The position numbers were made by a program, and so were the translations under genes. DNA of 64,000 nt, from contig LR778114.1 in NCBI GenBank assembly GCA_902809825.1, forward strand, positions 744,001 to 808,000, written 5' to 3'. The notes below the pieces were generated by a model. The model ran no database searches, was not told where the DNA came from, and saw nothing but the letters and a program-made list of their open reading frames with translations. Positions within the stretch are counted from its first letter, which is position 1. Each line of letters opens with the position of its first letter. This DNA comes from Candidatus Hydrogenisulfobacillus filiaventi (GTDB taxonomy: Bacteria > Bacillota > Sulfobacillia > Sulfobacillales > R501). Shown here piece by piece: positions 1 through 64,000 of this stretch.

Positions 1-53
1 AGCTCCAGCCTTCCAAGCTGGCTACGTGGGTTCGATTCCCATCACCCGCTCCA
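1..53 (+). tRNA. tRNA-Gly (TCC anticodon), 5' end cut off
   Basis: The 3' part of a tRNA. The anticodon stem CCAGC/GCTGG encloses the loop CTTCCAA, giving anticodon TCC (reads GGA). The T-arm GTGGG-TTCGATT-CCCAT follows, and the acceptor strand CACCCGC plus T and an encoded CCA ends at 53. The implied 5' acceptor GCGGGTG is typical of bacterial tRNA-Gly. The window begins within the D-arm/anticodon region. Confidence 0.93.
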
Positions 54-60
54 GCTTTTG

Positions 61-136
61 GGGGCTTTAGCTCAGCTGGGAGAGCGCCTGCTTTGCAAGC
101 AGGAGGTCAGCGGTTCGATCCCGCTAAGCTCCACCA
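61..136 (+). tRNA. tRNA-Ala (TGC anticodon)
   Basis: A complete tRNA. The acceptor GGGGCTT (61-67) pairs with AAGCTCC, followed by discriminator A and an encoded CCA (134-136). The anticodon stem CCTGC/GCAGG encloses TTTGCAA, giving anticodon TGC for alanine. D-arm AGCTCAGCTGGGAGAGC and T-loop GGTTCGATCC are canonical. It lies 7 nt after tRNA-Gly and is probably co-transcribed with it. Confidence 0.97.
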
Positions 137-138
137 TC

Positions 139-172
139 CGGACCCCGCATCCCGCAAGGGCTGCGGGGTCCG
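139..172 (+). terminator. hairpin downstream of the tRNA pair
   Basis: Stem CGGACCCCGCA (139-149) pairs with TGCGGGGTCCG (162-172), 11 bp, with a further CCC/GGG pairing inside the loop. It follows tRNA-Ala directly and is the likely end or processing signal of the tRNA transcript. There is no clear T-run, only ATTTCC. Confidence 0.6.
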
Positions 173-666
173 CCATTTCCAGGTGATTGCCGGTTTGGGG
201 TCCATGGGCCGCACGAGCGCAGCCGAGCCATATTGGGCGCAGAAGGCAGGCAGGCAACGCCGGTGTGGGCCGCCGCCCTGCAGCGCGGCTAGGCCGTCAT
301 CCGCCGGGAGCTGCCGGCCTGGCGCAAGGCACGCGAGGGACGCACCCTTCCCGCAGGGGGCTCCGGGCCATGGGTGGCGAGTGCCCCAGCTGCTCGGCCT
401 GGATGCGGCCTCCGGAAGGGCGGACACAGGCCTGCCCCCTGCGCCGGCGGGGCCCGGGGCGGTCGCGCCGCCAGCAGACGCGGCCGCGGCTGGATGGTCA
501 GGAACAGCCCGGGAATCAGGCCGTCGCAGTTTCCAGATGCTACCGGGCCGGTTGCGGGCATCTGCCGGCCGCGGGCGGCCGTGCGCCATCCGGTACGGCC
601 TCCGGCGATGAGACCCCTACCAAGGGCACCGGAATGGCGGGATGCCGGCAGCACACGGAAGCCGCC
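173..666. other. tRNA-downstream spacer with no recognisable gene
   Basis: About 490 bp without a supportable coding frame. All frames are open for long stretches because of the G+C content, but translations are Arg/Ala/Pro/Gly-rich and show no motif, ribosome binding site or family resemblance. No attachment-site repeat of the neighbouring tRNA 3' ends was seen. Confidence 0.5.
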
Positions 667-696
667 AAAGGGTGCCTCCTCAGGGAGGCACCCTTT
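667..696 (-). terminator. terminator of the broken beta-propeller gene
   Basis: A 13-bp perfect stem, AAAGGGTGCCTCC (667-679) with GGAGGCACCCTTT (684-696), and a 4-nt loop. It lies 25 bp beyond the stop of the minus-strand gene ending at 721. The A/T ends of the stem make it usable in either direction. Confidence 0.7.
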
Positions 697-720
697 CCGG
701 GTTCCGGGGCACCGGTCGTG

Positions 721-1550
721 TCAACCGGCGGTCCAGGTGCGCCCGTCGTTGTTCGAGGTCCAGGTATGGCTCTGGAACGACAGGGTGATGGTGCCCCGGT
801 AGGGCACCTGCCAGTGCAGGCCGTCCCGGCTGCCCTGGCCGCTGGCGGCTACCGGCTGCCAGGTGGTCCCGCCGTTGGCGGTAACCCAGAGCGCCATCAC
901 GGCACCGGGCACGCGGCCCAGCGCCCCGAAATAGCCGGCCAGGATGCCATCGGGGAGCGACACCAACGCCGGCGGTTGCAGGGTCAGCGGCTGCTGCGGG
1001 GCGCCGGGGGGCAGGGGAAGCGCCACCGGCTGCGAGGAGCGGCCGCCGTCGGTGGTCTCAAACAGCAAGGGGGTGGGCTTGGCCGCCATCGGGTAGGCCC
1101 CTGTGCGCCATCCCCCGGTGGGGGGGACAAAGGCCAGGCCTACTTTGTAACCGCCGGCCGGGAGACCCTCTCGGATGCAGCGGGGGTCGGGGCGGCCACC
1201 GGCTGCCGTCGTCCCGGGAGGTGGACAATACGGCCGATTCCGATCCCGCCGCTACCCCGTGGTGGTCAATTTCCAGCCCTAGACCGGTGAAAGAAAGGTT
1301 TCCAGGGCGTTGGTCGGGTACCGTTGATGGTTGGGAAGAGCCGGTACGGGGACGGGACCGGACCACGGGCCGGGTGCCCGGATGCCGCCGCCGGGTGAAG
1401 GCTGGCCGGGACCGCCGGTTGTGCCGACGGACCGGCACCGCCGCCCGCGAGCAGGGCACCGCCTACGACGAAGAGGATTGCTTGGCGCCAACCGCGCCGG
1501 ATTAGCGGGCACCGGCAGTGCGGAGGGGGAACGGTTGCCTGCACCTCCAC
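721..1550 (-). pseudogene. BNR/Asp-box beta-propeller protein, broken by two frameshifts
   Basis: Three consecutive minus-strand frames read like one exported beta-propeller protein. Frame one (from about 1550) has a basic start and hydrophobic stretch (RQAILFVVGGALLAGGG), a signal-peptide or lipoprotein-like N-terminus. Frame two (about 1340-1200) holds the Asp-box-like STSRDDGSRW. Frame three (about 1200-721) holds ETTDGGRSSQPV, VTANGGTTWQPV and SNNDGRTWTAG, three more Asp-box blade motifs, and ends at a stop before a terminator. The shifts lie near 1280-1340 and 1195-1215. A minimal intact piece with its own ATG is 721-1089 (122 residues). Asp-box propellers occur in Ycf48-like assembly factors and exo-sialidases; the substrate cannot be told. 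A sequencing indel is an alternative to true decay, and the start is uncertain. Confidence 0.5.
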
Positions 1551-1777
1551 TGGAAGAATGGGGCCAGGTGGACCTGGGCCGGTCGTAGCAGCCGCTACCG
1601 CGGTCGCGGCCGTCCCCGCCCGGGCGGGGGGACGGGCTTGCGCCCCTTGGCCTCCCTAAAAAGGGATGAGCGGTCGCGCCGGGCGGCCGGGGCGGGCCGG
1701 CATAATGGCAGGCAGGGGATAGAGCGGCTAGGGGGCCGGATGGGGCCTCCGGCCGCAGGGCAGAGGAGGAGTCTCCA

Positions 1778-2472
1778 TTGGCTGTGCAGGCCACGACCAT
1801 GCTCCCCGCCGATCTTCCGCTCTTCCGGGCGGTGCCGCCCGAGGTGCTGGCCGCCAACAGCGTCCTCCGCACCTTCCGGGCCGGGGAGGTGGTCTTTGTC
1901 CAGGATGCCCCCACCACCGGCTTGTGGGTGATCCTCCGGGGCCGGGTGGCCATGGACCGGATGGGGCCGGACGGCATGGAGTTCACCACCGGCGTGCACC
2001 TGCCGGGGGAGATGGTGGGCATGGTGGGGCTGTGGGATCAAAGCGGGTACCCGGCCTCGGGGCGGGCGCTGGATACGCCTACGGTCCTGCTCTGGATGGA
2101 TCGGGAACGGTTTCTGGCCCTGCATCGGACGCTGCCGGAGTTCGGCCTGGCCGTCAGCCGGGACCTGGCGGCCCGCGTCCGCTATCATCTGGAAAGCACG
2201 GCCGACACCCGCGGCCGTCCGGCGCCTCGACAGGTGGCGGGATTTTTGGGCATTCTCTACCGGCGTTCGGGGGCGGATGTGGCCCTGACCCATGAGGAAC
2301 TGGCGCGGATGCTGGGGTTGCGCCGGGAGACGGTGAGCCGGGTGCTGCGCAGTTTTGCCCGCCAGGGATGGGTCGCCATGCGTTACGGCCGCATCCGGGT
2401 CCTGGATCCGCTGGCCCTGGAGCGGGTGGGGAAGCCTCCGCGGGGGCGGGGGAGCTGGAGAGCCAGGCCTGA
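1778..2472 (+). CDS. CRP/FNR-family transcription regulator with frameshifted C-terminus
   Basis: The start TTG (1778) sits 6 nt after AGAGGAGGAG. The N-terminal half is a cyclic-nucleotide-binding-like beta-roll (FRAGEVVFVQDAPTTGLWVI, then LPGEMVGMVGLW). The C-terminal half is a winged helix with recognition helix LRRETVSRVLRSF, the usual CRP/FNR arrangement in about 230 residues. No N-terminal cysteine cluster is visible, so an FNR-type Fe-S sensor is unlikely. The frame does not stop before the terminator at 2489; it runs on to 3547 antisense to cydA. Adding one G to the run at 2441-2453 gives a normal stop at 2470-2472, which is the end given here. It faces cydA, so control of respiration is plausible but inferred. 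Confidence 0.8.
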
Positions 2473-2488
2473 ACCCCGCCAAAGCCGG

Positions 2489-2517
2489 GGGCCCCCTCCC
2501 GGACCGGGAGGGGGCCC
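2489..2517. terminator. bidirectional terminator between the crp-like gene and cydA
   Basis: GGGCCCCCTCCCGG (2489-2502) pairs perfectly with CCGGGAGGGGGCCC (2504-2517), a 12-14 bp stem with a tiny loop between two convergent genes. Confidence 0.75.
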
Positions 2518-2533
2518 TGCAGCGGCAGCGGGC

Positions 2534-3922
2534 TTAGACCACCCGCGTATAGGGCACGCCGGTCTCCTCCTCGTGGGCGACCGGGCCCAGGTCGGTGTCG
2601 GCGTACTTCCGGAACAGGTAGACCGCGAAGCCCGCCATCAGCCCGTAGACCAGGGTGAAGGTGATGAGGGAGAAGGCGATATCGGCGGCTGGGACCGAAA
2701 CCGGCGGCGACACTCCGTCGGCGGTCTTCAACAGGCCGTAGACCACCCACGGCTGCCGGCCGACCTCGGTCATGATCCAGCCGGAGATGTTGGCCAGGTA
2801 GGGCAGGGGCAGGCTCCACTCCGCCAGCTTGAGGAAGCGCTTGCGGTGCAGGAAGCGGTCGCCCTTGAGCAGGAAGACCCCCCACCACATCAGCAACAAC
2901 ATCAGGGTCCCGGCCAGGATCATGACCCGGAAGGCGTAGAAGACCGGGGCCACGGGCGGGATGTAGTTGCCGGGCCCGTACTGCTTCACATACTGCGCCT
3001 GTACTTGGTTCATGCCTTCAATGGCACCGCTCAGGCGTTTGTAGGCCAGGATGCTGAGCAGGTCCGGGATCTGGATGACGGCGGTGTTCTTATGGGTGGC
3101 GCCGTTGACAATGGCGAACACCTTCCAGGGCGCGTGCTCCCCGGTGGAATTCCACAGCGCCTCCGCCGCCGCCAGCTTCATGGGCTGGGAGGTGCGCAGG
3201 TGGGCCGCCATCTGGTCGCCGATGGCGATAACCAGCACGGTGGAGATGGCCCCTACCACCGCCGCGATCCGGAAGGAATGCTTAAACGCCTCCACGCTGC
3301 GGCCCTTCAGGATCTGGAAGGCACTGATCGCCAGCACGAACACGGAGGCGGTCACCCAGGAGGCCATCACCGCGTGCGGGAACTCCACCCACAGCTGGGG
3401 GTTGGTCAGGATGGCCCCGAAGCTGGCCATCTCCGCCCGGTGATGGACGATCACGTAGCCCACCGGCTCCTGCATGAAGGAGTTGGCGGTCAGGATCCAG
3501 AAGGCGGAGAGGGAGGTGCCGAGGGCGACCATCCAGATGGCTGCTAGGTGCACCCCGCGCGAGACGCGGTCCCAGCCGAACACCCAAATGCCGATGAAGG
3601 CCGACTCCAGGAAGAAGGCCATCAGGGCCTCCACCGCCAGCGGGGCCCCGAAGATGTCCCCCACGAAGCGTGAATAATCGGCCCAGTCGAGGCCGAACTG
3701 GAACTCCTGCAGGATGCCGGTGACCACCCCGATGGCGAAGTTGATGAGGAACAGCTGTCCCCAATATTGGGCCAGCTGCCGGTACTCCCCCTTCCGGGTG
3801 CGGTAATACTGGGTCTCCATGATCGCGATGAGGAAGGAGAGGCCAATGGTCAGCGGCACAAAGAGAAAATGATAGATGGTGGTCACGCCGAGTTGCAGGC
3901 GCGCCAAGCCGAGCTGGGTCAC
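2534..3922 (-). CDS. cydA: cytochrome bd ubiquinol oxidase subunit I (orphan)
   Basis: A 462-residue polytopic quinol:O2 oxidoreductase subunit of the cytoplasmic membrane. The heme ligand motif TTIYHFLFVPLTIG has the conserved His at about residue 18. The proton-path glutamates lie in LAVEALMAFFLES, and GWIMTEVGRQPW is the C-terminal signature. The GTG start at 3922 follows AAGGGAGGA by 8 nt; upstream in-frame codons lack a site and would add a charged tail in front of the first helix. A partner cydB normally follows cydA, but here a terminator and the crp-like gene follow instead, so subunit II must be elsewhere or absent. About 315 bp of leader separates it from the small upstream gene. 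Confidence 0.93.
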   Translation of the reverse strand: MTQLGLARLQLGVTTIYHFLFVPLTIGLSFLIAIMETQYYRTRKGEYRQLAQYWGQLFLINFAIGVVTGILQEFQFGLDWADYSRFVGDIFGAPLAVEALMAFFLESAFIGIWVFGWDRVSRGVHLAAIWMVALGTSLSAFWILTANSFMQEPVGYVIVHHRAEMASFGAILTNPQLWVEFPHAVMASWVTASVFVLAISAFQILKGRSVEAFKHSFRIAAVVGAISTVLVIAIGDQMAAHLRTSQPMKLAAAEALWNSTGEHAPWKVFAIVNGATHKNTAVIQIPDLLSILAYKRLSGAIEGMNQVQAQYVKQYGPGNYIPPVAPVFYAFRVMILAGTLMLLLMWWGVFLLKGDRFLHRKRFLKLAEWSLPLPYLANISGWIMTEVGRQPWVVYGLLKTADGVSPPVSVPAADIAFSLITFTLVYGLMAGFAVYLFRKYADTDLGPVAHEEETGVPYTRVV

Positions 3923-4237
3923 GAGCCGTGTCCTCCCTTCGAGGTGATTGACGGGCAGCTCCCGGTACGGCCGAAGCGGGAGGTCCTCCGGGGAGAGCCC
4001 CCGGGACCGGCCGGCGCACACACCCTACAGGTCGCAGGATAGTCCGGCCAAACGGAAGTCGAACAGGCGCAAACGGCGCAACAATGCCTTTACACTGCCA
4101 GGTTAATAAACCAGCCACTCCGGGTTCTTTTGTGCCTGGACAGTTCGGGCGGAAAAGGCGGGCGATATGAGCGCGAAAGGGCAAAACGGGCCAGGTTGCA
4201 AGCGGGTGGAAAGAACTAGTCCTGTCCGGGCGGGGGG
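3923..4237. promoter_or_regulatory. cydA upstream region
   Basis: 315 bp with no gene. It contains one of the more A/T-rich stretches in the window (about 4080-4135, including TTAATAAACC). I saw no convincing FNR (TTGAT-N4-ATCAA) or Rex dyad and no good -35/-10 pair, so this is only the inferred control region of cydA on the minus strand. Confidence 0.4.
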
Positions 4238-4420
4238 TCAGGGGGCGTCGGACTCCGGCGCAACGGCGGCCCGCTGGCGGCGCCGGGCGGCATAGGCGCG
4301 GTAGCACGGCTGGCAGCGCCGGGCCTGGCCGGTAGCGAGGATGTCGTGGCGGGTGACGGGCCTCCCGCAATCGCAGCAGCGGGCGAACTCCCGGGTGCCG
4401 GCGGTACGATCCAGCAGCAC
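4238..4420 (-). CDS. small zinc-finger-like protein (60 aa)
   Basis: The GTG start (4420) is placed 8 nt after a perfect AAAGGAGG, which argues for a real gene despite its size. The protein has a treble-clef or zinc-ribbon cysteine pattern, CCDCGRPV followed about 20 residues later by RRCQPCYRAY, then a basic tail (AARRRQR). The spacing resembles DksA/TraR-like or DUF-type small zinc fingers, but the family is not identified. It lies upstream of and co-oriented with cydA, and diverges from the sugar transporter at 4607. Confidence 0.7.
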   Translation of the reverse strand: MLLDRTAGTREFARCCDCGRPVTRHDILATGQARRCQPCYRAYAARRRQRAAVAPESDAP

Positions 4421-4606
4421 GGACCTGGCCTCCTTTCAGGTGTCCGGACGGTTTTCAGGGTAACCGGTCCCGGTTAGGGTGCGGTTAAGGGCGGGGGAGC
4501 ACCGGGTTAAGCTCCGGTTACGCCGGGTGGGCCCGCCGCCGGCGGGGAAGGGATAAGATGGCCGCGGGGGCCACGGTCGGCCCTGCCGGGAGAAAGGAGG
4601 AGGCCG

Positions 4607-5986
4607 GTGAGCACAGAAGGGGCGTTTCCGGAGGTCCGCTCCCTGACCTCCCACGGCTATACCGTGATCACGGCGGCCATTTCGGCCATTGCCGGCATGC
4701 TCTTCGGGTACGATACCGGGGTCATCTCCGGCGCCATTCTCTTCATCCGCGACCGCTTTCACCTGCGCGCTCTGCCCGAGGAACTGGTGGTCAGTGCCGT
4801 GCTGGCCGGGGCGGTGGCGGGGGCGGCCCTGGGCGGCTGGCTGGCGGACGCCGCCGGCCGGCGCCGGGTGCTGATCGGGGCGGCGGTGGTGTTCGCCCTG
4901 GCGGCCCTGTTCACCGCCCTGGCGCCTTCGGTGCCGTGGTTGGTAGCGGGCCGGATAGCGGTGGGGCTGGCCATCGGGGTGGCCTCGTTCACCGCCCCCC
5001 TCTACATCTCCGAGATGGCTCCCGCCGACATCCGGGGGGCGCTGGTGTCGCTCAATCAGCTGGCGCTCACCGTGGGCATCGTCACCGCCTACCTGGTCGA
5101 CTTCGCCTTTGCCCCCCACGGGGCTTGGCGCTGGATGTTCGGGTCGGCGGTGGTGCCGGCCCTCGCGCTGCTGGTGGGGATGCTGGGGCTTCCGGAGACC
5201 CCGCGCTGGCTGCTGATGCGGGCACGGGAGGGACCGGCGGCGGCTGTGCTGCGGCGGATTTACGGGCGGGCGGACGTTCGCGCCGAGGTGGACGCCATTC
5301 GCCAGGACCTGCAGCAGGAGGCGGCCCGCCCCGAGGAACTCTGGAGTCCCGACCTGCGCCCGGCGGTGGTGGTAGGGGCGGGGCTGGCTATCCTGCAGCA
5401 GGTGACCGGGATCAACACCGTCATCTATTACGCCCCAACCATCTTTGAGTTTGCCGGCTTCCATTCCGCGGCCGTCTCCATCCTGGCTACGGTGGGGGTG
5501 GGGCTGGTCAACGTGCTGATGACGGTGGCGGCCATCGGGTTACTGGACCGGGCCGGTCGGCGGCCCCTGCTGCTGGCGGGGGTGGCGGGGATGGTGGCCA
5601 GCCTGGCGGTGCTGGGGCTTGCCTTTCATCTGCCGGCGGCCTCCCGCAGCCTGGGCTGGCTCACGGTGGCGGGGCTGATGGTCTATGTGGGGTCGTTCGC
5701 CATCAGCCTGGGGCCGGTGTTCTGGCTGCTCATCGCCGAGATCTACCCGCTCCGCATCCGCGGCCGGGCCATGAGCTTCGCCACCCTGCTCAACTGGCTG
5801 GCCAACCTGGTGGTGGCCCTCACCTTCCTCTCGCTGGTGCAGGCCCTCGGCCGCGGCAACACCTTCTGGCTGTACGCCCTCATCGGGGTGGGCACCTGGG
5901 TGTTCGCCTACCGGCTGGTCCCGGAGACCAAGGATAAAAGCCTGGAGCAGATCCAGGCCCAGTGGGCCGCCCGCCGCGGCCGCTGA
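4607..5986 (+). CDS. MFS sugar:proton symporter (sugar porter family)
   Basis: 459 residues with twelve predicted membrane helices. All family signatures are present: GYDTGVISGAI in helix 1, GWLADAAGRRR between helices 2 and 3, PETPRWLL (variant of PESPRWL), LQQVTGINTVIYYAP in helix 7, DRAGRRPLLL, and the C-terminal PETKDKSLEQIQ. Such proteins import hexoses or pentoses with H+. The exact sugar cannot be assigned. GTG start after AGAAAGGAGG. It stands alone; the neighbours are not sugar-related. Confidence 0.93.
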   Translation: MSTEGAFPEVRSLTSHGYTVITAAISAIAGMLFGYDTGVISGAILFIRDRFHLRALPEELVVSAVLAGAVAGAALGGWLADAAGRRRVLIGAAVVFALAALFTALAPSVPWLVAGRIAVGLAIGVASFTAPLYISEMAPADIRGALVSLNQLALTVGIVTAYLVDFAFAPHGAWRWMFGSAVVPALALLVGMLGLPETPRWLLMRAREGPAAAVLRRIYGRADVRAEVDAIRQDLQQEAARPEELWSPDLRPAVVVGAGLAILQQVTGINTVIYYAPTIFEFAGFHSAAVSILATVGVGLVNVLMTVAAIGLLDRAGRRPLLLAGVAGMVASLAVLGLAFHLPAASRSLGWLTVAGLMVYVGSFAISLGPVFWLLIAEIYPLRIRGRAMSFATLLNWLANLVVALTFLSLVQALGRGNTFWLYALIGVGTWVFAYRLVPETKDKSLEQIQAQWAARRGR

Positions 5987-6085
5987 GGCCGGCCGGCAGG
6001 GATCGGGCCCGGCCGTGCCGAACCTCCTGGCAGGGCGGAGGGAGGTGAGCGGCTTGCCGGGGAGCACCGGACAGCGGCCGCAGCC

Positions 6086-6862
6086 ATGCCGGTGATCTGG
6101 CTGCTGCTGACGGGGGTGGTCACGGGCACCTTGACCGGCTTCACCGGGGCCAGCGCGGTTGTGGTCGTGGTGCCGGCGCTGACCGTGGGGCTGCACCTGC
6201 CGTTCCGGGAGGCGGTGGGTACCAGCCTGGCCGTGGACGTGGTCACCTCGCTGGCGGTGACCCGCAGCTACGCCCGCGCCGGCAACCTGCGGCTGCGGCG
6301 GGCGTGGATCCTCATCCTGGGGGCCATGGCGGGGGCCCAGACGGGGGTGCTGCTCGCCCACCGCCTGCCGGTCCGGGGGCTGGTGGGCGGCTTTGCCGTC
6401 TTCATGTTCGGGATGGCGGCCAACTTTTTCTGGCATGCCTGGCGGGACATCCCCCTGGTGTCGGTGCGGGCCCGAGCCGCGGTGCGGCCGCCGGCCTCCC
6501 CCGCCCGACGCCTGGCGGGGGTGGGCCTGATCGGGTTTCTGGTCGGCAATGTGGCCGGGCTCATCGGGGCCTCCGGCGGCGTGCTGTTCCTGCTGGCGCT
6601 GCTCTACGGCCTGGGCTTCACCCTGCGGGAAGCAGTGGGGACGGGCACGGCCGCCATGGCCCTGTCCGCCCTCAGCGGGGCGCTGGGCTACGCCCGGCAG
6701 GGCGAGGTGGATGCGGCCGCCTGGGCGGTGGTCGGCCTGGTGGCGGTGGTCACCGGCTTCTACGTGGCGGGCGGGGTGCAGCGTATCCCCGAACGCTTCC
6801 AGGCGGCCGGCACCGGCCTCATCCTGCTGGGGGTGGGCCTGGCCATGGTCTGGCACGGCTAG
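6086..6862 (+). CDS. TauE/SafE-family membrane exporter
   Basis: 258 residues, about eight helices in two inverted halves, each starting with the family glycine-rich motif (GVVTGTLTGFTGAS and GFLVGNVAGLIGASGG). Family members move sulfite, sulfoacetate or related organosulfur anions. A sulfur operon begins about 1.8 kb downstream, so sulfite export is a reasonable guess, not shown. ATG start; no strong ribosome binding site is visible immediately upstream, so the true start may be slightly different. It ends tail to tail with the next gene, sharing the palindrome GCCTAGGC as both stops. Confidence 0.87.
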   Translation: MPVIWLLLTGVVTGTLTGFTGASAVVVVVPALTVGLHLPFREAVGTSLAVDVVTSLAVTRSYARAGNLRLRRAWILILGAMAGAQTGVLLAHRLPVRGLVGGFAVFMFGMAANFFWHAWRDIPLVSVRARAAVRPPASPARRLAGVGLIGFLVGNVAGLIGASGGVLFLLALLYGLGFTLREAVGTGTAAMALSALSGALGYARQGEVDAAAWAVVGLVAVVTGFYVAGGVQRIPERFQAAGTGLILLGVGLAMVWHG

Positions 6863-8275
6863 GCTTCCTCGCCGTCCGCCGGCGTCCACCAGGACGGCCA
6901 GAAGGGGCGGCGCTCCAACGCGGTGTCGGCGTCGGCCAGAAGGGGTGGCGCCGCTGGCATCCGGGCGGCGAGCGCCCACAGGTCGGGGGCGGCAGCGGGA
7001 TCGCCGGCGGCGTGGCGTACGGCCGCGGCCGCGATCTGCAGGCCCCAGGCACCGGGCCCGTCGGTATAGCACCGCAGGGCCTGCAGCAGGTACTCGCGGG
7101 TGCGCGTGGTGTCGCCCTCCTGGTGGGCTAGGCGGGCCAGCAGACCCCAGGCCCGCGCCTTGGCCCGCCGCCAGCCCCGGCTGTCGGCCGGGGCTGGCGG
7201 CCACCCGGAAGCCCCAGCGCACCAGGCGGTCGCGCGGCCCGGCGCGGGCGGCGGCCAGCACCGTGAGCTCCGCCACCCCGGCCAGCAGCTCGGAAGGCCC
7301 GTGGGATTCCAGCAGTTCATAGGCCTGCTCCAGCAGGCGCAGGGCATCTGCGTAACGGCCTAGACACAGGAAGGTGCGCGCCACCTCCGCCCGCACCAGG
7401 CCCAGCTGGCGTCCGGCCAGGCTGTCGGCGCGGGCCAGGGCTTTAGCGGCCCAGGTTTCGGCGCGCGCGGTCTCACCCTGCCGGACCAGAGCGGTGGCCA
7501 TCCGGGCGGTCAGGAGCGCACGCTGGGTGGGATCCTCCGGCCCGGGCCGGCCCCCCAGGGCGCGGGCGTAGAAGGCCTCGGCCGCCGCCCCGGCTCCCTG
7601 CGCCAGGAACCAGTCGCCCGTGATCTGGTCGGCCACCCGCGCCACCGCCCGCCCCGCCGCCCGGTGGGCGGGGTCCCCGGCGGCCGCGGCCGCCGTCCGC
7701 AGCAGGTGCACCCCCCGCAACACCTCCCCGGCGCCCGAGGCGGCCAGGCCCAGGCATCCGGCGATCTCCGCCGCCATCCGGGGTCGGCCCTGGCCTACCG
7801 CCCATTGCAGGGCGCGGTCGAAGGCCGCCAGGGCGGTGCCCCATTCCTCCCGGGCCAGGGCGATGCGGCCCAGCAGCACGGTAAGGGCGGTTTCGAGCTC
7901 GGGCAGGTCGAAGCGCACCGCCAGCGTCCGCGCTTCCTCCAGGGTTTTCTTCGCCTCCTCCAGGCGTCCGGCCTGCCACAGTGCCTCCCCGGCCTGAGTC
8001 AACGTGTCCAGGGTGTCATAGGCCCGGCTGTCAGCCAGGAAGTAGTCGACCGGCTTGGCCAGCTGACGGGCCAGCACGGCCAGGGAGCGGGAGGAAGGGA
8101 CCACCAGCCCCCGCTCCACCAGGCTGATGTAGCCGCGGCTGAACGTGGTGCCGGCCAGCTGGGCCTGGGAGAGGCCGAGGGCTTCCCGGGCCTGACGGAC
8201 ACGCTGACCCAGCACGCGGGGTTCCACAGGAGGACGGGCGGCGGTGGACGTCCGCCCCGGCTTGCGCTTGTTCAC
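6859..8275 (-). CDS. XRE-type HTH regulator with TPR repeats, frameshifted
   Basis: The N-terminus (about residues 20-80) is a Cro/cI-type helix-turn-helix: VRQAREALGLSQAQLAG, then SRGYISLVERG, followed by about 280 residues of helical TPR repeats. This is the layout of RRNPP-like or ComR-like peptide-responsive regulators. The frame opened at 8275 stays sensible to about 7190, then turns into Pro/Gly/Arg nonsense; the sensible sequence resumes in the next frame (AKARAWGLLARLAHQEGD onward) and stops at 6859. The switch falls in a perfect 11-bp hairpin at 7171-7197. A one-base insertion, a sequencing error or a programmed +1 shift would each explain it. Combined length would be about 470 residues. 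Confidence 0.75.
7171..7197. repeat. perfect hairpin at the frameshift site
   Basis: CCAGCCCCGGC (7171-7181) and GCCGGGGCTGG (7187-7197) form an 11-bp G/C stem with a TGTCG loop inside the XRE-TPR coding region, exactly where the reading frame changes. Confidence 0.7.
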
Positions 8276-8551
8276 CGATGCACCTCCGCCTTCCCCGGCG
8301 CCCGGCCGGATGGGGCAAATTTCCGCAGGGTCGGTTAATCAGAAACGCCAAGGTCCCGGAGGGCCCGGGTCCCGGATCGGTCCGATCAGGCTACGGCGGC
8401 TGCGCGGGAAGCCGGGCAGGGCTGCAAACAGCCGGCTGGCCAGGTTCAGCAGAAGCGCCGTTCCGCGACCGATGTACACTACATTATCCACTCCGTCCGG
8501 CGGCAGGTATCGAGATGACCGTTATCCACCCTGGTGATGTTTTACTACATA
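8276..8551. other. divergent intergenic region with two DnaA-box-like sites
   Basis: This is the upstream region of the minus-strand XRE-TPR gene and of the plus-strand sulfur operon. TTATCCAC occurs twice in the same orientation (8484-8491 and 8522-8529), each matching the DnaA box TTATNCACA in eight of nine positions. No clear promoter for the minus-strand gene was found. Confidence 0.35.
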
Positions 8552-8580
8552 TTGACCGCGGCCGCCAATGGGGTTATTAT
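8552..8580 (+). promoter_or_regulatory. housekeeping-type promoter of the sulfur operon
   Basis: TTGACC (8552-8557), a 17-bp spacer, then TATTAT (8575-8580): five of six matches in each hexamer to the sigma-A consensus. It lies about 110 bp before the rhodanese gene. Transcription would begin near 8587. Confidence 0.75.
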
Positions 8581-8591
8581 GACTATACCAA

Positions 8592-8606
8592 TACCGAGGT
8601 ACGGTA
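8592..8606. promoter_or_regulatory. TACCG-N5-CGGTA dyad, possible operator
   Basis: An exact inverted repeat just downstream of the predicted transcription start of the sulfur operon, in a position suited to a repressor. A partial third half-site (TATACCG) follows at 8610-8616. The binding protein is unknown. Confidence 0.4.
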
Positions 8607-8692
8607 AATATACCGACGCGAAAGGGACTAGTCGGTTCGACCGGACCCAGGGTTGGAAGCCGGGGGAAGTCCCCCTCAGGGAGGCCCTGAAC

Positions 8693-9277
8693 ATGCAGCG
8701 AGCGGACACGGCACGCGTGGTGGTGCTGGGGGCGGGTCTGGCCCTGCTGGCCGCCGGATGTGGTACTGCCCAGGCGCAGGGGAACGGCGGCACCCCCTCC
8801 CCGGCCGCGGTGCAGGCGGCGCTGGTGGCCCGGGTTGATCGCTATTTTGCCCAGGCGGGCGCCAACGGGACCTATCAGATTACGACCAAGCAGCTGTATC
8901 AGGATTTGCAGCGGGATCCGCAGAACTACTTCGTCATGGATGTCCGTCTGCCGCAGAACAAGGACAACTACGGGGTCATTGCCTACGGCTATGATGGCTA
9001 CCATATCCCGGGCGCGGTCAGCATCCCCTATCCGGATGTGGCCAAGGACCTGAGCCGCATCCCCCGCAACAAGACCGTGGTCACCGTCTGCTACACCGGC
9101 CAGTGGGCCAATCAGACCGCCGCCATCCTGCGGCTGCTGGGTTACAAGGCCTACGCCCTGCACCTCTCCATGAGCGACTGGAACCAGAGGACCGACGTGC
9201 TGCCGCCGCGGGCCAAGGTGCCCGACTATCCGCTGGTGTCCGGTACCCAGCCCGGCACCTTCCCGTCGACACCCTGA
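8693..9277 (+). CDS. exported rhodanese-domain lipoprotein
   Basis: 194 residues. The ATG follows CAGGGAGG by about 9 nt. The N-terminus has basic residues, a hydrophobic run and a lipobox-like LLAAGC (Cys about 23), so the protein is probably lipid-anchored outside the membrane. The rest is a single rhodanese fold: FVMDVRLPQN (CH2A-like start), GYHIPGAVSIPY, and the active loop VTVCYTGQWANQ with the catalytic Cys at about residue 133. Rhodaneses carry sulfane sulfur as a cysteine persulfide, typically from thiosulfate or polysulfide. As first gene of the sulfur operon it is a candidate for extracellular sulfane-sulfur capture. Confidence 0.87.
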   Translation: MQRADTARVVVLGAGLALLAAGCGTAQAQGNGGTPSPAAVQAALVARVDRYFAQAGANGTYQITTKQLYQDLQRDPQNYFVMDVRLPQNKDNYGVIAYGYDGYHIPGAVSIPYPDVAKDLSRIPRNKTVVTVCYTGQWANQTAAILRLLGYKAYALHLSMSDWNQRTDVLPPRAKVPDYPLVSGTQPGTFPSTP

Positions 9278-9299
9278 TTCCTGCGGGAGGAGGCGCGCC

Positions 9300-10706
9300 A
9301 TGCTGGGGGCCGGCTTTCTCATCTACATCGCGGTCGCGTCCTGGGTGACCGGCCTCGCGGCGCTGGCCCTGGCCGCCCGGGTGGACCCGGGGTTGGGGGA
9401 GGGCCCGCGGTGGGTGCTGGGCCCGGCGGCGGCCGGTGCGCCCCTGGCGGCCCTGCTGTTGCTGGCGGGGGCCGCCACGGGTACCCTGCCCGGCGCCCGG
9501 GCGGCCGCCCTGCGGGCGGCCGCCCCGCCGCTGCTGCTGACCTTGCTGGCGGCCGGCGTGCGGCGGCGCCCGGCGGCGGTGCTGGTGCTGGAAGCGCTGG
9601 GGCTGCTGGTGGCGGACCATGCCGCCGAGTCCGCCCTCTGGCTCCGGCCCCTGCCCCTGCCGGGGCCCCGTCTGGCGGCCGGGCCGTGGCCGGCTACCGG
9701 CTGGTTCCTGCTGCATCAGCTGCTGGCGGGTCTGAGTGTGGCGGGCCTCCTGCTGGCGGCAGCCGGATTCCTGGCCCCGGCCCGCCCCGGCGGGCGCGCG
9801 GAGGGGGGGCGGGCGCTGCTGTGGGGGGTGCTGGCGCTGGTGCCCCAGCCCCTGGTGGGCTACCGCTACTGCGAGACCCTGCTGCGCTACTACACCCCCG
9901 CCTGGGCCCGGCTGATGGGCGGGGCGGTGCGTCACCTCTGGTTCGATGCCAGCTTCGGGGTGACCGCCCTCTTCACCGGCGCCCTGGCGGCGGTGGCAGC
10001 GGTCTACCTCCGGCCCCCCTCCCGACCGCTGGCGGTGCGGCTGCTGACCGCGGTCTGCCTTCTCCTGGCCGGGGCGGGTATCGCCTGGTTGCTGCGGGAG
10101 GGCGGGCGCATCATGGTGCCGGCCTTCACCCGCACCATGGCGGTGGCGGCGCTGACGGGCCTCGCCGCCGGGTTGGCGGCGGCCGCCTTCTCGGTCCGTG
10201 GTCTGGTGACGGGCCTGGCGGGACTGGCCCTGGTGGTGATGGGGCTGATGGGATGGTCCTGGGTGGCGGCGGACGCGCCCTTGGCCTGGGCCAACGGCTG
10301 GATCCGGCGCCCGCCGGCGCCCCCGGTGAGCGTGGGGGCAGGGTACCGGGTGGCGCTCGACGCCGGCTGCTTCACCTGTCATGGGGACGGGGGCGGGTCG
10401 CAGTGGCCCAATCCCGGGGATCCGGCCCAGTATGTGCCCGCCTGGGATTCGCCCGCCTTTGCCGGGGTCTTTGATAGCCGCGGGGGCCGGCAGCGCTTGT
10501 GGACGGTGCTGTGGGACGGGCAGTACGCCTACCGTCAGCGCTATTACCCGCACGGCGGCAACTGGTCGGTGGCCTACCACACGGTGGACAACGCCTACGT
10601 GGTGCCGGCCTGGGCGGGGGTGCTCTCCCGGCGGGACCTGCAAAGTCTGATTGCGTATATCCAGAGCCTGGCCCCGCCGGCGGCCGGCGGGGGCCGGAAG
10701 GGGTGA
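9300..10706 (+). CDS. polytopic membrane protein with C-terminal cytochrome c domain
   Basis: 468 residues; ATG after GGGAGGAGG. About nine to ten hydrophobic helices fill residues 1-330. I do not recognise the family of this membrane part, though it has several His/Tyr/Arg-containing segments (YRYCETLLRYY). Residues about 345-460 form a monoheme cytochrome c domain with CFTCH for covalent heme and a closing helix LQSLIAYIQSL. The usual axial-ligand Met of the MPAW-type motif is replaced (VVPAW) and the domain contains no Met at all. The position between a rhodanese lipoprotein and DsrE suggests a membrane redox partner that takes electrons from sulfur oxidation. That role is inference. Confidence 0.75.
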   Translation: MLGAGFLIYIAVASWVTGLAALALAARVDPGLGEGPRWVLGPAAAGAPLAALLLLAGAATGTLPGARAAALRAAAPPLLLTLLAAGVRRRPAAVLVLEALGLLVADHAAESALWLRPLPLPGPRLAAGPWPATGWFLLHQLLAGLSVAGLLLAAAGFLAPARPGGRAEGGRALLWGVLALVPQPLVGYRYCETLLRYYTPAWARLMGGAVRHLWFDASFGVTALFTGALAAVAAVYLRPPSRPLAVRLLTAVCLLLAGAGIAWLLREGGRIMVPAFTRTMAVAALTGLAAGLAAAAFSVRGLVTGLAGLALVVMGLMGWSWVAADAPLAWANGWIRRPPAPPVSVGAGYRVALDAGCFTCHGDGGGSQWPNPGDPAQYVPAWDSPAFAGVFDSRGGRQRLWTVLWDGQYAYRQRYYPHGGNWSVAYHTVDNAYVVPAWAGVLSRRDLQSLIAYIQSLAPPAAGGGRKG

Positions 10707-10710
10707 GATC

Positions 10711-11073
10711 ATGGCGACCTTGACCATCCTGGTGGCGGCGGCCCCAGAGCACAGCGAACACGGCCGCTTCGCCTTCGAGCTGGCGCGGGCCGCCCGCGGG
10801 CGGGGGCACCGGGTGCGGATCTTCGGGATCGCGGACGGGGTCTGGCATGCCCGTGCCGTCCCCGGGGAGGGCCCGGAACGCCCCTCCCTGACCGAGGAGC
10901 TGGCGGCCTGGCTGGCGGCGGACGGGGCGGCGGAGCTGGCGGTCTGTTCCCACTCCGGGGAGGAGCGAGGGCTGGACGGGATGCAGCTGATCCCGGGGGT
11001 GGTGCGGTCCAGCACTTCCCAGTTCGGGAGCATGGTGGCGGAGGCGGACCGGTGTGTCTGCCTGGTGCCCTAA
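10711..11073 (+). CDS. dsrE: DsrE/TusD-family sulfur-transfer protein
   Basis: 120 residues; ATG 4 nt after the upstream stop. The DsrE-like alpha/beta fold begins with TLTILVAAAPEHSEHGRFAFEL. The conserved persulfide cysteine lies in AVCSHSGEERG at residue 79, matching the catalytic Cys78 of E. coli TusD and the active Cys of DsrE. It is the first of three DsrE-superfamily genes in the order E, F, H. In sulfur oxidisers the DsrEFH hexamer accepts sulfur from TusA; in E. coli TusBCD serves tRNA thiolation. Confidence 0.85.
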   Translation: MATLTILVAAAPEHSEHGRFAFELARAARGRGHRVRIFGIADGVWHARAVPGEGPERPSLTEELAAWLAADGAAELAVCSHSGEERGLDGMQLIPGVVRSSTSQFGSMVAEADRCVCLVP

Positions 11074-11088
11074 GAGGAGGTGGGGAGC

Positions 11089-11445
11089 ATGGCCGACCGG
11101 CTGCTGATCCTGGTCCGGCGGCCGCCGGTGGGTACCCATAACAGCCTGGAGGCCTTCCGGGTCGCCCTGGGGCTCCTGGTGGGCAATGTGGAGCCGGCGG
11201 TGGTGCTGCTGGAGGACGGGGTCTACAACGCCCTCCCCGGGGTGGATCCCACTCGGGTGGGGCGGGCGGCCCTGGGGGTGTTCCTGGAGGAGGCGGTGGA
11301 CTGGGAGGTGCCCATCTACCTGGTGCGGGAGGACGCCCAGGCCCGGGGCCTGGATCCGGCGCAGCTGGCCTCCTTCGTGCGCCCGCTGGCGCGGGCGGAG
11401 TTGGGGGCGCTGATCCGGGAGTACGGGACCGTGGCCGGGTTTTAG
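11089..11445 (+). CDS. dsrF: DsrF/TusC-family sulfur-transfer subunit
   Basis: 118 residues with AAGAGGAGG before the ATG. The start LLILVRRPPVGTHNSLEAFR and the segment VVLLEDGVYNAL are typical of the DsrF/TusC branch, the middle subunit of the DsrEFH/TusDCB complex. There is no cysteine, as expected because this subunit is structural. It sits between dsrE and dsrH with short spacers. Confidence 0.82.
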   Translation: MADRLLILVRRPPVGTHNSLEAFRVALGLLVGNVEPAVVLLEDGVYNALPGVDPTRVGRAALGVFLEEAVDWEVPIYLVREDAQARGLDPAQLASFVRPLARAELGALIREYGTVAGF

Positions 11446-11467
11446 GGGTCCGGGGAGGGAGGCAACC

Positions 11468-11779
11468 ATGACGCTGGTGATTACCGGCAGCAGCCGGGGC
11501 GGGGAGCTGCCCCCGGAAACCCTGCGCCTGCTGGACAGCCTGCTGGACACAAACGAGCCGGTGACGCTCCTGGCCTACGGCGACGCGGTCTACGCCCTGG
11601 CCGCCGGAGCGCCGGGAGCGGCCGCCCTGACGAGCCGTCCGGGCCTGGCCCTGGCGGCGGTGGCCGCCGACCTGGCCGCCCGGGGCCTGGGGGATCCCGC
11701 CCCGGGGGTAGAGGCCATTGATTACGGGCAGGCGGTGGACCGCATCTTCGCGGCCGGCCGCATCTGCACCTGGGTGTAG
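11468..11779 (+). CDS. dsrH: DsrH/TusB-family sulfur-transfer subunit
   Basis: 103 residues; ATG after GGGAGG. It has the small DsrH fold with VTLLAYGDAVYAL and the C-terminal DYGQAVDRIF...CTW, close to the family's terminal pattern. One Cys (GRICTWV) lies four residues from the end, close to the position of the DsrH cysteine that takes part in sulfur transfer. It completes the E-F-H set. Confidence 0.8.
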   Translation: MTLVITGSSRGGELPPETLRLLDSLLDTNEPVTLLAYGDAVYALAAGAPGAAALTSRPGLALAAVAADLAARGLGDPAPGVEAIDYGQAVDRIFAAGRICTWV

Positions 11780-11832
11780 GCTTGGGGACGGGCCCGGCTG
11801 GACGACGGGGACGCGAAAAGGAGGGCATAACC

Positions 11833-12099
11833 ATGGAAGGAACGTCGCGCGAGGAGCTGCTGGAGCGGGAGCCGGACGACATCCTGGACGTGCGGGGGGA
11901 GACCTGCCCCTTTCCGGCCCTGCACAGCCAGAAGAAGCTGATGCGGATGCCGGTGGGCACCGTGCTGGAAATCCTGATCGACCATCCGCCCTCGGCCGAG
12001 GAGACCATTCCCGGCATTTGTGCCCAGCACAACTGGCCGTATGCCTCGGTCAAAGAGGGCGACAGCTGGCGCATCCGCATCCGCAAGACGGGGCGTTGA
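11833..12099 (+). CDS. tusA: TusA sulfur-carrier protein
   Basis: 88 residues; ATG after AAAAGGAGGGC. The SirA/TusA signature is present: DVRGETCPFPAL, with the CPxP cysteine at residue 25 that carries the persulfide. The two-layer sandwich is complete. TusA passes sulfur to DsrEFH/TusBCD and accepts it from cysteine desulfurase or rhodanese. Its position between DsrEFH and a YeeE transporter supports a dedicated sulfur relay. Confidence 0.92.
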   Translation: MEGTSREELLEREPDDILDVRGETCPFPALHSQKKLMRMPVGTVLEILIDHPPSAEETIPGICAQHNWPYASVKEGDSWRIRIRKTGR

Positions 12100-12129
12100 G
12101 GGCAACGGCGACGAAAGGGGGGTTCCGGG

Positions 12130-13383
12130 TTGGGCGCGGTGATTGCCAATCTGCCGGCAGAAATCCCGGGATGGCTGCTGGTGGCCATCTTCTGCCTGAT
12201 GGGGATCGGGCTGGGGGTGGTGCTGGAGCGGAGCCGGTTCTGCTTCACCACCGCCTTTCAGGAGACCATGGAGTTCCATAACCCCTGGATCCTGCAGGGG
12301 GTCTTCCTCTTCCTCGGCATTTCGGCCATCGTGTTCTCCGCCTTTACCCAGAGCGGCACCGTCCATCCGGTGATGGTGGACCAGGGCTGGTACACGGTGG
12401 TGGGCGGCTTCCTGTTCGGGGTCGGCATCGCCATGTGCGGGGCCTGCGCCACCGGGCAGTTGTTCCGGGCCGGGTCCGGTTACGTGGCCAACTGGCTGGA
12501 GTTCATCGGGGCCGGCCTGGGCGGCACCCTGTTCGTGCTCTTCGTCTATCAGCCGGTGGAGAAGCCGGCGCTGGCCGCCTCCCGCCCCATCACCCTCTAC
12601 GGGGCCCTGCATCTCCCCCCGCTGGTCTGGGGGCTGTTCACGGGGGCGGTGTTCATCGGGCTGGCGTTCTGGCTGCGCCGCTTTGTCCCTCAGCGCAAGG
12701 CCCAGGGCTACCAGGAGAAGGCCTTTACCTTCTCCCTCAAGCAGCCCTGGCATCCCTATGCGGGCGGGGTGGCGCTGGCGGTGCTGACTGTACTCTACGT
12801 GGTCCTGTCCGCCGGACAGTCCATGAGCGTCATGAGCCCCAACACCCTCTCCATCGCCTGGCTGCTTAACTGGATTACGCGGCCCCTGGGCTACAACCTG
12901 GCGGATAAGCCCTGGTTCGCCATGGGGCAGGTGCACGGCCGCCTGCTTTCGCGGCTCGACCCCTTGAGCCTCAACCGGCTGGCGGTGGCGCATGTGGGAC
13001 ACCACTTGGGCTACCTGGCCCTGGGCATCTGGCTCTTCATTCCCATCTCCATCCTGGGGGCCTTCCTCTCCTCCAAGGTGGCGGGCGACTTCCGTATCCG
13101 CATCCCCGCCCGCCGCTCCAAGCTGTTGTGGTACCTGATAGGCGGGGTGTTCATGGGCTTCGGGGCGCAGATGGCGCTGGGCTGCAACATCACCGCCTGG
13201 TCGGACAGCTTTGCGGTGCGGATGGACCTCTCCGGACTGCTGTTCACGGTGGGGCTGTTCCCGGGGGTGTGGTTCGGCACCCAGCTGGACGAGTGGATCG
13301 CGGAGCGCATCTGGAGCAACCGGACCCTGGCGGCCAAGCGGCGCACGGCGCCGGTATCCTCACCGGCCCCCACCACCCGCTGA
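12130..13383 (+). CDS. YeeE/YedE (TsuA)-family sulfur-compound transporter
   Basis: 417 residues in about ten helices, two pseudo-symmetric halves. The conserved cysteine motifs of the thiosulfate transporter TsuA are present: RSRFCFTTAF near residue 40, GVGIAMCGACATGQLFRAG near residue 100, and GAQMALGCNITAW near residue 345. In TsuA these cysteines line a thiosulfate relay path. The TTG start lies about 9 nt after AAAGGGGGG. Linkage to TusA is common in bacteria that use thiosulfate. The loop between halves is longer than in short YeeE proteins. Confidence 0.88.
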   Translation: MGAVIANLPAEIPGWLLVAIFCLMGIGLGVVLERSRFCFTTAFQETMEFHNPWILQGVFLFLGISAIVFSAFTQSGTVHPVMVDQGWYTVVGGFLFGVGIAMCGACATGQLFRAGSGYVANWLEFIGAGLGGTLFVLFVYQPVEKPALAASRPITLYGALHLPPLVWGLFTGAVFIGLAFWLRRFVPQRKAQGYQEKAFTFSLKQPWHPYAGGVALAVLTVLYVVLSAGQSMSVMSPNTLSIAWLLNWITRPLGYNLADKPWFAMGQVHGRLLSRLDPLSLNRLAVAHVGHHLGYLALGIWLFIPISILGAFLSSKVAGDFRIRIPARRSKLLWYLIGGVFMGFGAQMALGCNITAWSDSFAVRMDLSGLLFTVGLFPGVWFGTQLDEWIAERIWSNRTLAAKRRTAPVSSPAPTTR

Positions 13384-13407
13384 GGCACGGGAAGGAGGCG
13401 GATCCTG

Positions 13408-13731
13408 ATGGAAATGGAAGGCCGGTGGCCGGTGGCGGTGGCCTTTGTCATTGCCGGCATCCTGACCGCGGTGCTGGCCCTGTTCCCGCCGGGAGCGGCG
13501 GCCCGCGGCGGGCCGGTGCCCGCCCGCACCACCGCCGTCACCCCCCAGGCCCCCCGCCGGGGGCGGCAGCCCCGCCCCCGCGGTCGGCTGCGGCGGCTAG
13601 CCGCAGGCTGGCGTCCGCGATGGCCGGGGCGGCCCGCCCCGGCCATCCGGCATGCCCTCAGGCCGGCTCCCCGCCGCCCAGCACTTCCCACACCAGGGGC
13701 GGAGGGGCGACCGCCTCCGCGCTCCAGGTGA
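13408..13731 (+). CDS. small single-span membrane protein, end uncertain
   Basis: ATG follows GGAAGGAGG by 9 nt, so initiation looks real. Residues 8-28 (VAVAFVIAGILTAVLALFPP) form one helix. The following 80 residues are Arg/Pro-rich and unconvincing; the frame passes a terminator-like hairpin at 13619-13647 and runs into the 3' end of the converging phosphorylase gene. A one-base shift in the C/G runs near 13541-13565 would stop it at about 13599. Last gene of the sulfur operon; function unknown. Confidence 0.45.
   Translation: MEMEGRWPVAVAFVIAGILTAVLALFPPGAAARGGPVPARTTAVTPQAPRRGRQPRPRGRLRRLAAGWRPRWPGRPAPAIRHALRPAPRRPALPTPGAEGRPPPRSR
13619..13647. terminator. terminator between the sulfur operon and the phosphorylase gene
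   Basis: A 13-bp perfect stem, GATGGCCGGGGCG (13619-13631) and CGCCCCGGCCATC (13635-13647), with a 3-nt loop between convergent transcription units. No T-run. Confidence 0.6.
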
Positions 13732-14953
13732 CGGCTGCGCCCAGGGCGGCCAAGGCATCCTCGGCCGCGGCTGCACTACGGGCGTAGACCACCCCCAGCT
13801 CATCCCCGGGGCGGACCGTCTGGCCGGTCTTGGCCCGGCACAGCACGCCCACGGCCGGGTCGACCCGGTCCCCCAGGCGATGCCGGCCGGCACCCAGCGC
13901 CAGGGCGGCCTCCCCCACCCGGCGGGCGTCGACGGCGGCGATCACGGCGGTGCGGTCGGCCCGCCACACCCGCTGCACCGGGGCCACCGGCAGCCCGCGC
14001 GCCACCGCCCCGGCATCCCCGCCCTGGGCTGTGATCCAGCGTTGAAAGCGGTCCCAGCCGCGGCCGTCGGCCAGGGCACAGGCGGCCTCCTCCCGCCCGG
14101 CGTCCGCGCCGGTGCCGCGGACGAGGGCCACCATGTGCCCGGCCAGGTGCAGCACCTCCTCGCGCAGGTCGGCCGGCCCTTGATTCTGCAGGCAGGCGGC
14201 GGCCTCGTTCACCTCCAGGGCGTTGCCTACCGCCCAGCCCAAGGGCTGGTCCATGTTGGTCAGGAGCGCACGCACCCGCCGTCCGTGGGCGGTGCCGATG
14301 CGGACCATGAGCCCAGCCAGCTCGCGCGCCCGTTGGCGGTCGCGCATGAAGGCGCCGCGCCCCGTCTTCACATCCAGCACGATGTTGGGGGTGCCGGCCG
14401 CCAGCTTCTTGCTCATGACCGAGGTGGCGATGAGGGGGATGGAGTCGACGGTGGCGGTCACGTCGCGCAGGGCGTACAGCCGGCCGTCGGCCGGTGCCAG
14501 TTGCGGGGACTGGGCCACCACCGCCACCCCCACCGCCGCCACCTGGCGGCGGACGGCGGCGGTGTCCAGGGCGACCCGGAAGCCGGGAATGGCTTCCAGC
14601 TTGTCCAGCGTGCCGCCGGTGTGCCCGAGCCCCCGGCCCGACATCTTGGCCACCGGGATGCCGAGGGAGGCCACCAGGGGCGCCAGCACCAGGGTGGTCT
14701 TGTCGCCCACCCCGCCGGTGGAGTGTTTGTCCACCACGCCCAGCGGCTCCGCGGGCGGGGTGCCGCTGCGGGCCATGGCGTCGGCCAGGGCGAAGGTTTC
14801 CGCCTCGCTGAGGCCGTTGAGATAGGCGGCCATCAGCCAGGCCGCCAGCTGGTAGTCCGGCCAGCGCCCGTCGGTGATGCCCGCCACCAGGGTTCCGATT
14901 TCCGCCGGGGTGAGGGGGATCCGGTCGCGTGTCTTGGCAATCAGATCCAGCAT
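13658..14953 (-). CDS. pdp: pyrimidine-nucleoside (thymidine) phosphorylase
   Basis: 431 residues, the normal family length. It phosphorolyses thymidine/uridine/deoxyuridine to base plus (deoxy)ribose-1-phosphate. The signature SGRGLGHTGGTLDKLEAIPG and the phosphate loop KHSTGGVGDKTTL are intact, and the C-terminal domain includes AKTGQTVRPGDELG. The ATG at 14953 is preceded by GGGAAGGA; upstream in-frame codons would extend it into the divergent ABC promoter region. In low-G+C relatives it clusters with deoxyribose genes; here it is alone. Confidence 0.93.
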   Translation of the reverse strand: MLDLIAKTRDRIPLTPAEIGTLVAGITDGRWPDYQLAAWLMAAYLNGLSEAETFALADAMARSGTPPAEPLGVVDKHSTGGVGDKTTLVLAPLVASLGIPVAKMSGRGLGHTGGTLDKLEAIPGFRVALDTAAVRRQVAAVGVAVVAQSPQLAPADGRLYALRDVTATVDSIPLIATSVMSKKLAAGTPNIVLDVKTGRGAFMRDRQRARELAGLMVRIGTAHGRRVRALLTNMDQPLGWAVGNALEVNEAAACLQNQGPADLREEVLHLAGHMVALVRGTGADAGREEAACALADGRGWDRFQRWITAQGGDAGAVARGLPVAPVQRVWRADRTAVIAAVDARRVGEAALALGAGRHRLGDRVDPAVGVLCRAKTGQTVRPGDELGVVYARSAAAAEDALAALGAAVTWSAEAVAPPPLVWEVLGGGEPA

Positions 14954-15101
14954 GGGCCATCCGTCCTTCCCGGGGCCGCCGCCCCGATTCCAGCATGGCC
15001 GGTGCGGGCCCGGGTGACAACCGGCAGCAGGAATGCGGGGCCGGGATCGCGAATGTCTGCCAGGGCTGGCAGGAAGCGGGACCGGGAAAGGGATGACGCG
15101 G

Positions 15102-16016
15102 ATGGGACTGGAGGTCCAGGGGCTGCGCAAGCGGTTCGGATCCGAAACCGCCCTGGATGGGTTGGACCTGATAGTCGAAGAGGGGCAGGTGTACGGGCTG
15201 GTGGGCCCCAACGGGGCGGGCAAGACCACGGCCATGCGCATCCTGCTCCGTATCCTGGATGCGGATGCCGGCACGGTGCGTTGGAACGGGCAGCCGCTGG
15301 CGGCGGTGCCCCGCCAGCAGTTCGCTTACGTCCCCGAGGAGCGCGGCCTCTACCCCCGCATGACGGTGGAGGAACAGCTGGACTTTTTCGGCCGCCTGTG
15401 GGGGCTGGATCCCGCCGAGGCCCGGCGGCGCGGGCGGGAGTGGCTGGAGCGGCTGGAGCTGGCCCCCTACCGGACGCGGGCCGGCAGCGAGCTCAGCAAG
15501 GGCAACGCCCGCAAGCTGCAGCTGGCGGTGGCCCTCTTGGCTCGGCCCCGCCTGCTGGTGCTGGATGAGCCCTTCGAGGGACTGGATCCGGTGAATGTGG
15601 CAGTGCTGGAGGCGGCCATCCGCGAGGCCCGCGGACAGGGGACCACGGTGCTTTTCTCCAGCCACACCATGGAGTTTGTGGAGGCCTTGTGTGACGGGGT
15701 GACCCTCATCACCCATGGGCGGGCGCTGCTGGCGGGGCCGGTGGCGGCGGTGCGGGCGGCCGCCGGCTGGCGGGAGCTCACGATCCGCTTCCTGGAGGCG
15801 GACCCCGCCCGCCTGGAGCGGTTCGAGACCCTGGCCGGGCTGCCGGCGGGGGAGGCGGTGGGGGGGCGGCGCTACCGGGTGGCGCCGGACGTGGACCCCG
15901 GCTTCTATCTCAGCCGGGCCCAGCAGGCCGGCACCCTGCGCACCTTCTCGCTGGACTCGCCCTCCCTGAAGGCGGTCTACCTGCAGACGGTGGGCGGGGA
16001 GATGGTGCCGGCATGA
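15102..16016 (+). CDS. ABC transporter ATPase, NatA-like
   Basis: 304 residues. Walker A GPNGAGKTT near residue 40, signature LSKGNARKL in place of LSGGQ (as in many Nat-type exporters), Walker B LLVLDEPFEGLD, and H-loop FSSHTME. The C-terminal DUF4162-like extension (about 230-300) is typical of ABC-2 exporter ATPases. The ATG at 15102 is 9 nt after GGGAAAGGG; an in-frame ATG at 15093 abuts the site and is less likely. It overlaps the permease by ATGA, so the two are translationally coupled. Confidence 0.9.
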   Translation: MGLEVQGLRKRFGSETALDGLDLIVEEGQVYGLVGPNGAGKTTAMRILLRILDADAGTVRWNGQPLAAVPRQQFAYVPEERGLYPRMTVEEQLDFFGRLWGLDPAEARRRGREWLERLELAPYRTRAGSELSKGNARKLQLAVALLARPRLLVLDEPFEGLDPVNVAVLEAAIREARGQGTTVLFSSHTMEFVEALCDGVTLITHGRALLAGPVAAVRAAAGWRELTIRFLEADPARLERFETLAGLPAGEAVGGRRYRVAPDVDPGFYLSRAQQAGTLRTFSLDSPSLKAVYLQTVGGEMVPA

Positions 16017-17191
16017 CGGGGGTGCGCAGCGGCTGGCTGCTGTTCGGGCGCGACCTGCGCGAGACGTGGCGCTCGCGGCAGTTCCGCATCTCCACCCTCC
16101 TGCTGGCGCTGGTGGCCGCGGTGGGGTTGTCCCTGGCCCCGCTCCTGGGCCACGTCGCCGGACAGGCGCCGGCGGTGCGGGTGCAGGGGCCCTCCCCGGT
16201 CCTGGATCAGGTGGCGGCCGGGCTCCTCCGGCGCGGGGCCCGGGTAGCCGTGGTCCGCGGGCGTGCCCCCTTGGTGCTGACGGTGCTGCCGGGGGCGGAC
16301 GGGGCCGCCGGCACCCGCTTCGTGCTCCGGGGCCCCACGGCCGATACCGCGGAGATGGAGGTCATCGCCGGGGTGCTGAACGGCTGGTCCCAGGCCCTGC
16401 GCCTGACGGCCCTGGGGCTTCCTCCCCAGGCCGTGCAGCGCGTGCTGACCGCGTCCGTGGTCCGGCTGCAGCCTGAGCGCCCGCCGGCCGCCCAGCCCCT
16501 GCGCATGGCGGCGGAGGCGGCCGACGTGGCCCTGTTCATGGCGGTGATCCTGTACGGGCAGATGGTGCTGATGGGGGTGAGCGCCGAAAAGGCCTCCCGG
16601 GTGAGTGAGGTACTGCTGGTGCGGGTGCCTGCCCGCCAGCTGCTGGCAGCCAAGCTGGCCGCCAACGGTCTGGCGGGGCTGGCCCAGCTGCTGGCGGTGG
16701 GACTGGCGGCAGGGGCGGTGTGGGCGGCCAGCCCGGGTCTGCGGGCGCTGCTCCGCCCTAGCGGCCTCACCGGCATGCCCTGGTGGCTGCCCGCCCTCAC
16801 CCTGCTCCTGTTCGTGCTCGCCTACCTGGTCTACGGGGCGGTGTTCGCCGCCATCGGGGCCTCGGTGGCGCGGCCGGAGGAGGTGCGCAACGCTGCCTCC
16901 TATCCCGTGCTGGTGCTGGTGGCGGGCTACTACCTGGCCTTCTGGGCCCTGGCGCAACCGGCGCGGCCCGTGCTCCATCTGCTGGGTCTGCTGCCGGTCT
17001 TCTTCCCCTTTCTGGTGCTGCCCCAGGCGGCGGCGGGGGCGGTGCCGTGGTGGGAATGGGCCGGCGGCATCGGCTTCAGCCTGGCGGCGGCGGTCCTGCT
17101 CCTGCGCTGGGCGGAAACCATCTACCGCCGCAACCTGCTCAATCCGGCCCCCTTCAGCTGGGCCCGGCTGCTGGGGCGCGGGGTCCGCTAA
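16013..17191 (+). CDS. ABC-2 type permease, NatB-like
   Basis: 392 residues. There is one N-terminal helix (STLLLALVAAVGLSLAPLL), a large extracytoplasmic loop (about 50-165), then five or six helices. The loop-proximal EKASRVSEVLLV matches the conserved motif of NatB/YhaP-type ABC-2 permeases, which export Na+ or peptide toxins. Start ATG overlaps the ATPase stop. The substrate is not determinable. Confidence 0.87.
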   Translation: MTGVRSGWLLFGRDLRETWRSRQFRISTLLLALVAAVGLSLAPLLGHVAGQAPAVRVQGPSPVLDQVAAGLLRRGARVAVVRGRAPLVLTVLPGADGAAGTRFVLRGPTADTAEMEVIAGVLNGWSQALRLTALGLPPQAVQRVLTASVVRLQPERPPAAQPLRMAAEAADVALFMAVILYGQMVLMGVSAEKASRVSEVLLVRVPARQLLAAKLAANGLAGLAQLLAVGLAAGAVWAASPGLRALLRPSGLTGMPWWLPALTLLLFVLAYLVYGAVFAAIGASVARPEEVRNAASYPVLVLVAGYYLAFWALAQPARPVLHLLGLLPVFFPFLVLPQAAAGAVPWWEWAGGIGFSLAAAVLLLRWAETIYRRNLLNPAPFSWARLLGRGVR

Positions 17192-17287
17192 GGCGGGCCT
17201 ACGGCGGGCGCTTCCCCCATATACATCGGGCAAGGATCGGCAGGGCGCCCCGTCCTGCCGGCCGACCCGAGTAGGGGAGGCGCCGCC

Positions 17288-17797
17288 ATGTACCGGCCCC
17301 AAGAGCTGGAACCCGGCATGGTGCTGCTGATGACGGAGGGGCCCCGTCGCAACCTCCTGGACTGCCTCATCGCCTGGTCCACGGCCAATCCGTTTGTACA
17401 CGCCTGCCTGGTGGGAGAGGGGACGCTGATCGACCCCCTGTGGCGGGTGGTGGAGCATCCCCTGGACCGCTATGCCGCTAACGGCTGGGCCTTCCGGGTC
17501 CCGGAGGCGGACGCGGCTGTGCGGGCGCAGGCGGTGGCTTGGGCGCAGGCCCGCCTGGGCCGGGTGTACGGCCTGGCGGAACTCCTGGCCGACGGGGCCC
17601 GCTTCGACCTGCATTGGCTGCCCCTAGGGGGGCGATGGCACCCCCGCCACTGGACCTGCTCCGGGTTTGTGGCCATGGCCTACCGGGCGGCCGGTCTGCC
17701 CCTCACCCTGGCTCCTTACCCGGCCCCGGCCGACCTCAGCTACAGCCCCCGCCTGGCCGGTCCCCGCCCCTGGGAGGCCGGGCCCGGCCCGCCCTGA
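17288..17797 (+). CDS. YiiX/C92-type permuted papain-like amidohydrolase
   Basis: 169 residues, ATG after GTAGGGGAGG. The order of catalytic elements is permuted relative to NlpC/P60: an N-terminal His segment (ANPFVHACLVGEGTLIDP) precedes the Cys segment WTCSGFVAMAYRAAG, as in the YaeF/YiiX C92 family. These enzymes act on amide bonds in cell wall or lipids, or are structural. No signal peptide is seen, so it is cytoplasmic unless exported by a partner. It is followed by a cysteine-containing protein and a holin-like protein, which may form one unit. Confidence 0.75.
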   Translation: MYRPQELEPGMVLLMTEGPRRNLLDCLIAWSTANPFVHACLVGEGTLIDPLWRVVEHPLDRYAANGWAFRVPEADAAVRAQAVAWAQARLGRVYGLAELLADGARFDLHWLPLGGRWHPRHWTCSGFVAMAYRAAGLPLTLAPYPAPADLSYSPRLAGPRPWEAGPGPP

Positions 17798-17880
17798 ACC
17801 GGCACACGGCGCCGGCATGCGGCATTGTCTAGCAGTAGCGTATGCCCGGTTCCGTTCCGCCCCGGAAGGGGGTGCTTCCC

Positions 17881-18321
17881 ATGGCCGACGTCTGGAAGGC
17901 CCGCGTGGTCGGCCTGCGGGCCCTGCATGCCATCGTCGGCGACCTCCACCGCATGGGCCTGCTGCCGGCCCACATGCCGACCGGGGTCGGCGCAGGCGCC
18001 CTGGAGGACCTGGTGACCTACTGGGCCCTGGCCGCCGCCTGGGCAGCCTATCCCCGCACCGTCTACGAGCATGTGGGCTTCGTGCCCCTCCTGGCCTGGG
18101 GGCGTTGGGGCAATCCCCCCGACCGCCTGCTGGGCCTTCTCACCCTGTGCCCGGTCTGCGGGGCCGACGGGGTGGTCTGGGTCAATCCGCCCGACCCCCA
18201 CTGGCAATGGAACGGGCAGTTCTGGGAACCAACGGTGATGCCGGCCTGGCAGCATCCGGCCTGCCGGACCCCGTACGCCCTGGAGCACGGCTACCTGTGC
18301 GCCCAGGGCCCGCATGCCTAA
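17881..18321 (+). CDS. uncharacterised protein with a CPVCG motif
   Basis: 146 residues. The ATG at 17881 lies about 9 nt after GAAGGGGG; an upstream in-frame ATG at 17842 has no site. The first 80 residues are helical and Trp/Tyr-rich (LVTYWALAAAWAAYPRTVY). A CPVCG pair and two later cysteines (HPACRTPY, YLCAQG) could bind a metal. I recognise no family. It overlaps the next coding region slightly if that starts at 18314. Confidence 0.6.
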   Translation: MADVWKARVVGLRALHAIVGDLHRMGLLPAHMPTGVGAGALEDLVTYWALAAAWAAYPRTVYEHVGFVPLLAWGRWGNPPDRLLGLLTLCPVCGADGVVWVNPPDPHWQWNGQFWEPTVMPAWQHPACRTPYALEHGYLCAQGPHA

Positions 18322-18343
18322 ATCCCGGAGGGAGGGGAAGGCC

Positions 18344-18796
18344 GTGCACACGCTGGAAACGGTGGCCGCCCAGCTGACGGTGGTGCTGTCCCCGCTGCTG
18401 ACGGGCCTCCTGCTGGTCGCTATCTACCGGGGAGCCGCCTATCTCCGCCACCTAGCCGACCATCTCAAAGTGCGGACCGTCCGGGAGGCCGCGGACTGGG
18501 CCATCGCCCAGGCGGCGGCGTTGGCCCGCACGGTGGTGGTGGCCTTGAACCAGGACGTGGTCAACGCCGCCAAGCGGCAGGGCCGCTGGACGCCAGAGCT
18601 GGCCCGTCAGGTGAAGGCGGAGGCGGTGGCCCAGATCCAGTCCTTATTGACCCGGGAGGCCCGTCGCATCCTGGCCGACCTGACCGGCGACCTGGCCACC
18701 TACCTCGGCACCCTGGTGGAAGCGGAGGTGGCGACCGCTCCCAACCGGCGGCGGGGCGGGGGCGAGACGGCGGCCCGGGCCGGAAGCCGGCCTTGA
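18344..18796 (+). CDS. holin-like (LLH-type) single-span protein
   Basis: 150 residues from the GTG at 18344, which follows GGAGGGAGGGGAAGG; ATG 18314 in the same frame overlaps the previous stop and is an alternative. One N-terminal helix (VLSPLLTGLLLVAIYRGAAYL) is followed by a charged helical region with VNAAKRQGRWTPELARQVKAE and a closing helix. The layout and the middle segment resemble the phage LL-H holin family that is widespread as stand-alone chromosomal genes in Bacillota. The assignment is from memory of the family pattern, not a search. It ends 7 bp before a converging MFS gene. Confidence 0.55.
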   Translation: MHTLETVAAQLTVVLSPLLTGLLLVAIYRGAAYLRHLADHLKVRTVREAADWAIAQAAALARTVVVALNQDVVNAAKRQGRWTPELARQVKAEAVAQIQSLLTREARRILADLTGDLATYLGTLVEAEVATAPNRRRGGGETAARAGSRP

Positions 18797-18803
18797 TGGC
18801 GGC

Positions 18804-20030
18804 CTAGCGCCGCCCCCCGGCCATGCGGAGGGCATCCGGGTGGCGGCGCAGGCGGGCCATGGCCAGAAGGCCCAGCAGCGGACCGGCGGCCAGGGGCGGG
18901 AAGGCCCAGGCCCAGCCGCCCCGGGCGCGGAGCCAGGCCACCAGGTCGATGGACGCGACGGTCAGGAGGAAGCCGGTGGCCATCTGGAAAGTGAGGGCGG
19001 TGCCCCGCCGGTCCTCGGGGGCCAATTCCGTCACCGCCGCCGAGAACTGGGCGGAATCGGCGATGACCGCGAAGCCCCACACCAGCGCCACCCCCAGGGT
19101 CAGCAGGGGGGCGGCCCGGAAGGTGAAGCCGATGAGGAGGGCCATGCTGCCGCTGAGGCTGAGGGCGGCAATGGTCGCCGCGGTCCGGCCCCAGCGGTCG
19201 GCGGCCCAGCCTCCGGCCAGGGCGCCGGCCAGGCCTGCCCCCCCGATGGCGGCAAAGCCGGCCAGCCCCGCCCAGACCCTCACCTGGTGGGGACTGCCCA
19301 GACGGGCCCAGCTGGCGGCCAGGAAGGCGGGCAGCCAGGTCCACATCGCGTAGAGCTCCCACATATGCCCCCAGTAGCCGGTGTTGGCCCACATCACCGG
19401 CCGGTCCCGCAGCACGGCGCCCAGCTGGTCCCAGCGAAAGGGGGGCGGGGGTACGGCCTGCGGCGGATCCGGGGCCAGCCCCCAGGCGACCGCCGCCGCC
19501 AGCAGGGCCAGCAGGGAGCTGCCGGCCACCACCGGCCGCCAGTGCGCCAGCAGCGGTAGGCCGGTCAGGAGGCGGGGCAGGGCGGAGCCCACGGTGAGGC
19601 CCCCGATGAGGATACCCACCGCCAGTCCGCGATTGCGCGGGAACCAGGCCGCCACCCATTGCACCGCCACCGGATAGACGCCGGCCAGGGCGGCGCCGGT
19701 GAGGAGCCGCAGGCCCAGGGCGGCGGCGACGGTGCCGGGTCCGGCGGCCAGGAGTCCGGCATTGGCAAAGGCGGCCATCAGGGCGGCGGCCGTGAACAGC
19801 CGCCGGGAGGGTACCCGGTCGGGCAGGCCGGTGGCGGCCCCGATGAGGGCGCCGGCCACAAAGCCCAGCTGGACGGCACCGGTCAGCCAGGGGGCCAAGG
19901 CCGGCACCAGCTGCCAGGCCCGCTCCAGGGCCGGGGCGACGGCCGAGGCACTGAACCAGACACTCATGGCGGCCAGTTCGGCCACGGTGATCCAGAAAAG
20001 GGCGCGCCAGCGGCCCTCCCGCGCCGGCAT
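18804..20030 (-). CDS. MFS transporter (CynX/NarK-like)
   Basis: 408 residues, twelve helices. The start helix ELAAMSVWFSASAVAP and the segment YPVAVQWVAAWFPRNRGLAVG, with the RNRGLA loop after helix 4, are typical of nitrate/cyanate-type MFS carriers; WAADRWGRTAATI marks the repeat in the second half. The ATG at 20030 follows GGGGGGAA by 9 nt. A minus-strand TATAAT at 20092-20097 lies upstream. Substrate unknown. Confidence 0.85.
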   Translation of the reverse strand: MPAREGRWRALFWITVAELAAMSVWFSASAVAPALERAWQLVPALAPWLTGAVQLGFVAGALIGAATGLPDRVPSRRLFTAAALMAAFANAGLLAAGPGTVAAALGLRLLTGAALAGVYPVAVQWVAAWFPRNRGLAVGILIGGLTVGSALPRLLTGLPLLAHWRPVVAGSSLLALLAAAVAWGLAPDPPQAVPPPPFRWDQLGAVLRDRPVMWANTGYWGHMWELYAMWTWLPAFLAASWARLGSPHQVRVWAGLAGFAAIGGAGLAGALAGGWAADRWGRTAATIAALSLSGSMALLIGFTFRAAPLLTLGVALVWGFAVIADSAQFSAAVTELAPEDRRGTALTFQMATGFLLTVASIDLVAWLRARGGWAWAFPPLAAGPLLGLLAMARLRRHPDALRMAGGRR

Positions 20031-20091
20031 CTTATGGCTTCCCCCCGGTTCCTGATAGCCTGAAAGGATGTTGGCGGTGAAACGGAATCTA

Positions 20092-20097
20092 TTATAA
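20092..20097 (-). promoter_or_regulatory. -10 element upstream of the MFS gene
   Basis: A perfect TATAAT on the minus strand, 62 bp before the ATG at 20030, in a locally A/T-rich stretch. No good -35 hexamer is found 16-18 bp upstream, so the promoter is only partly supported. Confidence 0.45.
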
Positions 20098-20218
20098 CCA
20101 CAGCATGTAATGACGGGGACGGGAACCTTCACCCGCGGCGGAGGGAGCAGAGGGGAAACTGGGCGGCGGCCGGGAGGGGGACCGGGGACCAGCCCGGCGG
20201 GGGGCATGACGAAGCTGC

Positions 20219-20536
20219 TCAGGCCCGCGGATCCGCCCAGACCAGCCACAGGCGGCGGTCGAAGCCGCCGCGGGCGGCCGCCTTGGTTCTGCGCAGGTCC
20301 TCCAGCTCCTGCCAGGTGGCGCCGGATGCGCGGACCAGGGCCTGCAGGACCTCGAGGACGTCCGCCAGTTCCTCCAGGGTGCCATCGGTCCGGTATTCCT
20401 GCGCCTCCTCCAGGAGCTTGTCGCTGAGGGCGCGGCGGTACTCCTCCGGGGGCAGCTCGCGGACCTCGCAACGACCGCCGGCCGCGGCGATGATGTCAGG
20501 GATGCGGTCCCGCACCAACTTGTTATAAACCGTCAT
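20219..20536 (-). CDS. MazG-like nucleoside triphosphate pyrophosphohydrolase
   Basis: 105 residues, a single all-alpha NTP pyrophosphatase domain. The N-terminus MTVYNKLVRDRIPDII is the hallmark of the short phosphoribosyl-ATP-pyrophosphohydrolase-like group, and the metal-binding ExxE...ExxD pattern is seen in LLEEAQEY...LEELADVLEV. Such enzymes hydrolyse (d)NTPs to monophosphates. It overlaps the 3' end of the HNH gene by 14 nt, so the two are translated together. Confidence 0.87.
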   Translation of the reverse strand: MTVYNKLVRDRIPDIIAAAGGRCEVRELPPEEYRRALSDKLLEEAQEYRTDGTLEELADVLEVLQALVRASGATWQELEDLRRTKAAARGGFDRRLWLVWADPRA

Positions 20537-21530
20537 GGTTCACCATCCCGAGGAATTGATTCATCCTGCGCAGGAGGGGGTCGGTGGCCGGGTCATACCC
20601 GCGGGCCCTCTCCCAGGTAAGAGGCATGACCGCCTCCGCGTCCCGGTAATACCGGTCCAGGGCCTGCCGGCGCTGGCGGGGGGTCCCGCCCAGTTTGGCG
20701 ACGATGGCGTTCTTCAGCGGGTGGTTGCTGGCGATGAGATGCTCGTTGCGCAGCCGCAGTTTCTCCAGGAATCCCCGCCCCGGCAGCAGGTCGTTTTTCT
20801 GCCCGTTGCACAAGGAATGGGCCAGGACCAGGTTCCAGACCTGGTCGTGCTGGAGCACCGAACGGGGGATGACGTGGTCTACCTCTCCCGGGTCCGTCCC
20901 CAGCTCCTCCCCGCAGTAAAAGCAGCGTCCTTCCTGATAACTGTGCAGGACGGGGCGGAGGTGGGTCAGGCTGGTGCGCTCATGGCCCTGCCGCAGGTAA
21001 AAGGCTCGGATGTCGTTTTCGAGCCGGAAGTGATGGTGATGGACGGTAAAGGCTCCTTCCAGCAGGGACCAACGCCCCTCCAGCGCTGCGTGCAGGTCCG
21101 GGACCGGGATCCGCTCCAACAGGCGGGGCAGTTCGTCGGTCAGCACCAGCCGGTCGTCGTCCGCCTCATAGAAGCGGGTGTTCAGGGGATGGTGGCCGAC
21201 GGTGTGGAAGCGGGGGATGACGTCCAGGAAGGCCTTCCGCCGGATCCGGTCCACGGCGGCGTCCTCGTCCAGCCGCCCCGCCTGGTAGGCCTGGACCACC
21301 CGTTCCATGACCGTCAGCCGGCCCGACTGCAGAATCTGGGGCCGGCCGTTGCGGGCGCGCTCCCGGTAGAGGCGGAAGAAATCGTGGGCCAGCTGCTCCC
21401 GAGAGACCCGGGTGAGGCCGGCCTGGGCATAATCCACCAGGCAGCGGGCGAGGGCGACCTTATAGGTGGCCGTGTTGTAGCCGAACAGCAGGATGCCCCG
21501 CCAGGCGTCCTCCGCCGATAGACGGTCCAT
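20523..21530 (-). CDS. HNH endonuclease
   Basis: 335 residues. The HNH/zinc-finger core is CFYCGEEL (about residue 198), EVDHVIPRS (catalytic His about 217), and WNLVLAHSLCNGQKNDLLP with the Asn and second Cys. The N-terminal 190 residues are helical with no known domain; they may provide specificity. The ATG follows TAAGGAGGG. It is co-translated with the MazG-like pyrophosphohydrolase, a pairing that suggests nucleic-acid or nucleotide surveillance. Confidence 0.85.
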   Translation of the reverse strand: MDRLSAEDAWRGILLFGYNTATYKVALARCLVDYAQAGLTRVSREQLAHDFFRLYRERARNGRPQILQSGRLTVMERVVQAYQAGRLDEDAAVDRIRRKAFLDVIPRFHTVGHHPLNTRFYEADDDRLVLTDELPRLLERIPVPDLHAALEGRWSLLEGAFTVHHHHFRLENDIRAFYLRQGHERTSLTHLRPVLHSYQEGRCFYCGEELGTDPGEVDHVIPRSVLQHDQVWNLVLAHSLCNGQKNDLLPGRGFLEKLRLRNEHLIASNHPLKNAIVAKLGGTPRQRRQALDRYYRDAEAVMPLTWERARGYDPATDPLLRRMNQFLGMVNHDGL

Positions 21531-21620
21531 CCCAACCCCTCCTTAGCCAGGTTGCACGCCCCCTGCCAGCGTAGCACAGGCCGGCAGGCCGGACCCCAAC
21601 CCAAGGCGGGCGGCCCGCGG

Positions 21621-21650
21621 TTGACGGGGCGGCGCCGCCCCTGCTAAGCT
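21621..21650 (+). promoter_or_regulatory. possible promoter of tRNA-Gln
   Basis: TTGACG (21621-21626) and TAAGCT (21645-21650), 18-bp spacer, about 38 bp before the tRNA. The -35 is good but the -10 is weak. Confidence 0.35.
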
Positions 21651-21687
21651 AGCCGGGGAAGCCGGCATGAGCGCCGGTGGAAGGCGC

Positions 21688-21762
21688 TGGGGAGTCGCCA
21701 AGCGGTAAGGCTCGGGACTTTGGATCCCGCATTCGCAGGTTCGAATCCTGCCTCCCCAGCCA
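21688..21762 (+). tRNA. tRNA-Gln (TTG anticodon)
   Basis: Acceptor TGGGGAG (21688-21694) pairs with CTCCCCA, discriminator G, encoded CCA (21760-21762). Anticodon stem CGGGA/TCCCG with loop CTTTGGA gives anticodon TTG. The D-arm GCCAAGCGGTAAGGC is typical of tRNA-Gln. It lies in front of the branched-chain operon leader. Confidence 0.97.
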
Positions 21763-21807
21763 TTTGTGTGCCGGAAGCGCCGGTTGGGCGGAAATCGAGC
21801 TAATTGA

Positions 21808-21829
21808 CACTAAATTACGTATTTTAGTG
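21808..21829. repeat. A/T-rich inverted repeat CACTAAA-N8-TTTAGTG
   Basis: A 7-bp exact dyad in the A/T-rich segment (about 21790-21900) between tRNA-Gln and the T-box leader. It overlaps a TTGACA (21804-21809) that has no matching -10 at normal spacing. It may be an operator for the downstream operon or a weak terminator of the tRNA. Confidence 0.45.
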
Positions 21830-21965
21830 GCAGGGCAAAAAATTGTTTTCAAGCCCCCCGCCTATCTGCTAAAAAGAGAATACAGGAATTCAAATCCCGT
21901 GAATCCGTCGGGACTGACCCCGACGGGACAGCGGGAAGCCATTATACGGGGTATGCGGTTCGTAC

Positions 21966-22161
21966 CCGGTTTGACGGCGACGACAGGGAGGAGAACCGGT
22001 CCGGCGGTTCCAGCGAGTCGGAGGCTGGTGCGAGTCCGACAACTGCGGCCGGTTCAGCTCGCCCTTGAGCCTGTTCCCCGAACGGGTCCGGTGACGGGCC
22101 TCAGTAGAGGGAGCCGTTGATCGCGATAAGATCGTCGAGTACCAAGAAGGGTGGTACCGCG
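21966..22161 (+). promoter_or_regulatory. T-box riboswitch, leucine-type, of the ilv-leu operon
   Basis: The 14-nt T-box core AGGGTGGTACCGCG is present at 22148-22161. The upstream leader has the stem-I elements AGGGAGGAG and GGAGGCTGGTGCGAGTCC. In the expected place after stem I, CAG-CTC-GCCC offers CTC (22058-22060) as specifier codon, for leucine, the same codon used by the B. subtilis ilv-leu leader. Uncharged tRNA-Leu would favour the antiterminator and transcription of all downstream genes. The 5' boundary is approximate. Confidence 0.9.
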
Positions 22162-22167
22162 CGTTGA

Positions 22168-22204
22168 GCGCCCCTTTTCTGCCGCCAGGGCAGAAAAGGG
22201 GCGC
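22168..22204 (+). terminator. T-box-controlled attenuator terminator
   Basis: GCGCCCCTTTTCTGCC (22168-22183) pairs with GGCAGAAAAGGGGCGC (22189-22204), a 16-bp perfect stem, followed by CTTCGTTT. It follows the T-box core by six bases, as expected for the competing terminator. Confidence 0.88.
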
Positions 22205-22276
22205 CTTCGTTTACCGGCCGCACCGCGTCCCGCCCGGGATGCCGGATGGAGGCCTTGGAAAAAGGGGGAGATACAC

Positions 22277-22849
22277 GTGGCGTACACCGTGGCGGTGGAA
22301 TTTGCCGACGAACCGGGGGCCGTGGCCCGCCTGGTCATCCTGCTCAACCAGCGCAACCTGCAGGTGGCTCATTTGTCGGTCCACCGGCTTTGTGACGGGT
22401 ACGTGGAAGGCATCATCGGCATCGATGGCGACCCCGCCAAGGCCCAATGGACATTGGGACAGCTGACGCGGCTGGGCGGCCTCCGTCAGAGCCGCATCCT
22501 GGATACCGGCCCCGCCGAGCGGTGCGCGGTACGGTGCTGGGCGGAGGTGGCGGTGCCGGCCGGGGAGGCGGCCGCCGCCGACGCGGAAGGGGTCCGCGCG
22601 GTGCGGGAGATGCCCGAGGGAGAGGCCCCGGAAGGCACCCGGCTGGTGGCGGTGGAAGGGCATCTGGTGGATGTGGAACGGTGGGCCCAGCGGCACGGGG
22701 GCAGCATCCGGCGCCTGCACCAGCAGCTGGAGGCGGCGGCGGGGGCCTTCGTCCCGCCGGCGGCTGCAGCCGCCAAGGACGCGCGGGCGGCCGGCCAGCG
22801 GCGGGTGAAGCTGGCGCGGGCGCGGGCCGGCCACCGCGTACGGGCCTGA
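22277..22849 (+). CDS. ilvN: ACT-domain protein, acetolactate synthase small-subunit-like
   Basis: 190 residues; GTG after AAAAAGGGGGAG. Residues 1-75 form an ACT domain ([21 protein letters not shown], the start of IlvN/IlvH). The second half is not a clear IlvN C-terminal domain and ends in a basic tail ([18 protein letters not shown]). First gene of the T-box operon, four genes before the catalytic subunit ilvB rather than adjacent to it. Most likely the regulatory subunit that gives valine/leucine feedback; a divergent ACT regulator is an alternative. Confidence 0.7.
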
Positions 22850-22898
22850 GGCGGGCCGGCCGCCTATTCAGACACTTCAGAGGGGGAACCGATTGCTG

Positions 22899-23921
<1,023 letters not shown>

Positions 23922-23959
23922 GACCGGTCCGGCACCGCCAGAAAGGAGTCGGTGGTCCC

Positions 23960-25498
23960 ATGTCGGAGGATTTCGTCCGCATCTTTGACACCACCCTGCG
24001 CGACGGGGAGCAGTCGCCGGGGGTGGCCCTGACCGCCAAGGCCAAGGTGACGATCGCGGAACAGCTGGCGCGGCTCAATGTCGACATCATCGAAGCCGGC
24101 TTCCCCGCCGCCTCCGAAGGGGACTTTGCGGCGGTGAAGGCGATTGCGGAGACGGTGCGGGGACCGGTCATTGCCGGCCTGGCCCGCTGCCTGCCCGGGG
24201 ACATCGAAGTGGCCGCGGCGGCGGTGGAGAAGGCGGAGCGGGCCCGCATCCATGTGTTCATCGCCACCTCGCCCCTGCACATGCAGGCCAAGCTGCGCAT
24301 GGAGCCCGAGCAGGTGCTGGAGCAGGCGGACAAGATGGTGCGGCTGGCGCGCAGCTACGTGGATGATGTGGAATTCTCGGCCGAGGACGCCACCCGCAGC
24401 GAGCTGGACTTCCTCATCCGCATCGCCACCCTGGCCGTGAAGGCGGGGGCGCGGACCATCAACATCCCCGACACCGTGGGCTACACCACTCCCGACGAGT
24501 TCGGCGCCATGGTGGCTGCGGTCCGCCAGGCGGTGGCCGCCATCGACCCCGGGGTCATCGTCTCGGTGCACTGCCACAACGACATCGGCTTGGCGGTGGC
24601 CAACTCCCTGGCGGGGGTGCAGGCGGGGGCGCGCCAGGTGGAGGTGGCGGTCAACGGCATCGGCGAGCGGGCCGGGAATGCCGCCTTGGAGGAGGTGGTG
24701 ATGGCCCTCACCAACCGCCGCGACCATTACGGGATCGCCACCCACATCGTCACCCGGGAGATCTACCGCACCAGCCAGATGGTCTCCCGCATGACGGGCA
24801 TGCTGGTGCAGCCCAACAAGGCGGTGGTGGGCCTCAACGCCTTCCGCCACGAGGCCGGCATCCACCAGGACGGCATGCTGAAGAACCGCCAGACCTACGA
24901 GGTGCTGCGGCCGGAGGACATCGGGGTGCCGGAGTCGCTGCTGGTGCTGGGCAAGCACTCGGGACGGCACGCCCTGCGGCAGCGCCTCAATGACCTGCAG
25001 CTGAAGTGCACCGAGGAGGAGCTGGCGCGGATTCAGGCCCAGGTCAAGAGCCTGGCCGAGATCAAGAACGAGATCAACGACGCCGACCTCGAGGCCATCT
25101 GGGCGGACGTGGTGCTGGGGGTGCACGAGCCGGACATCCACCTGGAGCATTGGCAGGTGTCCACCGGCAACGATATGCGGCCCACGGCCCAGGTCTCGGT
25201 CCGCATCCACGACCGCGTGTTCGAGGATGCCGGCTTCGGGGACGGCCCCGTGCACGCTCTCTTCAACGCCCTGCGGCGGGCGCTGGACCTCGGGGATGCG
25301 GAGATGCGCTCCTACACCCTCTCCCCCATTTCGCCGGGGGAGGACGGGCTGGCCACGGTGCGGGTGGAGATCGCCGCCCGCGGCCTGACCAGTCGGGGCC
25401 AGGGCACGGCCTCCGATGTGCTGGCGGCGTCGGTGGAGGCCATGACGGCCGCCATGGGGCAGCTGCTCACCCGCGTGCGCGGCCCGGTGGTAGCCTAG
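23960..25498 (+). CDS. leuA: 2-isopropylmalate synthase
   Basis: 512 residues. It condenses acetyl-CoA with 2-oxoisovalerate, the first leucine-specific step. The TIM barrel begins [14 protein letters not shown] (catalytic Arg-Asp, metal Asp); metal ligands lie in [17 protein letters not shown]; the flexible linker holds [13 protein letters not shown]. The C-terminal LeuA dimer (regulatory) domain from about 390 to the end is present, so leucine feedback is likely. ATG after AGAAAGGAG. Confidence 0.96.
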
Positions 25499-25595
25499 GC
25501 GGCGGTGCGCGCGGCGTGGTTTAATGGAGGATAACGGACGCGTACGGGTCGGGAAAATCCCGCCGGGAGGGCCAAGGGCCCGGCGATGAAAGGGG

Positions 25596-26729
25596 GTGGC
25601 GGCCATCGCGACCATGCGTGAAGAGGGAATGGCGGCGGAGGGCACTGCCACGGCGGTCCGGACCCTGTTGGTGCTGCCCGGGGACGGGATCGGGCCGGAG
25701 GTGACGGCCGCCGCTCTGGGGGTGCTGGAGGCGGCGCTGCGGGGGGTGCCGGGCCGCCTGGAGGTGCGGGAACGCGCCATCGGGGGGCGCTCCCTCGACG
25801 AGACCGGCTCCTCCCTGACGGAGGAGACCCTGGCGGACGCGGTCGCCACCGGCACCGTGCTGCTGGGGGCGGTGGGTGGGCCCCGCTGGGACAACGCCGC
25901 CGACCGGCCGGAGGCGGGACTGCTGCGGCTGCGCCAGGGCATGGGGGTGTACGCCAACCTGCGGCCTTTCCGCATCCTGCCCGGCCTGGAGGAGGCGTCC
26001 CCCCTGCGGCCCGAGCGAGCGCGCGACATCAACGGGGTCATTGTGCGGGAACTGACCGGAGGGCTGTACTTCGGGCAGCCGCGCGGCCGCTCGGTTACGC
26101 CGGAAGGGGAGCCGGAGGCGGTGGACACCCTGCGCTACCGGCGCAGCGAGATCGAGCGCCTGGCAGCAGTGGGCTTCAGCTTGGCGCAGCAGAGCGGCCA
26201 GCCCCTGACCTCGGTCGACAAGGCCAACGTGCTGGAGAGCGGCCGCCTGTGGCGGGAGACGGTCACCGCCATGGCCACGCGCTGGCCGGGGGTGACGGTG
26301 GAGCACCGCTATGTGGATGCTGCCGCCATGGAGCTGGTCCTGCGGCCTCAACGCTATCGCGTGGTCATCACCGAGAACGTCTTCGGGGACATCCTGTCCG
26401 ACCTCACCGGCGGGGTGGTGGGGAGCCTGGGGGTGCTGCCCTCCGCCTCCCTCTCGGGGTGGGGCCGCGGCCACCGTGGGCTTTATGAGCCCATTCACGG
26501 CTCCGCTCCCGACATTGCCGGCCAGGACAAGGCCGATCCCATCGGGGCCATCCTTTCCACCGCCCTTCTCTGCCGTTACAGCTGGGAGCTCCCGGAGGTA
26601 GCGGCCCGCATCGAGGCGGCGGTGGATCGGGTGCTGGCGGAGGGGCTGCGCACCGCCGACCTGCCGGGCGGGAGCCGGGTGGTCGGATGCCGGGAGTTCG
26701 GACGACGGGTGGAGGACGCCCTGGCCTGA
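25596..26729 (+). CDS. leuB: 3-isopropylmalate dehydrogenase
   Basis: 377 residues from GTG 25596; family members are usually 350-370, so the start may be the ATG at 25614 or 25629. The only good site, GAAAGGGGG (25588-25596), overlaps the GTG and lies far from the ATGs, so the start is undecided. Motifs: LPGDGIGPEVT, GPRWDN, the substrate loop RLRQGMGVYANLRPF, RELTGGLYFGQ, and NVFGDILSDL for metal and cofactor. Oxidises and decarboxylates 3-isopropylmalate with NAD+. leuCD, needed for the preceding step, is not in the window. Confidence 0.93.
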   Translation: MAAIATMREEGMAAEGTATAVRTLLVLPGDGIGPEVTAAALGVLEAALRGVPGRLEVRERAIGGRSLDETGSSLTEETLADAVATGTVLLGAVGGPRWDNAADRPEAGLLRLRQGMGVYANLRPFRILPGLEEASPLRPERARDINGVIVRELTGGLYFGQPRGRSVTPEGEPEAVDTLRYRRSEIERLAAVGFSLAQQSGQPLTSVDKANVLESGRLWRETVTAMATRWPGVTVEHRYVDAAAMELVLRPQRYRVVITENVFGDILSDLTGGVVGSLGVLPSASLSGWGRGHRGLYEPIHGSAPDIAGQDKADPIGAILSTALLCRYSWELPEVAARIEAAVDRVLAEGLRTADLPGGSRVVGCREFGRRVEDALA

Positions 26730-26756
26730 GACGGATCGGGTCGGCAGACGGCTGGA

Positions 26757-26774
26757 CCGCCGGCGCTCCGGCGG
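26757..26774 (+). repeat. hairpin between leuB and ilvB
   Basis: CCGCCGG (26757-26763), loop CGCT, CCGGCGG (26768-26774): a 7-bp G/C stem in the 70-bp spacer, without T-run. Perhaps an mRNA processing or stability element. Confidence 0.45.
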
Positions 26775-26800
26775 CCCGTACAGAGGGAAGGGGGAACACG

Positions 26801-28501
26801 GTGAAGGGCTCGGAATGGATTTGCGCAACACTGGAAGGCCTGGGCGTCGACACCATTTTCGGCATCCCCGGGGGGGCTATTCTGCCCCTGGTGGAAACCC
26901 TGTCCCAGCGGCCGATCCATCTCATCCTGACGCGGCATGAGTCGGCGGCTGCCCATGCGGCTGATGGCTACGCCCGCGCCACCGGCCGCCTGGGGGTGGC
27001 GCTGGCCACCTCCGGCCCCGGCGGCACCAACATGGTCACCGGCTTGGTGACGGCCATGGCCGACTCGGTGCCGGTGCTGGCCATCATCGGGCAGGTGCCG
27101 ACCACCCTCCTGGGCTCCGACGCCTTCCAGGAGGCCGACAACTTCAGCATCACCCTACCGGCGGTCAAGCACAGCTGGCGGGTGACGCGGCCGGCCGACC
27201 TGCCGGCGGTGCTGAAGGAAGCGGCGCGCACCGCTATGAGCGGGCGGCCGGGCCCGGTGGTGGTGGAGATCCCCAAGGACGTGCAGCTGCTGGAGGCCAG
27301 CGAGGAGGAGGTGGCCGCGGCCGAAGCGGCGTTCGCCATGCGCCGCGCCCTGGATGAGCGGCCCCGCATCCCGCGGGTGCTCTTCCCCTGGACCCGCCTG
27401 CGGCGCCTGATGCGGGAGGCCCGCCGGCCCCTCATCTACATCGGCGGCGGGGTGGTCGCCTCCGACACCGCCCCCCTGGTGCGGGCCCTGGCCGAGCGCT
27501 GGGGGGCGCCGGTGGCGACCACCCTCATGGGCATCGGCGCCATGCCCAGCGACCACCCGCAATTCCTGGGCATGCTGGGCATGCACGGCACCTGGACCGC
27601 CAACAACGCCATGCAGTCGGCCGACCTGGTGGTGGCCCTGGGGGCCCGCTTTGACGACCGGGTGACGGGACGGGTCTCCGACTTTGCGCCCCACGCCACC
27701 ATCGTGCACGTGGACGTCTCCCCGGCCGAGATCGGGAAGATTGTGATGCCGCACTTGGGCATCGTGGCCGACCTGCGGGAGGCGCTGCCGCGCATCGTGG
27801 CCCTGGCCCCGCACTACAACCGGGCCGACAGCCCGCTGGCGGACTGGTGGCAGACGCTGCGCACCTGGCAGCGGGAGCATCCCCTGCGCATGCCGGCCCC
27901 CATGAACGGCCAGATCCCGGCGGCGCGGGTGATGAGCATCCTGAGCCAGCATCTGCGGGACGATGACGTGGTGGTCACCGAGGTGGGACAGCACCAGATG
28001 TGGGCGGCCCTCTACCTGACCCGGCGGCAGCCGCGCACCTTCTTCTCCTCCGGGGGGGCCGGCACCATGGGGTACGGCTTTCCGGCCGGCCTGGGGGCGC
28101 AGGTGGGGCTGCCCGACCGGCGGGTGGTGGTGCTGGCCGGCGACGGCAGTTTCCAGATGAACCTGCAGGAGATTGCCACCCTGGCCCAGTACCGCATCCC
28201 GCTCTGGATCGTGGTGCTCAACAACGCCAGCCACGGCATGGTGCGGCAGTGGCAGGACCTGTTCCATGGCCAGCACCGGGAGGGGTCGCTGCTCGACAAT
28301 CCCGACTTCACCAAGGTGGCCGACGCCTTCGGCATCCGGGGCATGGCCATCAACGATGAGGCCGCCCTGGCCGAGGTGTTCTCGCTGCCGCCGGAGGAGA
28401 TGCCGGGACCGGTCCTGATCGAAGTCCGGGTCCCGCTGGACGAGAACGTGTTCCCGATGGTGCCGGCCGGCCAGTCCCTAAGCATGGTCCTGGAGGGATA
28501 A
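26801..28501 (+). CDS. ilvB: acetolactate synthase large (catalytic) subunit
   Basis: 566 residues; GTG after GGAAGGGGGAA. A ThDP- and FAD-dependent enzyme that joins two pyruvates or pyruvate plus 2-oxobutyrate. The N-terminal ThDP Glu is in [17 protein letters not shown]; the central FAD domain includes [10 protein letters not shown]; the C-terminal ThDP/Mg2+ motif is [20 protein letters not shown]...VVLNN. It is separated from the ilvN-like gene by ilvC, leuA and leuB. Confidence 0.96.
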
Positions 28502-28505
28502 CACC

Positions 28506-30167
28506 TTGCGAAGCGACCAGATCAAGGTCGGCCTGGACCGGGCCCCCCACCGCAGCCTGCTGCGGGCGGCGGGGGTCCGGTCGGCCGATTTTTCCAAGCC
28601 TTTCATCGGGATTGCTAACTCGTTCATCGAGGTCATCCCCGGGCATGTCCACCTCCAGGAAGTGGGCCGGCGGGTGGCGGATGCGGTGCGCAAGGCCGGG
28701 GGGGTCCCGTTCGAGTTCAACACCATCGGGGTGGATGACGGCATCGCCATGGGGCACATCGGCATGCGCTACTCGCTGCCGAGCCGGGAAATCATCGCCG
28801 ACAGCATCGAGACGGTGGTGGAGGCGCACCGCTTTGACGGCCTCATCTGTATTCCCAATTGCGACAAGATTGTCCCCGGCATGCTGATGGGGGCCCTGCG
28901 GATTAATGTGCCCACCGTGTTCGTGACCGGCGGGCCCATGAAGGCGGGCCGGGACGTGGACGGCAGCGCCCTCGACCTCATCAGCGTGTTCGAAGGGGTG
29001 GGGGCGGTCACCGCCGGCACCATGACCCTCGAGCGGCTGCAGACCATCGAGGAGCTGGCCTGCCCGTCCTGCGGCTCCTGCTCCGGCCTTTTCACCGCCA
29101 ACTCCATGAACTGCCTGTTGGAGGCCCTGGGCCTGGCCCTGCCCGGGAACGGCACCGTGCTGGCGGTGGACCCAGCCCGGGAGGAGCTCTACGACCGGGT
29201 GGGGGAGGTGATCCTGGACGCGGTCCGGCAGGACCGCAAGCCCCGGGACATCTTCACAGTGGAGGCGGTGGCGGATGCCCTGGCCCTGGACATGGCCATG
29301 GGCGGGTCGACCAACACCATCCTCCACACCCTGGCGGCGGTGTTCGAGGCGGAGATTGATTTCCCGCTGGAGGAGATCAACCGCATCGCGGCCCGGGTAC
29401 CGCATCTGGCCAAGATTTCCCCCGCCTCCCCATGGCACATGGAGGACGTGGACCGTGCCGGCGGGGTGGGCGCCATCCTGAATCAGCTGGCCCGGATTCC
29501 CGGCCTGCTGCATGGCGACCGCATGACCATCACCGGCCAGCCCGCCTCCAGCTACTGGGAGGGCCGGGAGATCCGGGACCCGCGGGTGATCCATCCCCTG
29601 GAGGAACCCTACCGCCAGGACGGGGGCCTCAAGGTGCTATTCGGCAATCTGGCCCCGGAGGGGGCGGTGATCAAGACCGCGGCCGTCGATCCCGACATCA
29701 CCGTGTTCGAGGGCACGGCTCGGGTCTTCGATTCCGAGGATGCCGCCCTCGAGGCCATCCGGGCGGGGGTGGCGCCGGGGACGGTGGTGGTCATCCGCTA
29801 CGAGGGACCCAAGGGCGGGCCCGGCATGCCGGAGATGCTGTCGCCCACCTCCCTGATTGCCGGCCAGGGGCTGGGCCGGGAGGTGGCCCTCATCACCGAC
29901 GGCCGCTTTTCGGGCGGGACCCGGGGCATCTGCCTGGGGCACATCTCGCCGGAGGCGGCCGAAGGGGGGCCGATTGCGGCGGTGCGGGACGGCGACCGCA
30001 TCCGCATCGACCTCGAGGCGGGCCGGGTCGACCTCCTGGTTCCCGAGGCCGAGATCGCGGAGCGCCTGGCGGCGCTGCCGCCTTTTGAGCCCAAAATCCG
30101 GCGCGGCTGGCTCAGCCGGTACGCGCGCCAGGTCCGTTCCGCCCGTTACGGGGCGACCTTCGCCTGA
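28506..30167 (+). CDS. ilvD: dihydroxy-acid dehydratase
   Basis: 553 residues. It dehydrates dihydroxyacids to 2-oxo acids and carries an Fe-S cluster with ligand motifs [12 protein letters not shown] and [31 protein letters not shown] and SDGRFSGGT-like [12 protein letters not shown] are also present. The TTG start at 28506 uses GGAGGG inside the end of ilvB, 4 bp after its stop, implying coupled translation. Confidence 0.96.
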
Positions 30168-30227
30168 GGTCCGGGGCCCCGGGGGGCCCGCGCGGCGGCC
30201 GCTGGCCGCAGAATGGAGAGGATTGCG

Positions 30228-31148
30228 ATGTTGCAGGACCGACTGGTCTATTTCAATGGGGCGATCATCCCGGCCGCCGAAGCCAGGCTGTCGGTCCTTG
30301 ATCACGGGTTCCTGTACGGGGACGGGATCTTTGAAGGGATCCGGGCCTATCATGGACGCGTGTTCAAGCTCGACGAGCACCTGAAGCGGTTGTATGACGG
30401 GGCGCGGGCCCTCATGCTGGACCTGCCCCCGGACCCCGGCCGGGTGCGGGAGGCGGTGGTGGACACCGTGCGCGCCAACGGGCTGGAGAACGCCTACATC
30501 CGCCTGGTGGTGTCGCGGGGCGCGGGGGACCTGGGTCTGGACCCTAATCACTGCCCGCAGCCGACCATGGTGGTCATCGCCGACCAGATTCAGCTCTATC
30601 CGGAGGCTATGTACACCGAAGGGCTGGAGGTGGCGGCCGTCTCCACCCGCCGGCCGAAGGTGGACGCCCTCAATGCGCAGGTGAAGAGCCTCAACTACCT
30701 GAACAGCATCATGGCCAAGATTGAGGCCAACCAGCGCGGCCTGCCCGAGGTCCTGCTGCTGAGCGAGCAGGGCTGGGTGGCGGAAGGAACGGGCGACAAC
30801 ATCTTTATCGTGCGGGACGGCGAGCTGTGGACCCCGCCCCCGTCGCTGGGCATCCTGAACGGCATCACCCGTCGCACGGTGATGGAACTGGCGCGCGAGC
30901 TGGGTATCCCCTACCGCGAGGATGTCTTCTCGCTGTTCGACCTCTACACCGCCGAGGAGGCCTTCCTGACCGGTACGGCGGCCGAGCTGGTGCCGGTGGT
31001 GCGCTGCGACGGCCGGCCCATCGGGACCGGCAAACCCGGCCCGGTGTTCGCCCGTCTCAAGGCCGCCTTTCATGAACTGACCGCCGCCACCGGCACGCCG
31101 GTGTATCCCCCGCTCTCGCGGGAGGCGGGCGCGGCGCGGGGGGCCTAG
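30228..31148 (+). CDS. ilvE: branched-chain amino acid aminotransferase
   Basis: 306 residues, PLP fold type IV. The start VYFNGAIIPAAEARLSVLDHGFLYGDGIFEG is the family N-terminus; the PLP lysine is K153 in QVKSLNYLNS; the phosphate-binding loop is GILNGITRRTV. The ATG at 30228 is 6 nt after GGAGAGG; ATG 30213 overlaps that site. It completes valine/isoleucine synthesis in the operon. D-amino-acid transaminases share the fold, but the operon context favours IlvE. Confidence 0.93.
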   Translation: MLQDRLVYFNGAIIPAAEARLSVLDHGFLYGDGIFEGIRAYHGRVFKLDEHLKRLYDGARALMLDLPPDPGRVREAVVDTVRANGLENAYIRLVVSRGAGDLGLDPNHCPQPTMVVIADQIQLYPEAMYTEGLEVAAVSTRRPKVDALNAQVKSLNYLNSIMAKIEANQRGLPEVLLLSEQGWVAEGTGDNIFIVRDGELWTPPPSLGILNGITRRTVMELARELGIPYREDVFSLFDLYTAEEAFLTGTAAELVPVVRCDGRPIGTGKPGPVFARLKAAFHELTAATGTPVYPPLSREAGAARGA

Positions 31149-31150
31149 CC

Positions 31151-32011
31151 GTGCGCATCTGGTTCCAGGGGGAACCGGGGGCCTTCAGCGAGGCCGCCCT
31201 GCGGCGCCTGGCCCCGGAGGCGGAGCCGGTAGGGTTGCCCACCTTCTTTGCCGTGTTTGAGGCCCTGGACCGCGACCCGGAGGGGGTGGCGCTGCTGCCC
31301 ATCGAGAACGCCTACGCCGGCACGGTGGTGGACGTGCTCAACGGGCTGGTGGCGGACGCCCGCCTGGCCGTGCGCCTGGAGACCAGCCACCGGGTGGAGC
31401 TGGCCCTGATGGGACCGCCGGGCCTGCGCCTGGAGGAGGTGCGGCGGGTGCGCTCCCATCCCCAGGCGCTGATGCAGAGCCGCGGCTTCTGGTCGGCCCG
31501 CGGCTGGCAGATGGAGGTGGCCTCCGACACCGCCGGCAGCGCCCGCGAGCTGGCGGAAGCCCGCTGGCCGGGGGTGGCGGCCATTGCGGCCCGTAGCGCC
31601 GCCGAGCGCTACGGGCTGGAGGTGCTGGTGGACCACATCGAGGACCATGATGACAACCGCACCCGCTTCTGGCTGGTGACCCGCGCCGGGGCGCACCCGG
31701 GGCTGGCGGAGGCGTGGGCCGGGGCCGACGGCCTGCCGGTGGTGGGCTGGAAGACGGCGGTAGTGTTCGACGCCCCCAACCTGCCCGGGAGCCTGATGCG
31801 GGCCCTGCAGCCGTTCGCGGAGCGGGGCATCAATCTCAGCAAGATCCAGTCCCTGCCCCGGCCGCATGTGCCCTTCGCCTTCCGGTTCTGGATCGATTGC
31901 GAGGAGCGTGACCTGAGCCCGGTGCTGCCGGATTTTGCCGCCCGGGTGGAGGGCTACCGGATCCTGGGCTCCTTCCCGGTGGTGCGGCCGGAACCGGAGC
32001 CGGGAGCCTGA
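31151..32011 (+). CDS. pheA: prephenate dehydratase
   Basis: 286 residues, monofunctional. It makes phenylpyruvate from prephenate. The periplasmic-binding-protein-like catalytic domain starts WFQGEPGAFSEAAL and ends with the catalytic-site motif DNRTRFWLV; the C-terminal ACT domain includes LPGSLMRALQPFAERGINLSKIQSLP, which binds phenylalanine. GTG start 2 bp after the ilvE stop, so it belongs to the same transcript and may come under leucine T-box control. Confidence 0.94.
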   Translation: MRIWFQGEPGAFSEAALRRLAPEAEPVGLPTFFAVFEALDRDPEGVALLPIENAYAGTVVDVLNGLVADARLAVRLETSHRVELALMGPPGLRLEEVRRVRSHPQALMQSRGFWSARGWQMEVASDTAGSARELAEARWPGVAAIAARSAAERYGLEVLVDHIEDHDDNRTRFWLVTRAGAHPGLAEAWAGADGLPVVGWKTAVVFDAPNLPGSLMRALQPFAERGINLSKIQSLPRPHVPFAFRFWIDCEERDLSPVLPDFAARVEGYRILGSFPVVRPEPEPGA

Positions 32012-32036
32012 GTCGCAGCCAAGAAGGGGGACGACG

Positions 32037-33092
32037 ATGGCCGAACTGCCGGAAATCGGCAAGGTGTCGCCGGACGTGTTCGGGGAAGTGATCCTGCCCC
32101 GCCTGGGCCGTCCCCATCCCGAGGTGCTGGTGGGCCCCCAGTCGGGGGTGGACGTGGGCATCGTGCGGGTGGCGCCGGGGGTGGTGATGGCCACCACCAC
32201 CGACCCGGTGTTTGTGGTGCCGGCCTACGGCTTTGCCCGGGCCGCCTGGTTCGCGGTGCACATCCTGGCCTCCGACGCCGCCATGTCAGGGCTGGCGCCC
32301 CGCTACATGACCGTGGACCTCAACCTGCCCCTGGAGATGACCACCGCGGAATTCCGCACCTTCTGGGAGGCCTTCCATCAGGCGGCGGCCGACCTCGACC
32401 TGGCCATCATCTCGGGCCACACCGCCCGCTACGAGGGGTGCGCCTATCCCATGGTGGGGGGAGCCACCGTCTTCGCCCTGGGGCCGGAGGACGCCTACGT
32501 GGCGACCAACATGGCCCGCCCGGGGGATGTGGTGGTGTGCACCAAGGGGGCGGCCATTGAGGCCACCGGCCTCTTCGCCGCCACCTTCCCCGACCGCCTG
32601 CAGGAGGCGCTGGGGCCGGAGGTGGCCCGGGCCGCCGACGCCCTTTTCGAGCAGATGACGGTGGTACGGGACGCCCGGGTGGCGGTAGGGGTCGGGGTGC
32701 GCGACCATGGGGTCACCAGCCTGCACGACGCCACCGAGTGCGGCGTGCTGGGCGGGGTGTACGAGATCGCCGAGGCCTCCGGGGTGGGGGTGCACCTGAA
32801 CGCGGATGCGGTCATCATCCGGCCCGAGGTGGAGGCCGTCACCCGCTACTTCGGCATCGACCCCCTGGCCAGCATCAGTGAGGGCACCCTGCTGCTGACT
32901 GTGCGCCCGGCCTATGCCGACGCGGTGCTGGAGGCCCTGGCCGGGGCGGGGATCGCCGCCTCCGCCATCGGGGAGATCCTGCCCCCCGAGGCGGGCCGGC
33001 GCGTTACCCGGGGCGGGCGCACCACCGAGCTGGTCCATCCCCGCGTGGACCCCTTCTGGCAGGCCTTCGCCCGCGCCGCCGCCGGGGCATGA
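32037..33092 (+). CDS. AIR synthase-related protein (PurM/HypE/ThiL superfamily)
   Basis: 351 residues; ATG after AGAAGGGGGACG. It has the two-domain PurM fold: N-terminal ATP-binding half (VVMATTTDPVFV...AVHILASDAAMSGLAPRYMTVDLNLP) and C-terminal half with ISGHTARYEGC and SLHDATECGVLGGVYEIAE. It resembles HypE most, but lacks the C-terminal PRIC cysteine that HypE needs for thiocarbamate chemistry. It overlaps thiD by ATGA and precedes thiE, so a thiamine-phosphate kinase-like role is suggested by context only. Confidence 0.75.
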   Translation: MAELPEIGKVSPDVFGEVILPRLGRPHPEVLVGPQSGVDVGIVRVAPGVVMATTTDPVFVVPAYGFARAAWFAVHILASDAAMSGLAPRYMTVDLNLPLEMTTAEFRTFWEAFHQAAADLDLAIISGHTARYEGCAYPMVGGATVFALGPEDAYVATNMARPGDVVVCTKGAAIEATGLFAATFPDRLQEALGPEVARAADALFEQMTVVRDARVAVGVGVRDHGVTSLHDATECGVLGGVYEIAEASGVGVHLNADAVIIRPEVEAVTRYFGIDPLASISEGTLLLTVRPAYADAVLEALAGAGIAASAIGEILPPEAGRRVTRGGRTTELVHPRVDPFWQAFARAAAGA

Positions 33093-33898
33093 GTCCGCCG
33101 CCGGTGGTCCTGACGGTAGCCGGGTCCGACTCCGGGGCGGGGGCGGGGTTGGAGGCCGACCTCAAGACCTTCATGGCCCTGGGGGTCTACGGGGTGACGG
33201 CGGTTACGGCGGTGACCGCCCAGGATACGCGCGGGGTCTACCGGGTGGGGGCGGTGGACCCCGTCCTCATCCGCGAGCAGATCCGGGCCGTGGCCGGGGA
33301 TTTCCCGGTGGCGGCGGTCAAGATCGGGATGGTGTGGAGCCGGGCGGCGGTGGAGGCGGTGGTGCAGGCCCTCACCGCCACCGGGCTGGCCGGGCGCTGC
33401 CCCATTGTCATCGACCCGGTGCTGCGGGCCTCCAGCGGCGATCCCCTGCTGGAGCCGGAGGCGGAGGCGGCCTACATCGCCGGCCTGGTGCCTCTGGCCA
33501 CCGTGCTCACCCCCAACCTGGACGAGGCTGCCGCCCTCACCGGCCGGACGGTGGCGGCGCGGGCGGACATGGAGGTGGCGGCCCAGGCGCTCGGTGCCCG
33601 CGGCATCCCCTGGGTGGTGGTCAAGGGCGGGCATCTGCCCGCCCCGGAGCCGGCGGCCGACCTGGTCTGGCACCAGGGAACGGGGCGCTGGCTGGAAGGG
33701 CGGCGCATCCCCACCACCGCGGGACACGGCACCGGCTGTACCTTTGCCAGCGCCCTGGCCGCCTACCTGGCGCGGGGGGAGGACCCCGCGGCAGCGGCGG
33801 CCGGCGCCAAGGCCTTTGTGGCCGGCGCCCTGGCCCACGCGCCCGGCCTGGGCCACGGCCGGGGACCCCTGGCCCACGATTGGAGGTGGCGGCCGTAA
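33089..33898 (+). CDS. thiD: hydroxymethylpyrimidine/phosphomethylpyrimidine kinase
   Basis: 269 residues, ribokinase fold. It phosphorylates HMP and HMP-P in thiamine synthesis. TVAGSDSGAGAGLEADLKTF at the start binds HMP; VIDPVLRASSGDPLL and the C-terminal ATP/anion-hole motif GHGTGCTFASALAAYLA are intact. Start overlaps the upstream gene (ATGA), and its TAA overlaps the thiE ATG. Confidence 0.94.
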   Translation: MSPPPVVLTVAGSDSGAGAGLEADLKTFMALGVYGVTAVTAVTAQDTRGVYRVGAVDPVLIREQIRAVAGDFPVAAVKIGMVWSRAAVEAVVQALTATGLAGRCPIVIDPVLRASSGDPLLEPEAEAAYIAGLVPLATVLTPNLDEAAALTGRTVAARADMEVAAQALGARGIPWVVVKGGHLPAPEPAADLVWHQGTGRWLEGRRIPTTAGHGTGCTFASALAAYLARGEDPAAAAAGAKAFVAGALAHAPGLGHGRGPLAHDWRWRP

Positions 33899-34521
33899 TG
33901 CGGCCGGACTGGAGCCTGCATGTGCTGGTGGACCCCGCCACCATCCCCCTGGCGCGGATGCCGGCCTTCGTCGCGGAAGTGGCGCGCGGAGGGGCGACGG
34001 TGCTGCAGCTGCGGGGCAAGACCACCCCCATCCCCGAGCTGGTGCGCTACGGGGAGGCCCTGGGGGAGGAGGCCCGCCGCCACGGCCTCCTGTACCTGGT
34101 CAACGACCGCCTGGACGTGGCCCTGGCCACCGGGGCCGACGGGGTGCACGTGGGGCAGGAGGACCTGCCCCCGGCGGCGGTGCGGCGGGTGGCGCCCGGC
34201 CTGCTGTTGGGCCTGTCGGTGGGCAGCCTGGAGGAGCTGGCCCGCTCACGCACGGGACCGGCCCCGGATTACCTGGGGGTGGGCCCGGTCTTTCCCACCG
34301 GGTCCAAGGCGGACGCCGGGCCGGTCATCGGGGTGGAGGGGCTGCGGGCGATTGCCGCCGCCTGGCCGGGGATGCCGGTGGTGGCCATCGGCGGGATCCA
34401 GCCCGCCAATGTGGCCGCGGTGTGGGCGGCGGGGGTGGCCGGGGTCGCGGTCATCTCCGCCGTCAGCACGGCGGCCGACCCGGAGGCGGCCTGCCGGGCC
34501 CTGCTGCAGGGCCGGCCCTAA
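33898..34521 (+). CDS. thiE: thiamine-phosphate synthase
   Basis: 207 residues, TIM barrel. It joins HMP-PP with thiazole phosphate. VLQLRGKTTPIPEL, LVNDRLDVALATGADGVHVG, DYLGVGPVFPTGSKADAG and VVAIGGIQPANV are the phosphate- and pyrimidine-binding loops. One-base stop/start overlap with thiD. No TPP riboswitch is seen upstream of this small operon. Its stop converges on the TPR gene. Confidence 0.94.
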   Translation: MRPDWSLHVLVDPATIPLARMPAFVAEVARGGATVLQLRGKTTPIPELVRYGEALGEEARRHGLLYLVNDRLDVALATGADGVHVGQEDLPPAAVRRVAPGLLLGLSVGSLEELARSRTGPAPDYLGVGPVFPTGSKADAGPVIGVEGLRAIAAAWPGMPVVAIGGIQPANVAAVWAAGVAGVAVISAVSTAADPEAACRALLQGRP

Positions 34522-34964
34522 GCCGGGCCCTGACGGGCGTCCGCGCCCCGCAGCCGGCGCACCCGCTCCAGGATGACCCGGTCCTCGGGCCGGGCGGGGG
34601 CGGTGGCGAGCAGCCGGTCCCAGGCCGCCTCCGCCTCCGCCTGCCGTCCCGCCCGCCGGTAGGCCTCGGCCAGCCGTTCCAGCACCTGAATCAGGGAATA
34701 CTTGTCCTCGTCCGGCACCAGGGTGCGCTTCCATTTCCGCTTCTGACTGGTGATGGAGACCGCCTTCTGGAACTGCTGGATGGCGTCGTCGATGCGGCCC
34801 TGGGCCAGGAAGAGGTCGCCCAGGCGCTTGCGGGCGGGGATGAGGTCATCCTTGATGCGGTTGGCCATCCGGTACTCGCGGATGGCGTCACCGATGCGGC
34901 CCTCCTGTTCGTATTTGACCCCCCGCAGGTAATGGGGTTCCGCCTTATCCGAGTACTTGGTCAC
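34518..34964 (-). CDS. TPR-repeat protein
   Basis: 148 residues, mostly three or so tetratricopeptide repeats (HYLRGVKYEQEGRIGDAIREY, ARKRLGDLFLAQGRIDDAI, RLAEAYRRAGRQAEAEAAW). The GTG at 34964 follows AGAGGTGGG; further upstream in-frame starts lack a site. No signal peptide or enzyme domain, so a cytoplasmic protein-interaction module of unknown partner. Its stop codon overlaps that of thiE. Confidence 0.8.
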   Translation of the reverse strand: MTKYSDKAEPHYLRGVKYEQEGRIGDAIREYRMANRIKDDLIPARKRLGDLFLAQGRIDDAIQQFQKAVSITSQKRKWKRTLVPDEDKYSLIQVLERLAEAYRRAGRQAEAEAAWDRLLATAPARPEDRVILERVRRLRGADARQGPA

Positions 34965-35081
34965 CCTGCCCACCTCTCGGCGCCATTGTAGCACCCTGCC
35001 TGCCGCCCGGGGGCGGGCCTAGCCGCTCTTGAGCGGCGAGTGGTATTGTGGTCCCAGACGGAGAGCCGGAGGTGTTGTCGA

Positions 35082-36308
35082 GTGGAAACCGACTGGAGTG
35101 CGTCAACCCGGCAGCTGGCCGAGTGGGTCGACTGGCTGCCCGACCACCACCAGGCCACCTTGGCGATGCGTCCCGACGTTCTCATCCTGGCCGCCCGTTT
35201 CGGGGAGGGGCACATGCGCGCGGCCAAGGCGGTGGCCCTGCAGCTGCTGCGTGCCCATCCCGACCTCAGGCTGGGGCTGTTGGATTATTACCGGTTCGTG
35301 AACCCGCCCCTGGACCACACCATCCGGTGGGCGTACATGAGCAGCGTGCGCTTTGCCCCCCGCCTCTGGCGCTGGTTTTATACCTCCACCCAGCGCATCG
35401 ACCCGGAGGGGCCCACCCAGACCTGGATCAACCACATCGGCATGGGCCGCTTCTGGGAGGCGGTGCGGGTCCATCCCCCGCGGGTGATCGTCTCCACCTT
35501 CCCCACCGCGGCGGGGGTGGTCTCCACGCTGAAGCAGCAGGGCCGGCTGGGCAGTGCCAACTACGTGGTCATTACCGACTACAGCGTGCACTCGCAGTGG
35601 ATCCACCCCGCGGTGGACCGCTACTTCGTGGGTAGCGAGGATGTGGCCCGCGGGCTGGCTGGGCGGGGGGTCCCGGAGGAGCGGATCACGGTCTCCGGCA
35701 TCCCGGTGGACGAGCGGTTCCGGGAGCCTGTGGATGTAGCGGCGGTCCGGCGAACGTTGGCTCTGGGGGAGGAGCCGCTGGTGCTGTTCATGGGCGGCTC
35801 CTACATGCCGCCTTCCGTGTTCGTCAAGGTGCTGCGGGCCATCGACAGCGTGCCGGCGCCGTTCACCCTGCTGGTGGGGGCGGGGCACGAGCGGGCCCGC
35901 CGCCAGGAGGCGGAGGCGGTGGCGCAGGGGGCCCGCCACCGCATGCTGGTGCGGGGCTTCGTCAACAACGTGCACGAGCTCATGGCAGCGGCCCAGGTGC
36001 TCATCACCAAGGCCGGGGGGCTCACCACCACCGAGGCCTTGTGCGTGGGCCTGCCGACCATTATTTACCGTCCCATCCCCGGTCAGGAGGATGCCAACGC
36101 CCTCTTCCTGACCCGCCATGGGGCCGGGTTGCGGGCCCGCTCGGCGGAGGAGGTCGGTCTGCTCCTGCACGACCTGCTCACCCATCCCGCCCGTCTGGCG
36201 CACATGGCCGAGCGATCGCGCGCGCTCGGCCATCCGGAGGCGGCCGCCACGGTGGCGGCGGCGGTGTGGGACGCCTTCTCCCGGAATGCGGCGCATGTGG
36301 GAGCATAG
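35082..36308 (+). CDS. diacylglycerol glucosyltransferase-like (GT28, UgtP/MGDG-synthase family)
   Basis: 408 residues; GTG 8 nt after GGAGGTG. The N-terminal MGDG_synth domain starts DVLILAARFGEGHMRAAKAVA (the GxGH acceptor motif) and includes STFPTAAGVVSTLKQQG and VVITDYSVHSQWIHP. The C-terminal GT-B donor domain has GGSYMPPS, FVNNVHELMAAAQVLITKAGGLTTTEAL and PGQEDANA. It would transfer hexose from UDP-sugar to diacylglycerol at the inner membrane face. It overlaps an MFS gene, reminiscent of ypfP-ltaA. Confidence 0.9.
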   Translation: METDWSASTRQLAEWVDWLPDHHQATLAMRPDVLILAARFGEGHMRAAKAVALQLLRAHPDLRLGLLDYYRFVNPPLDHTIRWAYMSSVRFAPRLWRWFYTSTQRIDPEGPTQTWINHIGMGRFWEAVRVHPPRVIVSTFPTAAGVVSTLKQQGRLGSANYVVITDYSVHSQWIHPAVDRYFVGSEDVARGLAGRGVPEERITVSGIPVDERFREPVDVAAVRRTLALGEEPLVLFMGGSYMPPSVFVKVLRAIDSVPAPFTLLVGAGHERARRQEAEAVAQGARHRMLVRGFVNNVHELMAAAQVLITKAGGLTTTEALCVGLPTIIYRPIPGQEDANALFLTRHGAGLRARSAEEVGLLLHDLLTHPARLAHMAERSRALGHPEAAATVAAAVWDAFSRNAAHVGA

Positions 36309-37461
36309 GGGCATCGGCACCTCCGAAGCCCTCCTGATCGCGGTCCTGACCCTAGCGGAATTTGTACGCGGTGCCCTGCTCATCTCCCTGCTGCCGGCCT
36401 ATGTGACGGGGCCCCTGGGCCAGAGCCTGACGGTGGTGGGGTGGGCGGTTTCCAGCCACTACCTGCTCGATACCGTCTTCCGGGGCCCCGCCGGCTGGCT
36501 GGTGGACTGGCTGGGCCCGCCGCGGGTGCTCACCATCGGGCTGGCCATCGAGGTCTCCGCGCTGGTGGGGGCCATGAACACCACCCATCCCGTCATGGTG
36601 GTGGTCTTTGTGGGCCTGCTGGGCATCGGCACCGCCACCCACTGGCCGGCGGTGGTGACGGGCACCAACCGCCTCACCGATCCCGAGCGCCGGGCGTCGG
36701 TGATGGGGATGGTGTTTGCGGCCTGGATCGCCGGGTCCGGCTTCGGGCCGGTGGCCATCAACTTTCTGCTGCGGGGGCACGACCACCTGGCCTTCCTGAT
36801 CCTGGTGCTCACCGATGTGGTGGCGTTCGCGGTCACCCTGGTCATCTACGATCCGCGGCTGTTCCGCACCAATGCGGTGCATATGCATTGGAAGGGGCGG
36901 CTCTCCATCGTGCGCCCGTTCTGGATGATCCTGCCCGGCATGTTCCTGCAGAACATGACCCTGGGCATGATGCTGCCCATCGTGCGTCCGTTCACCACCA
37001 ACGTGCTGCACCTGTCCCCCTTCCGTTTCGCGGAGCTCCTGTTCGGCAGCGGGGCCTTGACGGTGCTGCTGCTGGTGCCCATGGGCCGCATCACCGACCG
37101 GTTCGGGTTGCGGGTGCCGCTGGTGGGCGGCATGTTTGTAGCGGGGGCGGCTCTCTCCGCCATCGGGGTGCTGCGGGCCTTTCTGCCCCTGATGCTGGCG
37201 GGCGGGGTGGCGGGGCTGTCCTACGCCATGATCCTGCCCGCTTGGAATGCCTTTGTGGCCGCCCTCATCCCCAAACGACACGAGGGCTGGCTCTGGGGGT
37301 TCTTCATGACTGTGGAAGGGCTGGGCATGGCGGTGGGGCCTATCCTGGGCACCCGGCTGTACGGGCTGGCCCCCTGGATGCCGTTCCTGCTCAGCGCGGC
37401 CATCCTGACGACGATGGGCTTCTTTTACATCATATATGTCCCGGTGCGGCCGGCACGTTAG
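36295..37461 (+). CDS. MFS transporter, LtaA-like candidate glycolipid flippase
   Basis: 388 residues, twelve helices (for example ALLIAVLTLAEFVRGALLISLLP in helix 1 and GWLVDWLGPPRVLTIG after helix 2). The ATG at 36295 lies inside the end of the glycosyltransferase gene, a 14-nt overlap that implies translational coupling. In S. aureus the same gene order (ypfP-ltaA) pairs diglucosyl-diacylglycerol synthase with its flippase. Sequence alone shows an MFS carrier; the lipid role is inferred from that pairing. Confidence 0.8.
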   Translation: MWEHRGIGTSEALLIAVLTLAEFVRGALLISLLPAYVTGPLGQSLTVVGWAVSSHYLLDTVFRGPAGWLVDWLGPPRVLTIGLAIEVSALVGAMNTTHPVMVVVFVGLLGIGTATHWPAVVTGTNRLTDPERRASVMGMVFAAWIAGSGFGPVAINFLLRGHDHLAFLILVLTDVVAFAVTLVIYDPRLFRTNAVHMHWKGRLSIVRPFWMILPGMFLQNMTLGMMLPIVRPFTTNVLHLSPFRFAELLFGSGALTVLLLVPMGRITDRFGLRVPLVGGMFVAGAALSAIGVLRAFLPLMLAGGVAGLSYAMILPAWNAFVAALIPKRHEGWLWGFFMTVEGLGMAVGPILGTRLYGLAPWMPFLLSAAILTTMGFFYIIYVPVRPAR

Positions 37462-37487
37462 GCCGCAGGCGGGCGGGGGAGTGATGG

Positions 37488-38774
37488 GTGTTGGCGGCGG
37501 TCGTGGCGCTGGTGGTGGCCCTGGTGACCGGCTACTTCCTGGCTCCGGACCTCCTGTGGCATCATGCCCAGATCGGGGCCCTGGCCGGCGATCCCTTGCA
37601 GCCGCGGGTGGCCCTGACCTTCGATGACGGGCCGGGGACGGATACGGCGGCGGTGCTGGACCGCCTCAAGGAAGCCGGGGTGCATGCCACCTTCTTCCTG
37701 GTGGCGGAGGAGGCGGCTCGGCGGCCGGATCTGGCCCGCCGCATCGCAGCCGAGGGGCACGATATCGGGCTGCACGGCTACCGCCACCGGTCCAGCTACC
37801 TGTTGGGCCCCTGGGCCACCTGGCAGGAAGTGCGGCGGGGTACCCGAGCCCTCACCGCCATTACGGGGATCCGGCCCCGCTATTACCGGCCCCCTTGGGG
37901 GCACCACAACCTGATAACGGTGGCGGCCGCCCGTGCCCAAGGACTCACGCGGGTGATGTGGTCGGTGGCTCCGGACGACTGGCGCCGGGACCGGACTGCC
38001 GAGGGGATCGCGGCCCGGGTGGTGCGCCTGGCCCTGCCCGGCAGCATCGTAGTCCTCCACGACGGCGGCGGGGATCGCCGGCAGACGGTGGCGGCCCTGC
38101 CCCGCCTCATCGCCGGGTTGCGGGCCATCGGCATCGAACCGGGGCCGGTCTCGGCCCTCACCCCCGAGCCCTCCTACCTGCAGCGGGCCTGGGCCTGGTG
38201 GGAGATCCGGTTTACCCAGCGCTGGCAGGTGGACACCGTGCCCACCGGTGGCCATGGCCTTTCGGCCATCCGGATCGGCCGCGCACGCTATCACGGGCCC
38301 CGGCTAGAGCTGCCGGCGGCCTCGGGTCCGGTGCACCTGGCCCCGGGGGCCTGGTTCGGGGAGATACACCTGGGCAACGCCGCCCTGGCCCGCTTTTCCG
38401 ATGACCCCCGCAAGGCGGGGGTGCGGGCCCTGGGCCTGATGCTGAACGGCCTCAAGAACCTGGCCCGCTACCTGGACCAGAACCCGGAGTATACCGGCAT
38501 CACCGCCGTGGGCGGGCTAACGGTGCTCAACGCGGGGCGGGCGGTGGAACAGCTGGGGTTCACCGTGCGGCCCGCCCGCGAGTGGTGGGTGCTGCCCATG
38601 TGGCTCTACCTGCTGCTGCTGCTGGCCATCTACCACCGCCAGGGGTGGCGTGCCTTCCACCGCGCCGGGCACCTCAAGCCTATCTGGGCGCTGATGTCGG
38701 TCGAGGAGCTCCAGCGGCGCTACGGGGCCCGCAAGGGCGGGCGCCGCACCCCGGCGGCGGATCCCGAAGCCTGA
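37488..38774 (+). CDS. membrane-bound polysaccharide deacetylase with C-terminal extension
   Basis: 428 residues from GTG 37488 after GGCGGGGGAG. One N-terminal helix, then a NodB domain (about 35-225): ALTFDDGPGTDT (metal Asp and base), ATFFLVAEEAARRP, IGLHGYRHRS (two metal His), YYRPPWGHHN, and VVLHDGGGDR. The C-terminal 190 residues are a separate domain (FGEIHLGNAALARFSDDPRK, then a last helix WWVLPMWLYLLLLLAIYH) resembling the YkoP-like partner of some Bacillus deacetylases. It probably de-N-acetylates an extracellular or cell-wall glycan. Confidence 0.85.
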   Translation: MLAAVVALVVALVTGYFLAPDLLWHHAQIGALAGDPLQPRVALTFDDGPGTDTAAVLDRLKEAGVHATFFLVAEEAARRPDLARRIAAEGHDIGLHGYRHRSSYLLGPWATWQEVRRGTRALTAITGIRPRYYRPPWGHHNLITVAAARAQGLTRVMWSVAPDDWRRDRTAEGIAARVVRLALPGSIVVLHDGGGDRRQTVAALPRLIAGLRAIGIEPGPVSALTPEPSYLQRAWAWWEIRFTQRWQVDTVPTGGHGLSAIRIGRARYHGPRLELPAASGPVHLAPGAWFGEIHLGNAALARFSDDPRKAGVRALGLMLNGLKNLARYLDQNPEYTGITAVGGLTVLNAGRAVEQLGFTVRPAREWWVLPMWLYLLLLLAIYHRQGWRAFHRAGHLKPIWALMSVEELQRRYGARKGGRRTPAADPEA

Positions 38775-38878
38775 ACCGGGGGGACAGACCCCGGCGCCGC
38801 GGCCATAGGATGCAGCAGGGCACCACCGGTTGCAGGCGGTGCGGGGCAGTGCGAGCATGCAGGAAGGGAGCGACGGCC

Positions 38879-39358
38879 GTGGGCATCCCGATTACCGGGG
38901 AAGTGGGGCTGCCCGCTGAACCCCTGCGGGCCTTTCAGGTGCTGACCGATCCCGCGGTGCTGCGGCGGGCGATGCCGGGGCTGGAGGAACTGGAGCCGGC
39001 GCAGCCGGAGCCCGGCGAGGCGGCAGGGGCTTGGTACCGGGCCCGGCTCTCCCTGGGCCTGGGGCCCCTCCGCGAGCGCTACGAGGGCCGGGCGGCGGTG
39101 ACCGACGCTGAGCCCGGCCGCTTCTACCGGCTGCTGGTGCGGGGACAGGGGCCCAAAGGGCAGTTGGAGCTGGCGGTGGAGGTGGCGCTGGAACCCCATC
39201 CCCAGGTGGAGGGGCAGACCCTGGTCCGCTACCGGGGGGAGGCGGTGCTGGGCGGGGAGGGCACCGAGGGCACCCGGGCCTGGACGCAGTGGGTCGGGGC
39301 GGTGGTGGTGCGGCAGTTCTTCCAGGCCCTGCGCCGGGAGGCGCAGGCAGCCTCGTAG
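38879..39358 (+). CDS. SRPBCC/CoxG-family protein
   Basis: 159 residues; GTG after GGAAGGGAG. A START-like helix-grip fold beginning VGLPAEPLRAFQVLTDPAVLRRAMPGLEEL, the classic CoxG (carbon-monoxide-dehydrogenase subunit G) N-terminus, with LVRYRGEAVLGG later. CoxG proteins recruit CO dehydrogenase to the membrane, but many stand-alone homologues exist and no coxMSL genes are nearby. The function here is open. Confidence 0.8.
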   Translation: MGIPITGEVGLPAEPLRAFQVLTDPAVLRRAMPGLEELEPAQPEPGEAAGAWYRARLSLGLGPLRERYEGRAAVTDAEPGRFYRLLVRGQGPKGQLELAVEVALEPHPQVEGQTLVRYRGEAVLGGEGTEGTRAWTQWVGAVVVRQFFQALRREAQAAS

Positions 39359-39376
39359 GCATCCCCGGAGACGGCC

Positions 39377-39401
39377 GCCGGGGCCCAGGGCGGGCCCCGG
39401 C
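39377..39401 (+). terminator. hairpin between the CoxG-like and hydrolase genes
   Basis: GCCGGGGCCC (39377-39386), loop AGGGC, GGGCCCCGGC (39392-39401): 10 bp, all G/C, no T-run. It lies 16 bp before the next ATG, so it could also sit in the leader of that mRNA. Confidence 0.5.
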
Positions 39402-39417
39402 GTGAAGGAGGACGGCC

Positions 39418-40221
39418 ATGCATACGGCAGCGGGACTCAAGTTTCATATCATGGGCGAGGGCCGGGAGATGGTACTGGTGCACCCCAGCCTGGGGCTGGG
39501 GCGCTGGCTCTTCCACCGCCACATCCCGGTCTGGTCGCGGGACTACACGGTGGTCAGCTGGGACCCGCGGGGGGTGGCGGACAACCGGGACCGGGGGCCG
39601 ATCAGTTTGGACCGGTGGGTGCAGGATGTGACCGACCTCATCGACCTTCTGGGGAAGCCCGCTCACCTGGTGGGGGTGTCGATGGGTACCTGGGTGATGA
39701 GCCGGGCGGCACTTCTGCGCCCGGACAAGGTGCGCTCCCTGGTGCTGGCGGGGGCCACCCTGGGCTTTCCCGACGCGGAGGCGGCCCTGGCCGCGCGCCG
39801 GGCGGAGCTGGCCGGCGACCCGAGCCTCCGCCCGGCCGAGCGCATGCGCCGTTTTGCCGAGCGCTATGCCGCCGACACCCTCACCCCCTACTGCCAGCCG
39901 GAAATCCGGGAGAATCTGATCGCGGAGATGGCGGCCGACGACCCCTACCGCTATCTGGAGGCGATGGCTGCCTTCTACGGGGTGTCCAACCGCGACGTGT
40001 TCCCGGCCGTCAAGACCCCCACCCTGGTGCTGGTGGGCAGCCTCGATCGCCGCACCCCGCCGGCGGAGGCGGAGCTGGTGGCGCGGGTGCTGCCCAACGC
40101 CTGGATGTTCGTCATCCTCCGCGGCGGGCACCTGGCCCTGCTTGACCAGCCCGGCCGCTTCGACGAGGCGGTGCGCCAGTTCTGGGCCCGGGTGGATCAG
40201 CTGGATGCCCAGACCGACTAG
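39418..40221 (+). CDS. alpha/beta hydrolase
   Basis: 267 residues; ATG after GAAGGAGGAC. Canonical alpha/beta-hydrolase order: oxyanion region VLVHPSLGLGRW, strand-turn SWDPRGVADN, nucleophile elbow GVSMGTW (Ser about 89), acid in LVGSLDRRTPP, and catalytic His in RGGHLALLDQP. Substrate unknown; similar proteins are annotated as 3-oxoadipate enol-lactonase or esterases. It sits in its own unit between two hairpins. Confidence 0.88.
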   Translation: MHTAAGLKFHIMGEGREMVLVHPSLGLGRWLFHRHIPVWSRDYTVVSWDPRGVADNRDRGPISLDRWVQDVTDLIDLLGKPAHLVGVSMGTWVMSRAALLRPDKVRSLVLAGATLGFPDAEAALAARRAELAGDPSLRPAERMRRFAERYAADTLTPYCQPEIRENLIAEMAADDPYRYLEAMAAFYGVSNRDVFPAVKTPTLVLVGSLDRRTPPAEAELVARVLPNAWMFVILRGGHLALLDQPGRFDEAVRQFWARVDQLDAQTD

Positions 40222-40234
40222 ATCTTTCCAGTCA

Positions 40235-40255
40235 GGGACCCGCGGCCCGGGTCCC
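40235..40255 (+). terminator. terminator after the hydrolase gene
   Basis: GGGACCCG (40235-40242), loop CGGCC, CGGGTCCC (40248-40255): an 8-bp stem 14 bp after the stop codon. No T-run. Confidence 0.55.
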
Positions 40256-40296
40256 GGCCGCCGTCCGCCTTCATAGCCCCAAAGAAGCCGCTGCCC

Positions 40297-40326
40297 TTTA
40301 CTGGCTTCCCGGCTTGGGGATACAAT
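40297..40326 (+). promoter_or_regulatory. promoter of the two-component operon
   Basis: TTTACT (40297-40302), 18-bp spacer, TACAAT (40321-40326). The -10 matches five of six positions. About 97 bp before the kinase start. Confidence 0.55.
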
Positions 40327-40423
40327 GACGGTGGAGAATTTGTGTTCGCCCTTATCGCCTATTCAAAAGCGGCTGCAGGGCCGGAAAGGGTGGAGGAGCA
40401 TGACGGGGGAAGGGGGGCGGCAG

Positions 40424-41338
40424 ATGGACGAGGAGAAGCGCGAGCGCCAGCGCTACCGGCGGTTGAAGGTGATCACCACCGTAGGGCCGACGCTGTTTGT
40501 AGCTGTGGCCGAGACCATCCGCTACTTCTACCTGCGTCTGGTGTTGCCCCCCGCCAGCGTGAGCCTGGTGGCGGTTCTGGTGACCCTGGTGGGCGCCGCC
40601 GCCTTTTCCAGTTACGTGTTCAGCGAGGTCGAGCGCATCGAGCAGGAGCGGGCGGCCTATAAGGATGCCATGATGGCGTTGCGGGAACGGGAACGCCTGG
40701 CACGGGAGATGCACGACGGGCTGGCCCAGAACCTAGCTGCCATCAACCTGAAGGTCCACCACCTGCGCAAGCTGGTGGACGCCGGCAAGCTCGACCAGGC
40801 CCGGGAGGAGCTGCCGGGGGTCCAGTCGGCGGTGTACCAGTCGTATATGGAGGTCCGGCAGTCCCTGTATGATTTGAACGCCTCGAAGCGGCTGACGGAG
40901 GGTTTTTGGGCTACACTCAAGAAGCAGGCGGCCGATTTTTCCAAACAGACCGGCGTGCTGGTGCGGGTGGAGCCGCTGGCCGACAACCAGGAGCCCTGGA
41001 ACGAGCTAACCTCGGTCCAGATCCTGCGCATCATCCAGGAGGCGCTGACCAACGTGCGCAAGCACGCCCAGGCCTCCCAGGTCCTGATCGAGGCCACTTG
41101 GCAGGATCAGGAGGTCGCCATCCGGGTGGCGGACGACGGCCGCGGGTGCTCCCTCAAGGAAGGGCCGGACCGGGCCTACCACTTCGGGTTGGGGATCATG
41201 CAGGAGCGGGCCCAGTCGGTGGGCGGCCGGGTGGAGTTCGATTCCAAGCCTGGCCGCGGGACCGTGGTGACGATCCGGCTGCCGCTGGGGAAGGGTGGAG
41301 ATCGCGGTGGAAAAAGCAAGATTGTTGCTAGCGGATGA
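40424..41338 (+). CDS. sensor histidine kinase, NarL/DegS type
   Basis: 304 residues from the ATG at 40424 (6 nt after AAGGGGGGCGG); ATG 40400 is an in-frame alternative. Two helices (about 20-65) with almost no external loop, so it probably senses within or near the membrane. HisKA_3 dimerisation domain with phospho-His H97 in RERERLAREMHDGLAQN; HATPase_c with IIQEALTNVRKHAQ, VADDGRGC and GLGIMQERAQSVGG. It overlaps its response regulator, the usual DegS-DegU-like arrangement. Confidence 0.9.
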   Translation: MDEEKRERQRYRRLKVITTVGPTLFVAVAETIRYFYLRLVLPPASVSLVAVLVTLVGAAAFSSYVFSEVERIEQERAAYKDAMMALRERERLAREMHDGLAQNLAAINLKVHHLRKLVDAGKLDQAREELPGVQSAVYQSYMEVRQSLYDLNASKRLTEGFWATLKKQAADFSKQTGVLVRVEPLADNQEPWNELTSVQILRIIQEALTNVRKHAQASQVLIEATWQDQEVAIRVADDGRGCSLKEGPDRAYHFGLGIMQERAQSVGGRVEFDSKPGRGTVVTIRLPLGKGGDRGGKSKIVASG

Positions 41339-41954
41339 CCATCCGCTGTTCATGAACGGCCTCGTCAGCCTGCTGGAGGAGACGGGGCTCTACCAGATCG
41401 TGGGCACGGCCCACAACGGGGATGAGGCCATCCAGCTGGCGCAGGAGCTGATGCCGGACCTCATCCTGATGGACATTAACATGCCCGGCACCAATGGGCT
41501 GGAGGCGGCCCGCATCATCAAGGAGCGGATGCCGTACGTCAAGATCGTGATGCTGACCGCGGCCACCGACGATGACGACCTCCTGTTCGAAGCGGTGAAG
41601 GCCGGGGCCCAGGGCTACCTGGTGAAGACCATGGACCCCGACAAGTTCCTGGCCGAGGTGGCCTCCCACCTGCGGGGCGAGGCCAATATCAGCGGGGACG
41701 TCGCCATCAAGATCATCCGCGCCTTCTCCAACCAGGATCCGGTACGGCAGGAGAGTGCCCTGACCGGGCGGGAGATCGAGGTGCTGAAGCTGGTGGGCGA
41801 GGGGGCCTCCAATCGCGACATCGCCGCCAAGCTCTTCATCTCCGAGAACACGGTGAAGAACCATCTGCGCAACATCCTGCAGAAGCTGCATTTCGAGAAC
41901 CGGGTGCAGGCGGCGGCCTATGCCATCCGGCGGGGGCTGGTCGACCGGCATTAA
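41307..41954 (+). CDS. response regulator, NarL/FixJ (DegU-like)
   Basis: 215 residues from GTG 41307 (6 nt after GGAG); GTG 41295 is an alternative. Receiver domain: acidic pair LLLADDHPLF, phospho-Asp D56 in LILMDINMPG, Thr in MLTAATDD, Lys in YLVKTMDP. C-terminal LuxR-type HTH: LTGREIEVLKLVGEGASNRD, then LFISENTVKNHLRNILQKL. It overlaps the kinase gene by 32 nt. Targets unknown; tatC follows 21 bp downstream and may be co-transcribed. Confidence 0.92.
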   Translation: MEKARLLLADDHPLFMNGLVSLLEETGLYQIVGTAHNGDEAIQLAQELMPDLILMDINMPGTNGLEAARIIKERMPYVKIVMLTAATDDDDLLFEAVKAGAQGYLVKTMDPDKFLAEVASHLRGEANISGDVAIKIIRAFSNQDPVRQESALTGREIEVLKLVGEGASNRDIAAKLFISENTVKNHLRNILQKLHFENRVQAAAYAIRRGLVDRH

Positions 41955-41975
41955 GCGCGGAGGGGCGCAGCCGAG

Positions 41976-42776
41976 ATGATGCACGACAAGGAGATGCCGC
42001 TGGAGGACCATCTGGAGGAGCTGCGGAGCCGCATCCTGGTGATGCTGGGCGTGGTGGCGGTGCTGTTCCTGGGCGGGTTCTTCTTCACCCGCCCTATTCT
42101 GCATTGGCTCATCGAGCGCTCCACCCTGAGCCACGTGATCGTGACCGGGGTGACGGAGGCCTTCTTCTCGCTCATCCGGGTGGACTTCATCCTGGCCCTG
42201 GTGCTGGCTTCCCCGGTCATCCTGTATGAGATTGCGGCCTTTGTCTTCCCGGGCCTGACCGATCAGGAACGGCGCCTGGTGATCTGGGTGCTGGGCCCGG
42301 GGCTGATCCTCTTCCTGCTGGGGTCGGCGGCGGGGTTCTTCTGGTTCGTGCCGGTGGTGCTGCACGTCATGATCTCCTTCACCGGCAACGGGATCGAGCC
42401 CCTCTTCACCCTCAACAACTACCTGAGCTTCCTGGTCGACCTGTCCCTGCCCTTCGGGGTGGTGGCGGAGATGCCGCTGGTGTCGGCAGTGCTGGCGCGG
42501 GCCGGGCTCTTGAGCCCGGGCTTCTTCCGCCGCAACCGCCGCTACGCGCTCTTGCTCTCCTTCGTGGTCTCGGCCGCCCTGGCGCCGCCCGACGCCTTCT
42601 CCATGCTGGCCATGGCGGTGCCCATCTACCTCATCTTCGAACTGTCGGCCCTGGTGGCCCGCCTCTTCTACCGGCCCGGCGCGGTCGGGGTGGAGGTGGC
42701 GGAGGAGGTGGCGCCCACCGAGCCCGCGCCTCCGCCCACCCCCTTGCCGCCGGAGCGGCCGGGGCCGTCGGCATGA
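41976..42776 (+). CDS. tatC: Sec-independent protein translocase TatC
   Basis: 266 residues, six helices. The N-terminal MPLEDHLEELRSRI binds the twin-arginine signal; ILYEIAAFVFPGLTDQERR and FGVVAEMPLVSAVLARAGLL are the conserved cytoplasmic and membrane segments. A 35-residue Glu/Pro-rich tail (EEVAPTEPAPPPTPLPPERP) follows the last helix. No tatA is adjacent, so the pore subunit must be encoded elsewhere. It overlaps feoA by ATGA. Confidence 0.95.
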   Translation: MMHDKEMPLEDHLEELRSRILVMLGVVAVLFLGGFFFTRPILHWLIERSTLSHVIVTGVTEAFFSLIRVDFILALVLASPVILYEIAAFVFPGLTDQERRLVIWVLGPGLILFLLGSAAGFFWFVPVVLHVMISFTGNGIEPLFTLNNYLSFLVDLSLPFGVVAEMPLVSAVLARAGLLSPGFFRRNRRYALLLSFVVSAALAPPDAFSMLAMAVPIYLIFELSALVARLFYRPGAVGVEVAEEVAPTEPAPPPTPLPPERPGPSA

Positions 42777-43009
42777 GCGGGGTGCGCACCCTGGCCCAGG
42801 CGGCCGCGGGCGAGCGCTTGCGCGTGCGCCGGGTGGCCGACGCGGGGCAGGCCCCGTCCCTGCTGCGGCTGGGCCTGGGGCCGGGGACGCTGGTGACGGT
42901 GCGGCAGGTGCTGCCGGGGGGGCCGGTGGTGGTGGAGACCGCCGCCGGCCCCCTGGCGGTGGGCCGGCCGCTGGCGGAGGCCCTGGAGGTGGAGCCGGCA
43001 GGGGCCTAG
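42773..43009 (+). CDS. feoA: FeoA-domain protein
   Basis: 78 residues, one SH3-like FeoA domain: GERLRVRRVADAGQAPSLLRLGLGPGTLVTV, then GPLAVGRPLAEALEVEP. FeoA supports ferrous iron uptake through FeoB, whose gene is 11 kb away at 54229. Coupled to tatC by ATGA. Its stop overlaps the 3' end of the converging UspA-like gene by 4 bp. Confidence 0.85.
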   Translation: MSGVRTLAQAAAGERLRVRRVADAGQAPSLLRLGLGPGTLVTVRQVLPGGPVVVETAAGPLAVGRPLAEALEVEPAGA

Positions 43010-43332
43010 ACCCCGGGCAGCGCCGCCGGCCGGCGCGGCCGGGTATGGAAGGCGGCGAAGCCGTAGAGGGCGCGGCCGGGGGCCAGCACCACCAGGACCG
43101 GGCAGGGGGCGTGACGGGCCAGCCCGGGTCCCGCCCCGCCCAGGGACGGCCCCAGCACCAGCAGCGCCGCCTCCGCCCGCCGGGCGTGGGCAGCCAGCAC
43201 CTCCACCGCCGCCTCCGGGATGCGCACCGTCTCCAGGGCGGCCCCCAGGGCCTCCGCCAGCTGGCGGCTGATGGCGGCGGCTTCGCCTTCCGCTTCCTCC
43301 GGCCCCAGGGCCAGGAGGATGACGTGGGCCAT
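43006..43332 (-). CDS. short UspA-like protein
   Basis: 108 residues; ATG after GGGAGGGC. Starts as a Usp fold (VILLALGPEEAEGEAAAISRQLAEALGA) and ends with LLVLGPSLGGAGPGLARHAPCPVLVV, a variant of the nucleotide-binding GxxG-x9-G(S/T) loop followed by the CPVLVV strand. About 35 residues shorter than usual, lacking the middle part. Role unknown; stress-related proteins of this fold bind ATP or dimerise. Confidence 0.75.
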   Translation of the reverse strand: MAHVILLALGPEEAEGEAAAISRQLAEALGAALETVRIPEAAVEVLAAHARRAEAALLVLGPSLGGAGPGLARHAPCPVLVVLAPGRALYGFAAFHTRPRRPAALPGV

Positions 43333-43513
43333 GGTGTTGCCCTCCCTGTCCCGCCCCGCGGCGCTGCCACGGGGCGTTACTGTTTGAGGCTTATGCCCGC
43401 CGGGGTCGCCCCATGTCGGGCAGACGGGCCGCCTGGCGCCGCCGGCAGGGAAAGTCCCCCTCCCTGTCGAAGGCTTCTTCCCATCGGGAGCACGGCAGGG
43501 GAGGGGCAGGCGG

Positions 43514-44488
43514 GTGAGCGGGAAACCGGCGGTAGCGGTGGTGACGGGCGGCTTGGGCTACATCGGGCAGACCCTGGCCGCGGCCTTGCAGGCGCAGGGG
43601 ATGCCGGTGGTGGCGGTGGACCGGCGGGCGGTTCCCGCGCAGGTGGCGGGGCTGGAGGTATGGCGGGGCCGGGTGGGCGACGCCGGCCTCTGGCAGGCCC
43701 TGGCCGCCCGCTACCGGCTGCGGGTGGTCTACCATTGCGCCGGGCTCATCTCGGTGGCGGAATCGGTGGCGGAGCCTGGCCCCTATTTCCGGGAGAATGT
43801 CAGCGAGGGGCTGGCCATGCTGGAGGCGCTGCGGGGGCTGGGACCGGTGCCGGTGGTCTTCTCGTCGTCGGCGGCGGTCTATGGGGTGCCGGCTGCGGTC
43901 CCCATCCCCGAGGAGGCGCCGCTGGCGCCGGTCAATCCCTACGGGGTGACCAAGCGGGTGTTCGAGGAGGCCCTGGCCGCGTACGGCCGGGCCTACGGGC
44001 TGCCGTGGGTGGCGCTGCGGTACTTCAATGCCGCCGGCACCGCCTACGGGGTGCGGGAGCGGCATGAACCCGAGACCCACGTCATCCCCCGCATGGCAGC
44101 CGCCCTCCAGGGCGGGGAGGCGCCGGTGGTGTTCGGGACCGATTATCCCACCCCGGACGGCAGCGCGGTGCGGGATTACATCCACGTGGCCGACCTGGTG
44201 GACGCCCACCTCAAGGCGGCCGCCTACCTGGAGGCGGGGGGACCCTCCCTGGCCCTCAACCTCGGCTCCGGGCGCGGCACTTCCGTGCTGGAACTGGCGG
44301 CGGCCCTCATCCGGGTCAGCGGCCGGGCGGCGGAACCCCGCCGCGCGCCCCGCCGCCCCGGCGATCCTCCGGCGCTGGTGGCGGCCATCGGCCGCGCGCG
44401 GCAGGTCCTGGCCTGGGAACCGGTGCGCTCCGCCGACCTCGAGGGCTTGCTGGCCGAAGTCTGGGCAGACGTGAGCGCCCGCGCCTGA
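43514..44488 (+). CDS. galE: UDP-glucose 4-epimerase family protein
   Basis: 324 residues; GTG after GGCAGGGGAGG. Extended short-chain dehydrogenase: NAD-binding VTGGLGYIGQTLA, Ser in VFSSSAAVYG, and the catalytic Tyr-Lys in NPYGVTKRVFEE. Substrate loop RYFNAAGTAYG and DYIHVADLVDAHLKA are GalE-specific. Interconverts UDP-glucose and UDP-galactose; it could supply the glycosyltransferase at 35082, though not linked to it. Confidence 0.88.
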   Translation: MSGKPAVAVVTGGLGYIGQTLAAALQAQGMPVVAVDRRAVPAQVAGLEVWRGRVGDAGLWQALAARYRLRVVYHCAGLISVAESVAEPGPYFRENVSEGLAMLEALRGLGPVPVVFSSSAAVYGVPAAVPIPEEAPLAPVNPYGVTKRVFEEALAAYGRAYGLPWVALRYFNAAGTAYGVRERHEPETHVIPRMAAALQGGEAPVVFGTDYPTPDGSAVRDYIHVADLVDAHLKAAAYLEAGGPSLALNLGSGRGTSVLELAAALIRVSGRAAEPRRAPRRPGDPPALVAAIGRARQVLAWEPVRSADLEGLLAEVWADVSARA

Positions 44489-44545
44489 GGAGCCCATCCC
44501 AGCCGTCGTTCCATTTCTTGCAGGATTGCCATTTGTGAATATTGC

Positions 44546-44574
44546 TTGACGATAGGGACGAGCCCCATTACAAT
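44546..44574 (+). promoter_or_regulatory. promoter of the LacI-rbs operon
   Basis: TTGACG (44546-44551), exactly 17 bp, TACAAT (44569-44574). Five of six matches in both hexamers. Predicted start near 44581. Confidence 0.8.
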
Positions 44575-44579
44575 AGCCC

Positions 44580-44593
44580 TGGAAACGTTTCCA
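44580..44593. promoter_or_regulatory. LacI-family operator TGGAAACGTTTCCA
   Basis: A perfect 14-bp palindrome with the central CG typical of LacI/PurR/CcpA/RbsR operators. It sits over the predicted transcription start, 26 bp before the first possible start of the LacI gene, so the regulator very likely represses its own operon. Confidence 0.85.
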
Positions 44594-44618
44594 CTCCCCC
44601 GTAGGGATGGTGAGGCGG

Positions 44619-45605
44619 ATGGCGACCATCAAGGATGTGGCCCGCAAGGCCGGGGTCGGGGTCGGCACCGTGAGCCGGGTGCTGAACGGGACCGGCCCGG
44701 TCAGCCCCGAGACCCGGCGGGCGGTGCTGGCAGCGGTGGAGGCCCTGGGCTATATGCCCAGCACCACCGCCCGGGCCATGGTCACCAAACGCACCCAAAC
44801 TGTGGGGGTGCTGTTGCCGGACATTCAGAATCCCTTCTTCCCGATGGTGGCGCGGGGGGTGGAGGACGCCTGCCGGCAGGCGGGCTACACCGTCATCCTG
44901 CTCAGTACCGACTGGGACCGCGAGCGGGAGCTGTCGGCGGCCGCGCTCCTGCGCCGCCAGGGGGCGGACGGGGCGGTGCTGGTTTCGGTAGGGGACGCGG
45001 CCGGGGTGCACGCCATCCTGGGGGCGCGGGGGGCGCCGGTGGTGGTGGTGGACCGCGCCGCCCCTGGCCTAGCGGTCTCCCAGCTTTCGGTGGACCACTA
45101 CCGGGGTGAGTACGAGGCGGTGCGCTGGGTGCGGTCCCGCGGCCACCGCCGGGTGGGCTTCCTGGCCGGGCCGGCGGGGGTAGACTCCGCCGAGCTGCGC
45201 CTGCAGGCCTTTCTGGATGCCATGGAATGGGACCCGGCCGACCCCGGGCTGCCGGTGGCCCGGGCCGGGTACGGCTTTGAGGGGGGGCAACGGGCGGCGG
45301 CGGAGCTGCTGGACCGCTTTCCCGACCTCACCTGCCTGGTGGCGGCCAACGACCTTTCCGCCCTGGGGGCCTTGAGCTGGCTGGCGCGGCAGGGGCGGCG
45401 GGTGCCGGATGACATCGGGGTGGTGGGCTTCGACGACATCCTGCTGGCCTCCCTGGTGCATCCCGCGCTGACCACCGTGCGCCAGCCGGCCTATGCCATG
45501 GGATATCGGGCGGCCGAGCTGCTGTTGCAGGCCCTGAAGGACCCCGGCCGGGGGCCGGTTCAGGAGACCCTGCGCCCGGAACTGGTGATCCGGGATTCGT
45601 GCTGA
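44619..45605 (+). CDS. rbsR: LacI-family regulator (RbsR-like)
   Basis: 328 residues from ATG 44619; ATG 44607 is in frame. HTH with hinge: ATIKDVARKAGVGVGTVSRVLNG. Periplasmic-binding-like sensor domain from about 60 (VGVLLPDIQNPFFPMVARGVEDA) with GHRRVGFLAG and VVGFDDILLASLVHPALTTVRQ. It is the first gene of the ribose-type transport operon, with a matching operator at the promoter. The effector is probably ribose or a related sugar. Confidence 0.88.
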   Translation: MATIKDVARKAGVGVGTVSRVLNGTGPVSPETRRAVLAAVEALGYMPSTTARAMVTKRTQTVGVLLPDIQNPFFPMVARGVEDACRQAGYTVILLSTDWDRERELSAAALLRRQGADGAVLVSVGDAAGVHAILGARGAPVVVVDRAAPGLAVSQLSVDHYRGEYEAVRWVRSRGHRRVGFLAGPAGVDSAELRLQAFLDAMEWDPADPGLPVARAGYGFEGGQRAAAELLDRFPDLTCLVAANDLSALGALSWLARQGRRVPDDIGVVGFDDILLASLVHPALTTVRQPAYAMGYRAAELLLQALKDPGRGPVQETLRPELVIRDSC

Positions 45606-45628
45606 GGAAACAGGGGAGGACGGACACG

Positions 45629-46648
45629 ATGAAGCGCAAGCAGGCGGCGGGCGTGGCCCTGGCCGCGGGACTGGCGATGGCGGCGGCGGGTTGCGGCAGC
45701 GCGGCCCCCCAGGCCTCCTCCACCCCGACCATCGGGGTGTCGATTTCCGGATTGGGCATTCCCTACTTCGTGGCCACGGCCGACGGCGTTAAGGACGCGG
45801 CCCGGGCCGATCACGTGAAGCTGGTGCTGGACAATGCCAATAACAGTGCCTCTCAGCAGTTGAAGCAGGTGCAGGACCTCATCGATCAGCACGTGAGCGC
45901 GCTGGTTATCAACCCGGTCGACTCGGGTGCCATCGTTCCCGCCATCCTGGACGCCGACCGCGCCCACATCCCGGTGGTGCTGCTGGACCGCGGCGCGGAT
46001 GGAGGCAAGTACTACACCCTGGTGGAGTCCAACGACGTGGCCATGGGCAAGGCGGCGGCGCAGGCCATCGTGCAGGACCTCACCCGGCGGTTCGGGGCGC
46101 CCAAGGGCAACGTGGTGGAAATCCAGGGCCCGCTGTCCACCTCGGCCGGTCTCGGCCGGCACCAGGGGTTCATGGACGTGATGGCCCAGTATCCCCACAT
46201 CCACGTCGTGGCCCAGGCGGACGGCGACTTCAGCATCAATGGTGGCTTCCAGGCCATGTCCAACATCCTGCAGGCGCATCCCGCTCGCAGCGGACCGGAC
46301 GCCATCGACGCCATCTTCGCCGCCAATGACCAGTCGGCGGTGGGGGCAGCCAAGGCCTTGAAGGACGCCGGCCGCATGGTTCCGCCCTCCTCGCCGGAGC
46401 ACGTGTTCATCGTGGGCATCGACGGCGGGCCCACCGGCATCGCCGCCTTAAAGGCGGGTGAGATGGACACCATCATCGGCCAGCACCCCATCACCATGGC
46501 CGAGGAGGCCGTGCACTACGCCCTGGCGGCCCTGCATCACCGGCCGTCGCCGGGCCCGGTGGTCTACTGGCCCCACGTGACCATCACGCCCCAGAATGTG
46601 GGCTCGGTCCAGATCTGGGGCAAGCGTATGAGCACCAGCGGCTCCTGA
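45629..46648 (+). CDS. rbsB: sugar ABC transporter substrate-binding lipoprotein (RbsB-like)
   Basis: 339 residues; ATG after GGGGAGGACGG. Signal peptide with a lipobox-like AAAGC (Cys about 20). Type I periplasmic-binding fold: GVSISGLGIPYFVATADGVKDAA, QLKQVQDLIDQHVSALVINP, DAIFAANDQSAVGAAKAL, IGQHPITMAEEAVHYALAAL. Matches ribose/autoinducer-2-type binders. Captures substrate outside the membrane for RbsA/RbsC. Confidence 0.9.
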   Translation: MKRKQAAGVALAAGLAMAAAGCGSAAPQASSTPTIGVSISGLGIPYFVATADGVKDAARADHVKLVLDNANNSASQQLKQVQDLIDQHVSALVINPVDSGAIVPAILDADRAHIPVVLLDRGADGGKYYTLVESNDVAMGKAAAQAIVQDLTRRFGAPKGNVVEIQGPLSTSAGLGRHQGFMDVMAQYPHIHVVAQADGDFSINGGFQAMSNILQAHPARSGPDAIDAIFAANDQSAVGAAKALKDAGRMVPPSSPEHVFIVGIDGGPTGIAALKAGEMDTIIGQHPITMAEEAVHYALAALHHRPSPGPVVYWPHVTITPQNVGSVQIWGKRMSTSGS

Positions 46649-46679
46649 ACCGGCTGGGGCAGGGGAGGAGGCAGCGGGG

Positions 46680-48206
46680 ATGGCGAAGGCCGCGCTGGTG
46701 GAACTCTGCGGCATTCATAAGCGCTACCCAGGCATCCAGGCCCTGGCGGACGTGAGCCTGGCGGCGCCGACGGGGCAGGTGCTGGCCTTGTGCGGGGAGA
46801 ACGGGGCCGGCAAGAGCACCCTGATCCGTATCCTGGCGGGGTCGGAGCGCCCGGATAAGGGCTGCATCCGCCTGGAGGGCCGTGAGCGCCACTGGGCCTC
46901 GCCGCGGGAGGCGCGCGAGGCCGGCATCGCCGCCATCTACCAGGAGTTGAGCCTGGTGCCCACCCTGGGGGTGCGGGACAACCTGGCCCTGGGGGTGTGG
47001 CCCCACGGCCGCGCCGGGCAGGTGCAGCAGCGGGCGCTGGACCGCCTGGTGGAGGCCGGACTGGCCCAGGTGGGCCTGAGCCCCGCGGACCTCGACCTGG
47101 AGGCGCCGGTGGGGCGGCTCAACATGGGGCTACAGCAGCTGCTGGAGATCGCCAAGGCCCTGCTGCTGCAGGCCAAGGTGGTAATCATGGACGAACCTAC
47201 CTCCTCCCTGACGCCCTCCGAGACCGAACGCCTGTTCGCCCGCATCCGGGACCTGAAGGCGCGGGGGCTGCTGGTGCTGTATGTCTCCCATCGCCTGGAG
47301 GAGGTGTTCGCGGTGGCCGACCGGGCGGCGGTGCTGCGCGACGGCCGCCTGGTGGATGACCGCCCCATCGGGGACTGGGAGATGGGCGAGCTGGTGCGGG
47401 CCATGGTGGACCGTCCCTTCGTCACCGTGGGCAGCCAGCCGCCGCCGGCGGCGGACGCGCCGGTGGCGCTGGAGCTGGAGGACGTGGTCACCGCCGCCGG
47501 GGTCGAGGTGCCCGCCTTGCGGGTGCATGCGGGCGAGATCCTGGGGGTGGCGGGTCTGGTGGGATCCGGCCGCAGCGAGCTGCTGGCGGCGGTGGCGGGG
47601 GCGGACCGCGTGGTCCACGGCCATCTGCGCTGGGAGGGCCGGGAACGGCGCTGGCGCAATCCCCGCGAGGCCGCCCGCGCCGGGGTGGTGCTGCTGCCGG
47701 AGGACCGCAAGAGCCAGGGACTCATCCTGCCCGACAGCGTAGAGGAGAACATCTGGCTGGGCCTGCTGGACGCCTTCCGCCGGGCCGCGGGCTGGTTCGA
47801 CCGCGCCGGGGCACACCGCCGGGCGCGGGAGCTGGTGGAACCCCTGGGGTTGCCGGCGGAGCGGCTGCCGGTCCCCGCCCGCAACCTTAGCGGCGGCAAC
47901 CAGCAGAAGGTGGTGCTGGCCCGGGCCCTGGGCCGCAATCCCCGCCTGCTGCTGATGGACGAGCCCACCCGCGGGGTGGACGTCGGGGCCAAGGACGAAC
48001 TGTACCGGCTGATCTTTGCCCTGCGGGAGCGGGGGCTGGCCATCCTGCTGGCCTCCTCGGAACTGCCCGAGCTCCTGCGGGTGGCCGACCGCATCGCGGT
48101 CATGCACGACCGGCGGCTGGTGGCGGTGCTGGACCGCCGCAGCACCGGCGCGGAGGAGGTACTGGCGTATGCTACCGGTGTCGCCCATGCCCGGCCCGCA
48201 TCCTGA
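46680..48206 (+). CDS. rbsA: sugar ABC transporter ATPase with two cassettes (RbsA-like)
   Basis: 508 residues with duplicated nucleotide-binding domains. First: Walker A GENGAGKSTLIRILAG, Walker B VVIMDEPTSSL. Second (from about 262): degenerate Walker A VGSGRSELLAAVAG, then NLSGGNQQKVVLARAL and LLLMDEPTRGVDVG. This layout is diagnostic of the CUT2 family (RbsA, MglA, XylG). ATG after GGGGAGGAGGCAG. Confidence 0.93.
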   Translation: MAKAALVELCGIHKRYPGIQALADVSLAAPTGQVLALCGENGAGKSTLIRILAGSERPDKGCIRLEGRERHWASPREAREAGIAAIYQELSLVPTLGVRDNLALGVWPHGRAGQVQQRALDRLVEAGLAQVGLSPADLDLEAPVGRLNMGLQQLLEIAKALLLQAKVVIMDEPTSSLTPSETERLFARIRDLKARGLLVLYVSHRLEEVFAVADRAAVLRDGRLVDDRPIGDWEMGELVRAMVDRPFVTVGSQPPPAADAPVALELEDVVTAAGVEVPALRVHAGEILGVAGLVGSGRSELLAAVAGADRVVHGHLRWEGRERRWRNPREAARAGVVLLPEDRKSQGLILPDSVEENIWLGLLDAFRRAAGWFDRAGAHRRARELVEPLGLPAERLPVPARNLSGGNQQKVVLARALGRNPRLLLMDEPTRGVDVGAKDELYRLIFALRERGLAILLASSELPELLRVADRIAVMHDRRLVAVLDRRSTGAEEVLAYATGVAHARPAS

Positions 48207-49182
48207 GGGGGAGGACCGCCCCCGGGCGGCCGCGGGCTGGTGGCGGAAAAGCGGCCGCCTGTTGGGCCAGGCGCCCATCCTGGTGGGGTTTCTGGCCCTG
48301 GTGGTGGCACTCTCGTTCCTGTCCCCGTACTTTTTGACGGTCAGCAACTGGCTGCAGCTCATCATGCAGACCAGCATGATGGCGCTGGTGGCTATGGGGG
48401 AGACGGTGGTCATCCTCACCGGCGGCATCGACCTGTCCTCCGGGCCTACGGTGGGGCTGGCGGGGATGATCGGGGCCGGCCTGCTGCTGCGCGCTCACAC
48501 GGGGGCTCCAGTGGCGTTAGTCGCCTCCCTGGCGGTGGGGCTCCTGATGGGGCTGGTGAACGGGCTCAGTGTCACCCGGCTGAAGATGGCGCCCTTCATC
48601 GTCACCCTGGCCACCGGTTCCATGGCCTCCGGCCTGACCCTGGCCTATTCCCGTGGCAACACCCTGGCGCCGGTGCTGGGGCCCTATGCCTATCTGGGCG
48701 GCGGCACCCTGGCCGGCATCCCGGTGCCGGTGCTGCTGACCCTGGCGGTATTCGCCGGGTTGGGCTGGGTCCTGGCCCGCACGGTGTGGGGCCGGCAGGT
48801 CTATGCTGTGGGCGGCAACCGCACCGCCGCCTACCTGGCCGGCATTGACGTCCAGCGGACCGAGCTGTCGGTCTATGTGCTGGCCGGCCTGCTCTATGCG
48901 GTGGCGGGCATCGTGGAAACCGGGATGCTGGGGGCGGCCACCGCCAGTGCCGGGCAGAACCTGGTCCTCACCCCCATCGCGGCGGTGGTGATCGGCGGGG
49001 TCTCCCTCTTTGGCGGGCTGGGCAGCTTGTGGGGCACCTTCCTGGGTGCCATCACCCTGGGGGTGCTGACCAACGGCCTTGACCTGCTCAACGTTTCCCC
49101 CTTCTATGCGCAGGTGGTCTATGGGCTGGTCGTCTTCCTGGCGGTGCTGATGGACGTGACCAACCGCAAGCGCCAGCTGTGA
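48169..49182 (+). CDS. rbsC: sugar ABC transporter permease (RbsC-like)
   Basis: 337 residues. The ATG at 48169, 9 nt after GGAGGAGG inside rbsA, gives a 38-nt overlap and coupled translation. About ten helices; CUT2 permease motifs GETVVILTGGIDLSSGPTVG, MAPFIVTLATGSMASGL, GGNRTAAYLAGI and VVIGGVSLFGGLGSLWGT. Forms the channel with RbsA and receives sugar from RbsB. Confidence 0.93.
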   Translation: MLPVSPMPGPHPEGEDRPRAAAGWWRKSGRLLGQAPILVGFLALVVALSFLSPYFLTVSNWLQLIMQTSMMALVAMGETVVILTGGIDLSSGPTVGLAGMIGAGLLLRAHTGAPVALVASLAVGLLMGLVNGLSVTRLKMAPFIVTLATGSMASGLTLAYSRGNTLAPVLGPYAYLGGGTLAGIPVPVLLTLAVFAGLGWVLARTVWGRQVYAVGGNRTAAYLAGIDVQRTELSVYVLAGLLYAVAGIVETGMLGAATASAGQNLVLTPIAAVVIGGVSLFGGLGSLWGTFLGAITLGVLTNGLDLLNVSPFYAQVVYGLVVFLAVLMDVTNRKRQL

Positions 49183-49196
49183 AGGGAGGGACGGGC

Positions 49197-49598
49197 ATGT
49201 TGCGCACCGGGATTCTGCATCCGGAATTGGGGGCGTGGCTGGCCCGCCTCGGCCATCACGACCGCCTCCTCATCAGCGACGCCGGTTATCCCATGGTGCC
49301 GGGCGCCGCCCGCATCGACCTCGGGTTTGCCCCCGGCCGGCCCGGCCTGCTGGAGGTGGTGGAGGCGGTCGTGGCGGTCCTGCCCCTGGAGCGGGTGTGG
49401 GTGGCGGCCGAACTGCCGGAGCAGCAGCCCGGCTTCTTCCGCCACCTGGAGGCCCTTCTGCCCGCGGGGGTGCCGGTGGAGCGGCTGGCGGACCACGAGA
49501 CCTTTAAGGCCACCGCGGCCGGGGTCCCCCTCATGGTCCGGACGGGGGAGTTCACCCCCTTCGCCAACTGCCTGCTGGAGTGCGGGGTGGGATTCTAA
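49197..49598 (+). CDS. rbsD: D-ribose pyranase
   Basis: 133 residues; ATG after GAAGGGAGGGACG. RbsD interconverts pyranose and furanose forms of ribose. The family start ILHPELGAWLARLGHHDRLLISDAGYP has the catalytic His; DHETFK and TGEFTPFANCLLECGVGF close the fold. Its presence argues the operon handles ribose. No ribokinase gene is in the window. The last 13 codons are inside a tandem duplication. Confidence 0.92.
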   Translation: MLRTGILHPELGAWLARLGHHDRLLISDAGYPMVPGAARIDLGFAPGRPGLLEVVEAVVAVLPLERVWVAAELPEQQPGFFRHLEALLPAGVPVERLADHETFKATAAGVPLMVRTGEFTPFANCLLECGVGF

Positions 49599-49623
49599 AG
49601 CCGGCAGCAGGATGGCCGGTTGG

Positions 49624-49647
49624 GCCCCGGGGCCAGCGCCCCGGGGC
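49624..49647 (+). terminator. rbs operon terminator, copy 1
   Basis: GCCCCGGGGC (49624-49633), loop CAGC, GCCCCGGGGC (49638-49647), then TCTGCTCTTCT. It lies 26 bp after the rbsD stop. Confidence 0.75.
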
Positions 49648-49733
49648 TCTGCTCTTCTATGCCCGCGTGCCTCCGGCCGCGGCTTGCGGCACGGTGATCC
49701 CGCTGCGGCTGCCGGGCTGCCGGGGTTGGCGCC

Positions 49734-49762
49734 TTGACAGGGAGCCGATCCCGCCGGATAAT
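49734..49762 (+). promoter_or_regulatory. duplicated promoter, copy 1
   Basis: TTGACA (49734-49739), 17 bp, GATAAT (49757-49762). A transcript from here would first cross the second terminator copy at 49828-49851. Confidence 0.7.
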
Positions 49763-49827
49763 CTTCGCCAACTGCCTGCTGGAGTGCGGGGTGGGATTCT
49801 AAAGCCGGCAGCAGGATGGCCGGTTGG

Positions 49828-49851
49828 GCCCCGGGGCCAGCGCCCCGGGGC
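49828..49851 (+). terminator. rbs operon terminator, copy 2
   Basis: Exact second copy of the 10-bp G/C stem and T-rich tail, created by the 204-bp duplication. It would end transcripts from the copy-1 promoter. Confidence 0.72.
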
Positions 49852-49937
49852 TCTGCTCTTCTATGCCCGCGTGCCTCCGGCCGCGGCTTGCGGCACGGTG
49901 ATCCCGCTGCGGCTGCCGGGCTGCCGGGGTTGGCGCC

Positions 49938-49966
49938 TTGACAGGGAGCCGATCCCGCCGGATAAT
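49938..49966 (+). promoter_or_regulatory. promoter of the MarR/efflux operon (copy 2)
   Basis: TTGACA (49938-49943), 17 bp, GATAAT (49961-49966). Perfect -35 and five-of-six -10. Predicted start near 49973, directly over the ATACTT/AAGTAT dyad. Confidence 0.82.
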
Positions 49967-49977
49967 TAGCGGCGTGT

Positions 49978-49998
49978 ATACTTAGAGTCACGAAGTAT
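49978..49998. promoter_or_regulatory. ATACTT-N9-AAGTAT dyad, candidate MarR operator
   Basis: An exact 6-bp inverted repeat just after the predicted transcription start of the operon whose first gene is MarR. Spacing and position suit autorepression. Confidence 0.6.
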
Positions 49999-50016
49999 TC
50001 GGGAGGCGAAGGACAG

Positions 50017-50490
50017 ACGGAGGAGCAGGATCGGGGCCAGATCATCGAGGCCATTGAGGCCCTGCTGGTGCGGCTGGGGCGCCGCCTGCGCTGGGCCTTT
50101 CCCGACGAGGGTCTGACCATGGCCCAATTTGCGCTTCTCAAGCTGGTGGACGCGCATGGTCCCCTGACCATGGGCGAACTGGCCGACCAGCTGGGCGTTT
50201 CCCTGGCCACCGCCACCGGCCTGGTCGACCGCCTGACCGCCGCCAACCTCCTGACCCGGGAACGGGCGGAACGGGACCGGCGGGTGGTGGTGGTGCGCCT
50301 GAGCGAAAGCGGGCAGGCGCGCATGGCCCAGGCCCAGGCCCGGCGCCGGGCGTACATGGCCAGCGCCCTTCGGCACCTCGGGACCGGGGACCTGGAAATC
50401 TTTCTGCGCCTTCTGACCCAGATTACCGAGGGTGTGGAGCGGGACGGCCACGGTGCCGGGGAGGCCCCGCATCCCGGGAAGGAGGGTTAG
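50017..50490 (+). CDS. MarR-family regulator (canonical start only at GTG 50068)
   Basis: The winged-helix core is clear: LTMAQFALLKLVDAHGPLTMGELADQLGVSLATATGLVDRL, with the wing RERAERDRRVVVVRL. From the GTG at 50068 the protein is 140 residues but has no good ribosome binding site. The frame is open upstream and reads as a normal MarR first helix (EEQDRGQIIEAIEALLVRLG) from ACG 50017, which lies 10 nt after GGGAGG. An ATG-to-ACG change or use of ACG/other rare start are possible. The coordinates given follow the longer reading. It probably represses the efflux genes behind it. Confidence 0.78.
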   Translation, partial: TEEQDRGQIIEAIEALLVRLGRRLRWAFPDEGLTMAQFALLKLVDAHGPLTMGELADQLGVSLATATGLVDRLTAANLLTRERAERDRRVVVVRLSESGQARMAQAQARRRAYMASALRHLGTGDLEIFLRLLTQITEGVERDGHGAGEAPHPGKEG

Positions 50491-50492
50491 CC

Positions 50493-51242
50493 ATGGGCTG
50501 GCTATGGGCCGGCATGTTGGAAGGCGTAGCCGGGATTGTCGTGGGCGTGGTGCTGTGGACGGCCCTGCCCACCAACGTGCAGCCGGTGGGACTGGTAGCG
50601 GCCCTGGCCGGGGTGGTCGCCATGCTCGCCACCTTGGCCTGGGGCCGGCCGGAGCCCCGGGAGGCCGGAGAGGAACCGGCGCCCGAGCCGGGGCCGGCAG
50701 GGGAGCCGCTGGTGCCGCCGCGGGTGGCGCTGGCGGCCGCAGGGTCGGAGTGGCCGGAGCTGCCGGACGGCGCCTGGACGGTGCCCGCCGCGGATGTGGA
50801 CGGGGCCAGCATCATGGGCCGCGAGCAGGCCATCGCGCGCGCCCGCTGGCAGGCCCGCGCCGCCGACTGGCGGGATCGGGCCCGGCGGGTTGACCCGGGG
50901 GATCCTCGGGGGGCGGCGGAGGTCCGTATCCTGACCCAGGGCTTCGGGGCCCTGGCCCAGGGCAAGGCCCCGGAGCCGGCGGTGCGGCAGGCTGCGGGCC
51001 TGTCGCCCGAGGAGGCTGCCGCCTGGCGGGCGGAGCTGGACGATGAGGCGGCGCGGCTGGAGGAGGAGTGGCGGCGGGTGACCAGCGCCCGTGCCTCCGC
51101 CGCCGGCGCGGCGGAGGCGTGGCGGGCCTGGCGCCGGGCCCGCGAACTGGCCGACCGCCTGGAGGAGATTACCCTGATCCGGACCGCCCTGGAGACCGCG
51201 GCGCCGGTAGGGCCCGCCCGGCCGGAGGAGGGAAAGGCGTGA
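50493..51242 (+). CDS. membrane-anchored coiled-coil protein in efflux operon
   Basis: 249 residues; ATG after GGAAGGAGG. Two N-terminal helices (MLEGVAGIVVGVVLWTAL and VGLVAALAGVVAMLATLAW), a Pro/Glu linker, then a long Glu/Arg/Ala-rich helical part (AAAWRAELDDEAARLEEEWRRV to the end) likely to coil. No known family. GTGA overlap with the following HlyD-like gene. It may supply the helical hairpin that the short HlyD-like proteins here lack. Confidence 0.7.
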   Translation: MGWLWAGMLEGVAGIVVGVVLWTALPTNVQPVGLVAALAGVVAMLATLAWGRPEPREAGEEPAPEPGPAGEPLVPPRVALAAAGSEWPELPDGAWTVPAADVDGASIMGREQAIARARWQARAADWRDRARRVDPGDPRGAAEVRILTQGFGALAQGKAPEPAVRQAAGLSPEEAAAWRAELDDEAARLEEEWRRVTSARASAAGAAEAWRAWRRARELADRLEEITLIRTALETAAPVGPARPEEGKA

Positions 51243-51865
51243 AGCGAGGCTGGTTTATCGGGACCGCCATCGTCGGGGTGCTCACCCTGGGCGGGGTGGC
51301 GGCCGGCTACGCCTACGCCCGTCAGCACTGGGTGAGCACCGATTACGCCCGATTTGTCGCGCCGACCGCCTGGGTCTCCGCGCCCGCCACGGGCACGTTG
51401 GGCCAGGTGCGGGTCAGTCCCGGGGAGGCAGTCCAGCCGGGCACCGTGGTCACCACCGTGCACACGGCGACCGGAACCCGGGTGGCGGTGACGGCCGGTG
51501 CGGCGGGCCGGATCGCCAGCCTGGCGGTCCACCGCGGGGACCCGGTCACAGCGGGCCAGCCGCTGATGGCGGTGGTAGATGTCAGCCAGGGCCAGGTGCT
51601 GGCCGAAATTCCCGGCAGCGATGCCGGAAAGGTGGGCGTGGGCTACACCGCCCACTGCCGCTTTACGGCCGACCCCGGGATTTCGGTGGCCGGTACCGTG
51701 GACGCCATCGGGGGCGCGGCGCTGGCGTGGCCGGCACCGCCCTCCAGTGGCGCCTATGTGCGGCAGACGCAGTGGATTCCGGTGCGCATCCGCCTCGAGG
51801 GCGTGCGCGGTTCGGGAGTGCCCCTGATTGCGGGGGAAAGTGTCAGTGTCCGCATCGACCGGTGA
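51239..51865 (+). CDS. short HlyD/EmrA-like membrane fusion protein
   Basis: 208 residues from GTG 51239, overlapping the upstream stop. One N-terminal helix (WFIGTAIVGVLTLGGVAAGYAY), then lipoyl-like half-motifs: APATGTLGQVRVSPGEAVQPGTVV and AGAAGRIASLAVHRGDPVTAGQPLM, and a beta-barrel segment. The coiled-coil hairpin between the lipoyl halves is absent. Works with the DHA2 transporter that follows. Confidence 0.78.
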   Translation: MKRGWFIGTAIVGVLTLGGVAAGYAYARQHWVSTDYARFVAPTAWVSAPATGTLGQVRVSPGEAVQPGTVVTTVHTATGTRVAVTAGAAGRIASLAVHRGDPVTAGQPLMAVVDVSQGQVLAEIPGSDAGKVGVGYTAHCRFTADPGISVAGTVDAIGGAALAWPAPPSSGAYVRQTQWIPVRIRLEGVRGSGVPLIAGESVSVRIDR

Positions 51866-51895
51866 CGGCCGGCGGCCGGAAGGGAGGCCAAGCGT

Positions 51896-53434
51896 GTGGC
51901 GACGGCAGCGTCCCTGATGGGGGACGGACGGCATTGGGGCCGGGCCCTGTTCGTGATCATCATCGGGGCCTTCATGGCCATCCTGGATACCTCCATCGTG
52001 AACATCGCCATCTCCACCCTGGAGAGCGAATTCTCCGTTTCGACCTCCCAGGTGCAGTGGGTGGTCACTGTGTACCTGCTGGCCCTGGGGGTGGTGGTGC
52101 CCATGGCCGCCTACCTGGGGGACCGTTTCGGATTGAAGCGCGTGTACCTAGCCGCGTTGACCATCTTTACCATCGGATCGGCCTTGTCGGGCTTGTCCTG
52201 GAGCCTGGGCGCCCTCATCTTTTTCCGCATCCTGCAGGCGCTGGGCGGTGGGCTCATCATGCCGGTGACCATGTCCATGCTGTACCAGATGGTGCCGCGC
52301 GACCGCATCGGCACCGCCATGGGCATCTGGGGCCTCACCCTGCTGTTCGCCCCCGCCCTGGGCCCCACCCTGGGCGGCTACCTGGTGCAGTTCATCACCT
52401 GGCGGCTCATTTTCTACATCAACGTGCCCATCGGTATCCTGGGCATCCTGCTCGGGATTGCGTACGTCCCCGATTTTCCGGTGCGCAAGGGGGCACGTTT
52501 CGACCCCGTGGGCTTCGTGCTGGTCGCGGCGGGGCTGTTCGGCCTGCTGTTGGCCCTTTCCGAGGGCCAGACCTGGGGCTGGTCCTCGGAAACGATCGTG
52601 CTGCTGCTGGTGGGGTCAGGCTTTCTCCTGCTCCTGTTCACGGAATGGGAGCTCACGATCCCCCACCCGCTACTCAACCTGCGGGTGTTCCGTTACGGGA
52701 GCTTCACCTTAAGCAACCTGCTCTCCATCATCATCACCATGGGGCTCTTCTCCGGGGTCTTCTATGTGCCCCTCTTCCTGCAGACGGTGGCGGGTTACGG
52801 CGCCTTCCGCACCGGGCTCATCCTGATGCCGGGGGCGCTGGCCTCCGGACTCATGATGCCGATCGCCGGCCGCATCTACGACAAAATCGGGGTGCGCCTG
52901 CTGGGGACGGTCGGGCTCCTGCTCCTCGGCTACACCACCTACCTGCTGCATAACCTCTCGCCCACCACTCCGGCGGGCACGGTGACCTGGTGGATGGTAT
53001 GGCGGGGGTTTGGCATGGGCATGACCATGATGCCCATCATGACCGCGGGTATGTCCCCCATCCCCACTCTGGAGGTGGGGTCTGCCTCTGCCATCAACAA
53101 CATCATCCAGCGGGTGGCGGGGTCCTTCGGGTTGGCCGCCCTCACCGCCGTCCTCGACCGCCGGGTCGCCGCGCATACCGTCAACCTGGCCTCCCCCTGG
53201 ACGCCGGTCAACCCCGCCGCCCAACACCTGCTGGTCCTCTTTCACCATCTGCCCCAAGGTCTCACCCTGTTGGGCGGCTACATTCAGGGGGAGGCGTTTG
53301 TGTTCGGCATTGATGACGTCTTCGTGCTGATGGCGGCCCTGACGGTGACGGCGGCGGTGCTGACCCCCTTCCTGCGTACCGTCCGGCATCCCCCCGGCCC
53401 CGGTGGTGGCCGTCGGGTAATTGTCAGCGATTAG
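51896..53434 (+). CDS. DHA2-family (EmrB/QacA) multidrug MFS transporter
   Basis: 512 residues, fourteen helices. Motifs: FMAILDTSIVNIAISTL in helix 1 (motif D1), GDRFGLKRVY (motif A), RILQALGGGLIMPV (motif B), WGLTLLFAPALGPTLGGYL (motif C), WRLIFYINVPIG. H+-driven drug export. GTG after GAAGGGAGGCC. Flanked on both sides by HlyD-like proteins, an unusual double arrangement. Confidence 0.93.
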   Translation: MATAASLMGDGRHWGRALFVIIIGAFMAILDTSIVNIAISTLESEFSVSTSQVQWVVTVYLLALGVVVPMAAYLGDRFGLKRVYLAALTIFTIGSALSGLSWSLGALIFFRILQALGGGLIMPVTMSMLYQMVPRDRIGTAMGIWGLTLLFAPALGPTLGGYLVQFITWRLIFYINVPIGILGILLGIAYVPDFPVRKGARFDPVGFVLVAAGLFGLLLALSEGQTWGWSSETIVLLLVGSGFLLLLFTEWELTIPHPLLNLRVFRYGSFTLSNLLSIIITMGLFSGVFYVPLFLQTVAGYGAFRTGLILMPGALASGLMMPIAGRIYDKIGVRLLGTVGLLLLGYTTYLLHNLSPTTPAGTVTWWMVWRGFGMGMTMMPIMTAGMSPIPTLEVGSASAINNIIQRVAGSFGLAALTAVLDRRVAAHTVNLASPWTPVNPAAQHLLVLFHHLPQGLTLLGGYIQGEAFVFGIDDVFVLMAALTVTAAVLTPFLRTVRHPPGPGGGRRVIVSD

Positions 53435-53473
53435 TTCCGGCCCCAGGCCGGCGAAAGGAGTCTTAGGCCCATA

Positions 53474-54130
53474 ATGAAGCCCGGACGCGTGATCCTCATC
53501 AACGTACTGCTGGTGGTGGCCCTGGTGATTTTGGGCGCCCTCGGCGTTTACCTTTGGTCTCAGAACTACGACTACGTCAGCACCGCCGATGCCAGCATCA
53601 ACGCCCCCTCGGTGCCGGTGGTGGCGACCGCCACCGGCACCCTTGCCAGCCTGCCTGTGCACGTCGGGGAGCACCTCAAGGCGGGGCAGACGGTAGCCAC
53701 CGTAACCGTGCCCCCCAGCGGCAAGAGCGGGCCCACCACCGTCACCATCACCGCCCCGGTCAACGGGACTGTGGCCCAGGTACAGGCGGCGCAGGGCCAG
53801 ATGGTGACCCCCGGCACCCCGCTGGTGACCGAGGTGCAGCTCTCGCAGGTGACGGTGGTGGCCAACATCCCCGAGACCAAGATCCGGCGGGTGCACGTGG
53901 GGCAAAGCGCGCAGGTGACGGTGGACGCCCATCCCGGCGTGACCTTTACCGCCACCGTGGAGCACATCGCTCCAGCCACCCAGTCCTACTTCTCGGTGCT
54001 GCCCACCACCGCCACCGCCGGCAGTTACACCAAGGTGGTGCAGCGGGTGCCGGTCATCCTGTCGGTGGATACCGCCGGCTACACCCTGCTGCCGGGGGAG
54101 AACTGCGAGGTCCGCATCACCATCCACTGA
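53474..54130 (+). CDS. second short HlyD-like membrane fusion protein
   Basis: 218 residues; ATG after GGCGAAAGGAG. One helix (VILINVLLVVALVILGALGVYLW), then ATATGTLASLPVHVGEHLKAGQTVA and TAPVNGTVAQVQAAQGQMVTPGTPLV lipoyl halves, and VVANIPETKIRRVHVGQSAQVTVDA barrel. Also lacks the coiled-coil hairpin. Clearly homologous to the protein at 51239 but divergent, so an old duplication. Confidence 0.8.
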   Translation: MKPGRVILINVLLVVALVILGALGVYLWSQNYDYVSTADASINAPSVPVVATATGTLASLPVHVGEHLKAGQTVATVTVPPSGKSGPTTVTITAPVNGTVAQVQAAQGQMVTPGTPLVTEVQLSQVTVVANIPETKIRRVHVGQSAQVTVDAHPGVTFTATVEHIAPATQSYFSVLPTTATAGSYTKVVQRVPVILSVDTAGYTLLPGENCEVRITIH

Positions 54131-54150
54131 CCCTCGGATGATCCGCCCGC

Positions 54151-54173
54151 GGGGGCCGGCTGTGCCGGCCCCC
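54151..54173 (+). terminator. terminator of the efflux operon
   Basis: GGGGGCCGGC (54151-54160), loop TGT, GCCGGCCCCC (54164-54173), then TTCTGTTGT. A standard intrinsic terminator 20 bp after the last stop. Confidence 0.82.
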
Positions 54174-54228
54174 TTCTGTTGTCCCCGCCCCCGGCATAGG
54201 GTGCAGGGGACAAGGAGGGGACCGGGCC

Positions 54229-56043
54229 ATGGTGGTGCAGCGGGTGGTGCTGGTGGGCAACCCCAATGTGGGCAAGTCGCGGGTCTTCCAGCGCCTGACC
54301 GGGGTCTACGCCGAGGTTTCCAACTTCCCCGGCACGACAGTGGAGGTGACGCGGGCCGCCCTCCGGGGCCGGCGGGAGGTGGAGGTGGCGGACAGCCCCG
54401 GCGTGTACGGCCTCAGCCGCTTCACCCCGGAAGAGGAGGTGACGGCCGGGCTGGTGGCGGAGGCGGACCTGCTGGTCAACGTGGTGGATGCCACCCGCCT
54501 CAGCCGGGACCTTTTCCTGACCCTGCAGCTGCGGGAGCTGGGGCGGCCGCTGGTGGTGGTGCTCAACCTGATGGATGAAGTCGCGCGGGCGGGGGCCCGC
54601 CTGGACCGCGCCCGGCTGTCGGCCCGGCTGGGGGTGCCGGTGGTGCCGGTGAGCGCCCGTACCGGGGAAGGGTTCGACCTTCTGGAGGACGTCCTGCGCA
54701 GCTGGGCGGACACCCCCGCCCGGCTGCCGCCGCCCGGGACCCCGCCCCGGGCCCCGGGCGGGCTGTCCGGCCTCGAGGCCCTGCTGTGGGCGGAGGAGGA
54801 CCCCCAGGCGGTGGCCCGGGCCGGTAGCGCCCCTCCGCCCGGCTCCCGGGAGGCCCGCTACCGGGCCCGGCGGCTGGAGGCCGACCGCCTGGCGGCTGAG
54901 GTGTGGACGGGTCCGGGGGAGGGCGACCGCTGGACCCGGCGCCTGGACGCGGTGCTGCTGCATCCCCTGGGCGGGGCGCTGACGGTGGTGCTCCTGCTGC
55001 TGACGGTCTACGAGCTGGTGGGCGTGCTGGTGGCCGGCCGGCTGGTGGGTGCCCTGGAGGGCTGGGTGCGGGGAAGCCTGGTGCCGCTGCTGCAGGCGGC
55101 CGTGGGCCAGGTGTTCCCGCCGGGCAGCCCACCCTACCGCCTGCTGGCAGGGGAGTTCGGCATCCTGACCGGGGGCGTCACCTACCTTTTCGCCCTCCTC
55201 CTGCCGCTGGTGACTGCCTTCTACCTCCTGCTGGCGGTGCTGGAGGACTCCGGCTACCTGCCCCGGCTGGCCACCCTGCTCGACCGCTGGTTCCTGAAGC
55301 TGGGGCTCAACGGGCGGGCGGTGATCCCCCTGGTGCTGGGCTTCGGCTGCGTTACGATGGCGACCGTCACCACCCGCATCCTCAGTACGCCCCGCGAGCG
55401 CACGATGGCTACCATCCTGCTGGCCTGGACGGTGCCGTGTTCGGCCCAGATGGGGGTCATCACCGGGCTCCTGTCCGGCCTCGGCTGGCGGTATGCCGTG
55501 GCCTACGCCGGTATCATCGTCGGTCTGTTCGTGCTGGTGGGGACCGCCCTCGACCGTACCCTGCCCGGCCGGCCCGCCCCCCTCCTGCTGGCGCTGCCCC
55601 CCCTGCGTTGGCCGCAGGCGGGGGCGGTGTGGGTGAAAACCTGGATCAAGGTGGCTGGCTTCCTGCGTGAGGCAGGACCCCTCTTTCTGATTGGAAGCGG
55701 GGCGGTGGAACTGGCCACCTTGACCGGCCTGCTGCCGGCCCTGGAACGGGCCCTGGGCCCGGCCCTGCAAGGATGGCTGGGCCTGCCGCCTCAGGCCGCC
55801 TCCGCCTTCCTCTTGGGCTTTCTGCGCCGGGATTTCGGGGCGGCGGGCTTCTACGGTCTGTCCTTGAGCCCGCATCAGGTTGTGACCGGGGCTGTCACCC
55901 TCACCCTGTTCGTGCCCTGCCTGGCCTCCACCCTGGTCATCCTGAAGGAGCAGGGCCTGGTCCGGGGCGGCGCCATCTGGCTGGGGTCCATTGTCCTCGC
56001 CCTCCTGACCGGGGGGGCGGTGGCGCACGGGCTGCCGCTCTAG
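54229..56043 (+). CDS. feoB: ferrous iron transporter FeoB
   Basis: 604 residues; ATG after AAGGAGGGGACC. The N-terminal G domain has G1 GNPNVGKS, G2 NFPGTTVEVT, G3 DSPGVYG, G4 NLMDE and G5 SAR. The membrane part carries the two gate motifs (MATVTTRILSTPRERTMATILLAWTVPCSAQMG with the conserved Cys, and VPCLASTLVILKEQG). Shorter than E. coli FeoB (773). It imports Fe2+. FeoA is encoded apart, at 42773. Confidence 0.94.
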   Translation: MVVQRVVLVGNPNVGKSRVFQRLTGVYAEVSNFPGTTVEVTRAALRGRREVEVADSPGVYGLSRFTPEEEVTAGLVAEADLLVNVVDATRLSRDLFLTLQLRELGRPLVVVLNLMDEVARAGARLDRARLSARLGVPVVPVSARTGEGFDLLEDVLRSWADTPARLPPPGTPPRAPGGLSGLEALLWAEEDPQAVARAGSAPPPGSREARYRARRLEADRLAAEVWTGPGEGDRWTRRLDAVLLHPLGGALTVVLLLLTVYELVGVLVAGRLVGALEGWVRGSLVPLLQAAVGQVFPPGSPPYRLLAGEFGILTGGVTYLFALLLPLVTAFYLLLAVLEDSGYLPRLATLLDRWFLKLGLNGRAVIPLVLGFGCVTMATVTTRILSTPRERTMATILLAWTVPCSAQMGVITGLLSGLGWRYAVAYAGIIVGLFVLVGTALDRTLPGRPAPLLLALPPLRWPQAGAVWVKTWIKVAGFLREAGPLFLIGSGAVELATLTGLLPALERALGPALQGWLGLPPQAASAFLLGFLRRDFGAAGFYGLSLSPHQVVTGAVTLTLFVPCLASTLVILKEQGLVRGGAIWLGSIVLALLTGGAVAHGLPL

Positions 56044-56108
56044 GCGCCGGCTTCCCGAAGTCCCGGCTGGTCCAACCCTGGCCGGGGCAGGGGCGTTACC
56101 ATAAAAGG

Positions 56109-56128
56109 GGAGGGCCCGCAGGCCCTCC
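56109..56128 (+). terminator. terminator after feoB
   Basis: GGAGGGCC (56109-56116), loop CGCA, GGCCCTCC (56121-56128), 65 bp beyond the feoB stop. The stem is preceded by AAAA but has no T-run after it. Confidence 0.5.
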
Positions 56129-56167
56129 ACTAGGGGAATGCCCAATCGGGGAGGGATTCCGGCCGGC

Positions 56168-56974
56168 ATGCCGGGGATGGTGCCCGGTCCCCGCCGCCTG
56201 CGGCGGTGGACCAAGGTTCCGGAGATTACGGTCTGGTTTTGGGTCGCCAAGCTGCTCACCACCGCCATGGGGGAGGCGACCTCGGACTTTCTGGTGCATC
56301 ACCTGAACCCCTACCTGGCGGTGGCGCTCGGGGGAGTGGCGTTTTCGGCCGCCCTGGGCTGGCAGCTGGCCGCCCGCCGCTACGTGGCGGCGGTCTACTG
56401 GACGGCGGTAGCCATGGTGGCGGTCTTCGGCACCATGGTGGCCGACGCTACCCATGTGGTGCTGGGGGTGCCCTACTACGCTTCCACCCTGACGTTTGGG
56501 GTGGTGCTGGCCCTGGTCTTCCGCACCTGGTTCCGGGTGGAGGGGACCCTGTCCATCCACAGCGTGTACACCCTGCGCCGGGAGCTCTTCTACTGGGCCG
56601 CCATCCTGTCCACCTTCGCCCTGGGCACGGCGGCCGGGGACATGACGGCCACCACCCTGCACCTGGGGTATCTGGCCTCCGGCCTGCTGTTCGCGGGGCT
56701 GTTCGCGCTGCCGGGGCTGGCCTACCGCTACCTGGGGGTGCGCGAGGTGCCGGCCTTCTGGAGCGCCTACGTACTCACCCGGCCGCTGGGGGCCTCGTTT
56801 GCCGACTGGTTCGGCATGCCCCGTAGCATCGGCGGCCTCGGCTACGGTCATGGGCCGGTGAGTCTGGTTACCACCGTGGCCATCGTGCTGGTGGTGGGCT
56901 ATCTGACCGTGAGCCGCAAGGATGTGCGCGCGACTGCCCCCGTCCCCGGCGCCTGGCTGCCGGAGGAGGGATAA
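56168..56974 (+). CDS. COG4705-type integral membrane protein
   Basis: 268 residues from ATG 56168, 11 nt after GGGGAGGG; ATG 56138 is in frame but its site is too close. About seven to eight helices. The start KVPEITVWFWVAKLLTTAMGEATSDFL is the hallmark of COG4705 (uncharacterised membrane-anchored proteins), and it has internal repeats of the type GTMVADATHVVLG and GTAAGDMTATTLHLG, each with a charged residue in a helix. Transport of a cation is plausible; unproven here. Confidence 0.8.
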   Translation: MPGMVPGPRRLRRWTKVPEITVWFWVAKLLTTAMGEATSDFLVHHLNPYLAVALGGVAFSAALGWQLAARRYVAAVYWTAVAMVAVFGTMVADATHVVLGVPYYASTLTFGVVLALVFRTWFRVEGTLSIHSVYTLRRELFYWAAILSTFALGTAAGDMTATTLHLGYLASGLLFAGLFALPGLAYRYLGVREVPAFWSAYVLTRPLGASFADWFGMPRSIGGLGYGHGPVSLVTTVAIVLVVGYLTVSRKDVRATAPVPGAWLPEEG

Positions 56975-57040
56975 CGGCGGCCCGGCCGTGGCACCTGCAT
57001 ACCCCCTCCGGCATAGGCCGACATCAGGGGGTGAGCGACT

Positions 57041-57232
57041 ATGGCCAGAGCCCGGGTGGAGACGGCCGCATGCCCGGTGTGCGCCTACCCGCTGGTGCTG
57101 GCGTGGGGGCGCTGTCCGCGTTGCGGGGTGGAGGTGGGGCCGCTGCCCGGCTGTGCCGCTTGCCGGGTGCCCCGCGCCTGCCGTGCGGGGCGCGGGCGCG
57201 CGCGTTGTGGCCCCGGGGAGGGGGGCGTATAA
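57041..57232 (+). CDS. small double zinc-ribbon protein
   Basis: 63 residues; ATG 9 nt after AGGGGGTGA. Cysteine pairs CPVC, CPRCG and CAAC, spaced as two short zinc ribbons. The tail is Arg/Gly-rich. Ends just before the DUF881 gene. Function unknown; such ribbons occur in small nucleic-acid or ribosome-associated proteins. Confidence 0.6.
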   Translation: MARARVETAACPVCAYPLVLAWGRCPRCGVEVGPLPGCAACRVPRACRAGRGRARCGPGEGGV

Positions 57233-57251
57233 TGGCCCAGGGGTGTTGCCG

Positions 57252-57923
57252 GTGCCGTGGGGGGCGTCGCGCTGGGCGGTAGGCCTGGGCGCGCTGATTC
57301 TGGGGATGATGCTGGCCGTGCAGGTCCGCCTGCAACGGGTGGTGCCCCCGCCCACCGACACCAACCAGCTGCTCACCCTGCTGCGGACGGAGGACGCCCG
57401 CAAGCAGGCCCTGACCCGGGAAGTGGCGCATCTGCAGGCGCTGCTGAATCAGCGGATGACCGCGGCCGCCGCCGCCCGGCGGTTGTCCCGGGAGCTTACC
57501 ACCGCCCAGATCCTGGCCGGCACCGTGCCGGTGCATGGGCCCGGCATCGAGGTGCAGTGGTCCAACGGGACGGCGCCGCCCGGCTACCAGCTGACCGATA
57601 TTGACCTTCTGCTCATGGTCAACGAGCTGCGGGCGGCGGGGGCAGAGGCCATCAGCATCAACGGCCAGCGTATCACCGCCCTGAGCGAGATCCGCCAGGC
57701 GGCCAATTACATCGTCATCAACGATACCCAGGAGGACCCGCCCTTCACCATTGATGCCATCGGGCCGCCCAAAACCCTGCGCGACGCCCTGACCTTGCCC
57801 GGCGGGCTGGTCAGTGTCTCCCAGCAGGAGGGGCGGTCCATCACGGTCAGCCTGCGGTCGATGCTGACCATCCCGGCCACGACTGCGCCGTCCCTTTCCT
57901 ATGCCAAGGCCGGGCCCTCCTGA
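57252..57923 (+). CDS. DUF881-family membrane-anchored protein
   Basis: 223 residues from GTG 57252, 8 nt after AGGGG; GTG 57243 and TTG 57246 are in frame. One helix near the start ([20 protein letters not shown]), a coiled coil (about 40-85), then the DUF881 fold with [35 protein letters not shown] and [21 protein letters not shown]881 genes often sit beside division and cell-wall genes in Bacillota and Actinobacteria. Here it precedes icd. Confidence 0.85.
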
Positions 57924-57972
57924 GCGGCCCGTGAGCGGCGGGTCCAACCTGTCTAAAGGAGCGAAACGCATC

Positions 57973-59202
57973 ATGTCCACGGCCGTCCCCGGCGGCGATA
58001 TCATTGGGGTGGCGGACGGGAAGCTCATGGTTCCCGACCGGCCCCTGATCCCTTTTATTGAAGGCGACGGAATCGGTCCCGACATCTGGGCCGCCACCCG
58101 GGCGGTGGTGGACCGCGCGGTGGAGGTGGCCTACGGCGGGCGCCGGGGCATTGCCTGGCTGGAGGTGCTGGCGGGGGAGAAGGCCTACGCCCGCACCGGG
58201 TCCTGGCTGCCCGACGAGACCCTGGAGGCCTTTGCCACCTACAAGGTGGGCATCAAGGGGCCCCTCACCACTCCCGTGGGCGGCGGCATCCGCAGCCTTA
58301 ACGTCACCCTGCGCCAGACCCTCGACCTGTATGCCTGTGTGCGCCCGGTGCGCTACCTGCGGGGGGTCCCTTCCCCCATGCGCCGCCCGGAGGCGGTGGA
58401 TATGGTTATCTTCCGGGAGAACACCGAGGATGTGTACGCCGGCCTGGAGTGGGCGGCGGGGTCGCCCGAGGCACGGGCGCTGGCGGAGTTTGTGAGTGAA
58501 CGCCTGGGCAAGGCGGTGGATCCGGAGGCGGCGCTGGGCCTGAAGCCCATGACGGCCCGGGCCAGCCGGCGGCTCATCGCCCGCGCCCTGGATTATGCCC
58601 TCGCCCACGGGCGGCGCTCGGTGACCCTGATGCACAAAGGCAACATCATGAAGTTCACCGAGGGCGCCTTCCGGGATTGGGGGTACGCCCTGGCCCGTGA
58701 GCAGTACGCCGGGCGGGTGGCGGCGGAGGCCGACCTGGGTGGGGCGGAGCCGGCGCCGGGCCAGGTGGTGCTCAAGGACCGCATCGCCGACAACCTGTTT
58801 CAGCAGGTGCTGCTCTATCCGGAGCAGTACGATGTCATCGCCACTCCCAATTTGAACGGCGACTACCTGTCGGATGCCCTGGCGGCGCAGGTGGGCGGCC
58901 TGGGCATGGCCCCGGGGGCCAACCTGTCCGATACCGTGGCCGTGTTCGAGGCCACGCACGGCACCGCCCCCAAGTACGCCGGCCAGGATGTGGCCAACCC
59001 CGGTTCCCTCATCCTGTCGGCGGTGATGATGCTGGAGCACCTGGGCTGGAATGAGGCCGCCAGCCTGGTGTTCTCGGCCCTGGAGCGGACGGTGGCGGCG
59101 GGGGAGGTTACCCGCGACCTGGCCCGGCAGCTGCCGGGATCCCGGGAACTGGGCACCGCTGCCTTTGCGCGTGCGGTCATGGCCCGTATGACGGGCGAGT
59201 AG
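57973..59202 (+). CDS. icd: NADP-type isocitrate dehydrogenase
   Basis: 409 residues; ATG after AAAGGAGCG. It oxidatively decarboxylates isocitrate to 2-oxoglutarate. [14 protein letters not shown], the substrate Ser loop [57 protein letters not shown] (metal Asp) and the cofactor loop [13 protein letters not shown] are intact. Lys in the last loop and the overall Icd type I sequence fit NADP+. First of a central-carbon gene series. Confidence 0.95.
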
Positions 59203-59218
59203 GGAGAGGGGGCAGATC

Positions 59219-60151
59219 ATGTTCCGCCGGCCCAAGATCACGGTGGTGGGAGCGGGGGCGACCGGCGCTACCACCGCCCACCTGCTGGCCTTGAAGGACC
59301 TGGGTGACGTGGTATTGTTGGATGTGGTGGAGCGCGTCCCCCAGGGCAAGGCGCTCGACATCTGGGAGGCGGGGCCCATCGAGGGCTTTGCCGCCCGGGT
59401 GACCGGCACCAACGCCTACGAGGACACCGCCGGATCCGATCTGGTGGTCATCACCGCCGGGATGCCGCGTAAGCCCGGGATGAGCCGCGACGACCTGCTC
59501 AAGGTTAACGCCGCCATCGTGGGTGAGGTGGCGCAGAAGGCGGCGGCGCAGTCCCCGGACGCGGTGTTCGTGGTGCTCACCAACCCCGCCGACGTCATGG
59601 CCTACGTGACCTGGAAGGCCACCGGCCTGCCCCCCGCCCGCATCCTGGGCCAGGCCGGGGTGCTAGACTCCGCCCGCTTCCGCGCCTTCCTGGCCGATGC
59701 GCTCCACATTTCCCCCAAGGATGTCTCCGCTTTCGTGATGGGCGGCCACGGGGACGACATGGTGCCGCTGGTGCGCTATTCCTATGCGGGGGGCATTCCG
59801 GTCGAGCGCCTGCTGCCCAAGGCGGAGCTCGACGCCATCGTGGAGCGTACCCGCTTCGGAGGGGGCGAGGTGCTGCAGCTGATGGGCAGCTCGGCTTTCT
59901 ACGCCCCCGCCTCCTCCCTGGCCGAGATGATCGCGGCCATCCTGCACGACGAGCACCGGCTTTTGCCCCTTATTGCCTACCTGAATGGGGAGTACGGCTA
60001 CTCCGGCCTCTACGTGGGGGTCCCGGCCGTGTTGGGCGGCGGCGGGGTGGAACGGGTGGTGGAGGTGGACTTCACCCCCGAGGAACAGGCGGCCTTCGCC
60101 CGCTCGGTGGGGTCGGTGCAGAAACTGCTGGCCTTGTTGGAGGAATCCTAA
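59219..60151 (+). CDS. mdh: malate dehydrogenase
   Basis: 310 residues; ATG after AGGGAGAGGGG. LDH-like MDH: NAD-binding VVGAGATGATTAHLLALKDLG, Asp for ribose in LLDVVE, the Arg loop AGMPRKPGMSRDDLL (Arg selecting malate), and the catalytic His in VMGGHGDDMVPL. Interconverts malate and oxaloacetate. 16 bp after icd, so co-transcribed. Confidence 0.95.
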   Translation: MFRRPKITVVGAGATGATTAHLLALKDLGDVVLLDVVERVPQGKALDIWEAGPIEGFAARVTGTNAYEDTAGSDLVVITAGMPRKPGMSRDDLLKVNAAIVGEVAQKAAAQSPDAVFVVLTNPADVMAYVTWKATGLPPARILGQAGVLDSARFRAFLADALHISPKDVSAFVMGGHGDDMVPLVRYSYAGGIPVERLLPKAELDAIVERTRFGGGEVLQLMGSSAFYAPASSLAEMIAAILHDEHRLLPLIAYLNGEYGYSGLYVGVPAVLGGGGVERVVEVDFTPEEQAAFARSVGSVQKLLALLEES

Positions 60152-60157
60152 ACAGGA

Positions 60158-60180
60158 CGCGGGCGGGTCTCCCGCCCGCG
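60158..60180 (+). repeat. hairpin between mdh and malic enzyme
   Basis: CGCGGGCGGG (60158-60167), loop TCT, CCCGCCCGCG (60171-60180): a 10-bp perfect G/C stem. It ends just before the malic-enzyme ribosome binding site and lacks a T-run, so partial attenuation or mRNA stabilisation is likelier than termination. Confidence 0.55.
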
Positions 60181-60200
60181 CGGGTAAGGGGGCCCCGTCC

Positions 60201-61475
60201 GTGCAGAGCCGAGACCGCGCCTTGCACTACCATGCGCAGGCGCAGGGCAAGATTCAGGTTTTGAGCAAGGTGCCGGTGCGCAACGCCGACGAGCTGTCGT
60301 TGGTCTATACCCCGGGGGTGGCCGAGCCTTGCCGGGCGATTGAGCGCGACCCCGAGGAGGCGTGGCGGTACACCAGCCGTGGCAACCTGGTGGCCATCGT
60401 CACCGATGGCAGCGCGGTGCTGGGCCTGGGGGACATCGGGCCCCTGGCCGGCCTGCCGGTGATGGAGGGTAAGGCCATCCTGTTCAAGCTGTTCGGGGGG
60501 GTGGACGCTTTCCCCCTCTGCCTCAACACCCAGGACCCGGACACCATCGTGCGCACGGTCAAGTTGCTGGAGTCCTCCTTCGGGGGCATCAACCTGGAGG
60601 ATGTGGCCGCACCCCGCGCCTTTGAGATCGCGGAGCGGCTGGAGGCGGAGCTCAGCATCCCGGTGTTCAACGACGACCAGCATGGTACGGCGGTGGTGGT
60701 GGGGGCGGCGGTGCTGAACGCCTTGCGCTATACCGGGCGCGACCCGCAGGCGGTGAAGGTGGTGTTCAACGGGGCGGGGGCGGCCGCTATCGCCACCGCC
60801 CGCCACCTGATGGCCCTGGGGGTGGAGGACATCACCCTGGTGGACCGGGCCGGCATCCTCTATGAGGGCCGCCAGGAGGACATGAATCCGTACAAGGCCG
60901 CCATCGCCCGCGTCACCAATCGGGAGCGGCGGCGGGGCACCTTGAAGGACGCCCTGGTTGGGGCCGACCTCTTCATCGGGGTGTCGGTAGCGGGGGCGCT
61001 GACCATGGACATGATGCGGGTCATGCGTCCCGACTCCATCGTCTTCGCCCTGGCTAACCCGGTGCCGGAGATCTGGCCGGTGCACGCCCTGGAAATGGGG
61101 GCGGCGGTGGTGGGCACCGGCCGCAGCGACTTCCCCAATCAGATCAACAACGTGCTCGGCTTCCCCGGCATCTTCCGGGGAGCGTTGGATGTACGCGCCC
61201 GCCGCATCACCTCCGGCATGCGTCTGGCCGCCTCCCGGGCTCTGGCCGAGCTGGTCAGTGACGGCGAGCTGCGGGACGACTACATCCTGCCTTCGCCCAT
61301 GGACCGGCGGGTGGCGCCGGCGGTGGCGCGGGCGGTGGCCCACGCCGCCATCGCCGAGGGGCTGGCGGCGGTGCCGGTGGAGCCGGACTGGGTGGCCGAC
61401 CACTGCCGCACCCTGGTGGAGGCGGTGGCGGGCGCCGAGGAGCGGCTGATGGGCAGCGAGGAGCCGGGGCTGTGA
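60201..61475 (+). CDS. NAD(P)-dependent malic enzyme
   Basis: 424 residues from GTG 60201, 8 nt after TAAGGGGG. Converts malate to pyruvate and CO2. [13 protein letters not shown] (catalytic Tyr), [20 protein letters not shown] (catalytic Lys), [13 protein letters not shown] (metal), [15 protein letters not shown] and the nucleotide fold [15 protein letters not shown]. The short bacterial form. Linked with mdh and sucCD, it ties malate to the pyruvate pool. Phosphate-acetyltransferase-type C-terminal domain is absent. Confidence 0.94.
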
Positions 61476-62590
61476 AGCGCCTGGAATACCAGGCCAAGGC
61501 CGCCCTGGCCGCGGCCGGCATCCCCGTGCCCCCCGGCCGGTTGCTGGTGGCTCCCGAAGAGGCAGCGGCCGCGGTGGCGGAATGGGGCGCGGTGGCGGTG
61601 AAGGCCCAGGTGCTGAGCGGGGGGCGGGGCAAGGCGGGGGCGGTGCGCTTTGCGGCCGCCCCCGACGAGGCGGTGGCGGCGGCCCGGGCCGTCGCCGCCA
61701 TGACCGTGGGCGGCCAGCCGGTGTTGGGCGTCTACGTGGAGCGCCGGCTCGACATCCGCCAGGAGCTGTACCTGGCCGTCACCACCGACCGCAGCGCCGG
61801 CCGCCCCCTGCTGCTGGCCTCGGCCCGCGGCGGGGTGGAGATCGAGAGCGTCCCCGAGGCGGAGCTGGAGCGCCACCTCATCGACCCGGCGGTGGGAGTG
61901 CTGCCCTTTCTGGGGCGGGAGCTGGCGGAGGCCCTGGGCCTGACCGATCCCGGCCTGGCCCGGGCTCTGGCCGACCTGGTGGTGCGGCTCTACCGGGTGT
62001 ACCGGGACTGGGATGCGGAACTGGTGGAGGTGAACCCGTTGGCCGTGACTCCGGAAGGGCTGGTGGCGGCCGACGCCCGCCTCAATCTCGACGACAGCGC
62101 CCGTTTCCGCCATCCCGGGGTGGAGCCGGTGCCGGAGGGGACCCCGCTGGAACGGCGCATCCGGGAGCTGGGCCTGGCCTTTGTGGAGCTGGAGGGCGAC
62201 ATCGCCGTGCTGGCCAACGGGGCGGGGATGGCCATGGCCACCATCGACACCCTGGCCCGCTTCGGCGGGCGGGCGGCCAATTTCCTGGATGCCGGCGGCG
62301 GCGCCGGTCCCGAACCCATGGCGCAGGCGCTGGAGGCCCTGCTGACGTCCGGCCCCCGCGTCCTGTTTGTTAACATCTTCGGCGGTATCACCCGCTGCGA
62401 TGAGGTGGCGGGGGCGGTCCTAGCGGCCCGGGAGCGCACCGGGTCGGCGGTACCCCTGGTGGTGCGTCTGGCCGGCACCCGCGCCCGGGAGGGAGCGGCG
62501 CTGCTGGCCCGGGCCGGCCTGCCCGTGTTCGCGGACATGGAGACGGCGGCACGGCGGGCGGTGGCCCTGGCCCGGGGGGAGGAGGCGTAG
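61472..62590 (+). CDS. sucC: succinyl-CoA synthetase beta subunit (ADP/GDP-forming)
   Basis: 372 residues; GTG overlapping the malic-enzyme stop (GTGA). ATP-grasp N-terminus with KAQVLSGGRGKAGAVRFA (nucleotide lysines), VEVNPLAV (metal) and the CoA-ligase C-terminal domain with NGAGMAMATIDTLARFGG and FVNIFGGITRCDEVA. Slightly shorter than the usual 385-390. The paralogous malate-CoA ligase beta subunit is an alternative given the malate neighbours. Confidence 0.9.
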   Translation: MKRLEYQAKAALAAAGIPVPPGRLLVAPEEAAAAVAEWGAVAVKAQVLSGGRGKAGAVRFAAAPDEAVAAARAVAAMTVGGQPVLGVYVERRLDIRQELYLAVTTDRSAGRPLLLASARGGVEIESVPEAELERHLIDPAVGVLPFLGRELAEALGLTDPGLARALADLVVRLYRVYRDWDAELVEVNPLAVTPEGLVAADARLNLDDSARFRHPGVEPVPEGTPLERRIRELGLAFVELEGDIAVLANGAGMAMATIDTLARFGGRAANFLDAGGGAGPEPMAQALEALLTSGPRVLFVNIFGGITRCDEVAGAVLAARERTGSAVPLVVRLAGTRAREGAALLARAGLPVFADMETAARRAVALARGEEA

Positions 62591-62592
62591 GC

Positions 62593-63456
62593 ATGCTGCC
62601 GGAGGCCGGCATGCGGGTCCTGGTGCAGGGCATCAGCGGGCGTCAGGGGCGCTTTCACGTGCGCACCATGCGCGAGTACGGCACCCCGGTGGTGGCGGGG
62701 GTGGCGCCGGGTCACGGCGGCACCGTCATCGAAGGGGTGCCGGTGTTTAATACGGTGGCGGCGGCGGTGGCGGCCACCGGCGCCACCGCCTCGGTGGTGC
62801 TGGTGCCGGCGGCAGCCACCCTGGACGCCGCCTTCGAGGCCATGGCCCATGGCATCCGCCTCCTGGTGCTCATTCCCGAGCACGTGCCGGTGCAGGACGC
62901 CATCGCCATCCGGGAGCAGGCCCGCCGCCTGGGGGTGACGGTGCTGGGCCCCAACACCTTCGGGGTGATCCGCCCCGCCCTGCGCCTGAAGCTCGGCATC
63001 ATGCCGGCGGAGGTGTACCGCCCGGGGCCAGTGGCCATCGCTGCCCGCTCCGGCACCCTGAGCTACGAGATCGCCGACGCCCTCACCCGCGCCGGCCTTG
63101 GTCAGAGCATCGCCCTCGGCATCGGGGGCGATCCGGTGGTCGGCTTCGGCTTCACCGACGCCTTGGCGGCCTTCGCCCGCGACCCCGGGACGCAGGCGGT
63201 GGTGCTGGTGGGGGAAATCGGGGGGACCGCCGAGGAGGAGGCGGCCCGCCTGCTGCCCGACCTGGGCAAGCCGGTGGTGGCCTACCTGGCCGGGCGTTTC
63301 GCCCCGCCCGGCCGCCGCATGGGTCATGCCGGGGCCATCATCGAGCGCGGGCAGGGCACCCTGGCCTCCAAGGAAGCCGCCCTCAGCGCGGGCGGCGCCC
63401 GGGTGGTGGATACCCCCCAGGCGGTCGTGCGGGCCCTGGCCGGACTGATCCCCTAG
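62593..63456 (+). CDS. sucD: succinyl-CoA synthetase alpha subunit
   Basis: 287 residues, ATG 2 bp after sucC. CoA-binding Rossmann domain (VLVQGISGRQGRFHVRTMREYGTPVVAGV), ligase domain with GPNTFGVIRP, IAARSGTLSYEIADALTRAG, GIGGDPVVGF and the active-site phospho-His in GRRMGHAGAII. Together with SucC makes ATP from succinyl-CoA. The last gene of the series; a 136-bp spacer follows. Confidence 0.92.
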   Translation: MLPEAGMRVLVQGISGRQGRFHVRTMREYGTPVVAGVAPGHGGTVIEGVPVFNTVAAAVAATGATASVVLVPAAATLDAAFEAMAHGIRLLVLIPEHVPVQDAIAIREQARRLGVTVLGPNTFGVIRPALRLKLGIMPAEVYRPGPVAIAARSGTLSYEIADALTRAGLGQSIALGIGGDPVVGFGFTDALAAFARDPGTQAVVLVGEIGGTAEEEAARLLPDLGKPVVAYLAGRFAPPGRRMGHAGAIIERGQGTLASKEAALSAGGARVVDTPQAVVRALAGLIP

Positions 63457-63504
63457 CCTATGTGACAAAGGCCCAAGCGGCCCATGAGGCGGTATGGGCG
63501 GGGA

Positions 63505-63513
63505 TGCTATCAT
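63505..63513 (+). promoter_or_regulatory. extended -10 promoter before hemA
   Basis: TGCTATCAT matches the extended -10 form TGnTATNAT; no -35 hexamer stands out. It lies 80 bp before the hemA start, within an A/T-richer patch. Confidence 0.45.
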
Positions 63514-63592
63514 TCATGCTAGCAACACGAGGGGACGATCCCGGCGGGGTGCCTGGGATGCCCGGCCGGGAAACCGCAGGGGGGCGAAGCCA

Positions 63593-64000
63593 TTGCGGAT
63601 CCAGGTGGTGGGCCTGAACCACGAGACCGCACCGGTGGAGGTGCGGGAGGTGGCGGGCTTCACGCCCGACAGCCTGCGCGCCGGTCTGGCGACCATCGGC
63701 GGGCTGCCCGGTCTGGAAGGGGCGGTGGTGGTCTCCACCTGCAACCGCACCGAGGTCTATACAGCCGGGGAGGTCGCCCTGGCCGACATCCTCAGCTGGT
63801 GGGAACGGACCACCGGCACGCCGCGGGGCACCTTCAGCGACCACCTCTACTGGTACCGCGACACCGCTGCCATCGAACACCTCTTTCGCGTCGCCACCGG
63901 CCTCGACTCCATGGTGCTGGGTGAGACCCAGATCCTGGGCCAGGTGAAGGACGCCTACCAGGCGGCCCGGCTGGCCGGGGTGGCGGGCGGGCTGCACCGG
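63593..64000 (+). CDS. hemA: glutamyl-tRNA reductase (N-terminal part)
   Basis: The first 136 codons; the gene runs off the window. TTG after CAGGGGGGCG. LRIQVVGLNHETAPVEVRE is the family N-terminus; VVVSTCNRTEVYT has the catalytic Cys that forms the glutamyl thioester; HLFRVATGLDSMVLGETQILGQVKDAYQAA is the conserved substrate and NADPH region. Catalyses the first committed step of C5 tetrapyrrole synthesis. Confidence 0.95.
   Translation, partial: MRIQVVGLNHETAPVEVREVAGFTPDSLRAGLATIGGLPGLEGAVVVSTCNRTEVYTAGEVALADILSWWERTTGTPRGTFSDHLYWYRDTAAIEHLFRVATGLDSMVLGETQILGQVKDAYQAARLAGVAGGLHR

Follow-up and report, generated by a model that had tools for sequence, protein, structure and literature searches.

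What is achieved by an operon that joins an exported rhodanese and a membrane cytochrome c to genes of cytoplasmic sulfur relay? Such a gene set lies in the closed genome (2,570,337 bp) of 'Ca. Hydrogenisulfobacillus filiaventi' R50, a thermoacidophilic hydrogen oxidiser (55 C, pH 3; PMC10080006). The window analysed here is a stretch of 64,000 nucleotides of this genome (contig LR778114.1, positions 744,001 to 808,000), and all coordinates refer to it. The original prediction saw in the operon a possible undescribed module for oxidation of thiosulfate or sulfane sulfur. We lean, with slightly more confidence than doubt, towards another answer: the operon would be an extracytoplasmic sulfane-sulfur capture and import module of Sulfobacillus-like acidophiles. 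The features on which the argument is built are the following, gene identities within the operon having been assigned with Pfam and NCBIfam.

6086..6862, + strand: TauE/SafE family sulfite-exporter-like protein (Pfam TauE 9.3e-37)
6859..8275, - strand: XRE-TPR protein, divergent, candidate regulator (HTH_3 and TPR matches)
8552..8580, + strand: sigma-70-like operon promoter, TTGACC-N17-TATTAT (site search)
8693..9277, + strand: exported rhodanese lipoprotein, lipobox C23, catalytic C133 in CYTGQW (Pfam Rhodanese 5.6e-13)
9300..10706, + strand: membrane protein, about 9-11 TM helices and, at the C-terminus, a monohaem cytochrome c domain (CFTCH at 357-361; Val435 at the axial Met position)
10711..11073, + strand: DsrE, active-site-type C79 (Pfam DsrE 2.3e-14)
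11089..11445, + strand: DsrF (Pfam/NCBIfam)
11468..11779, + strand: DsrH/TusB-like protein, Cys not conserved (Pfam/NCBIfam, alignment)
11833..12099, + strand: TusA (Pfam, alignment)
12130..13383, + strand: predicted YeeE/YedE-family sulfur transporter (Pfam Sulf_transp 9.5e-46)
13408..13600, + strand: gene of a small membrane-tethered arm peptide (a TM helix, then a flexible linker, then AVGCGG just before the stop)

Rhodanese, cytochrome c, DsrE, DsrF, DsrH, TusA and YeeE follow each other on one strand with gaps of 4-53 nt, and the arm-peptide gene comes after yeeE. Since no sigma-70-like site other than that at 8552-8580 occurs within 5.7 kb (0.3 expected in shuffled sequence), the predicted arrangement of one promoter followed by closely spaced, co-oriented genes is borne out. 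The ATG at 8693 is the fitting start of the rhodanese because the GTG at 8534 stands upstream of the promoter; translation from this ATG leads into the lipobox (LLAAGC), which makes the protein a surface-anchored lipoprotein. Both the rhodanese domain and its catalytic cysteine are present, and the lipobox with C23 as well as C133 are invariant in the alignment of three orthologues. The TauE/SafE protein is possibly related to the operon in function. A cytochrome bd gene also lies near the operon, at 2534-4021 of the window. No plasmid match was found.

If these genes work together, their linkage should reach beyond one genome. The cytochrome occurs in three of the 42 genomes of the order, YeeE in exactly the same three, and each has them in one gene cluster. 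At class level the cytochrome is found in five of 154 genomes spanning several families, a sixth match, weak and confined to the haem motif, being left out of this count; the phylum-level search added one further match (G409), likewise weak and limited to the haem motif. The five counted loci are the one in the window, L005 (G028), L006/L008 (G009), L007 (G477, LSA3.bin48) and L009 (G476, JA1.bin10). A single-sequence scan of genome contigs for the cytochrome returned no relatives, its patterns being too specific, and the LSA3 and JA1 loci were found by YeeE profile scan. The neighbour check proposed with the original prediction came out in its favour: tusA-yeeE lies downstream of the cytochrome in 5/5 loci, with dsrEFH in between in 4/5 (missing in JA1). 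The linkage of the cytochrome with dsrEFH, tusA and yeeE is beyond chance, which supports a conserved module. Identity of the window proteins to their relatives is 36-51% for the cytochrome and about 63-71% for YeeE. The rhodanese lipoprotein gene precedes the cytochrome gene in three loci and is absent there in G028, while the G009 contig starts within the cytochrome gene. Rhodanese is thus not obligatory for the module, as its absence from the G028 locus implies, and neither is dsrEFH, in view of the JA1 locus.

The cytochrome is an unusual one. Its haem domain has a single CxxCH, CFTCH or CYTCH among the five homologues, and its end resembles cytochrome c6, with VPAW in all five where c6 has MPAW carrying the axial Met. 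The R50 haem domain holds no Met residue whatsoever, and the alignment of the five cytochromes offers no invariant His, Cys or Lys ligand besides CxxCH. Because the axial Met is replaced by Val and no invariant substitute is present, the haem site may be open or unusual, as in substrate-binding enzymes. Among the five sequences no His is invariant in the TM part, which makes a bis-His haem b improbable there, and Pfam and PDB sequence searches brought no recognised relative of this domain. Structure prediction with five sequences was too weak both for the full protein (pLDDT 53) and for the haem domain alone (pLDDT 43), and a PDB fold search came back empty.

The most unusual part of the operon was missed by the earlier reading. 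The open reading frame 13408-13731, as listed, was rejected as a protein, its second half being out of frame with respect to the relatives: the first half encodes a TM helix, and a conserved PAVGCGG end follows in the next frame with its stop at 13600. The shift of one nucleotide lies near two C6 runs (13541-13546 and 13550-13555). R50 was assembled from Nanopore reads with Illumina polishing, and the reading frame of the divergent XRE-TPR gene (6859..8275) also appears to switch; for both reasons the frameshift in the arm gene is likely an assembly indel.

Five copies of the arm peptide, with two types of anchor, come from four of the five module genomes. They are 60-70 residues long and consist of an N-terminal anchor, a linker rich in Ser, Thr, Pro, Gly and Ala, and an exact (G/A)VGCGG end. 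In R50, G009 and G028 the anchor is a TM helix and the gene lies directly 3' of yeeE. The LSA3 copy has a lipobox and sits between rhodanese and cytochrome; a second, TM-anchored LSA3 copy is 26 kb away. In G476, a MAG whose contig ends within yeeE, no arm peptide was found, and the VGCGG-stop matches there were rejected as such. When the 42 genomes of the order were searched for VGCGG followed by a stop, the single R50 site was that at the operon, and plausible coding copies, judged by eye, were confined to the three module genomes. Other matches in the order were set aside, also by eye, as chance or non-coding: they are short, look non-coding or end in TGG, and they have neither anchor nor module. 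A literature search, with most subscription journals outside its scope, found no published description of such peptides. By its likeness to SoxY and its gene neighbourhood, the arm peptide would be a sulfur carrier.

The remaining proteins present further cysteines suited to sulfur transfer. Besides rhodanese C133, DsrE C79 (conserved in all four loci having dsrEFH) and TusA C25 (in CPFP, conserved with C63 in 5/5) appear in the alignments as claimed. The R50 DsrE, DsrF and DsrH are weak matches to the type I DsrEFH family models of NCBIfam (26.8, 30.7 and 43.1 bits, all below the equivalog cut-offs), and LSA3 DsrH, at 56.3 bits, lies above its cut-off. In YeeE, C38, C103, C106 and C352 are invariant in the three copies aligned. 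Three of them, C38, C106 and C352, correspond to the cysteines that S. thermophila TsuA requires for function (Cys22/91/293). The extra C103 gives CGAC in 5/5; at this place TsuA and six further relatives read AGGC. A YeeE profile scan over contigs of 84,980 species returned three close loci and otherwise distant relatives, and within that reach this YeeE clade looks confined to the class. The claim of a TsuA-type transporter importing thiosulfate is unproven: the Sulf_transp domain and the TsuA cysteines are present, but the protein scores only 100.3 bits against the TsuA model, whose curated cut-off is 400.

Another reading is a module for selenium rather than sulfur, YedE/YedF-like in its uptake and trafficking. 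Among the NCBIfam matches, YedE/FdhT and YedF rank first or nearly so, YeeE and TusA scoring about equally well or better on these selenium-linked models, but every one of them is far below its cut-off. A candidate selenocysteine lipoprotein follows the module directly in two relatives and is missing from R50; SelB-family matches above cut-off occur in 38/42 genomes of the order, yet the module is rare. Linkage to DsrEFH and sHdr indicates sulfur. We consider a selenium function very improbable.

Where could imported sulfur go? The LSA3 locus (L007) starts with a DsrE2-like protein, rhodanese, the GVGCGG lipoprotein, cytochrome, DsrE, DsrF, DsrH, TusA and YeeE, continues through a second TusA, a DsrE3-like protein, sHdrC1, sHdrB1, sHdrA, sHdrC2 and sHdrB2, and ends with two LbpA-like proteins, lipoate ligase and another LbpA-like protein. 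R50 has two sHdr-lbpA clusters (L061 and L062, lying near 655-664 kb and 1096-1102 kb of the genome), G028 has one (L063), and G009 has a homologue of HdrB1, the only component checked there. No dsrA match was found in R50, and none exceeded the cut-off in the 42 genomes of the order. That the window itself has no sHdr genes agrees with its content, although the genome carries them elsewhere. The original prediction had named a full sHdr or Dsr pathway elsewhere, using this DsrEFH set, as the finding that would speak against it; this is largely what emerged for sHdr in the R50 genome.

A complete membrane-coupled thiosulfate oxidation, independent of sHdr, Dsr and Sox, in which the cytochrome passes electrons of sulfane sulfur from rhodanese or arm to the respiratory chain, appears improbable to us. 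The strict linkage of the cytochrome, its possibly open haem site and the nearby cytochrome bd gene would suit it, but the operon encodes nothing for the step from sulfane sulfur to sulfite, sHdr genes occur in R50, G028 and LSA3 (with the HdrB1 homologue in G009), and R50 reportedly gains no energy from thiosulfate oxidation (PMC10080006). With sHdr elsewhere in R50 and contiguous with the module in LSA3, a new oxidation pathway is too strong a claim and the idea of an undescribed oxidation module is not borne out. More probably, the module feeds sHdr rather than replacing it.

As an electron donor, R50 reportedly uses neither thiosulfate nor tetrathionate nor sulfide; thiosulfate and tetrathionate serve as sulfur source, and sulfate is not assimilated (PMC10080006). 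An oxidative role in R50 is for this reason unproven, and an assimilatory one is a serious rival there. YeeE and TusA would then be a TsuA/TsuB-like pair supplying thiosulfate or sulfane sulfur for cysteine synthesis and thiolation, with rhodanese and cytochrome only processing the compound outside. The TsuA cysteines conserved in YeeE agree with such uptake. But the LSA3 module is contiguous with sHdr, DsrEFH exceeds the needs of an assimilation pair, a cytochrome is odd in a purely assimilatory role, and YeeE is far below the TsuA cut-offs. On balance we hold this explanation to be unlikely, though less so than those considered above.

Returning to capture and import, our best model is built upon the observed gene content, conservation, linkage, anchors and motifs, and upon sHdr in the same genomes. 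Thiosulfate, polythionate or polysulfide would supply sulfane sulfur, which rhodanese lipoprotein, open-haem cytochrome or both would place on the arm cysteine, the contribution of the cytochrome being an oxidative step. The membrane-tethered GVGCGG peptide would act as a stand-alone, SoxY-like swinging arm that reaches YeeE. YeeE would move the sulfur inward via its cysteines, C25 of TusA would take it inside, and C79 of DsrE would relay it to sHdr-LbpA or, in R50, possibly to sulfur assimilation. Import by YeeE and relay by TusA and DsrEFH are presumed from published relatives of these families; the loading of the arm, the role of the cytochrome and the direction of electron flow are presumptions proposed here only. 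The model is supported by the catalytic-type cysteines conserved in rhodanese, DsrE and TusA, and by YeeE, which keeps the TsuA cysteines and has one more. Against it count the non-use of these compounds as electron donors by R50, the missing rhodanese in G028 and dsrEFH in JA1, the frameshifted arm gene of the window with no arm found in G476, the cytochrome TM domain with no recognised relative, and the selenium-linked YedE/YedF scores.

A bolder hypothesis, which we put forward tentatively and with less than even confidence, is that anchored (G/A)VGCGG peptides are a new minimal extracytoplasmic carrier. They would do the job of SoxY in the absence of SoxYZ: a Met-less, catalytic-type cytochrome c would load them, and unloading would go through the four-cysteine YeeE into sHdr. 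In many sHdr organisms SoxYZ, which could present the sulfur, is missing. If our assumption is true, a tethered GCGG peptide beside YeeE would be a simple donor, consisting of a single short peptide and its one carrier cysteine. A family of membrane cytochromes c without axial Met would also gain a function, and the question of how Gram-positive acidophiles, which have no enclosed periplasm, hold a reactive sulfur carrier at the membrane would be answered. Little is said to be understood of how external sulfane sulfur reaches the cytoplasm, SoxT1A being named as the sole demonstrated importer in dissimilatory oxidisers (PMC11582611).

Several known systems resemble parts of the operon. The YTD cluster (yeeE-tusA-dsrEFH type II) of sulfate reducers, disproportionators and cable bacteria relays sulfur from TusA to DsrEFH beside YeeE; its co-occurrence with reductive dsrAB (73.9%) is typical, not strictly defining (PMC13293266). 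Synteny of yeeE, tusA, dsrE, dsrF and dsrH in the window and three relatives (JA1 lacks dsrEFH), the conserved DsrE cysteine, TusA as acceptor and a YeeE-family transporter are shared with it. Here, in contrast, no dsrA was found and the sulfur probably ends in sHdr; by their scores, DsrE/F/H are only remotely related to the TusD/C/B (DsrE/F/H) families, and rhodanese lipoprotein, cytochrome and GCGG arm are added outside. SoxT1A of Hyphomicrobium denitrificans, a YeeE-type importer, delivers sulfur to sHdr (PMC11582611). As there, a YeeE-family importer is combined with cytoplasmic sulfur transferases and sHdr, an external carrier is proposed as donor, and sHdr-LbpA co-occurs with the module in the R50, G028 and LSA3 genomes. 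The donor of SoxT1A is however SoxYZ with SoxXA/SoxB, and cysteine is missing from the small TM protein (56 aa) encoded next to soxT1A, whereas the operon arm ends in GVGCGG. With TsuA/TsuB uptake the operon shares the Sulf_transp fold family, the three functional cysteines and a TusA-like partner, but its proteins fall below TsuA and TsuB cut-offs, YeeE has an extra conserved cysteine and the neighbourhood is another one.

Outside the membrane, the nearest parallel is SoxY, which carries sulfur on the GGCGG of its flexible C-terminus (PMC6067878). The arm peptides have a similarly flexible extracytoplasmic end with a Gly-flanked C-terminal cysteine, but no SoxY domain or SoxZ partner, and instead a membrane or lipid anchor and a low-complexity linker; a Pfam search for SoxY in the 42 genomes of the order gave no match, as did its control. 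The cytochrome recalls class I cytochromes c (c6 or cbb3 subunit III-like) by its CxxCH and C-terminal helix with (M/V)PAW, but has Val for the axial Met in 5/5 and is fused to a large TM domain. Taken together, the dsrEFH-tusA-yeeE core is a sulfur import and relay system of the YTD/SoxT type, already known but met here in a lineage and setting that are new, and the extracytoplasmic set of GCGG arm, unusual cytochrome and rhodanese appears, within the extent of our search, to be new.

The arm peptide gene is directly followed, in two relatives of R50, by a gene for a YncE/YVTN-like beta-propeller lipoprotein:

L005:12620-13786, beta-propeller lipoprotein gene at the module locus of G028
L006:4180-5334, beta-propeller lipoprotein gene at the module locus of G009

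Both genes carry an in-frame TGA at the same site (...GPHGTGIGP-TGA-DVS...). It is followed some 15 nt later by a hairpin that clearly beats shuffled sequences in L006 only, and SelB-family matches are present throughout the order. Judging from these sequence features, we propose the beta-propeller lipoprotein as a candidate new selenoprotein of the sulfur module; R50 itself lacks it. G028 also harbors a region that is akin to the lipoprotein rhodanese and whose matched stretch contains a single in-frame TGA:

G028:C1:3150405-3151442, (-), two-domain rhodanese region

Two further loci were recorded in LSA3.bin48 and R50:

G477:C67:10575-10592 (locus L082), (-), second GVGCGG peptide gene of LSA3.bin48, this one TM-anchored
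G000:C1:about 1096-1102 kb (L062), second sHdr-like cluster of R50, with lbpA and DsrE3

The former lies outside the module and adjoins a pyrR-like gene. We found no mention of sHdr genes in the R50 paper (PMC10080006), whose main text does not contain the word "heterodisulfide".

Around the operon, the following genes were also recorded in the window:

2534-4021, (-), subunit I of a cytochrome bd oxidase, upstream of the operon by a few kb
6086-6862, (+), TauE/SafE sulfite-exporter family, near the operon
6859-8275, (-), divergent XRE-TPR regulator

The reading frame of the regulator gene apparently switches within the gene, as in the arm gene; the frame changes in both genes might reflect residual indel errors in the R50 assembly. 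The nearby cytochrome bd oxidase could possibly serve as an electron sink. As for the TauE/SafE gene, the thiosulfate model of H. denitrificans likewise includes TauE (PMC11582611).

Follow-up and report, generated by a model that had tools for sequence, protein, structure and literature searches.

The intergenic region between the rbs and marR-efflux operons of strain R50 carries two abutting, identical copies of a 204-bp unit, which we consider to be, most probably, a young and small tandem duplication that arose in the strain or in its culture. Each copy combines the 3'-terminal 40 nt of rbsD with a GC hairpin and the −35/−10 pair of the marR-efflux promoter. In this reading, the copies were joined independently of homology, copy 2 would hold the regulated efflux promoter, and promoter 1 would mostly give a short RNA. 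The locus is most likely a small duplication of recent date and ordinary type, near-neutral and probably with a small effect on the cell. R50 ('Candidatus Hydrogenisulfobacillus filiaventi'), growing on H2 and CO2, has its optimum at 55°C and pH 3 (PMC10080006).

The analyzed window is a stretch of 64,000 nt (64 kb) of the R50 genome, which is a single contig of 2,570,337 bases. A self-comparison of the window aligned the two direct copies at 204/204 bases with a spacing of 204. The period-204 run of identity spanned exactly 204 bases and had a differing base at either end, giving a copy number of exactly 2.0 with no partial third. At periods of 20–6000, the window had no other identity run reaching 30 bases. 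A genome-wide search for a third copy found none; the only other match was 29 nt long, at 90% identity. Since this match (at 1181912) falls within a reading frame and seems fortuitous, we rejected a dispersed element as the nature of the unit. An Rfam search of positions 49000–50600 returned one match, at chance level. These comparisons bear out the first-pass annotation, which had described an abutting 204-bp tandem duplication that includes the end of rbsD and carries two TTGACA-N17-GATAAT promoters; all of this is present in the assembly. From the identity of the copies it had deduced a very recent event, a population polymorphism, or an assembly error. Those are the right options, but youth is not the only possible source of identity: recombination can also homogenize tandem copies.

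Table 1. Features of the duplicated locus and its flanks (window coordinates)
Feature	Position	Strand	Basis
rbsD, intact; last 40 nt in copy 1	49179–49598	+	Pfam PF05025 RbsD_FucU, 1.7e-32
Copy 1 of the 204-bp unit: native rbsD 3' end, hairpin, promoter 1	49559–49762	+	Self-comparison
Hairpin 1, behind rbsD; 10-bp perfect GC stem with tail TCTGCTCTTCT, a possible intrinsic terminator	49624–49647	+	Fold
Promoter 1, TTGACA-N17-GATAAT; rbsD fragment and hairpin 2 lie downstream	49734–49762	+	Consensus scan
Copy 2 of the 204-bp unit: displaced 40-nt rbsD 3' fragment, hairpin, native marR promoter	49763–49966	+	Self-comparison
Predicted ~94-nt RNA between promoter 1 and hairpin 2; both ends deduced from sequence	49769–49862	+	Inference; fold
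Hairpin 2, same sequence as hairpin 1, downstream from promoter 1	49828–49851	+	Fold
Promoter 2, TTGACA-N17-GATAAT, at the native marR promoter position	49938–49966	+	Consensus scan; related loci
Dyad ATACTT-N9-AAGTAT, operator-like; one copy, not part of the 204-bp unit	49978–49998	+	Sequence; pairing in aligned relatives
marR; coordinates from the first standard start codon, the true one possibly upstream	50068–50490	+	Pfam MarR, 4.1e-16
Efflux operon: 249-aa protein with no Pfam match, HlyD-like, MFS, HlyD-like	50493–54130	+	Pfam

Upstream of the duplication is an rbs-type operon, whose LacI-type regulator, binding protein, ABC ATPase, and RbsD were assigned by Pfam. We searched for the rbsD–marR junction by DNA match in 40 relatives and in R50 itself, and obtained matches in nine of the 41 genomes, all of them short except at the locus itself. 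RbsD was present in six of these 41 genomes (R50 and five others), and a contig search with RbsD found nothing. The order of the efflux genes is shared with Sulfobacillus thermotolerans Kr1 (locus L024) as far as the MFS gene: marR, a membrane-type protein, HlyD-like, and MFS, with a −35/−10 pair similarly placed. The Sulfobacillus operon differs in that one promoter pair is seen and proline dehydrogenase stands upstream instead of rbsD. Proline dehydrogenase also precedes marR in a further related locus (L031); the one R50 match to this gene is at 2.21 Mb, and the rbsD–marR neighborhood is thus unlike either of these loci. In the interval 49966–50070, at the beginning of marR in R50, no ATG, GTG, or TTG occurs between an in-frame stop at 49963 and the GTG at 50068; aligned relatives start marR directly after the ribosome-binding site, where R50 has CAG/ACG. 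Either a start further in, a nonstandard start, or a small sequence error would account for this.

The two promoter sites each match the consensus at 11 of 12 positions, and two were found compared with 0.2 ± 0.4 in shuffled sequence. Of 24 related loci, 18 have a comparable −35/−10 pair in front of marR, a count that includes duplicates, as three pairs of loci are identical in sequence (L078/L024, L086/L027, and L007/L033); the other six had no promoter match. In 10 relatives, picked from the 24 for a clear −35 and a nearby start, copy 2 and its flank could be aligned over the −35, the −10, the next AT-rich stretch, and the ribosome-binding region. That TTGAC is invariant there partly reflects the choice of relatives with a clear −35. 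Together, the pairs at related loci and the alignment place the native promoter position in copy 2 and the native end of rbsD in copy 1. The promoter belongs to the downstream marR-efflux operon. It is reasonable to regard copy 2 as the main efflux promoter, provided that hairpin 2 stops transcripts from promoter 1.

The hairpin is a plausible candidate terminator. Its perfect stem has a folding energy of −24.5 kcal/mol, and the tail that follows is partly T (four in the first eight bases, six in 12). A scan with an intrinsic-terminator consensus (5 T in 8 directly after the stem) called neither hairpin. Across 464 kb there were 112 perfect stems with a length of 9 bp or more; 11 of them, both hairpins included, had at least six T in the 12 bases on either side, versus 53 of 4200 random places. 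The first-pass annotation had counted two terminators here and had argued that only copy 2 should drive efflux. Two strong GC hairpins are indeed present, but with an imperfect T tail and no call in the consensus scan; likewise, a native marR promoter in copy 2 speaks for the second claim, but its "only" is weakened, because hairpins that are not canonical terminators may permit read-through from promoter 1.

Beyond the promoters and terminators that the earlier annotation addressed, it had overlooked an operator-like dyad, ATACTT-N9-AAGTAT, which is unique in the R50 genome and lies after copy 2, between the −10 and the ribosome-binding region. Being outside the 204-bp unit, the dyad is missing behind promoter 1. 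Among the 10 aligned relatives (chosen from 24, and kin to one another), the dyad columns were paired in 41 of 60 cells, versus six to 24 when slid by one to eight columns. None of 5000 shuffles, which preserve letter content only, reached 41/60. A perfect TACTT-N-AAGTA site occurred in none of the 24 related marR upstream stretches, which suggests that the dyad is conserved by pairing and not by its letters. We infer that it is a putative MarR operator.

How the copies were joined can be partly read from the junction, whose lack of microhomology the first-pass annotation had missed. The join shares 0 bases, and the surroundings of the breakpoints are alike at four of 20 positions within ±10. 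A join of this kind looks like homology-independent joining, by Ku/ligase end joining or another illegitimate route, and we infer such an event. The R50 genome encodes Ku adjoining an ATP-dependent ligase, a finding of presence only that is no proof of use. Zero homology is seen at 46% of random breakpoints 204 apart, which means that end joining is not singled out and that the support for any one route is weak. Slippage between short direct repeats does not fit as an origin, there being no microhomology at the join. The zero-homology junction argues against simple slippage and k-mer misassembly alike. Joins of this type have precedent: 36 of 104 Acinetobacter duplication junctions were without identity, as cited in a Streptococcus pneumoniae study (PMC4432121).

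Duplications such as this one are rare in the sequence we sampled. In 400 kb of R50 (16% of the genome, in addition to the 64-kb window), there was one other tandem run, with a 57-bp period and a run of 94, located in a reading frame, plus a single set of repeats ~3.6 kb apart. A relative, sampled over 400 kb, had no tandem run that covered 80% of its period.

An assembly or polishing artefact is unlikely: in that case the genome would have a single copy, and Canu, Racon, or Pilon would have written in a second at a hairpin-rich and GC-rich spot. Coverage can drop where DNA folds very strongly, and the unit does so fold (−102 kcal/mol over 168 nt). The assembly, moreover, was made with Canu from R9.4.1 Nanopore reads and polished by Racon and Pilon with Nextera XT Illumina reads, as stated in the published account (PMC10080006). 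Against this, misjoins by overlap or k-mers would need shared sequence, and the join has no shared base; reads of 301 bases exceed the 204-base unit and make two copies resolvable; and 464 kb held no second such case except the 57-bp repeat in a reading frame.

It is very unlikely that the duplication is a selected regulatory change, in which culture or soil conditions favored a spare, operator-free promoter for raising basal efflux expression. The dyad was left outside the duplicated unit, and tandem duplications that raise efflux expression through read-through are on record (PMC4432121). Hairpin 2, however, separates promoter 1 from marR, and transcription could still be blocked by bound MarR. 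We find it highly improbable that the duplication is old and that its copies were kept identical by recombination. Homogenization could achieve this, but the same recombination would more commonly lose one copy, and the DNA matches showed the junction in no relative, so that the relatives give no age. Under the favored reading of a young duplication, the duplicated state would be expected to revert by recombination.

Returning to the young duplication, promoter 1, with no dyad behind it, would mostly yield a short RNA ending at hairpin 2. If the hairpin works as a terminator, promoter 1 and hairpin 2 form a transcription unit of ~94 nt; if it leaks, marR gets extra transcripts from an operator-free promoter. 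Some polymerases from promoter 1 may read on toward marR. The fold of the predicted RNA as a whole is ordinary for its composition (z −1.23); its hairpin part is unusual (z −2.52). A more speculative idea, which we regard as rather unlikely, is that tandem copying of a hairpin-then-promoter unit sets a promoter ahead of a terminator and so makes a new sRNA gene in one step, here "caught at birth"; the predicted RNA would start in the 3' end of rbsD and, unlike the parent promoter, would escape the MarR operator. Literature searches on small RNAs arising from intergenic duplication, on junctions of short tandem duplications in bacteria, on duplications made by end joining, on duplicated promoters in MarR efflux systems, and on false duplications by Pilon gave no report of this case, within those topics. 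The operator-free promoter ahead of a hairpin is the point worth attention; an RNA-seq data set (PRJNA616204) is named in the published account (PMC10080006). If reads confirm it, the locus would be a clean natural example of one small duplication parting a promoter from its operator, and promoter–terminator cassettes made by duplication might be one way in which new small RNAs arise. Failing that, it is a routine duplication or a place where the reference genome needs correction.

Two known systems invite comparison. The tandem duplications of the ermC leader/attenuator in staphylococcal plasmids pSES6 and pRJ5 are likewise short and lie in a control region upstream of a resistance gene. They differ in that they reportedly lie in a translational attenuator and go with constitutive resistance, whereas the R50 unit, known from sequence, is a gene end, hairpin, and promoter. 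The patAB duplication of S. pneumoniae M184 (PMC4432121), with promoter switching, is also tandem, involves an efflux operon, and has little homology at its join; its genes are read through from another promoter, as is possible in R50. In contrast to the 204 bp of R50, which include no whole gene, it spans 9.2 kb and whole genes, and its expression was measured.

The other repeats of the sampled sequence are as follows. The 57-bp tandem repeat, of about 2.6 exact copies, lies inside long reading frames of L101 (16558–16710). The widely spaced direct repeats, 3.55–3.68 kb apart and with identical runs of up to 1318 bases, occupy long reading frames at 12227–19800 of L104 (G000:C1, about 1.804–1.812 Mb). 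The start of a G017 contig (L107, 36–212) has CRISPR-like 36-nt direct repeats spaced 70–71 bases.
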